A stretch of DNA of 33,598 bases from NCBI GenBank assembly GCA_030693565.1, contig JAUYAJ010000698.1, positions 1 to 33,598 of the forward strand. The letters run 5' to 3'. This DNA is from Rubrivivax sp. Its GTDB lineage: Bacteria; Pseudomonadota; Gammaproteobacteria; Burkholderiales; Burkholderiaceae_C. The notes under the pieces are model-generated. The model was not told the DNA's origin, searched no databases, and worked only from the letters and a program-made list of their open reading frames with translations. Position numbers and translations under genes: made by a program. Shown here piece after piece: positions 1-33,598 of the stretch (within the stretch, counting starts at the first letter, position 1; each line of letters opens with the position of its first letter).

Positions 1-602
<602 letters not shown>

Positions 603-611
603 CGGTGTGTC

Positions 612-2270
612 TCAGGTTCGGCGCCAGTCGAAGCCGGCTTTGTGCCCGCTGCCATAGGCGGTGAGCGCGCCTTGGGCGCCGACGGCGTTGGGGCGCTGGA
701 AGATCCAGTTCTGCCAGGCGCTGAGGCGGCCGAAGACGCGCGTGGCCAGGTTCTCCGGGCCGTTGAAGCGCAGATTGGCTTCCAGGCCGGTCAAGGCGTC
801 GGGCGACATCGCCACCCGCTGCTCGACGGCGATGCGCAACTCGTCGGCCCAGTCGATGTCGTCGGGATTGCGCGTCACCAGCCCGAGGGCGACGGCGGCG
901 TCGGCGTTCAGTGCCTGGCCGCAGTGCTGGCGCACCGCGGCCAGCGCCGCGGCTTCGTCGTGGAAGCGCCGGCCGAGCCGGCTTTGGCCGCCGACCATCG
1001 GATAGCGGCCGAAGTTGGCTTCGGTGACGACGATGGTGGGCGCGTTGGCGGCATCGCCCGGCAGCGCCAGCTGGTAGCTGCGGTCGCAGGCCAGCGCCAG
1101 CTCCAGCAGCGGGCCGGCAAAACACGAGCCGGGCTCGATCAGCGCAAACAGGCTGCGCGACGACAGGTCCAGCCGGCTCAGCGTGCGGCGCAGCAAGCCG
1201 ATGGTCTCGCGCACCCGCCAGTCGGCCTGGTGGGCTTGCAGCGTCGCGTCCAGTGCCAGCGCGGCGCCGATGTCGCCTTCGGTCTTGATGAGCCAGGTGC
1301 CGATCTCGGTCTCGTTGGTGCGCATCCACAGGATGGCGTCGTCGAGCTCGCGCGCCATCTGCAGCGGATACCAGGCGGCGCCGGCGCCTGTTATGCCTGC
1401 GATGTCGGTCGGCTGCCCGGCGGCCGGGCCGCGAACGGTGAAGGTGGCGCAGCGACCGCCGCGGTCCATCGCCACGCTGACATGTGCATGGTGAAGTGCA
1501 TCGGCCTCGAGCCGGCGCCGCAGCGGCGTCAGCGCCACCCCGCGGTCCGCTGCGGGCCGGTCGCTGCCGGCCGCCAGTGCAAGGGTGCGGTCCTGCACCG
1601 CGGCGGCGAAATCGTCTGGCTTGGCCAGCTGATCGACCAGCCGCCAGTCGAGCGCGCGCTGGCCGCGCACGCCTTCGACGCTGGTGCAGAACAGGTCGGC
1701 CAGGTCGTGGCGCACATGGCGCTTGTCGGTCAGCCGGGTCAGCCCGCCGGTGCCGGGCAGCACGCCCAGCAGCGGCACCTCGGGCAGGCTGATGTGGCTG
1801 GAGCGGTCGTCCACAAGCAGGATTTCGTCGCAGGCCAGCGCCAGTTCATAACCGCCGCCGGCGCAGGTGCCGTTGACGGCGGCCAGGAACTTCAGCCCGC
1901 TGTGGCGCGAAGCGTCTTCGATGGCGCCGCGCGTCTCGTTGGTGAACTTGCAGAAGTTCACCTTCCAGGCGTGGCTGCTGAGTCCGAGCATGAAGATGTT
2001 GGCGCCCGAGCAGAACAGCCTGGGCCGGGCGCTGGTGATGACGACGGCACGCACCGCGGGGTGTTCGAAGCGAATGCGGTTGACGGCGTCGTGCAGTTCG
2101 ATGTCGACGCCCAGGTCGTAGCTATTCAGCTTGAGCGCATAGCCCGGACGCAGCCCGCCGCCTTCGTCGGTGCCCAGCGCCAGCGTCGCGACCACGCCGT
2201 CGACGCTGAGCGTCCAGTGGCGGTAGGCGCCGGGGTGGGTCCGGTAGTCGACGGGCAGGGGCTGGTCCAA
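612..2270 (-). CDS. boxC: Benzoyl-CoA-dihydrodiol lyase (BoxC), enoyl-CoA hydratase/crotonase superfamily
   Basis: 552 aa ORF; crotonase-like segments (RLFCSGANIFMLG, NGTCAGGGYELALACDEI, SLPEVPLLGVLPGTGGLTRL); sits next to boxB and a boxR-like gene. Confidence 0.9.
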   Translation of the reverse strand: MDQPLPVDYRTHPGAYRHWTLSVDGVVATLALGTDEGGGLRPGYALKLNSYDLGVDIELHDAVNRIRFEHPAVRAVVITSARPRLFCSGANIFMLGLSSHAWKVNFCKFTNETRGAIEDASRHSGLKFLAAVNGTCAGGGYELALACDEILLVDDRSSHISLPEVPLLGVLPGTGGLTRLTDKRHVRHDLADLFCTSVEGVRGQRALDWRLVDQLAKPDDFAAAVQDRTLALAAGSDRPAADRGVALTPLRRRLEADALHHAHVSVAMDRGGRCATFTVRGPAAGQPTDIAGITGAGAAWYPLQMARELDDAILWMRTNETEIGTWLIKTEGDIGAALALDATLQAHQADWRVRETIGLLRRTLSRLDLSSRSLFALIEPGSCFAGPLLELALACDRSYQLALPGDAANAPTIVVTEANFGRYPMVGGQSRLGRRFHDEAAALAAVRQHCGQALNADAAVALGLVTRNPDDIDWADELRIAVEQRVAMSPDALTGLEANLRFNGPENLATRVFGRLSAWQNWIFQRPNAVGAQGALTAYGSGHKAGFDWRRT

Positions 2271-2305
2271 ACGTTTATCTCCTTGGCAAGCCGCTTGTGG
2301 ATTGA

Positions 2306-2320
2306 TGCAGCATAGTGCTT
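2306..2320. promoter_or_regulatory. Candidate BoxR operator between boxR and boxC (TGCAGCATAGTGCTT)
   Basis: TGCA-N6-TGCT; 12 of 15 positions identical to the motif at 3293-3307. Confidence 0.45.
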
Positions 2321-2329
2321 GTTGGATGG

Positions 2330-3262
2330 TCAGACCGCCATCCCCAGCGCCTGACGCACGCGCTGGCGCAGCGCCGCAAAGGTCTGCGTCAGCGGTTGTG
2401 CGCTGGTGTTCAATTGCAGGTCGGCCTTTGAATAAAAGGCCGCGCGGCCGGCGAGGATGCTGCGCAAGTCCTGCATCGCCTCGGCGCTGGCGGCCATCGG
2501 CCGCAGGTCACCCTGGGCGGTGACGCGGGCCATGTGGTCTTCGGCGTCGGCCTGCAGCCAGATGCTGGTGCACTGGGTCAGCAGGCGGTTGAAGCTGGCC
2601 GGGTCGGACACCAGGCCGCCAGGCGTGGCCAGCACCGCCTCGGGGTGTTTGAGCAACGCCTCGTCGAGGGCGCGGCGTTCGTAGCGGCGGTACGCATTCA
2701 TGCCGTACAAGGCCTGGATCTCGGCCGTGTTGCAGCCGGCGAGTTTTTCAACCTCGCGGCTCAGCTCGACAAAGGGCATCCCCAGATCCTCGGCCAGCAG
2801 CGCCCCCAGCGTGGACTTGCCGGCGCCGCGCAAACCCACCAGGGCGATGCGGCGCTGGCGGTTGGCGCTCGGCGCGGCGCCGTCGAGCCACTGGCCCAGC
2901 GCCAGGCGGGCGCGCTGCAGCGTGGCTTCGTCGCGCGAGCTCAGCAACTCGCGAATCAGCAGCCATTCCGGCGAGCTCGTCGTGACGTCACCCAGCAGTT
3001 CGGCCAGGCTGCAGTGCAGCGCTTGCGACAACTGCAGCAGCACCAGGATCGACACGTTGCCAGTGCCGTATTCGAGGTTGGCCAGGTGGCGCTCGGAGAC
3101 GTCGGCGGCAGTGGCGACGGCTTTGCGCGTCATGCCGCGTCGCGCCCGCAGCGCCCGCGCGCGCTCGCCCAGCGCCGCCAGGAAGGGGTGTTTGTCCTCC
3201 GGCTTGCCGGGGGCGGTGGGCGCTGGCGCGGGGCGGGCGCGGTCCGCAGTCAGGTTGGGCAC
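2330..3262 (-). CDS. boxR: BoxR/BzdR-type regulator: N-terminal XRE HTH plus C-terminal shikimate kinase-like domain
   Basis: HTH region (LGERARALRARRGMTRKAVATAADVSERHLANLEYGTGNVSILVLLQLSQAL) fused to a P-loop domain (IALVGLRGAGKSTLGALLAEDLGMPFVELSREVEKLAG). ORF opens at 3424, but a GTG at 3262 (VPNLTADRARP) is a more plausible start because the longer form overlaps the divergent gene. Confidence 0.85.
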   Translation of the reverse strand: MPNLTADRARPAPAPTAPGKPEDKHPFLAALGERARALRARRGMTRKAVATAADVSERHLANLEYGTGNVSILVLLQLSQALHCSLAELLGDVTTSSPEWLLIRELLSSRDEATLQRARLALGQWLDGAAPSANRQRRIALVGLRGAGKSTLGALLAEDLGMPFVELSREVEKLAGCNTAEIQALYGMNAYRRYERRALDEALLKHPEAVLATPGGLVSDPASFNRLLTQCTSIWLQADAEDHMARVTAQGDLRPMAASAEAMQDLRSILAGRAAFYSKADLQLNTSAQPLTQTFAALRQRVRQALGMAV

Positions 3263-3292
3263 GGCAAATCCCGCAGCTGAAACTTCATGAAG

Positions 3293-3307
3293 TGCACAAT
3301 AGTGCAT
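3293..3307. promoter_or_regulatory. Candidate BoxR operator between boxR and the hydrolase (TGCACAATAGTGCAT)
   Basis: TGCA-N6-TGCA, also a palindrome TGCAC-N4-GTGCA; centred in the divergent start region. Confidence 0.55.
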
Positions 3308-3335
3308 ATTCACAAGGGCTGCAAGCCTGTGGGGA

Positions 3336-4220
3336 GTGACTCTGATCCACCATCCCCGTCCTGCCGGTGCTGCCGCTGACGTCGAATTCGTCAATGTCGA
3401 CTGGGCCGGGCGGTGCGTCAGCATCGAACACCAGTGGCTGGCGCCGGCGCGATCAACAGCGGCGGGCCCGCCTTTGATCGTCTATCTCCACGAAGGCCTG
3501 GGTTCGCTGTCGATGTGGCGCGACTTTCCGCAGGCCTTGTGCGACGCCGCCGGCTGTCGCGGGCTGGTGTACTCGCGGCCGGGCTATGGGCGCTCGACGC
3601 CGCGTGCGCACGGCGAGACCTGGGGCGTGGACTTCATGCACCGGCAGGCCCATGAGCTGCTGCCGGCGCTGTTGGCCGCGCTGGGCGTGGACAGCGCGGC
3701 GCAGCCACCCTGGCTGCTCGGCCACAGCGACGGCGGCACGATCGCGCTGCTGTATGCGGCGCAGTTCCCGGCGCTGGTGGCGGGCGTGGTGGTGCTGGCG
3801 CCGCACATCGTCGTCGAGGCGGTGTCGCTGGCCAGCATCGAGCGCAGCCGCCGGGCCTATCTCGACGGCGACTTGCGCGAACGGCTGGCGCGCCACCATG
3901 CCGACCCCGACTCGGCGTTCTGGGGCTGGAACCAGGCTTGGCTGGCGCCGGCGTTTCGCGACTGGTCGATCGAAACCGAGATCGGCGCCATTCGCTGTCC
4001 GCTGCTGGCGGTGCAGGGCCTGGACGACGAGTACGGCACGCTGGCCCAGGTGCGCGGCATCGCGCGCCGGCTGCCGCGGACAGAATTGCTGGAACTGGCG
4101 GATTGCGGCCATTCGCCGCACCGCGATCAGCGCCAAGCCGTCATCGTGGCCGCGTGCGCCTGCATCGAAGGCGGCCAGGCGGGCTCGCCAGCCGCCGCCC
4201 GGGTGTCGGCTGCGCCATAG
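3336..4220 (+). CDS. Alpha/beta hydrolase, box-locus associated
   Basis: GTG start; alpha/beta hydrolase features ([12 protein letters not shown], nucleophile elbow GHSDGG, C-terminal DCGHSPH); divergent from boxR. Confidence 0.8.
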
Positions 4221-4323
4221 TTCACGCTGGCGTCACCCTCGGGGTTTCGGGCTGCGTGCCAAAATCTGGCTTGACTCCGACCGGCCAGCGCGCAAAGGCG
4301 ACATCACCTGGCCTCGCTCCACC

Positions 4324-5331
4324 ATGAAAATCCTGCTCACCGGCGCGGCCGGCTTCATCGGCATGACCGCCGCGCTGCGCTTGCTGGCGCGCGGCGACGA
4401 GGTGGTCGGCGTCGACAACCTGAACGACTACTACGAAGTCCAGCTTAAGCTCGACCGCCTGGCGCGCTTGCAGCCGCTTGCGGGCTTTCGCTTCGTCAAG
4501 CTCGATGTCGCCGACCGCGACGGCATGGCGGCGCTGTTTGCGCAGGAGAAATTCGACCGCGTGATCCACCTGGCGGCGCAGGCCGGCGTGCGTTACTCGC
4601 TGAAGAACCCGCACGCCTACGTCGGCAGCAACATCGTCGGCTTCATGAACGTGCTCGAAGGCTGCCGCTACAGCGCCGTCCAGCACCTGGTCTACGCGTC
4701 GAGCTCCAGCGTCTACGGCGGCAACACGAAGATGCCGTTCTCCGAGCGCGACAGCGTTGACCACCCAGTCAGCATGTACGCGGCGACCAAGAAGGCCAAC
4801 GAGCTGATGGCCCACACCTACAGCCATCTGTACGGTTTGCCGACCACGGGGTTGCGCTTCTTCACCGTCTACGGCCCCTGGGGCCGGCCGGACATGGCGC
4901 TGTTCCTCTTTACCAAGGCAATCCTTGAAGGCCGGCCGATTGACGTTTTCAATCACGGCCAGATGCAGCGCGACTTCACCTATGTCGACGACATCGTCGA
5001 AGGCGTGATCCGCGTCCTCGACCGTGTCGCCGCGCCCGACCCCACCTACGACGCCAGTCAGCCCGACCCGGGCGCCAGCAACGTGCCTTACCGTGTGTTC
5101 AACATCGGCAATCACGACCCCGTGCCGCTGCTCGACTTCATCGGTTGCATAGAGGATGCGCTGGGCATGAAGGCGCAGAAGAACCTGCTGCCGCTGCAAG
5201 ACGGCGACGTGCCAGCCACCTACGCCGACGTCAGCGCGCTCCAGGCCTGGGTGGGTTTCACGCCGGCCACGAACATCCGCACCGGCATCGGACGATTCGT
5301 GCAGTGGTACCGTGGGTACTATGCTCGCTGA
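4324..5331 (+). CDS. NAD-dependent epimerase, UDP-glucuronate 4-epimerase-like (extended SDR)
   Basis: N-terminal [37 protein letters not shown], catalytic [24 protein letters not shown] at 4324 lies inside ORF 3586..5331; the upstream part is a shadow of the hydrolase. Confidence 0.85.
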
Positions 5332-5539
5332 TCCGCAATTTGCTCACCTGCGCGGACGGCAACACGACCCACTCCATCTCGACGGCTGGCGGCGATCGAG
5401 CAATTTGACATGTTCTCCAGCGGGTCACCCTTGACTCGGGGGGTTATAGGCCCGGGTTGGGGCGATATAGTGCGTAAGCATGGGGTCGTTTCGGCCCTGG
5501 GCAGTGACTATCGGTGGAGTTGCTTGTAGGGAAATGGCA

Positions 5540-6289
5540 ATGAACCAAGAACAGCATCAGCAGATCAGCATCGCGGGGGTTGGCCATGAGGTGCAGCCAG
5601 CGTCGCAGCGCGAGTCCGTCCGTGTCGATGACGGCCGTCGTCGTCTCTTCAGGGGTGCGGGCGCCGGGGTTGGCGTGCTGTTGACGGTGAGTGCGAAGAC
5701 GGCGCTGGGCGGGACGGTTTGCCAAAGTCCTTCGGCCATGATGAGCGGGAACACGAGTCCGCGACCTGGCACGGGCGGGACTTGTTCGGGAGGGCGCTCG
5801 CCCGGGTACTGGAAGGTGCCGCAGCACAGTGGCAGCTGGAACGTGGCTGGGGGCCAGTACCCGACCTTCAAGAAGACAGTGGTCGAGTGTGCGAAGGGCA
5901 TGGGAAATTTAAGCATTGATGACGTCAAGAGCCATGGCACGCTGTTGGCTTCGGTTTTCCCCGGTGCTCCCAGCACCTATGGCTTGTGGGCCGTGCTTGC
6001 CTTTCCCAATGACCCGATCTTTGGCAACAAGGGTCAGTTGCTCAGGCACCTCAGCGCCGCCTGGTTGAACGCCGGTTACTTCAACGCCAGTGCTGCGCAG
6101 TATCCGATCAGCAAAGCACAGGTGGTTGCGATGTGGCATGCAGTGAAGTATGGCGGCCTGTATTGCCCGCCATCCATGCCAAACTGCGGCACCAAGGGCT
6201 GGAGTGCGGATCAGGTCAAGTCATACATTGAGGGGATGTACGATGTGAACGCCCAGATCAGCGAGCCTGACTTGTGCAAGACAACATAG
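5540..6289 (+). CDS. Hypothetical Tat-signal, Cys-containing secreted protein; candidate cargo of the downstream PqqD-like/HprK-related cassette
   Basis: MNQEQHQQ... start (alternative ATG at 5534); RRRLFRGAGAGVGVLLTVSAKTALG resembles a twin-arginine signal; mature part has six Cys and a SPGYWK motif. Followed directly by the PqqD-like gene on the same strand. Confidence 0.6.
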   Translation: MNQEQHQQISIAGVGHEVQPASQRESVRVDDGRRRLFRGAGAGVGVLLTVSAKTALGGTVCQSPSAMMSGNTSPRPGTGGTCSGGRSPGYWKVPQHSGSWNVAGGQYPTFKKTVVECAKGMGNLSIDDVKSHGTLLASVFPGAPSTYGLWAVLAFPNDPIFGNKGQLLRHLSAAWLNAGYFNASAAQYPISKAQVVAMWHAVKYGGLYCPPSMPNCGTKGWSADQVKSYIEGMYDVNAQISEPDLCKTT

Positions 6290-6337
6290 CGGTTGGCGGG
6301 GCATTTCCACCGCCGTCCGCTGGCAATCAACTTCGCA

Positions 6338-6664
6338 ATGAGTGGGTCTGCCCCGACCACGGGCTTGCTGTCCCTGGCCGCAGGGCGGCGCCTGCTCTGG
6401 GGCCCGCGCTGGAACTGTGCAGAAGCCGGGCTGGCGTTTGACGTCAACTCGGGCGACTTCTGGGTGCTGACTCCGTTGGCGCGTCAGATCATCGAACAAC
6501 TCCTTACCCAGGATCGACTCAGCGAGGCCGAGTTGCGCTCGCGAACTGCAGGTGATTCACGGCCCGCCGACTGGGCTGAGACCTTGGCCGCCGTGGTGCA
6601 GTCGGGACTCGTGCAACAGGCCGTCGACGTTGCCGACCAGCGCCACCCGAACCTGACGACTTGA
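6338..6664 (+). CDS. PqqD-like small protein (HPr-rel-A system PqqD family type)
   Basis: About 108 aa; PqqD-like pattern LAFDVNSGDFWVLTPLARQIIEQLL; stop overlaps the next start (TTGA at 6661-6664). Confidence 0.65.
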   Translation: MSGSAPTTGLLSLAAGRRLLWGPRWNCAEAGLAFDVNSGDFWVLTPLARQIIEQLLTQDRLSEAELRSRTAGDSRPADWAETLAAVVQSGLVQQAVDVADQRHPNLTT

Positions 6665-7521
6665 TCAACGCCGTCCTCCACATTCCGCCGTTTCGTGTCC
6701 GCTTGCGCTCACCGCTGGCGGAAGTCTGGCGCCATGTCGATCTCTTCTATCCGGGCGCTGACAGCGACGCCGTCGACATCTTCGTCGACTTCGACGTCGA
6801 GATTTCACATGGCGACGGTATCCGACGTCTTTGGCGTCGGCAGGCGCGCTTCCTGCTCGACGGCGCCGAGCCCTTCTTCCCGCTGCCCGCAGAGCAGGCC
6901 GCACCGATGTTCGAATGGGGGTTGAACTGGTGTGTCGCCCAGCGGCCGCTGGGCTACCTCGTGCTGCACGCAGCGGTCGTTGAACGCGACGGCGCCGCGC
7001 TGATGCTTCCGGGGTTTCCAGGTGCGGGCAAGAGCACCTTGTGCGCTGCGCTGACGCTGATCGATCGCTGGCGGCTGTTTTCGGACGAACTGGCGATCCT
7101 TGACCCGGCGGACGGCTTGCTGCTGCCTCACCCGCGGCCCATCTGCGTCAAGAACGACTCGATCGACCTCGTCGCCGCATTTCCGGGCAGCTGCGTTGGG
7201 CCCGTCTACCAAGACACGCGCAAAGGAACGATTGCACATCTGGCATGCGCACCGCAAGCACGCGAGCGTGCCGCCGAACGCGCGCGGGTGGCCTGGATCG
7301 TCTTTCCGCGCTTCGTCGCCGGGGGGCCGCTGCAGGTCGAGCGGATCAGCCGGGTTGAAGCGTTTGCCTGGATTTCTGAGCAGTCGTTCAACAAGGAGCG
7401 AATGGGCGAAGCCGGTTTCAAGGGGCTTTGCGATGTGCTCGACACTGCAGAGTGTTTTGAGCTGAGCTACGGCTCGACGGCGGACGCACTAGAGGGTATT
7501 GAGCGAATCTGCAGCCCATGA
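6661..7521 (+). CDS. HprK-related kinase (HprK-related kinase A type)
   Basis: Walker A LPGFPGAGKSTLCAALTL followed by LFSDELAILD, as in HprK-like kinases; TTG start overlapping the PqqD-like stop; ATGA overlap with the next gene. Confidence 0.75.
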   Translation: MINAVLHIPPFRVRLRSPLAEVWRHVDLFYPGADSDAVDIFVDFDVEISHGDGIRRLWRRQARFLLDGAEPFFPLPAEQAAPMFEWGLNWCVAQRPLGYLVLHAAVVERDGAALMLPGFPGAGKSTLCAALTLIDRWRLFSDELAILDPADGLLLPHPRPICVKNDSIDLVAAFPGSCVGPVYQDTRKGTIAHLACAPQARERAAERARVAWIVFPRFVAGGPLQVERISRVEAFAWISEQSFNKERMGEAGFKGLCDVLDTAECFELSYGSTADALEGIERICSP

Positions 7522-8630
7522 AGCTTGATGCGGACACGGCCGAAATGGTGGCGATACTGCGTGCCCCGGAGCGCACCGTCGGCTGGCGTGACACCGACTG
7601 GTCAAGACTCGTCGGCGCAGCGCGCGGCGCCAACTTGCTCGGCGCACTTGCCGAGCGGCTCCACTGTGCAGGCATTCAGCCAGCAGCAGCAGCGCGGCGA
7701 CACCTTGACGGTGCCAGGCAATTGAGCGAACGGCAGCGGCTTTCAGTGGTCTGGGAGGCCCATGGCCTGCGCTCCGTCCTTGCTGGCCTCGACGTTCCCG
7801 TGGTGCTGCTGAAGGGGGCGGCCTATGTTTTGGCGTATCCGGAGTTCGCCCGCGGGCGTTTGTTCGGCGACATCGATGTCCTGCTGCCTCGATCGGTTCT
7901 GGCCGAGGTCGAGAGCCAGCTGATGTTGAACGGCTGGGCCAGCGCCAAGCCCGATGCCTACGACCAGCGCTACTACCGCGAGTGGATGCACGAACTGCCG
8001 CCAATGGTGAACGTCCGCCGCGGGACCGTGCTCGACGTGCACCACACGATCCTGCCGCTGACGGCGCGCAACACCCCCGATCCGGCGGCGATCATCGGCC
8101 GTTCGCTGCCCGTCGAAGGGCTTGCCGGCCTGCGCGTACCCTGCCCCGAAGATCTCGTCGTGCACAGCATCACGCACCTGATGTACGAGGGCGAGCTGCA
8201 CAACGGCTTGCGCGATCTGCACGACATCGACGCCATGCTCAGATCGTTCTCGGTCCGCCCTGACTTCTGGTCGCGGCTGGCGGCGACCGCGGCGGACAAC
8301 GATCTGGCCGCGCCGGTCGCCAATGGCCTGCGTCTCGCTGCGCGGGTGTTCGACTCGCCGGTGCCGGCACAGGTGCTGGCCCGGCTCGACGATGGCTCGC
8401 ATCGCCGCACCTACCGGCTGCTAGAACCCTTGTACATGCTCGCGCTGCAGTCACCACAGACCACCAGGCCGCGCCTGCCGGTGCGGCTGGCCCGGTTGGC
8501 GATCTACTTGCGGGGGCACTGGCTGCGCATGCCGCTGCCGCAGCTTCTGCGGCACCTTGCGGTCAAGGCGTGGAAGGGGGCCAGGGCAGCGCCTGGCGCG
8601 ACGCCGCCCGAGCTTAACGCCCCCCCTTGA
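7518..8630 (+). CDS. Nucleotidyltransferase family protein (NTP_transf_5-like)
   Basis: VVLLKGAAYVLAYPEFARGRLFGDIDVLLPRS, VLDVHHTILPL, ITHLMYEGELHNGLRDLHDIDAML; ATGA overlap with the HprK-related gene. Confidence 0.75.
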   Translation: MKLDADTAEMVAILRAPERTVGWRDTDWSRLVGAARGANLLGALAERLHCAGIQPAAAARRHLDGARQLSERQRLSVVWEAHGLRSVLAGLDVPVVLLKGAAYVLAYPEFARGRLFGDIDVLLPRSVLAEVESQLMLNGWASAKPDAYDQRYYREWMHELPPMVNVRRGTVLDVHHTILPLTARNTPDPAAIIGRSLPVEGLAGLRVPCPEDLVVHSITHLMYEGELHNGLRDLHDIDAMLRSFSVRPDFWSRLAATAADNDLAAPVANGLRLAARVFDSPVPAQVLARLDDGSHRRTYRLLEPLYMLALQSPQTTRPRLPVRLARLAIYLRGHWLRMPLPQLLRHLAVKAWKGARAAPGATPPELNAPP

Positions 8631-9390
8631 GCAGCTCGGTCACAAATCGCACCGGGATCGCATAGGTGATGCCCGTGGGGTGGCTCAAGGCCGACTCCCG
8701 GGTGCCGCGGATCAGCACCATGTTGACGACGCCGACGACGCGCCCGGTCTGGACGTCGAGCACCGGTCCGCCGCTGTTGCCGGGGTAGGCGGTGGCGTCG
8801 AGCTGAAGGATGTCGAACGCGCCGTCGCGCAAAGTGGCGATGGCGCGTGCGCTCAGGCGCTCGGAGGTTGGCGCCGGCAGCGCGATGGCGCTGATCGACG
8901 CGATGATGCCGCGGTGCGTGACCGGCGCAAAGCCGAGCACGCCGCCGATCGGGAAGCCGATCAAGGCAATCGACGTGCCTTCGCGCGCCACCCCTGAGCC
9001 TTCGAGCGGCAGCGCCGGCAGCGGTGGACCTTCGATCTGCAGCAAGGCCAGGTCGTGGGTGCGGTCGCTGCTGATCAGCCTGGCCACGCGCCCTTCGAGT
9101 TCACGCCCGCCCTTGGGAATCTGGATCATCAAGGTCGGGCCCGAGGCGCTTTCCACCGCCCCGGGCAGGACGTGGAAGTTGGTGATCACCTGGGTGCCGT
9201 CGCCGACGACAAAACCCGTACCGCGAAAGCCGAAGCGCGGATTGTCGGTGGGGTTGTAGGTGCCGACGGCGACCACCGACGGCTTGGTGCTGGCGATGAG
9301 ATCGGGCAGCGACGCCTGCGCGGCGCTGCCGGCGAGCGCGACGGCGGCGAATGCCAGCCACCGCGCCGCCCGGCTCAGCAAACGCCTCAT
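8614..9390 (-). CDS. Signal-peptide-bearing trypsin-like serine protease (S1C/DegP-like catalytic domain, no PDZ seen)
   Basis: N-terminal hydrophobic signal; His in VITNFHVL, Asp in THDLALLQ, Ser in AYPGNSGGPVLD. Start overlaps the upstream TPR gene stop. Confidence 0.85.
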   Translation of the reverse strand: MRRLLSRAARWLAFAAVALAGSAAQASLPDLIASTKPSVVAVGTYNPTDNPRFGFRGTGFVVGDGTQVITNFHVLPGAVESASGPTLMIQIPKGGRELEGRVARLISSDRTHDLALLQIEGPPLPALPLEGSGVAREGTSIALIGFPIGGVLGFAPVTHRGIIASISAIALPAPTSERLSARAIATLRDGAFDILQLDATAYPGNSGGPVLDVQTGRVVGVVNMVLIRGTRESALSHPTGITYAIPVRFVTELLKGGR

Positions 9391-12152
9391 ACGCCCTTGA
9401 GCAATTCGCTGACTTCGGCGTGGTCGGTGAAGCGCTTGCCCAGCTTGGACAGCTTCTCAAGCTCGGAGCGCGCTTGCAGCTTGTCGCCGGCCTGCAGGTA
9501 CAGCCGCGCCAGGTTCAGCCGCATGCCAGCGTCGTCAGGCATGCGCTCGACGGTTTTCTTCTGCAGCTCCAGCGCCTTGGCAACCTGCTTGTCGGCCGCC
9601 AGCGACATCGCCAGCGTGTCCAGCAAGGCCGGCTGATCGGGCAGCAGCTGATTGGCCTTTTCCGCAAGGGCCAGCGAACCCGGCTTGGACTGTTTCACCA
9701 GCAGCCAGGCAATGTTGTTCAGCGCCAATGCGTTGTTGGGTTGCAGGCGGGCCACTTCGCGGTAGCGCAGTTCCGCCCCTGCCCAGTCCTTGCGGCCGAG
9801 CGCGGCGTCGCCGAGGTAGAAGCGGAACGCGATGTCATTGGCGTGCTCCTTTTCCCAGCTGGTGGCGAACCGGTCGGCTTCGTCGGCCTTGCCGGCGGTG
9901 TTCATCGCATGGTGGAGCTTGATCGCGGCCTCGGTCGACTTGGACTTCTGCAAGCCGGTGCGGAAGGCCGCCAGCGCTGCGTCCCAGTTCCTGCGCTGCA
10001 GCTCGACCTCGCCTTCGAGGTGGAAGCCGATGTCTTCGGCCGGACGCTCCTTCTGCACCGCGCGCGCGACCGCCAGCGCTTCCGGAAAGCGGCGATCGCT
10101 GTTCATCAGGCCGACCAGGCCGCGCTGCGCGACCAGCAGCTTGGGCGAGATCTCCAGCGCACGCTTGAGGCTGCGTTCGGCGGCGGCGAAGTCCTTCAGC
10201 CCGACATGGGCGTCAGCCTGGCCAAGCTGCGCGGCCGGCGAGTTCGGTTGCATCGTCGACAGCTTGTTGAAGGTCGACAGCGCTTGCTGGAAGTCGCTCG
10301 CGGCCAGCTGGCTGCGCCCCAGCGCATGCACCAGCTCGCGGCTGCTGGGAATGGCCGTCGTCGCGGCTTGTGCTGCCGCCAGAGCGGACTTGGTGTCGCG
10401 CGTGGCCAGATGGTGTTCGATCAGCTGCAGCCGCGGCCCGGCCTCGGTGGGAGCGGTCTTTACCGCCTGGGTGATCAGCGAGGTGATCTCCTGCGGGCTG
10501 CCGCCCGTGCGCGTCAGCAAGCTGGCCAGTGCCTGCATGGCACGGTGGTTTTTCGGCTCTGCCTTGAGCAAGTCGTCGAAGCGCTTGCGCGCGGCGTCGG
10601 GCTTCTTCTCGGTCAGGTCGAGCGCAGCCAGGCTGGCGACGGCGGGGAAATAGACCGGGTCGAGCTGCAACGCCTGCTCGAAGCTGCGGCGGGCGCCGGC
10701 GGCATCCTGGCGCATCATCAGCACGCGGCCGCGCAGGTTCGCCGCCAAAGGCTTGTCGGCCTGTTTGCGCTCGAGGGTGTCGATGGCCTTCAAAGCCTTG
10801 TCGAGCTCGTTGCGACGCAGATAGGTGGTCACCAGGGCCAGGTTGGCAGTGACGCCATCGTCGGCCGCAGACACCGCCTCGAGCTCGGCCAAGCCAGCAG
10901 CCGAGTTGCCCTTGCCGATCTGGCTCAAGGCCAGCGCGGTGCGGATGCGCGGATCGTCGGGCTTGGCTTTCGAAGCCCGCGTGAACAAGGCTTCGGCGCG
11001 CTTGACGTCGCCGGTGTGCAGGTAGGCTTCAGCGGCCAGCGTGACCATTTCGGCGCTGGCGCTGTCGCCCTCGATCACTGGCCGCAGCGTTTCCAGCGCC
11101 TTGTCGGCCTGACCGGTGCGCAGGTAGGTGCGGGCCAGCAACTGGCGCGCCATCGGCAGGCCGGGGGCCAGCTTGACGGCCTGGGCGAGCAAGGTCTCGG
11201 CCTGGGGTAGCGAACGCAGGTTGAACTCGGCGGCGCCCGCCAGTTGCAGCAGCAAGGGGTTGTTGGGGGCCAGTTGCAGCAAGGGCGCCGTCAGTTCACG
11301 GGTGGCCTGGTAGTCCTTGCGCAGAAAGGCCATCTGGGCGTCCAGCATGCGCGCCTGGGGGTGGTTGGGATGGGTCTTCTTCAGCTGCGCCACATGGGCT
11401 TGGGCCGCATCGAGTTCGCGCGCGGCGATCAGCAAGGTGACGATGCCTTGATGCGCCGCCATGGCGTCGCCTCGGCCTTCGACGGCTTTGCGATAGGCGG
11501 CCAGAGCCGCGGCCTGGTCGCGGGTGCCGAAGTGCAGGATCTCGCCCTTGAGCAACCAGGCGTCGGTGTTGCCGGGCTCGCGAGTGATGATGTCGTCGAG
11601 CAAGGCCAATGCGGCGGGGAAGTCGCCGGTGCCGGCGCTCATGCGCGCCTTCATGATCTTCGCCGGCGCATGGTCGGGCGCTGCCGCCAGCGCGTCGGCG
11701 ATCGCCTGGGCCGTCAGCTCGCGCTTGTCCTGGCGCGCGTAGGCCGCGGCCAGGGTCGTCTTCAGGTCGGCTTGCGCCGCCGCGTCGCTCAAGGTGACCT
11801 GGGCGTAGTTCTCGGCGACCTTGCGGTCTTCACCGGCCAGCAGCATGGCCTTGGCCAGCGCTGGCGTGACCAGGGTGTCCTGGTACTTCAGCTCGGCGGC
11901 CTTGCGAAGCTCCACGGCCGCGGCGACGGCGTCGCCGCTGTCGAGCAAGGCCTTTCCCAGCAGGTAGCGGGCCTCGGCGGACTGCGAGTTGCCTTGCAGC
12001 GCCGTCTTCAGCTGGATGATGGCCGCCGCAGGGTCCTTCTTCTCCAGATAAGTCTTGGCCGAGGCGATGAGGTCACCTTCGGACGGGCCGCTGCAGGCCT
12101 GGAGGCTGAACGCCAGCGCGATGACCAGCGCAGTGAGGCGAAGTGTGTGCAT
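9387..12152 (-). CDS. prsT: XrtA/PEP-CTERM system TPR-repeat lipoprotein (PrsT-like), copy 1
   Basis: MHTLRLTALVIALAFSLQAC lipobox; SGPSEGDLIASAKTYLEKKDPAAAIIQLKTALQ followed by many TPR units; downstream of prsK/prsR. Confidence 0.85.
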   Translation of the reverse strand: MHTLRLTALVIALAFSLQACSGPSEGDLIASAKTYLEKKDPAAAIIQLKTALQGNSQSAEARYLLGKALLDSGDAVAAAVELRKAAELKYQDTLVTPALAKAMLLAGEDRKVAENYAQVTLSDAAAQADLKTTLAAAYARQDKRELTAQAIADALAAAPDHAPAKIMKARMSAGTGDFPAALALLDDIITREPGNTDAWLLKGEILHFGTRDQAAALAAYRKAVEGRGDAMAAHQGIVTLLIAARELDAAQAHVAQLKKTHPNHPQARMLDAQMAFLRKDYQATRELTAPLLQLAPNNPLLLQLAGAAEFNLRSLPQAETLLAQAVKLAPGLPMARQLLARTYLRTGQADKALETLRPVIEGDSASAEMVTLAAEAYLHTGDVKRAEALFTRASKAKPDDPRIRTALALSQIGKGNSAAGLAELEAVSAADDGVTANLALVTTYLRRNELDKALKAIDTLERKQADKPLAANLRGRVLMMRQDAAGARRSFEQALQLDPVYFPAVASLAALDLTEKKPDAARKRFDDLLKAEPKNHRAMQALASLLTRTGGSPQEITSLITQAVKTAPTEAGPRLQLIEHHLATRDTKSALAAAQAATTAIPSSRELVHALGRSQLAASDFQQALSTFNKLSTMQPNSPAAQLGQADAHVGLKDFAAAERSLKRALEISPKLLVAQRGLVGLMNSDRRFPEALAVARAVQKERPAEDIGFHLEGEVELQRRNWDAALAAFRTGLQKSKSTEAAIKLHHAMNTAGKADEADRFATSWEKEHANDIAFRFYLGDAALGRKDWAGAELRYREVARLQPNNALALNNIAWLLVKQSKPGSLALAEKANQLLPDQPALLDTLAMSLAADKQVAKALELQKKTVERMPDDAGMRLNLARLYLQAGDKLQARSELEKLSKLGKRFTDHAEVSELLKGV

Positions 12153-12205
12153 GGAGTGCCCGGAGTTTCGTTTGGATTGAGGGGTCATCGAACAGCAGTG
12201 TCGGC

Positions 12206-14986
12206 TCACAGTGTCGCCAGCAGGCGCGCAACTTCGGCTTGCCCGCCGTACTGCGTGCCGAGATCGGCCAAGGCCTGCAGTTCCTTGCGGGCCTGGGCCT
12301 TGTCGCCTGACTGCAGGTAGATCTTGGCCAGCGACAGACGCAGGATGTGTTGATCGGGTTGGCCGGCCAGCGCTCGACGCTGAATCTCGATCGCGCGGAC
12401 GAACTGGCCTTCGGCGGCCAGAGCGAGCGCCAAGGTGTCCATCAGTGCCGGCCGTTCCGGGGCAATCTGGTTGGCCTTTTCTGCAAACGGCAGCGCACCT
12501 GACTTGTTCTGCTTCAGCAGCATGTAGGCAAGGTTATTGAGCGCCAGCGAGTTGTCGGGCTGCAGGTCGACCACAGCGCGGAAGCTGCGCTCGGCTGCCG
12601 CATGTTCTTCTCGCAGCAACGCGACATCGCCCAGATGGATGAGAAACACAACATCCTTGGGAAACTCCTTGACCCATTGCTGAGCCATCTGTTCGGCGGC
12701 GGCATGTTGTGCGCTGGCCACCAGCGTCCCATGCACTTTGGCCGCCAGTTGGGCGACGCGTTCACGCTGCAGGCCGGTGCGATAGGCTGCCAAGGCCGAG
12801 GTCCACTGCTCCTTGCGAGCGTGTACATCGCCTTCGTAAAGCCAGCCGACCGCTTGTTTGGGACGCTGTTTCTGGATCTCACGTGTGACCCGTAGCGCTG
12901 CGTCATGGCGACCACTGTCCAACTGAACTGCAATCAGTGCACGCTGTCCGTCCAAATGAGTCGGCTCGAGCTCAAGCAGTCGATTCAAGGTCTGTTCGGC
13001 CTCGCGATGGTTCTTCATCGCAAGTTGTACGTCGGCCAGCCGCAGGTAGGCGTTGGGTGATCGCGGCTCAAGAGCAACCAACTTGCGAAAGCTGATCAGA
13101 GCCTGCTCGCTGTCGCCGGACTTGAATTGCGCTCGCCCTAGCAAGGCCAGAAGTTGCGGATTGTTCGGGATGGTCGCGACGGCGTCCTGAGCGGCGCTGA
13201 GGGCGGTCTTGGCATCGTTGCGATCAAGAAGCCCCCGGATCAAGAGAATTCGCGGCGCGGGCTCCGTCGGACTCAGCCGGGCGGCTTCAGCGATGATCTT
13301 GCGCACATCCTCGGGCGTGCCGCCGGTGCGTTCGCGCAGTTCGCCTAAGGCGAGCATCGCTATCGTGTGCTTGGGGTCGACCTTGAGAATGGCCTCGAAG
13401 CGCTGTTTGGCTTGATTGGGCTTGGCGTCGATCAGGTCCTGCTCTGCCAGCGCCGTGGCAGCGGGAAAGTAAGTCGACTCGATCGCCAGAGCGCGCTCGT
13501 AGCTCTTTGCGGCGGCGCTCGTGTTCTGCTGCCGGGTGTAGATGCGGCCCCGCAGATAGCTTGCAAACGGTCGATTGGGCTGCTTGGACTCGAGCAGTTC
13601 GATGGCCTGGAGCGCCTTGTCAAGACTATTGCTCCGCATGCGGGCGCTGATCAAGGCCATGTCGGCGTAAGTGCCAGGGTCGCTGGCGGCGACGGCCTCG
13701 AGTTCAGCGAAGGCGGCACTGGCGTCGCCACCGGCCAGCCGCCGAAGCGCCACCGCGGTGCGGATTTGCGGGTCGTTCGGGTTGATCTTGGCGGCGCGGG
13801 CGAACAGTTGCTCGGCCTGCCGGGTGTCGCCCTTGAGCAGGTAGGCCTCGGCGGCAAGCGCCAGGCTGTCCGCGGTCGGCGAGCTGACTCCCAGCAGCGG
13901 CGCCAGCGCAGCGAGTGCCTTTTCGACCTGGCCTGAATGGAGGTAGGTCTGGGCCAGCAACCGCCGGGCCAGCGCCAGATCGGGCGCCAGTTGCACAGCC
14001 TTGGCCAGATGCTGCTCGGCTTGCAGCAGCTTGTTGTCCTGCAGCTCGATCGCCCCAGCCAGTTGCAGGATGCGGAAATTGTCAGGCACGAGCTTCAACA
14101 GCAGTTGGGCGATCTCGCGCGCCTTGGCCGACTCGCCCCGCATGTAGTAGAGCTGTGACTCGAAGAACTTGGTTTGCGGGTGATTGGGCAACACCTTGCG
14201 CAGCTCTTCGATTTGCGCTTCGGTGCGCTGGCTGTCGCGCTGCTCCATCAGCACCGCCAGCATGTTCATGTGGGCGGGCAGATAGCGCGGATCGGCGTCC
14301 AGCGCTTTGCGGAAATCGGCCAGTGCCGGCGCACGGGCACTGGCCGTGAACAGTGCCAGGCTGCCTTTGATCGTCCATGCTTCGGCGTTCTTTGGCTCCT
14401 TGGCCAAAACTTGCTCGCACAGCGCCAGCGCGCCGCTGAAGTTGCGCGCGGCGCCAAGCAGGCGGGCTTTGAGCAGCAGCGCTGGCGCGAAGTCCGGCGA
14501 CGCCGCCAACGCGTCCTCGACGACAACTTCCGCACGATCGTTGGCGCCGAGTTGCAGGTGAGCGGCGGCGACGCTGGTCTTCAGGTCGGCGATCGAGACC
14601 GGATCCTGAAGGCGTGTGCGCGAAAATTGCGCCACCACTTGCTTGGCGTCGCGCTGAAGCAGCAGCGCGCGCGCCAGCGCTGGCAGCACATCGTTGTCGT
14701 CGTGCTTCAGGTCCAGGGCTTTCTGAAGTTCCAGCGCCGCCGCTGCGGCGTCGCCGGATTCCAGCAAGGTCTTGCCCAACAGGAAACGTGCTTCGCCCGA
14801 TTGCGGGTTGCGTTGCAGCGCCGCCTTGAGCTGGATGATGCCGGCCTTGGTGTCCTTCTGCTCCAGATAGGACTTGGCCGAGGCGATGAGGCTGCGATCG
14901 GACTCGCCGGCGCAGCCGCCCATTGCCGTCACGACGAAGGCCATGCTGAGGGCGAGGGCGATGCGTGCGGTGCCTGTGGAATTCAT
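12206..14986 (-). CDS. prsT: XrtA/PEP-CTERM system TPR-repeat lipoprotein (PrsT-like), copy 2
   Basis: MNSTGTARIALALSMAFVVTAMGGC lipobox; AGESDRSLIASAKSYLEQKDTKAGIIQLKAALQRNPQSGEARFLLGKTLLESGD. The ORF extension to 15295 is out-of-frame overlap with prsR and is discarded. Confidence 0.85.
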   Translation of the reverse strand: MNSTGTARIALALSMAFVVTAMGGCAGESDRSLIASAKSYLEQKDTKAGIIQLKAALQRNPQSGEARFLLGKTLLESGDAAAAALELQKALDLKHDDNDVLPALARALLLQRDAKQVVAQFSRTRLQDPVSIADLKTSVAAAHLQLGANDRAEVVVEDALAASPDFAPALLLKARLLGAARNFSGALALCEQVLAKEPKNAEAWTIKGSLALFTASARAPALADFRKALDADPRYLPAHMNMLAVLMEQRDSQRTEAQIEELRKVLPNHPQTKFFESQLYYMRGESAKAREIAQLLLKLVPDNFRILQLAGAIELQDNKLLQAEQHLAKAVQLAPDLALARRLLAQTYLHSGQVEKALAALAPLLGVSSPTADSLALAAEAYLLKGDTRQAEQLFARAAKINPNDPQIRTAVALRRLAGGDASAAFAELEAVAASDPGTYADMALISARMRSNSLDKALQAIELLESKQPNRPFASYLRGRIYTRQQNTSAAAKSYERALAIESTYFPAATALAEQDLIDAKPNQAKQRFEAILKVDPKHTIAMLALGELRERTGGTPEDVRKIIAEAARLSPTEPAPRILLIRGLLDRNDAKTALSAAQDAVATIPNNPQLLALLGRAQFKSGDSEQALISFRKLVALEPRSPNAYLRLADVQLAMKNHREAEQTLNRLLELEPTHLDGQRALIAVQLDSGRHDAALRVTREIQKQRPKQAVGWLYEGDVHARKEQWTSALAAYRTGLQRERVAQLAAKVHGTLVASAQHAAAEQMAQQWVKEFPKDVVFLIHLGDVALLREEHAAAERSFRAVVDLQPDNSLALNNLAYMLLKQNKSGALPFAEKANQIAPERPALMDTLALALAAEGQFVRAIEIQRRALAGQPDQHILRLSLAKIYLQSGDKAQARKELQALADLGTQYGGQAEVARLLATL

Positions 14987-15006
14987 GTGGGATCTCCTGG
15001 CCGCGG

Positions 15007-16374
15007 CTATTTGATCGCCAGCCGATGCATCAAGTCGTAAAGCGTGGGCCGGCTGACGCCGAGCATCTCCGATGCTTTGGCGATGTTGCCATTGGCGCGC
15101 GCCAGCGCCGCCAAGATGGCCTGGCGTTCGGCATTTTCGCGAACCATGCGCAGATCGAGGTCGCGCGGAGCGTCGCCGTCTGCGTCGGTGGATGGTGCCG
15201 TCAAGCCGATGTCGGCGGCGCTGATGCGTTGGCCTTCGGCCATGATCGTGGCGCGCTTGGTCGCGTTGAGCAACTCGCGCACATTGCCCGGCCATGCGTG
15301 AGCCTCGATGGCTTTGAGCGCATCGTCGCTGAAGTTCATGCCCACGCGCTTTTGATCGTTGGCGAAGCGGCGCAGGAAGGCATGGGCCAGCAGCACGGCG
15401 TCACCTTGGCGGGCACGCAGCGGCGGGATGTCGACGACGATTTCGGCCAGCCGATAGTAGAGATCCTCGCGAAACCGGGTCTCCTTGATCAGCGCCATCA
15501 AGTCCTGATGGGTGGCGCAGACGACGCGCACGTCGACTGCAATTTCCTGCCTGCCGCCCAGGCGCTCGATTTTTCGCTCCTGCAAGAAACGCAGCAGCTT
15601 GGCTTGCAGCGAGTGAGGCAGGTCGCCGATCTCGTCGAGCATCAAGGTGCCGCCGTTGGCCGTTTCGATCTTGCCGACCGTGGTCTTGCTGGCGCCGGTG
15701 AAAGCGCCCTTCTCGTAGCCGAAGAGCTCGCTCTCGAGCAGATTTTCGGGAATCGCAGCGCAGTTGATGGCGACGAAGCGACCACTGCGCTTGGACGCCT
15801 GGTGCAGTCCCTGCGCCAGCACTTCCTTGCCGGTACCGCTTTCACCCAGCAGCAGCACGGTGGCGTCGCTGCTGGCGACGCGTTCGATCATGCGCGCAAT
15901 GCGCATCATCTCGGGGTCGCGCGTCATCAGGTCTTCGAGTGCGTCGGGCTGGTGCAAGGCCTGCAGGCGCTTGTTTTCGGCCTGCAGCTCGGCCATCCGG
16001 TAGGCGCGCTCGATGGTCAGTGTGAGGATGTCCGGGTCAAAGGGCTTGGCCAGGAAGTCATAGGCGCCCAGCGCCACCGCGCGCAAGGCGTGAGCCTGGT
16101 CGTTCTGCCCGGTCAGCACGATGACCTTGACGCCGGAGTCCAGATCCAGCATCTGCTCCAGCAGCTTGAACCCCTCGGTCACCGAGTCCGGGTCCGGCGG
16201 CAGGCCCAGATCCATCGTCACCACAGCGGGTTGATGGCGGCGAAATTGTGCGATCGCGCTTTCGCGGTCGCTGGCGGTCACCGACTCGAAACCGTCGAGC
16301 GCCCATTTGATCTGCTTTTGCAGCGCCAGATCGTCTTCGACGATCAGCAACGGGGTCGAGTGGTTTGCGCTCAT
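15007..16374 (-). CDS. prsR: PrsR-type sigma-54-dependent response regulator
   Basis: Receiver domain ([35 protein letters not shown]), AAA+ with GESGTGKE and sigma-54 contact loop GAFTGA, C-terminal Fis HTH ([20 protein letters not shown]). Confidence 0.92.
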
Positions 16375-18482
16375 GCAGGCGTGGACAGATGGAGGTCGGA
16401 GTGGGCCGAGGCTTCGAAAAGTGGCAAGGTCAGGCTGATCACGGTGCCGCGCCCGAGCGCGCTGTCGACCGCGATGATGCCGCCAAGCTCCTGGATGTAT
16501 TGCGCGCTTTCGTACGATCCGATGCCCATGCCGGTGTGCTTGGTGCTGCTGAAGGGGCGGAACAGTTGTGTGCGCACGAAATCCTCGCTCATGCCGGCGC
16601 CGTTGTCGCCAACCTCGACCCGAACCTGGCCGCTGTACCGAGCGACGCCAACCCAGACCCGGCCCGATTCGGGCGTGGCGTCCAGTGCGTTGTCGACAAG
16701 ATGACCCAGTACCCGCTCCAGACGATCGTCGTGCCCCCGAGTGGCCAGACCGCTGTCGCAGTCGACCTCGATGTTTCGGCCTCGGGAGCTCGCCATGGCC
16801 GCCAGGCGTTGAAGAATCGGCGCCAGTTCAACACCCCGCGCACCGCCCGGCGGTGTCGCGCCTTCACGCAGTTGCAGCATCAAGCGCCGCATCTTCTCCA
16901 GTGAGCTCTGCACCGTCAACAGCATGTCTTGCTGGAATTCGGGGTTGCCGTGATGGCGTTCCGCATTCTTCAACATCAAGGCCAGCTGGGTGACGATGTT
17001 CTTCAGATCGTGGACGACAAAAGCCGACATGCGGTTGAAAGCGTCGAATTTGCGCGCTTCGAGCAAGGCTTCTGTGGCCTGCATCTGCGCCAGGAAACCG
17101 GCCGCCTGGCGGCCGGCTGTCTTGAGCAGGTCGCGCACTTCCCAATCGAGGTCCATCGACGTGCGAGGCCTGGCCAGGGTCACGAAACCCAGCAAGTCAT
17201 CGCCAGCCAGCAGCGGGATGACGAGCCAGATGTTCTCGCTGCCCAGCATCCAGGCCGGCATCGCCAGTTTTTCGTAGCGGCGCGGCGAATTGCGGTACTC
17301 GTCGATGTTGATCACCCAGCCGGTCTCGAGCAGAAAGCTCGCCAGTTCCGACCCCGGGTTCTCCTGCGCGGCGATGGCGGGCGCGTTCCAGTTCGCCACT
17401 TGCCGGTAGCTGGCCTGGGCGCCGGCGCGGGTCCAGAGGCTGCCGCCGGGCGACTCGACCATGTCGGCCAGACCCCGGATCACCAGACCACCGACCTCCT
17501 GCGCCGAGCCACGGGTCGACAGCATGTTCGTGAAGCGCAACCACTCCTCGCGGTAGTCGTATCGATAGCTGAAGAAGTGCTTGCCGACGAAGACGCGAAT
17601 CCAGGCGCGCAATGAGCCCGACAGTGCCAAGGCGATCAGAAAAGCCAGTCCGGCCGCCGCCAGGCCGAGTTGCAGCGCGTTGCCCCATTCGCCGCCGAAG
17701 AAGCGCACGTAGTAGCCGACCGCCGACATGAACAGCAAGTAGCCGCCGCCGAGCAGCAAGGTGGCCGAGTGGAATGCCGCCGAGCGCGAGACCTCGAGCC
17801 GGCGGATCCAATCTGCGTGGCGGCGCGTGGCCACCAGCAACAGCGGAATTGCCAGCGTGTGCACGCCGCCGCGAATGGCCTGGGCGTCGGGATCAAAACG
17901 GCCGAACAGCAAGGCTTCGGAGCTCGTGTAGAGGTCGAAGGCGAAGACAAGACCCAGGCCCAGACAGACGGGTTTGGCGTTCCAGCGTGAATCTTCGGCC
18001 AGATTGCGGAACAGCTGCTCCACGAGAACGAGGCCGAACAGCGGCAGGCTCATGGCCACGGCGAGCTGGAGGCGCGAGGTTTCAGCTGCCGACGAGTCCG
18101 CGATGAAGCGATGCACCATCGTCGCGGCCGCTGCGGCCAGCACCAAGACCGCTGCCGGCAGCAACAAGCGCGGCGCCCTGGCGCTTGCGTCGCTCAGCGC
18201 CGGCCGCAGCAGCGTCAGCACAAAGGCAAACCACAGCGCGTAGCGCGCCAGATCTGCCAGCGCGGCGACATGGGCGGCTGTCTGCGTCTGCGAGAAGGGG
18301 TCCGCCAGCGCAGCCAGTGCCCAGGCGGCGCTGGCGAGAATGGCGGCAATGAACAGCCGCGGGCCGGGCCCAGGCTCGGGTTTGCGACGCCCCAGACGGA
18401 CGAGATGGATGGCAAACGCCAGGTGCAGCAGCGCTGCAAGCGCATGGCCGTAGATCGTCAGCTCTTCAGTCGCGCCACCCAT
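16371..18482 (-). CDS. prsK: PrsK-type membrane histidine kinase
   Basis: N-terminal multi-TM region, GAF-like middle, AFVVHDLKNIVTQLALM H-box, HLVDNALDATPESG N-box, GDNGAGM; overlaps the prsR start. Confidence 0.9.
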   Translation of the reverse strand: MGGATEELTIYGHALAALLHLAFAIHLVRLGRRKPEPGPGPRLFIAAILASAAWALAALADPFSQTQTAAHVAALADLARYALWFAFVLTLLRPALSDASARAPRLLLPAAVLVLAAAAATMVHRFIADSSAAETSRLQLAVAMSLPLFGLVLVEQLFRNLAEDSRWNAKPVCLGLGLVFAFDLYTSSEALLFGRFDPDAQAIRGGVHTLAIPLLLVATRRHADWIRRLEVSRSAAFHSATLLLGGGYLLFMSAVGYYVRFFGGEWGNALQLGLAAAGLAFLIALALSGSLRAWIRVFVGKHFFSYRYDYREEWLRFTNMLSTRGSAQEVGGLVIRGLADMVESPGGSLWTRAGAQASYRQVANWNAPAIAAQENPGSELASFLLETGWVINIDEYRNSPRRYEKLAMPAWMLGSENIWLVIPLLAGDDLLGFVTLARPRTSMDLDWEVRDLLKTAGRQAAGFLAQMQATEALLEARKFDAFNRMSAFVVHDLKNIVTQLALMLKNAERHHGNPEFQQDMLLTVQSSLEKMRRLMLQLREGATPPGGARGVELAPILQRLAAMASSRGRNIEVDCDSGLATRGHDDRLERVLGHLVDNALDATPESGRVWVGVARYSGQVRVEVGDNGAGMSEDFVRTQLFRPFSSTKHTGMGIGSYESAQYIQELGGIIAVDSALGRGTVISLTLPLFEASAHSDLHLSTPA

Positions 18483-18547
18483 GTGCGAAGCTTACGCTGT
18501 GCCTCGCTGGCCCGGGCGGCGCGCGGGCACCCCCCGTTGCAGAGCGG

Positions 18548-19930
18548 TCAGCGCGCCCCCTTGCCGGTCAGCACGACGCCCACAGTCTCGAGCAAGATGA
18601 TGGCGTCGAGGAACAGCGAGTGGTTCTTCACGTAGTAAAGGTCGTACTGGAGCTTTTGCTGCGCGTCCTCGACAGTCGCGCCATATTGGTAGCGCACCTG
18701 GGCCCAGCCGGTGACGCCGGGCTTGACGCTGTGGCGGACGGCGAAGTAAGGAATCTGCTGGGTCAGCTGATCGACGAAGAAGGGCCGCTCGGGACGCGGG
18801 CCCACCAAGCTCATGTCGCCGCGCAGCACGTTGAAGAGTTGCGGCAGTTCGTCGATTCGCAGCCGGCGGATGATGGCGCCAACACGGGTGACGCGGTCAT
18901 CCTGCAAGCTGGCCCAGCGCGGCTTGCCGTCTTGCTCGGCGTCGGTGCGCATGCTGCGGAACTTGGCGACCATGAAGGTGCTGCCGTTGATGCCGACACG
19001 TTCCTGGCGATAGACCAGCGGGCCGCGACTGTCCAGTTTGATCAACAAGGCAGCGATGATCATCACCGGCGCCGACAACACGATCAGCAGCAGCGCAAAG
19101 ACGACGTCGAACAAGCGCTTGACCGCCGAACGCAAGGCGCCTTGATTGAAACCGTCACCGAAAACCAGCCAGCCGGCATTGACGAACTCCACCCGGATGA
19201 GCCCGAGGCGTTTCTCGAAGTGGGTAGCCAGGTCGTAGACCTTGATGCCGAACAGCTTGCAGTCGAGCAACTGGCGCAGCGGCATGCTGCCGGCGCGGCG
19301 TTCCGTCAAGGCGACGATGATCTCGTCGACGCCGTGCTCGTGGGCAATTTGAGTCAATGGACGGTCGCCATTGAGAATCATCTTGAGCGGAACGGCAGGC
19401 TCGCTTTCGTTCGGACCCGGGACATAGCCGACGATCTGGGCCAGCGGATCCGAGTCCTCCAAGGTGTCGCCGACGATCTTCGCGGCCTTGCCGGTGCCAA
19501 AGATCAGCACTCGGGTGCGCTCGCCAGTGACCGCGCCCGAGTGGGTGACATAGATTCGCCGCATCAGCACCGCGGCGACCCCGACCATGGCGGAGATCTG
19601 CACCGTCAGACGAGTTTGCGGTTCGGCCGGCAGCAGCCCAAAGATGACATAAGTCAACGGCAAGGCCAGCATCAAAGCCAGCGTCGCTCTGGCGCAGGTC
19701 TGAACCAGCGTGACATTGCCTGATTTCTGGTAGACGCCCGACGCCGTGCCGATGACGAAGACGCCGGCCGTCAGCGACAGCACCTGGGTGCTGGCGATTG
19801 GCAGCCAGTTGTTCAGGTACTCGAACTGCGTTGACAGCGCGGCCAGCAAGGCCACGACCAGGAAGCCCAGATCAGCCAGGGCCTGCCGGAGCGTGTCGCG
19901 ATGGAGGTAGTGGTTGAAGATCCGAATCAT
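18548..19930 (-). CDS. XrtA system-associated sugar transferase (polyprenyl-phosphate hexose-1-phosphate transferase, TIGR03013-like)
   Basis: C-terminal bacterial sugar transferase signature (KRLFDVVFALLLIVLSAPVMIIAALLIKLDSRGPLVYRQERVG, RRLRIDELPQLFNVLRGDMSLVGPRPERPFFV, VKPGVTGWAQVRYQYG). Confidence 0.9.
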   Translation of the reverse strand: MIRIFNHYLHRDTLRQALADLGFLVVALLAALSTQFEYLNNWLPIASTQVLSLTAGVFVIGTASGVYQKSGNVTLVQTCARATLALMLALPLTYVIFGLLPAEPQTRLTVQISAMVGVAAVLMRRIYVTHSGAVTGERTRVLIFGTGKAAKIVGDTLEDSDPLAQIVGYVPGPNESEPAVPLKMILNGDRPLTQIAHEHGVDEIIVALTERRAGSMPLRQLLDCKLFGIKVYDLATHFEKRLGLIRVEFVNAGWLVFGDGFNQGALRSAVKRLFDVVFALLLIVLSAPVMIIAALLIKLDSRGPLVYRQERVGINGSTFMVAKFRSMRTDAEQDGKPRWASLQDDRVTRVGAIIRRLRIDELPQLFNVLRGDMSLVGPRPERPFFVDQLTQQIPYFAVRHSVKPGVTGWAQVRYQYGATVEDAQQKLQYDLYYVKNHSLFLDAIILLETVGVVLTGKGAR

Positions 19931-19983
19931 CTGGTTTCCAGGAGGGGCGGCACGCCGGGGTGCGTCAGTGCAGGTCGACTTGT

Positions 19984-20008
19984 GCTCACACTTGCTACAT
20001 ATGTGAGC
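19984..20008. repeat. Inverted repeat GCTCACA-N11-TGTGAGC upstream of the minus-strand prs operon
   Basis: Perfect 7-bp arms at 19984-19990 and 20002-20008. Confidence 0.5.
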
Positions 20009-20110
20009 TTGAGCGGCTCGCCGAGTGCTTGGTGACAGACGCGCTTGGCCCGGTTGTGGTCGGGCAGCCTGACACTGTTCGGCTCACTGTAAGCAGTTGC
20101 ATCACGGCCG

Positions 20111-20136
20111 GGCAACCCCCGGCTTGAGGGGTTGCC
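20111..20136. repeat. Hairpin GGCAACCCC-N8-GGGGTTGCC
   Basis: Perfect 9-bp arms at 20111-20119 and 20128-20136; no T tract. Confidence 0.5.
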
Positions 20137-20469
20137 GGTGTCGTGCGCGACCCAATTCGCGAACTTTGGGAGCGCTCTGCATCGGTGCCGTTCGTGGTGT
20201 TGGTGGGGCCAAATTCATCGATGGATCATCGTCGCTGGCGTTGGCGAACGGGTGGAAATGAATCGGCATTCGTCCACGAAACCAGCGTCTCAATCGCGTT
20301 GCACTGCTGTCAGTAGTGCCCGGCATCGCCCTTGGGGTTCCCGTTTATCGAGGTGTCGACGCCTGATAGTTACCAGCGCCGATACAAGTCTGGCCCACCC
20401 TGCCGAACCAATATTGCCCAGGGGTGGGCGCTGCCCCGGTGACCGCCAGTTGTGGGCGGCGTGTAGGTC

Positions 20470-20990
20470 TATGCTCGGTTTGTTGGTCTCCGGGGTGCGG
20501 CTCTGTTCGCGCCCTTTGGCCAACGCACTGCGGCGCGGGAAGCAAGGACTCTCGTTGCCTTTCGCCACGATGTGACCGTGGTGCGTACGCTGGTCCAGCG
20601 GCGTCGTGGTCATCTTCGCGGCGCCGAACACGCTGGATCATTCCGCGAGGCCCAGGTTGGTCGTGATCATCTCGCGGGTGCGCTCGCACAGCTTTGACAG
20701 CAGGTAGAGCAACAGCGCCCCGCAGGCCTGGCTGAAGCGCAGGCAGCCCAGCTTATCGAGGATGACCAAGTCCATCCGTGGCAGGCTCAGCGCAATGCGC
20801 CCGGCTTGCTCTATGACTGACCACTCCACCGTCGAGCAAGTCCTCACCCGGCGTCCGAGGTGGGTGATGCCGGCCATCCCGACGGCTGTTACCGGGTGTG
20901 TCTTGCCAGCGTTCGGCCCGCCCATCAGCGCCACAATGTGCGCGACCTCGGGCGGCGGCATCTCGGCGAGCGCGTGATGCGTGGTCTCAT
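20470..20990 (-). pseudogene. istB: Truncated IS21-family istB ATPase relic with an in-frame stop
   Basis: VALMGGPNAGKTHPVTAVGMAGITHLGRRVRTCSTVEW...RIALSLPRMDLVILDKLGCLRFSQACGALLLYLLSKLCERTREMITTNLGLAE then TGA then SSVFGAAKMTTTPLDQRTHHGHIVAKGNES in the same frame; resembles the IstB core with the Trp codon of AEWSSVFGDAKMTTALLDRLTHH replaced by TGA. N-terminal half missing. Confidence 0.8.
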
Positions 20991-21024
20991 AACCGCCAAC
21001 AAGTGTCGGTCTACCTTACAGTGC

Positions 21025-21041
21025 CAGGAGCGGCGCTCCTG
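21025..21041. promoter_or_regulatory. Palindrome CAGGAGC-GGC-GCTCCTG, candidate upstream activator site
   Basis: Perfect 7-bp inverted repeat with 3-nt centre, about 80-90 bp upstream of the predicted sigma-54 start site. Confidence 0.35.
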
Positions 21042-21064
21042 AGGTCGGACTATTTTTTCTTTGT

Positions 21065-21077
21065 TTTCAACGACTTA
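21065..21077 (+). promoter_or_regulatory. Candidate IHF site TTTCAACGACTTA
   Basis: One mismatch to WATCAANNNNTTR, in an AT-rich stretch between the palindrome and the -24/-12 element. Confidence 0.35.
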
Positions 21078-21094
21078 GGTCAACTCCAAAAGTC

Positions 21095-21110
21095 TGGCAT
21101 GGAATCTGCT
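21095..21110 (+). promoter_or_regulatory. Sigma-54 (-24/-12) promoter of the PEP-CTERM gene
   Basis: TGGCATGGAATCTGCT: GG (21096-21097) - N10 - GC (21108-21109); close to TGGCACGNNNNTTGC; about 46 bp upstream of the ATG. Confidence 0.7.
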
Positions 21111-21155
21111 TGATTGAGGACACGGGCCTAACCCGTTCAACATCTGGAGAGTTAC

Positions 21156-22037
21156 ATGTCAAATCTAAAAGTAGGCTCAGTCCTTGCCGGCGTGCTGATG
21201 TCCTTGGGCGCCGCCAGTTCGGCGCAGGCGTTTGCCATCGTCGCTGGCAATTACAAGATCACCATCGACGCGCACGATTCCGCGACGACGACTTATGCGC
21301 CAGCTGGGCCTGGTGTGAAGTGCGTGGATATTGCCACTTGCAACGCGGCCGGTATTCCGCCTGCCCTGGGTAGCATTGGTTCAGTGAACCCGGGCGCCGA
21401 CACCTTGGGCATCTTTTCAGTGGCATCGATTACGAACATCGTCACGTCCGCGAACTTCTTCACACGCGGTGTGGACGGCTTTCTGACTGGCATCTTCAGT
21501 AACTTGACGGACTTCTATGTCGAGAACACAGGGCTCGGCGGGGCGACCACAAACACCAACGCCTCCGGTGGAACGTTCAAGATGTGGCTCAACGCGGCCG
21601 ATTTCAATCCGTTGCTCGGTCCGACCGTTGCGGTGGGAAAAGATCTGAATGCGCACCTGTACCCGGGCATCAGCGGCGGCGCGCTGTATCTTGAAGGTAA
21701 CTTTGCCTCCGGGATTGGTGGGCCCGCCGATGCGGTGACCACGTGGGCAACGAACTTCAATTCCACGAGTTTGGTAGGTGGGGGCGCTGGATACCTCGAC
21801 TTCACCGGCGGCAGCGCGCTCGCGAATTTCAACACAGATTCCCACGTCGTGGCGCCTGGCGTCACCCGTGATGCACTTGCGCAGTTCACCTTCAGTCCCA
21901 TCGGGGCGGCGAGCGGTTGGACCGTCGTTGCGACCGGTGACATCCGCGGCAATGTGATTCCCGAGCCTGGCTCGTTGGCGCTGGTGGCTTTCGGCCTGTT
22001 GGCGGCCGGCGGACTGGCGCGCCGCAAGCAAGCTTGA
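21156..22037 (+). CDS. PEP-CTERM sorting domain protein (candidate exosortase substrate)
   Basis: N-terminal signal peptide (VGSVLAGVLMSLGAASSAQAFA) and C-terminal VIPEPGSLALVAFGLLAAGGLARRKQA: PEP motif, TM helix and basic tail. Confidence 0.93.
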   Translation: MSNLKVGSVLAGVLMSLGAASSAQAFAIVAGNYKITIDAHDSATTTYAPAGPGVKCVDIATCNAAGIPPALGSIGSVNPGADTLGIFSVASITNIVTSANFFTRGVDGFLTGIFSNLTDFYVENTGLGGATTNTNASGGTFKMWLNAADFNPLLGPTVAVGKDLNAHLYPGISGGALYLEGNFASGIGGPADAVTTWATNFNSTSLVGGGAGYLDFTGGSALANFNTDSHVVAPGVTRDALAQFTFSPIGAASGWTVVATGDIRGNVIPEPGSLALVAFGLLAAGGLARRKQA

Positions 22038-22087
22038 GTCTGTGAGCCCGTGGAGGGGGTAGTCCCCTTTCGAGGCGATTAACGCCA

Positions 22088-22119
22088 AGCCGCGATGCTG
22101 CAAAGTATCGCGGCTCTTC
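22088..22119 (+). terminator. Intrinsic terminator-like hairpin after the PEP-CTERM gene
   Basis: AGCCGCGAT (22088-22096), 10-nt loop, ATCGCGGCT (22107-22115), then CTTCTCT; perfect 9-bp stem with a short pyrimidine tail. Confidence 0.6.
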
Positions 22120-22356
22120 TCTGCCTCCAGCTTTTTCCGTGCGCGCCTTCGGACTTGCTGTCAACGACAGTCTGCTCTATGTCGCAGAACGAGACCTGCC
22201 ATTCGTTCGATCTCGCCACCATCCTCGTGCGCCTGCAGCGTACCTTGGCCGCCACCAAGCACCGCCCGGCGCGTCGATCATGCACGGTAAGCCTTCCGGG
22301 TCAGGCGGTGGGCCCTGTCAAAGTCGCCCAGGTGCTGCTGCGACGACGCTCAAGGC

Positions 22357-23781
22357 TCATTGCCCTGGCGGGGCCGAGATCAGATAGGGAAACTTGCGCT
22401 CGAAGTCGAGCATCGGTCGCCAGGGGAAGGCAGATGGTGCCGCCACAGTGATGTGCAGCGGCAGTTGACGCCCTGCGTTGATGAGCGCCTCGATTCGGTC
22501 GATCAATGCCGGGTCGGCCGCCGCGGCAGCGTTGGTGGCCTGCAAGGTCAGCGTCGCCGCGCCGCGGGTGTCGTGGGCGAGGCGGAAGGCGCCGCTGAGT
22601 TGGTCGGCGACCTCGTGTTCGGTATACAGTAGTTCCTTCAGCTCTTCGGCCGACGGCAGACCTGTGGCGCGGTCGCTGCTGCGGCCGCAGACAATTGCCA
22701 CGGGAAGCCACGGCGGTTCGCAGCCTGCAATGGCGGCGGCCGTGCAGACGGCGGTGCGCTCGACCAGGCGGCCGACGTCGCCGGTGGCGTAGCGCGGCAG
22801 CGGGATCACCGCATCGGCGTCGATGATGGTGAAGCAGAGCTCGCCGAAGCCGTTGGCGTCTGGGTTCAGCACCTCGACATGGCAGCGCAGCGGGTTGTAG
22901 CAGAACACCGAGGGCATCGACGGCCCTGCGGCCCGGCCGGCGAGCAGCTGTTCGACGCCGGCCTGGTTGCGCATGGCGCGTCGGAGCTGGATCGTCTCGC
23001 GGGTTTCGAAGAGCAGGTTGAGGCCGAGTTCGCCGACGCCGAAGGAGCTCAGCACGGCGCGCGACCCGCCGCCGTTCAAGTCGATGCCCATCTTGGCCGC
23101 GATGTATTCGCGCTGCGACTCGACCAGCACTTCCTCGCCGATGATCACGCTGGTGTTGAGCGCCCGCCAGTCGATCTGATTCGCTTCTCCCTGCGCCAGC
23201 AGGCGGCGGATGAACAAGGGGTCGCTGCAGATCAGGGTCTGCTCGAAGCGTGGACCGACGTCGCGCAAGATGGCGCAAGCCATGTCCTCGCGCACGCTGA
23301 CGTTGGCCACGGTGACGGCGCGGGAGGAGAACACCACGCCCATCGGCAGGCAATTGACGAGCAGCGTCGAGCGGTCATCGACACCGAACGCGTCCTGCAA
23401 ACCGAGGTCGATGTTGAACCAGGCCCGTTCGTGCGACTTGCGCGCGCTCAGGCGGAAGCCGAAGGTGCGGCCGCCGCGGCCCGAACTGGTCAGCACGTCG
23501 GCGAGGTTGGTGGCCGGCAACTCGCGCGACAACTCGTCGACCGTGAAGCGGCCGAAGGTGTTGTCTTTGTCCAGCACCGGCAGGGCGTCGAACTCGGCCC
23601 GCGCGGCGTCGACGCCCGCCTCAAGCAAGAGCTGTTGGTAGGCGCGACTGCTGCGTGCCGCGCATTCGGCCATGCGCGCAGCGCCAGCGCGGCTGCGCGC
23701 CAGCATGCGTTCGATCGGCATGCCTCTGGCCAGGTGCAGCAGCACTCGCCGGACCAGCCGACGGCCGAAGGCCAGTGTCAT
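22357..23781 (-). CDS. Adenylate-forming enzyme (phenylacetate-CoA ligase/F390 synthetase-like)
   Basis: LPVLDKDNTFGRFTVDEL, TSSGRGGRTFGFRLS, SSFGVGELGLNLLFETRE, PRYATGDVGRLVE fit the PaaK-like AMP-binding layout; immediately downstream of the acyltransferase on the same strand. Confidence 0.65.
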   Translation of the reverse strand: MTLAFGRRLVRRVLLHLARGMPIERMLARSRAGAARMAECAARSSRAYQQLLLEAGVDAARAEFDALPVLDKDNTFGRFTVDELSRELPATNLADVLTSSGRGGRTFGFRLSARKSHERAWFNIDLGLQDAFGVDDRSTLLVNCLPMGVVFSSRAVTVANVSVREDMACAILRDVGPRFEQTLICSDPLFIRRLLAQGEANQIDWRALNTSVIIGEEVLVESQREYIAAKMGIDLNGGGSRAVLSSFGVGELGLNLLFETRETIQLRRAMRNQAGVEQLLAGRAAGPSMPSVFCYNPLRCHVEVLNPDANGFGELCFTIIDADAVIPLPRYATGDVGRLVERTAVCTAAAIAGCEPPWLPVAIVCGRSSDRATGLPSAEELKELLYTEHEVADQLSGAFRLAHDTRGAATLTLQATNAAAAADPALIDRIEALINAGRQLPLHITVAAPSAFPWRPMLDFERKFPYLISAPPGQ

Positions 23782-23799
23782 TCGCCTGCGCGGCGCCGA

Positions 23800-24555
23800 T
23801 CAGCTGTTGTTGCCATCCGGTCGCTGCAGCCAGGCCAGCAGGGCCGGGTTGCTGCGACCGACGTCGGTTTCCATCTGCCGCAAGTCCATCAGATAAGGCG
23901 CGACCGGGCCGAAGTAGTCGGTCTCCGGACCGAGCTGGCGGAACTTGAAGTCCATGCGCTGGAGCGAGCGCGCCAGCGGCCGCTCCATCGCTGCATACCA
24001 GTAGCGCACGCCAGCCTTGAGGCTGTTCTGGTACATCTGCCGGTACATGCTGAGCAGGATCTGCGGCGACTCCATGCGCCGCTCGCCGGCGACGGGTCCG
24101 TTGCCGTCGGCGGTGTTGACGCCAGACAACACGTCGCCGCGCCGGCGCCGGTAGTCGCGGCGCACCATCAGCCGGCTGATCTCGCCGGCCTGGCCGGCCG
24201 GCGGCAGTTCGATACCCGGGAGCAGGTTGGTGCAGAAGCGCTGCCAAGGGAACTCGCCGTCTTCGTCGGCCGGCACCAGTCGCACATAGCCGACCAGTTC
24301 CTTCTGCAGGTTGTAGGCGTAGAAGTGAGCCGAATCGTCGTCGTAGTCGTCGGACTCGCGGCGTTCCGGGTACTCCTCTGCTTCCAGGAAGTGACACTCT
24401 TCGCAGTACACCTGGTACCGCAGCTCTTGCGCGCTCTGCATCATGGTGCCGTCCTCGTCGTTGTGACCCGAATGGGCAACAAAGTATGGTGCGAAGTCGA
24501 CGACATCAGCAGCGGTGTTACGGATGGTTTCGCCTTTGTCAGCGCGTTCAGTCAT
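23800..24555 (-). CDS. PEP-CTERM/exosortase system-associated N-acyltransferase (TIGR03694-like, autoinducer-synthase-like fold)
   Basis: LRYQVYCEECHFLEAEEYPERRESDDYDDDSAHFYAYN, GYVRLVPADEDGEFPWQ, GEISRLMVRRDYRRR; ATG at 24555. Confidence 0.85.
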   Translation of the reverse strand: MTERADKGETIRNTAADVVDFAPYFVAHSGHNDEDGTMMQSAQELRYQVYCEECHFLEAEEYPERRESDDYDDDSAHFYAYNLQKELVGYVRLVPADEDGEFPWQRFCTNLLPGIELPPAGQAGEISRLMVRRDYRRRRGDVLSGVNTADGNGPVAGERRMESPQILLSMYRQMYQNSLKAGVRYWYAAMERPLARSLQRMDFKFRQLGPETDYFGPVAPYLMDLRQMETDVGRSNPALLAWLQRPDGNNS

Positions 24556-24853
24556 GACGTCCTCTCGGGCTGCTCCAGGGCTTGGGCGAACCCCTGAGCC
24601 GATGGGCGCTGGCGCTGGCGACAGCGGCTGGCCGGAAGTCACCATCGAAACAGGGAGCGGAAAACCGTGAAGTATGCCGAAGAGTCAGGCCTGCGCGCGC
24701 TGGCGCAGGGGATTGAAGTGGCAACCAGCTGTGACATGATTCAACGCTCGTTGTCGCCGGTGGCCCTTGTGCGGCGGCGTCGTGCGGATGTTGGCAGCTG
24801 GGCCACGATGCTGCCGCCTCAACGCACTTCGTAACCCTTGGTGAGGACATGCC

Positions 24854-25489
24854 TTGAAGCTCAACTTTGCCTTTGCCGGTCGCCGTTTCGCCGCCGCTTG
24901 CCTGGCCACGGTTCTGGTGGCGCTGGTTGGATGCGCATCGACCGCGGTCACCCATCCGCCCGCGCCTGCCACGGTCTCGGCCCAGGACTACACCTACATC
25001 ATCGGCCCGGGCGACAGCCTGAACATCATCGTCTGGCGCAACCCGGAGTTGTCGATGGCGGTGCCGGTGCGGCCCGACGGCAAGGTCGCGGCGCCACTGG
25101 TCGACGAGATCGTCGCCCAGGGCAAGACATCGATCGAACTGGCCCGCGACATCGAGAAGGTGCTCGCCAAGTACGTGCGCGATCCGATCGTGACGGTGCT
25201 GGTGTCGGGATTCGTCGGCCCTTACAGCGAACAGATTCGGGTCGTCGGTGAAGCGGCGCGGCCGCAGTTCCTGCCGTACAAGAACAAGATGACCTTGCTC
25301 GACGTGATGATCGCCGTCGGTGGGCTGACCGACTTCGCGGCTGGCAACCAGGCAACGATCCTGCGCGGTGCCGAAGGCAACAAGCAGTATGCGGTGCGCT
25401 TGCGCGACCTGATCAAGCGCGGTGACGTGTCGGCCAACGTCGAGATGCGCCCAGGTGACATCCTGATCATTCCGCAGAGCTTCTTCTGA
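24854..25489 (+). CDS. Polysaccharide export lipoprotein, XrtA-associated (Wza/EpsE-like)
   Basis: TTG start; lipobox LVGC; YTYIIGPGDSLNIIVWRNPELS...VRPDGKVAAPLVDEI, SLBB-like IRVVGEAARPQFLPY, RPGDILIIPQSFF. Confidence 0.9.
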   Translation: MKLNFAFAGRRFAAACLATVLVALVGCASTAVTHPPAPATVSAQDYTYIIGPGDSLNIIVWRNPELSMAVPVRPDGKVAAPLVDEIVAQGKTSIELARDIEKVLAKYVRDPIVTVLVSGFVGPYSEQIRVVGEAARPQFLPYKNKMTLLDVMIAVGGLTDFAAGNQATILRGAEGNKQYAVRLRDLIKRGDVSANVEMRPGDILIIPQSFF

Positions 25490-25521
25490 CGGCCGGCGCG
25501 CAACAACCAGACGGTACAAGC

Positions 25522-27105
25522 ATGGAAGAGCTGATCCGCCAAGCCCTGTCGATCGCCCGCGGCATGTGGAAGTTCCGCTGGCAGGGGCTGATCGTGGCCT
25601 GGGTGGTGGCTGCGCTGGGGGTGGCTGCGGTGTTTCGCATCCCCGACCAGTTCGAGGCCTCGGCGCGCATCTTCGTCGACACCCAGTCCATCCTCAAGCC
25701 GCTGATGTCCGGCCTGACGATCCAGCCCAATGTCGAGCAACAAGTGGCGATGCTCAGCCGCACGCTGATCAGCCGGCCCAATGTCGAGAAGCTGATCCGC
25801 ATGGCCGACATGGACTTGCAGAGCCAGTCCAAGTTCGAACAGGAAGCACTGATTGACCGTTTGACCAAGGACATCCAGATTCGCAACACCGGTCGCGACA
25901 ACCTGTATTCGCTGGCCTTTCGGGACAACGATCAGGACAAGGCCAAGCGGGTCATCCAGTCGCTGGTCTCAATCTTCGTCGAGTCCAGCCTGGGCGCCAG
26001 CCGCAAAGACACCGACTCGGCCAAGACCTTCCTCAACGAGCAGATCAAGCAATACGAGACCAAGCTCGAGGAGGCCGAGAGCCGCTTGAAGGAGTTCCGC
26101 CTGCGCAATCTCGACCTCCGCGCGGCAGATGGCGGTGGCGATGCGGCCTCCCGCTTGGTTGCGATCGGTGCTCAGCTGGAAGAGGCCAAACTTCAGTTGC
26201 GCGAGGCTGAGCAATCGCGCGATGCCGCCAAGCAGTACCTGAATGCCGAGAAGGGGCAGGGCGCCAACCTGACGACCCAGAGCTTGCTGCAGGAGTCGGC
26301 CATTCAGGTCACGACACCCGAGATCGACGGCCGCATCGATGCCCAGAAGCGCAACCTCGACGCCATGCTTCAGCGCTACACCGAGCAGCACCCGGACGTT
26401 GTCTCGGCGCGGCGCATGGTCAAGGACCTCGAGGCGCAGCGCAGCAAGGAAGTGGCCGAGTTGCGCCGCATCGCCATGGCTGCGCCCACGGCCACCAAGG
26501 GCGCGACCGCCAGCCTCGCGGTCCAGGAGCTCGGCCGCATGGTGGCATCGTCCGAGGTTCAGGTTGCGGCATTGAAGGCTCGCGTGGCTGAGTACGGCTC
26601 GCGGATGGTGCAGGCCAGGGCGGCGTTGAAGACCTCGCCGCAGATCGAGGCCGAGGCGGCGCAGCTGAATCGCGACTACGCGATCAACAAGAAGAACTAC
26701 GAAGACCTGGTGGCGCGACGGCAGTCGGCCATCATGTCGGGCGAGCTTGAGGTTGCGTCAGGCGTGGCCGACTTCCGCCTCATCGACCCGCCGCGCGTGT
26801 CGCCCAAGCCGGTGTCGCCCAATCGCCTGGCGCTGTTGCCGCTGGCGCTGATCGCCGGTGTCGGCGCAGGGCTGTTCGTGGCATTCGCTGCCAGTCAGTT
26901 GCGGCCGGTCTATGGCGACGCCAATGAGTTGCGGACCAAGACGGGCCTGCCTTTGCTGGGTGTGGTGTCGCTGGTGATGAGCGACATCGACCGCCGCCGT
27001 GAACGTGTGAGCCTGATCCGCTTCGTGGGGGCATCCGGGGGGCTGGTCGGCGTCTTCGTGCTCGGTCTGATTGCCATGGCCATGCTGGCCAGACAGGTAG
27101 GTTGA
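25522..27105 (+). CDS. Chain-length determinant protein, XrtA-associated (Wzz/EpsF-like)
   Basis: N-terminal TM and Wzz region, long coiled coil, DPPRVSPKPVSPNRLALLPLALIAGVGAGLFVAF; no kinase domain. Confidence 0.88.
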   Translation: MEELIRQALSIARGMWKFRWQGLIVAWVVAALGVAAVFRIPDQFEASARIFVDTQSILKPLMSGLTIQPNVEQQVAMLSRTLISRPNVEKLIRMADMDLQSQSKFEQEALIDRLTKDIQIRNTGRDNLYSLAFRDNDQDKAKRVIQSLVSIFVESSLGASRKDTDSAKTFLNEQIKQYETKLEEAESRLKEFRLRNLDLRAADGGGDAASRLVAIGAQLEEAKLQLREAEQSRDAAKQYLNAEKGQGANLTTQSLLQESAIQVTTPEIDGRIDAQKRNLDAMLQRYTEQHPDVVSARRMVKDLEAQRSKEVAELRRIAMAAPTATKGATASLAVQELGRMVASSEVQVAALKARVAEYGSRMVQARAALKTSPQIEAEAAQLNRDYAINKKNYEDLVARRQSAIMSGELEVASGVADFRLIDPPRVSPKPVSPNRLALLPLALIAGVGAGLFVAFAASQLRPVYGDANELRTKTGLPLLGVVSLVMSDIDRRRERVSLIRFVGASGGLVGVFVLGLIAMAMLARQVG

Positions 27106-27110
27106 AGGCG

Positions 27111-28025
27111 ATGAGCAGCTTGATCGAACAGGCGGCGCAGCGGCTGGAGCAGTTGCGCCAGGCCGGGGTCGAGATCCCGGAGATCGAAGTCGCGCCGGCG
27201 CCAGTGGCGCGTGCGCAGCCCGCCGCCGCGGTGGCGCCTGTGCCCGAGGTGCCGGCGCCGACCTCGCGCCAGGTCATCCTCAATCTCCAGTCGATAGCCG
27301 CTTCGGGCATCGTGACGCCGAGCGCGCCGCGCTCGCACCTGGCCGACCAATTCCGCGTCATCAAGCGGCCGCTGATCAGCAATGCCGTGGGCAAGGGTGC
27401 GGCGCCTTTGGCGCATGGCAACCTGATCATGGTCACCAGCGCGCTGGCCGGCGAGGGCAAGAGCTTCACCTCGGTCAACCTGGCGATGAGCATCGCCGCC
27501 GAACTCGACCACACGGTGATGCTGGTCGACGCCGACGTCGCCCGGCCTTCGGTGCTGCGCATGCTCGGCCTTCCACCCGGCCCCGGCCTGCTCGACTTGC
27601 TCGAGGGCAAGGCGGAGATGGCCGACGTGCTGCTCCGGACCAACGTCGACACCTTGACGATCCTGCCCAGCGGCACGCCGCATCCGAAAGCCACCGAGTT
27701 GCTCGCCAGCGATGCGATGACGAACTTGCTCGAGGACATGGCGACGCGCTACCCTGAACGCATCATCATCTTCGATTCACCGCCGCTGCTGCTGACCACT
27801 GAGTCGCGCGTGCTGGCCTCGCACATGGGCCAGATCGTCGTCGTCGTCCATGCCGGCAAGACCGTGCAGGCCGACGTCCAGCAGGCGCTGTCGACCATCG
27901 ACTCCTGCCCGGTGCGCATGCTGGTTCTGAACAAGGCGCGCGAGCGCGAAGGTGCGTATGGCTACGGCCATGGCTATGGCTACGGCTACGGCTACGGCTA
28001 TGGCAGCGACCAACGCGAAGGCTGA
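27111..28025 (+). CDS. XrtA-associated BY-kinase (tyrosine autokinase) with Tyr-Gly C-terminal tail
   Basis: Walker A SALAGEGKSFTSVNLAMS, Walker A' VMLVDADVARPS, IIFDSPPLL; tail GAYGYGHGYGYGYGYGYGSDQREG. Confidence 0.88.
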   Translation: MSSLIEQAAQRLEQLRQAGVEIPEIEVAPAPVARAQPAAAVAPVPEVPAPTSRQVILNLQSIAASGIVTPSAPRSHLADQFRVIKRPLISNAVGKGAAPLAHGNLIMVTSALAGEGKSFTSVNLAMSIAAELDHTVMLVDADVARPSVLRMLGLPPGPGLLDLLEGKAEMADVLLRTNVDTLTILPSGTPHPKATELLASDAMTNLLEDMATRYPERIIIFDSPPLLLTTESRVLASHMGQIVVVVHAGKTVQADVQQALSTIDSCPVRMLVLNKAREREGAYGYGHGYGYGYGYGYGSDQREG

Positions 28026-28043
28026 CGTTTGCGTTGGCGTGCC

Positions 28044-29588
28044 ATGAGATTGGGGCAGCGCTGTCGCGCCGGCTCGCCGCTGCGGCCTGAACTGCTGCCG
28101 CTGTGCGCCGCGCTGGCCCTGGTGTCGACGTCGGCCTGGAGCCAGACTGCCGTGGCGGGACGCGGCTTCACGTTCACGCCGACGCTGAGCCTGAGCCAGG
28201 TGCTGACCGACAACCGAAATCTGGACTCGGTCGGCAAGTCCTCTGAGGCCATCACCCAGATCAGCCCCGGACTGCGCTTGAGCAGCCGATCCGGGCGTGT
28301 GCAGGGCACGCTTGACTATTCACTCAACGCCCTGGTCTATGCGCGCGGTTCGGGCTCGAACGCGATCCAGCATGCGCTGAACTCGTCGGCAGCGGCCGAA
28401 CTGGTCGAGAACCGGGTCTTCGTCGATGGCCGGGCGACGATCTCGCAGCAAACCATCTCGGCCTTCGGCGCTCAGTCCGGCCAGAACAATGCGGCAGTCA
28501 ACGCCAACCGCAGCGAGGTCGTGACACTGGGGCTGTCGCCATCGGTGCGCGGACGGCTGGCTGGCGTGGTCGACTACGAGGCGCGGCTGTCTTATGCCGG
28601 CACGCGCAGCGGTTCGACGCAGGCGGCGGATTCGTCCAACCTGTCCGGGCTGGTGCGGCTCAGTGGTGGGCGCGGGCAGTTCGGCTGGTCGGCCGATGCC
28701 AGCCGCCAGGTGTCGGACTTCAACGCCGGCCGCCGCACCGAGCAAGACCGGATCGGCGCTGGCGCGACCTACCGGCCCGACCCCGAACTGCGATTCTCGG
28801 CCCGGCTGGCGCAGGAATCGACCGACGTCATCAGCAGCGAGCGCCGCGACACCACCTCGTGGGGCTGGGGCGTCGACTGGACGCCGTCGCAGCGAACCTT
28901 GGTCGGGCTGCAAAGCGACCGGCGCTACTTCGGCAATTCGCATGGGCTGACCTTGCAGCACCGGCTGGCGCGCTCAATCTGGCGCTATACCGACAGTCGC
29001 AATGCCTCTTCCAGCACCGGCGTGGCCGGCGCGCCGCTGACTCAGTACGACCTCTTTTTTGTCCAGTTCGCATCGCTCGAACCCGACCCGACGCGCCGCG
29101 AGCAACTGGTGCGCAGCTTTCTGCTCAGCAACGGTCTGGACGCCAACGCCACGGTCAGCGGCGGCTTTCTGAGTTCCGCACTGTCGGTGCAGCGCAGCCA
29201 GAACCTGTCGATGGCGCTCACCGGCCAGCGCCAGACAGTCACTTTGGCTGCCTTCCGCACGGCGACGCGGCGTCTGGACAGCATCAGCGGCGTGAGCGAC
29301 GACTTGTCGCAGGTGGATTCGCTGCAGCAAACCGGCTACAGCCTGAGCCTAGCGCACCGGCTGACACCGACTTCGTCGATCAGCCTGCTGGCATCGAACC
29401 AGAAGACAACGGGTCGCGGTGGCAGCAACCCCGCCGGCAACGAGCAGCGCTCGCTCAACCTGGCGTGGTCGAGCCAGATCGCTGCTCGCGCCAATCTGAC
29501 GGTCGGTGCCCGCCACATCGAATTCGACAGCGCCACCAAGCCTTACAACGAGTCGGCGCTCACCGCCACGTTGAGCCTGCGGTTCTAA
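28044..29588 (+). CDS. XrtA/PEP-CTERM system-associated outer-membrane beta-barrel protein (TIGR03016-like)
   Basis: Signal peptide, FTFTPTLSLSQVLTDNRNLDSVGKSSEAITQISPGLRLSSRSGRVQGTLDYSL, terminal aromatic residue (LTATLSLRF). Confidence 0.82.
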   Translation: MRLGQRCRAGSPLRPELLPLCAALALVSTSAWSQTAVAGRGFTFTPTLSLSQVLTDNRNLDSVGKSSEAITQISPGLRLSSRSGRVQGTLDYSLNALVYARGSGSNAIQHALNSSAAAELVENRVFVDGRATISQQTISAFGAQSGQNNAAVNANRSEVVTLGLSPSVRGRLAGVVDYEARLSYAGTRSGSTQAADSSNLSGLVRLSGGRGQFGWSADASRQVSDFNAGRRTEQDRIGAGATYRPDPELRFSARLAQESTDVISSERRDTTSWGWGVDWTPSQRTLVGLQSDRRYFGNSHGLTLQHRLARSIWRYTDSRNASSSTGVAGAPLTQYDLFFVQFASLEPDPTRREQLVRSFLLSNGLDANATVSGGFLSSALSVQRSQNLSMALTGQRQTVTLAAFRTATRRLDSISGVSDDLSQVDSLQQTGYSLSLAHRLTPTSSISLLASNQKTTGRGGSNPAGNEQRSLNLAWSSQIAARANLTVGARHIEFDSATKPYNESALTATLSLRF

Positions 29589-29591
29589 GCC

Positions 29592-30698
29592 ATGTACGAA
29601 GCGTTCTACGGGCTGAGCAGCAAGCCCTTCCAACTCAACCCCGACCCGAACTTCTTTTTCGGCAGCAAGCAGCATCGGCGCGCCAAGGCCTACCTCGAGT
29701 ACGGGGTGTCGCGCAACGAAGGCTTCATCGTCATCACCGGCGAGATCGGTGCCGGCAAGACGACGGTGCTGCGTTCGCTGATCGACGGCCTGCATGGCAG
29801 CAACGTCATCACCGGCCACCTGGTCACGACCCAACTCGGCGCCGAGGACACTTTGCGCATGGTCGGCGCGGCCTTCGGCTTTCGCGTCAAGGACGTGCCC
29901 AAGTCGGAACTGCTGATCACGCTCGAAGCCTTTCTGATCAGCCAGACCAGCAAGGGCAAGCGCTGCCTGCTGATCGTCGACGAAGCACAGAACCTGTCGC
30001 CCAAGGCGGTCGAGGAATTGCGCATGCTGTCGAACTTCCAGTTCGGCAACCAGGCGCTGCTGCAAAGCTTCCTGGTCGGTCAGCCCGAGTTCCGCCAGAT
30101 CCTGCAGCAGCCGGAAATGGAGCAGTTCCGCCAGCGCGTGGCCGCCACCTGCCACATCGGGCCGCTCGATCAGGAGGAGACCCAGCGCTACATCGAGCAC
30201 CGGCTCAAGTGCGCCGGCGCCACCGACAAGCCGACCTTCGAGCCCGCCGCCTTCGAAGGCATCTACAAAGCCAGCCAGGGCATTCCGCGGCGCATCAACT
30301 CGGTCTGCGACCGCCTGCTGCTGCTCGGTTTTCTGGGCAACAAGACCCACTTGAGCGCTGACGACGTCAGCGAAGTCGTGCGCGAGTTCGCTCAGGAGTC
30401 CCACGTGGCGGCAGCGCCGCCGCCGCCGGCCAGTGGCCCTGCAGCGGCTGGCGGCGGCGCTGCCGCCGCGGTGGCGCAGGAACTCGACGTCGACCTGTCA
30501 AAGCTCAAGCTCGACATCAGCGAAGCCGAAGCGATGTCCAAGCAACTCGCTTCGCTGACAGCCGACCAGCGCGGCGACCAGTTGCAGCGCCTGGAACGCA
30601 GTTTGTTGCGGCTCGAGCGAATCAATGTGCAGACGCTGTCGATGCTGCAAAAGCTCGTCAACGCCGTGAAGAAGAACCCAGGCGAAACACCGAAATGA
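29592..30698 (+). CDS. XrtA-associated ATPase (ExeA-like AAA, TIGR03015-like)
   Basis: MYEAFYGLSSKPFQLNPDPNFFFGSKQHRRAKAYLEYG, Walker A TGEIGAGKTTVLRSL, Walker B CLLIVDEAQNL. Confidence 0.88.
   Translation: MYEAFYGLSSKPFQLNPDPNFFFGSKQHRRAKAYLEYGVSRNEGFIVITGEIGAGKTTVLRSLIDGLHGSNVITGHLVTTQLGAEDTLRMVGAAFGFRVKDVPKSELLITLEAFLISQTSKGKRCLLIVDEAQNLSPKAVEELRMLSNFQFGNQALLQSFLVGQPEFRQILQQPEMEQFRQRVAATCHIGPLDQEETQRYIEHRLKCAGATDKPTFEPAAFEGIYKASQGIPRRINSVCDRLLLLGFLGNKTHLSADDVSEVVREFAQESHVAAAPPPPASGPAAAGGGAAAAVAQELDVDLSKLKLDISEAEAMSKQLASLTADQRGDQLQRLERSLLRLERINVQTLSMLQKLVNAVKKNPGETPK
30407..30464 (+). repeat. 18-bp perfect inverted repeat inside the ATPase gene
   Basis: GGCGGCAGCGCCGCCGCC (30407-30424) and its reverse complement GGCGGCGGCGCTGCCGCC (30447-30464), 22-nt spacer; encodes the Ala/Pro/Gly linker. 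Confidence 0.8.
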
Positions 30699-31834
30699 TC
30701 GCTCCCGTGATGTGCGTCGTTGGCGCCCGGCCCAACTTCATGAAGATGGCGCCGATCCTGCGCGCGCTGGCTGCGCACCAGCCGCCGCTGCCGGCGCTGC
30801 TGGTCCACACCGGCCAGCATTACGACAAGGACATGAGCCACCAGCTGTTCGACGACCTCGGACTGCCGCGGCCCGACATCAACCTGGAGGTCGGCTCGGG
30901 CAGCCATGCGGTGCAGACCGCCGAGGTGATGCGCCGCTTCGAGCCGGCGCTGGACGAGCACAAGCCGTCTTGCGTGATCGTCGTCGGTGACGTCAATTCG
31001 ACGCTGGCCTGCACGCTGGTGGCGGTGAAGAAGGGCGTGCCTGTCGTCCATGTGGAAGCCGGCTTGCGCAGCTGGGACCGCAAGATGCCCGAAGAGATCA
31101 ACCGCGTGCTCACCGACCAGGTGGCTGACCGGCTTTACACCACCGAACGCAGTGCCGCCGACAACCTGCTCCGCGAAGGTGTCGCCGCCGAGCGCATCGT
31201 GTTCACCGGCAATGTGATGATCGACTCGCTGCTGGCCAGCCGCGAGCGCGCCCACCCTGCGGCCGACACGCTGCGCGTCCATGGCGCCGACCCTGGCGTG
31301 CTCGGCGGTCCGTCCGGCTACGGCGTGGTCACCTTGCACCGGCCGTCGAATGTCGACGACGCCGGCACGCTGCGCAGCTTGCTCGGCGTGCTGGCTGAAG
31401 TGGCGACGCAACTGCCGCTGGTGTTCGCGCTGCACCCGCGCACGCGCAGCAACATTGAACGCTTCGGGCTGACGGCGCTGCTCGATCCGCAGCGCATCGT
31501 GACGCTGCCGCCGCAAGGCTATCTGGAGATGATCGGCCTGATGGCCGGCGCCGCGCTGGTGCTGACCGACTCCGGCGGCCTGCAGGAAGAGACCACCGCC
31601 CTTGGTGTACCGTGCCTGACGATGCGCGAGAACACCGAACGGCCGATCACCGTCGAGCAAGGCACGAACACCATGGTCGGCAGCGACCGCGGCGCCATCT
31701 TGCAAGGCGTCAGCGACATCCTGGCCGGCCGCGGCAAGCGCGGCCGTGTGCCCGAGTACTGGGACGGCCGCGCCGCCGAGCGCATGGCGGCCGATCTCTG
31801 GCAGTGGCTGGGCGATCCAGCGCCGGCCGGCTGA
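30695..31834 (+). CDS. wecB: UDP-N-acetylglucosamine 2-epimerase (non-hydrolysing)
   Basis: VVGARPNFMKMAPILRAL, HTGQHYDKDMSHQLFDDL, HVEAGLRSWDRKMPEEINR, LTDSGGLQEETTALGVPCLTMRENTERPIT; ATGA overlap with the ATPase. Confidence 0.93.
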   Translation: MIAPVMCVVGARPNFMKMAPILRALAAHQPPLPALLVHTGQHYDKDMSHQLFDDLGLPRPDINLEVGSGSHAVQTAEVMRRFEPALDEHKPSCVIVVGDVNSTLACTLVAVKKGVPVVHVEAGLRSWDRKMPEEINRVLTDQVADRLYTTERSAADNLLREGVAAERIVFTGNVMIDSLLASRERAHPAADTLRVHGADPGVLGGPSGYGVVTLHRPSNVDDAGTLRSLLGVLAEVATQLPLVFALHPRTRSNIERFGLTALLDPQRIVTLPPQGYLEMIGLMAGAALVLTDSGGLQEETTALGVPCLTMRENTERPITVEQGTNTMVGSDRGAILQGVSDILAGRGKRGRVPEYWDGRAAERMAADLWQWLGDPAPAG

Positions 31835-31847
31835 GCGAAGGCATCGG

Positions 31848-32726
31848 ATGCTGGCCCCACAGATCACCAACGCGCTGACCATTGACGTCGAAGACTACTT
31901 CCAGGTCTCGGCGTTCGCGCCCTACATCCGGCGCGAGGACTGGGACGCGCGCGAATGCCGAGTCGAGCGCAACGTCGGCCGCATCCTCGAGATGCTGGCC
32001 GAGCGCGATGTGCGCGCCACCTTCTTCACGCTGGGCTGGATCGCCGAACGCTACCCGGCGATGGTGCGCGCCATCGTCGACCAAGGCCATGAACTGGCCA
32101 GCCACGGCTACGGCCACCAGCGCGCCAGCGACCTCAGCGAGGCGGACTTCCGCAGCGATGTCGAGCGGGCCAAGAAGATCCTCGAAGACCTGGCCGGCAC
32201 CGAAGTGCGCGGCTACCGGGCGCCGAGCTTTTCGATCGGTGCCCGCAACCTCTGGGCTTTCGACGTGCTGGCGCGCGCCGGCTACCGCTACAGCAGCAGC
32301 ATCTACCCGATCCAGCACGACCACTACGGCATGCCCGATTCGCCGCGCTTTGCTTACCGCGTCGGCGGCGGGCTGCTCGAAGTGCCGGTGACCACGCTGC
32401 GCTGGGGCAGCCGCAACCTGCCCTCCAGCGGCGGCGGTTATTTCCGCCTGCTGCCTTACGCCGTCTCGCGCTGGATGCTGCGGCGTGTGAACCGGCTCGA
32501 CCGTGAACCGGCAGTTTTCTACTTCCACCCGTGGGAGATCGACGCTGGTCAGCCGCGCATCCCGGGCATCGACGCCAAGACCCGCTTTCGCCACTACGTG
32601 AACATCCCGCGCATGCCCAATCGGCTGCACCAGTTGTTGGGCGACTTCCGCTGGGGCCGCATGGATGACATATTTCTCGATCGGGCCCGGGCCGAACACC
32701 CACCATCAGTCCGATCTGCGGTCTGA
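31848..32726 (+). CDS. XrtA-associated polysaccharide deacetylase (DUF3473/TIGR03006-like)
   Basis: MLAPQITNALTIDVEDYFQVSAF, TFFTLGWIAERYP, HELASHGYGHQ, GYRAPSFSI, FYFHPWEIDAGQPR. Confidence 0.92.
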   Translation: MLAPQITNALTIDVEDYFQVSAFAPYIRREDWDARECRVERNVGRILEMLAERDVRATFFTLGWIAERYPAMVRAIVDQGHELASHGYGHQRASDLSEADFRSDVERAKKILEDLAGTEVRGYRAPSFSIGARNLWAFDVLARAGYRYSSSIYPIQHDHYGMPDSPRFAYRVGGGLLEVPVTTLRWGSRNLPSSGGGYFRLLPYAVSRWMLRRVNRLDREPAVFYFHPWEIDAGQPRIPGIDAKTRFRHYVNIPRMPNRLHQLLGDFRWGRMDDIFLDRARAEHPPSVRSAV

Positions 32727-32735
32727 TAGCCGGCT

Positions 32736-33598
32736 GTGCCGAACATCCTGCGTCTATCCCCCGAAGACGCCCGCGACAACGCGTCGTGGGACGCCTTTGT
32801 CATGGCCTGCCCGCAGGCCAGCTTCTTCCACCGTGCAGGCTGGCAGCGCATCTTGCGCAATGTGTTCCGCCACGACACCTACTTCCTCTTTGCCCAGCAC
32901 GAAGGCCGGATCACCGGCGTGCTGCCGCTGGCGCATGTCAAGAGCCTGCTGTTCGGCAATTCGCTGACCAGCCTGCCCTTCGCCGTCTACGGCGGCGTTG
33001 CAGCCAGCGACGAAGCCAGCGCGGCGGCGCTGGAGCAAGAAGCCCAGCGCATCGCCCGCCAGCTCGGCGTCGCCCATCTCGAACTGCGCAACGTCCAGGC
33101 CCGGCACGCCGACTGGCCGGCGCAAGATCTCTACGTCACCTTCCGCAAGCCCATCCTGGCCGAGGAAGAAGCCAACATGCTGGCGATCCCGCGCAAGCAG
33201 CGCGCGATGGTGCGCAAAGGCATCAAGAACGGCTTGCGCAGCGACATCGACAGCGGCGTCGAACGCTTTTTCGCCCTCTACGCCGACAACGTCCACCGCC
33301 ATGGCACGCCGGCCATGCCCAAGCGCTACTTCCAGGCCTTGCAGGCTGAATTCGGTGCCGACTGCGAAGTGCTCACCGTCAGCGCGCCTGACGGCCGCCC
33401 GCTCAGCAGCGTGATGAGCTTTTACTTCCGCGACGAGGTGCTGCCTTATTACGCCGGCGACGACGAAGCGGCGCGCGACCTGGCGGCGAACGACTTCAAG
33501 TACTGGGAGCTGATGCGCCGCGCCTGCGCCCGCGGCCTGGCGCTGTTCGACTACGGCCGCAGCAAACAAGGCACGGGTTCGTTCGCTTTCAAGAAGAA
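32736..33598 (+). CDS. FemAB-like protein, XrtA/PEP-CTERM associated (TIGR03019-like), cut by the right edge
   Basis: GTG start 10 nt after the deacetylase stop: VPNILRLSPEDARDNASWDAFVMACPQASFFHRAGWQRIL...MLAIPRKQRAMVRKGIKNGL. Open to the window end, so not in the ORF track. Confidence 0.85.
   Translation, partial: MPNILRLSPEDARDNASWDAFVMACPQASFFHRAGWQRILRNVFRHDTYFLFAQHEGRITGVLPLAHVKSLLFGNSLTSLPFAVYGGVAASDEASAAALEQEAQRIARQLGVAHLELRNVQARHADWPAQDLYVTFRKPILAEEEANMLAIPRKQRAMVRKGIKNGLRSDIDSGVERFFALYADNVHRHGTPAMPKRYFQALQAEFGADCEVLTVSAPDGRPLSSVMSFYFRDEVLPYYAGDDEAARDLAANDFKYWELMRRACARGLALFDYGRSKQGTGSFAFKK

Follow-up and report, generated by a model that had tools for sequence, protein, structure and literature searches.

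Known systems related to the cassette

In gene clusters for phosphorylated lasso peptides, HPr-kinase homologues phosphorylate the C-terminal Ser of the lasso precursors, the nucleotidyltransferase PsmN transfers one or two hexoses onto the phosphate of that Ser, and a B1/PqqD protein acts as the leader-binding chaperone (PMC9266682, PMC8498205). The glycosylation by PsmN could alternatively be a nucleotidylation followed by the action of a host enzyme (PMC9266682). Ruminal lasso clusters are surrounded by the same kinds of genes, i.e., those for PqqD, an HPr-kinase homologue, and a nucleotidyltransferase (PMC7533575). The cassette described below likewise combines a PqqD-type protein, an HPr-kinase homologue, and a nucleotidyltransferase, as do the paeninodin (PadeK) and pseudomycoidin (PsmK/PsmN) clusters.

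A further set of this kind is named HPr-rel-A in NCBIfam (TIGR04352, HprK-related kinase A; TIGR04353, PqqD family peptide chaperone). These names give no substrate, and the genes adjoining the enzymes, which we refer to here as cargos, are annotated as "hypothetical protein." Searches of the literature for HPr-rel-A, for its kinase, PqqD, and nucleotidyltransferase families, and for exosortase together with PqqD found no description of the system, and a search for RRE combined with twin-arginine found nothing.

A four-gene cassette in a Rubrivivax contig

We analyzed a 33,598-nucleotide stretch of Rubrivivax sp. (contig JAUYAJ010000698.1; referred to here as the window) from an assembly of 737 contigs with 75.8% completeness. 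Positions 5540 to 8630 contain the four genes of the original prediction in the order that it gave (Table 1), and the 4-nt overlaps that it reported between the last three genes are present as TTGA (6661 to 6664) and ATGA (7518 to 7521). The same gene set was found again in dozens of genomes, which argues against a chance grouping. A promoter scan at the locus found none, and a sigma-54-like pattern was discarded, as its frequency was no greater than that expected by chance.

Table 1. Features of the four-gene cassette in the window
Feature	Position	Strand	Remarks
Cargo (249 aa; GYW class; RR [Tat-like] leader; proposed substrate)	5540..6289	+	ATG at 5540; no Pfam or NCBIfam family matched
Leader/signal region RVDDGRRRLFRGAGAGVGVLLTVSAKTALGG, within cargo	5621..5713	+	Twin-arginine signal by sequence; proposed PqqD recognition segment
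Ser motif S65-A-M-M-S69, within cargo	5732..5746	+	Predicted modification site; neither Ser varies among 27 aligned cargos of the GYW class
PqqD-like (RRE-type) protein, TIGR04353-related	6293..6664	+	Start uncertain: TTG 6293, ATG 6338, or TTG 6365
HprK-related kinase A (TIGR04352)	6661..7521	+	No variation in Walker A G121/G123/K124/T126 or in D142-E143 across 25 aligned sequences
NTP_transf_5 nucleotidyltransferase (PF14907)	7518..8630	+	No variation in D118, D120, D173, H175, or H176 across 21 aligned sequences

The window kinase is a clear member of HPr-rel-A (TIGR04352, 350.8 bits; cut-off, 200), the name that the original prediction correctly gave to the trio. It scored far lower against two related HprK-like families, namely, HprK-related kinase B of the GAK system (TIGR04355; 19 of 200 bits) and SynChlorMet ScmC (TIGR04249; 27 of 125 bits). 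PqqD and NTP_transf_5 accompany it, as in the named plasmid records; the nucleotidyltransferase matched PF14907 with 175.5 bits (cut-off, 31.2). Given that the PqqD-like protein matched TIGR04353 with 22.8 bits, below the cut-off of 35, it is probably a divergent member of that family. Its relatives in the same position at other loci scored 52 to 68 bits and align with the window protein.

The cargo, whose nearest relatives are from Burkholderiales (Roseateles and Pelomonas), has an RRR with a hydrophobic stretch behind it and contains an SPGYWK sequence and six Cys residues (61, 82, 117, 209, 216, and 246). An AlphaFold model based on four sequences (mean pLDDT, 47.6) was confident for the C-terminal helical part only, and Foldseek with this model returned nothing meaningful. 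Whereas lasso substrates are short peptides, the cargos are exported proteins with an RR signal and about 110 to 250 residues after the leader. Among the neighbors of the cassette in the window, neither a B2 protease nor a lasso cyclase was recognized, and a lasso peptide cluster was thus ruled out.

Linkage of the cargo to the proposed modifying enzymes

The kinase was detected above its cut-off in 50 of 300 genomes of the order (Burkholderiales) and in 61 of 399 genomes of the phylum (Pseudomonadota). We examined most of these kinase loci together with three relatives of the cargo found by tblastn, every one of which adjoins the trio of PqqD, kinase, and nucleotidyltransferase genes; 93 loci contained the kinase. 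Cargos were detected with iterated profiles and a leader profile, and the remainder were read by eye. A protein with an RR leader adjoins the enzymes in 88 of the 93 loci, and the exact order cargo-PqqD-kinase-nucleotidyltransferase occurs in 69 (Burkholderiales and other Pseudomonadota). The expectation that the cargo would be tied to the trio elsewhere was thus borne out. Within stretches of 12 to 14 kb, ORFs other than the cargo barely scored with the leader profile. The arrangement is also found on two complete plasmids, i.e., one of Sphingomonas parapaucimobilis, with a "hypothetical protein" ending in YTCFLSVQNPRT followed by PqqD, kinase, and nucleotidyltransferase genes, and one of Vibrio alfacsensis, with a "hypothetical protein" containing CSITSCMSGNAS ahead of the kinase and nucleotidyltransferase genes.

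In the reverse direction, whole genomes were searched with profiles built from trio-linked cargos, which have limited sensitivity for unlinked relatives of other kinds. The GYW-class profile matched 41 of the 300 genomes of the order, 38 of which carry the trio (38 of 50 genomes with the trio versus 3 of 250 without; Fisher's P = 5e-34). Two of the three trio-less matches (G108 and G184) were partial and lay inside ORFs of >1,000 aa, and the third (G231) was a weak leader match in a 566-aa ORF. The short-class profile matched 41 of the 399 genomes of the phylum, including 39 with the trio (39 of 61 versus 2 of 338; P = 8e-36), and both exceptions (G511 and G639) were weak. On the basis of this co-occurrence, the presence of the cargo tracks the trio and not merely the locus.

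Five genomes have a kinase locus with neither cargo nor PqqD beside it and carry the cargo on another contig (G367, G379, G420, G551, and G320, where the contig ends inside the nucleotidyltransferase gene). Four of these five separated cargos have a PqqD gene alongside: three adjoin it directly (L164, L166, and L168), and in G551 it lies beside the site of the cargo match, the cargo ORF itself not being called. No PqqD was seen beside the fifth, in G379. Furthermore, cargo and PqqD form a pair divergent from the kinase at one locus (L116) and behind the nucleotidyltransferase at another (L084), whereas seven loci of the form cargo-kinase-nucleotidyltransferase gave no PqqD match with the profile used. 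This genetic pairing points to PqqD as the probable partner of the cargo. A second cargo-PqqD pair in G478 (L169, besides L122) suggests that one kinase and nucleotidyltransferase may serve several substrates.

Gene content thus strongly supports the cargo as the predicted substrate of the trio. Of the original proposal of a protein-modification system with the Tat protein as substrate, the link of that protein to the trio stands; its substrate status and the chemistry are what we infer.

A Ser motif common to cargos with unrelated mature parts

The SPGYWK sequence and six Cys residues, previously put forward as the hallmark of the cargo, turned out to be confined to closely grouped cargos and to part of what defines the GYW class in common with them. 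The mature parts of the cargos fall into about 13 groups without BLASTP similarity to each other, and the features in common are the leader and a Ser motif.

The motif, [S/T]-small-x-x-S, is present in 86 of 88 cargos, either at the C terminus (SCWxSF, TCFASL) or right behind the signal (CxxSGxxSGN). A script found 85 of these; the 86th (SGFMS at L072) was missed through a mis-set signal end. Shuffles of the same 88 proteins contained the motif in 18% of cases and its C-terminal form in 1.8%, a comparison to be read with the patterns having been drawn up after the sequences were seen and with cargos within one group being relatives and not independent counts. The C-terminal form was found in eight mutually unrelated groups. 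Short cargos end in SCWTSF-like sequences, in which C157 and S160 (L104 numbering) are invariant and S156 and W158 nearly so among 24 aligned sequences. Alphaproteobacterial cargos end in TCFASLQ, and the other C-terminal ends include SAWNSV, SSWSSL, SCIVSI, and TALQSF. In GYW cargos, CxxS[GA]xxSGN follows the signal and contains the two invariant Ser residues (Table 1). Two cargos (L070 and L134) have no clean Ser motif, and the SSYPSV match at L135 may be due to chance. The cargo at L070 (8179 to 8625, minus strand) has the leader and a mature part rich in Gly/Asn and in Ser, with a poly-Ser tail in place of the motif.

The motif Ser of the short cargos is C-terminal, as is the target Ser of phosphorylated lasso clusters (PMC9266682, PMC8498205). 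Because the Ser lies near the N terminus in GYW cargos, a single kinase specificity would need to cope with two positions, which counts against the modification proposed below. For the window, we favor S69 (nt 5744 to 5746) as the predicted modified residue, with S65 (nt 5732 to 5734) as the alternative. The window cargo ends in CKTT, and its C-terminal Ser/Thr was considered as a target by analogy with paeninodin but was ruled out, as it is not conserved.

A GYW/AALLNA-like domain was also observed inside very large proteins without an adjacent trio (L174, 2446 to 6342; L176, 16 to 8652; L035 to L037), indicating that the mature GYW domain is not exclusive to the HPr-rel-A system. At L174, the genes that come next, for an ABC transporter and a membrane fusion protein, resemble those of type I secretion.

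Enzymes and proposed modification steps

In addition to the Walker A and D142-E143 residues of the kinase, H103 is invariant among the 25 sequences, and the kinase profile matched HprK, the bifunctional HPr kinase/phosphorylase, in the PDB (1jb1; E = 1.5e-4). The PqqD profile matched the lasso B1 proteins TfuB1 (6jx3; E = 5.4e-6) and TbiB1 (5v1u; E = 0.0044). By sequence, the PqqD-like protein thus resembles the leader-binding proteins of lasso peptide systems, which fits the earlier suggestion of a peptide chaperone for a modifying enzyme. Residues D118, D120, and D173 of the window enzyme are the three acidic residues of nucleotidyltransferases, and PsmN is presumably a member of the same PF14907 family. 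A sequence search of the PDB with NTP_transf_5 yielded no close solved relative.

We consider it probable that the cassette is an HPr-rel-A system that acts on an exported cargo as a RiPP-like protein-modification cassette; the chemistry that follows is predicted from sequence. The PqqD-like protein would bind the N-terminal RR leader and present the cargo. HprK-related kinase A would then phosphorylate a Ser in the [S/T]-small-x-x-S motif (S69, or S65, in the window), action of the kinase on Ser being the most likely first step. The NTP_transf_5 enzyme would attach either a hexose or a nucleotide, at the phosphate itself or next to it. Finally, the cargo would be exported by Tat, with cleavage of the leader near SAKTALGG.

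Nucleotide transfer without any sugar is a serious competitor for the third step, although we hold it somewhat short of an even chance: the kinase would phosphorylate the cargo Ser and the nucleotidyltransferase would adenylylate or nucleotidylate the same substrate, or act first. The retention of the three acidic residues is consistent with such a reaction. An AlphaFold model of the enzyme (mean pLDDT, 76) gave only weak Foldseek matches (E above 0.1), among which were the nucleotidyltransferases 5uvd and 5cfu, and nucleotidylation by PsmN together with a host enzyme is allowed for in PMC9266682. In contrast, the sole characterized pairing of such enzymes placed hexose on the phosphate (PMC9266682, PMC8498205).

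Specificity of the leader

The consensus of 27 aligned leaders is xRRxLxKGxxAxxPVIxTLxSxxALA, in which the RR pair is invariant or almost so. By sequence, the leaders have the features of Tat signals (twin-arginine, a hydrophobic stretch, and small residues at the end), and TIGR01409 gave weak matches to a few members. As a leader-only control, a 37-residue profile was searched in six frames through 12 entire genomes. The cargo was the top match in 11 of these (E = 6e-15 to 1.2e-7), and the best match to anything else in the 12 genomes had an E value of 4.5e-4. The training set included some of the tested cargos; those outside it had E values of 1.2e-13 (G107), 3.2e-13 (G050), 1.7e-8 (G432), and 1.2e-7 (G088). 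The profile failed for G218 (E = 0.1).

An ordinary Tat signal, conserved through Tat export alone and with PqqD binding the cargo elsewhere, would also have the RR pair, the hydrophobic stretch, and the AxA-like end, which are general Tat features. This explanation is unlikely given that, in 11 of the 12 genomes, other proteins of the same genome scored worse by a factor of 1,000 or more and that a T-L-x-S segment is common to cargos whose mature parts are unrelated. The specificity of the leader exceeds that of a general RR signal, which would be expected if a reader besides Tat exists, and PqqD is the candidate for that reader.

Association with exopolysaccharide loci

The window is an XrtA/PEP-CTERM exopolysaccharide (EPS) locus that contains PrsT (twice), PrsR, PrsK, an EpsB-type glycosyltransferase, EPS export and chain-length proteins, and FemAB. 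Its neighborhood is like that of the described XrtA/PEP-CTERM system, but the cargo has no visible PEP-CTERM tail. Within Burkholderiales, XrtA scored above its cut-off in 46 of 50 trio genomes compared with 26 of 250 others (P = 1e-30); G000 has a truncated XrtA copy one bit under the cut-off. XrtA/EPS-type genes were close by in about half of the loci examined, whereas none were in view at the alphaproteobacterial-type loci (L136 to L143).

These figures could also be explained by a trio that modifies another target, e.g., an exopolysaccharide component, the cargo being merely a coregulated surface protein of the locus. We consider this improbable, as the cargo accompanies the trio and its own PqqD with no EPS gene near in Alphaproteobacteria (L136 to L141) and on the Sphingomonas plasmid (L177), and as the leader is system specific. 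A reversible phosphorylation of cargo or PqqD that governs export, without permanent decoration, would suit a relative of the bifunctional HprK but is very doubtful, since it leaves the nearly always present nucleotidyltransferase unexplained and neither a regulator nor a phosphatase partner was found adjoining the trio.

Returning to the modification of the cargo itself, the position of many loci in or beside XrtA exopolysaccharide loci suggests a product that probably belongs to the cell surface or the matrix. Tentatively, and with rather less confidence than in the cassette as such, we propose a protein-sized RiPP-like system in which the Tat signal doubles as an RRE-bound leader. One PqqD/kinase/nucleotidyltransferase set would serve many unrelated proteins, placing a phospho-sugar or phospho-nucleotide on their Ser motif ahead of their folded export to the surface of exosortase-A bacteria. 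HPr-rel-A, hitherto a name only, would thereby gain a newly recognized family of predicted substrates, with a leader, a target residue, and a partner (PqqD). Should the proposal prove true, the reach of RRE-guided chemistry would widen from small peptides to proteins exported by Tat, and the exosortase-A surface system would gain a phospho-modification.

Neighboring genes

A relative of lasso cyclases, the XrtA amidotransferase TIGR03108, is encoded near the trio, often directly after the nucleotidyltransferase, at L104 (7721 to 9613) and 22 other loci. The resulting order of substrate, PqqD, kinase, nucleotidyltransferase, and AsnB-like genes recalls phosphorylated lasso clusters. We rejected this neighbor at L104 as a lasso cyclase (TIGR03108, 1,018 bits; cyclase, 239 of 525 bits).

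In the window, a short trypsin-like (HtrA/DegP-type) protease gene (8614 to 9390, minus strand) ends against the nucleotidyltransferase gene, and a similar gene was observed at 18 of the 93 trio loci; this protease might process the cargo. A tandem pair of PrsT TPR lipoproteins lies at 9387 to 14986 (minus strand); neither is truncated, and they scored 794 and 767 bits. Farther along, an exported protein (21156 to 22037, plus strand) ends in VIPEPGSLALVAFGLLAAGGLARRKQA, a PEP-CTERM tail by eye, and lies beside a gene for a 474-aa protein (22357 to 23781, minus strand) with no NCBIfam model at an E value below 1e-10. Upstream of the cassette (1 to 3307, minus strand) are aerobic benzoyl-CoA genes, including BoxC (TIGR03222, 897 bits), and a regulator of benzoate catabolism with a shikimate-kinase-like domain.
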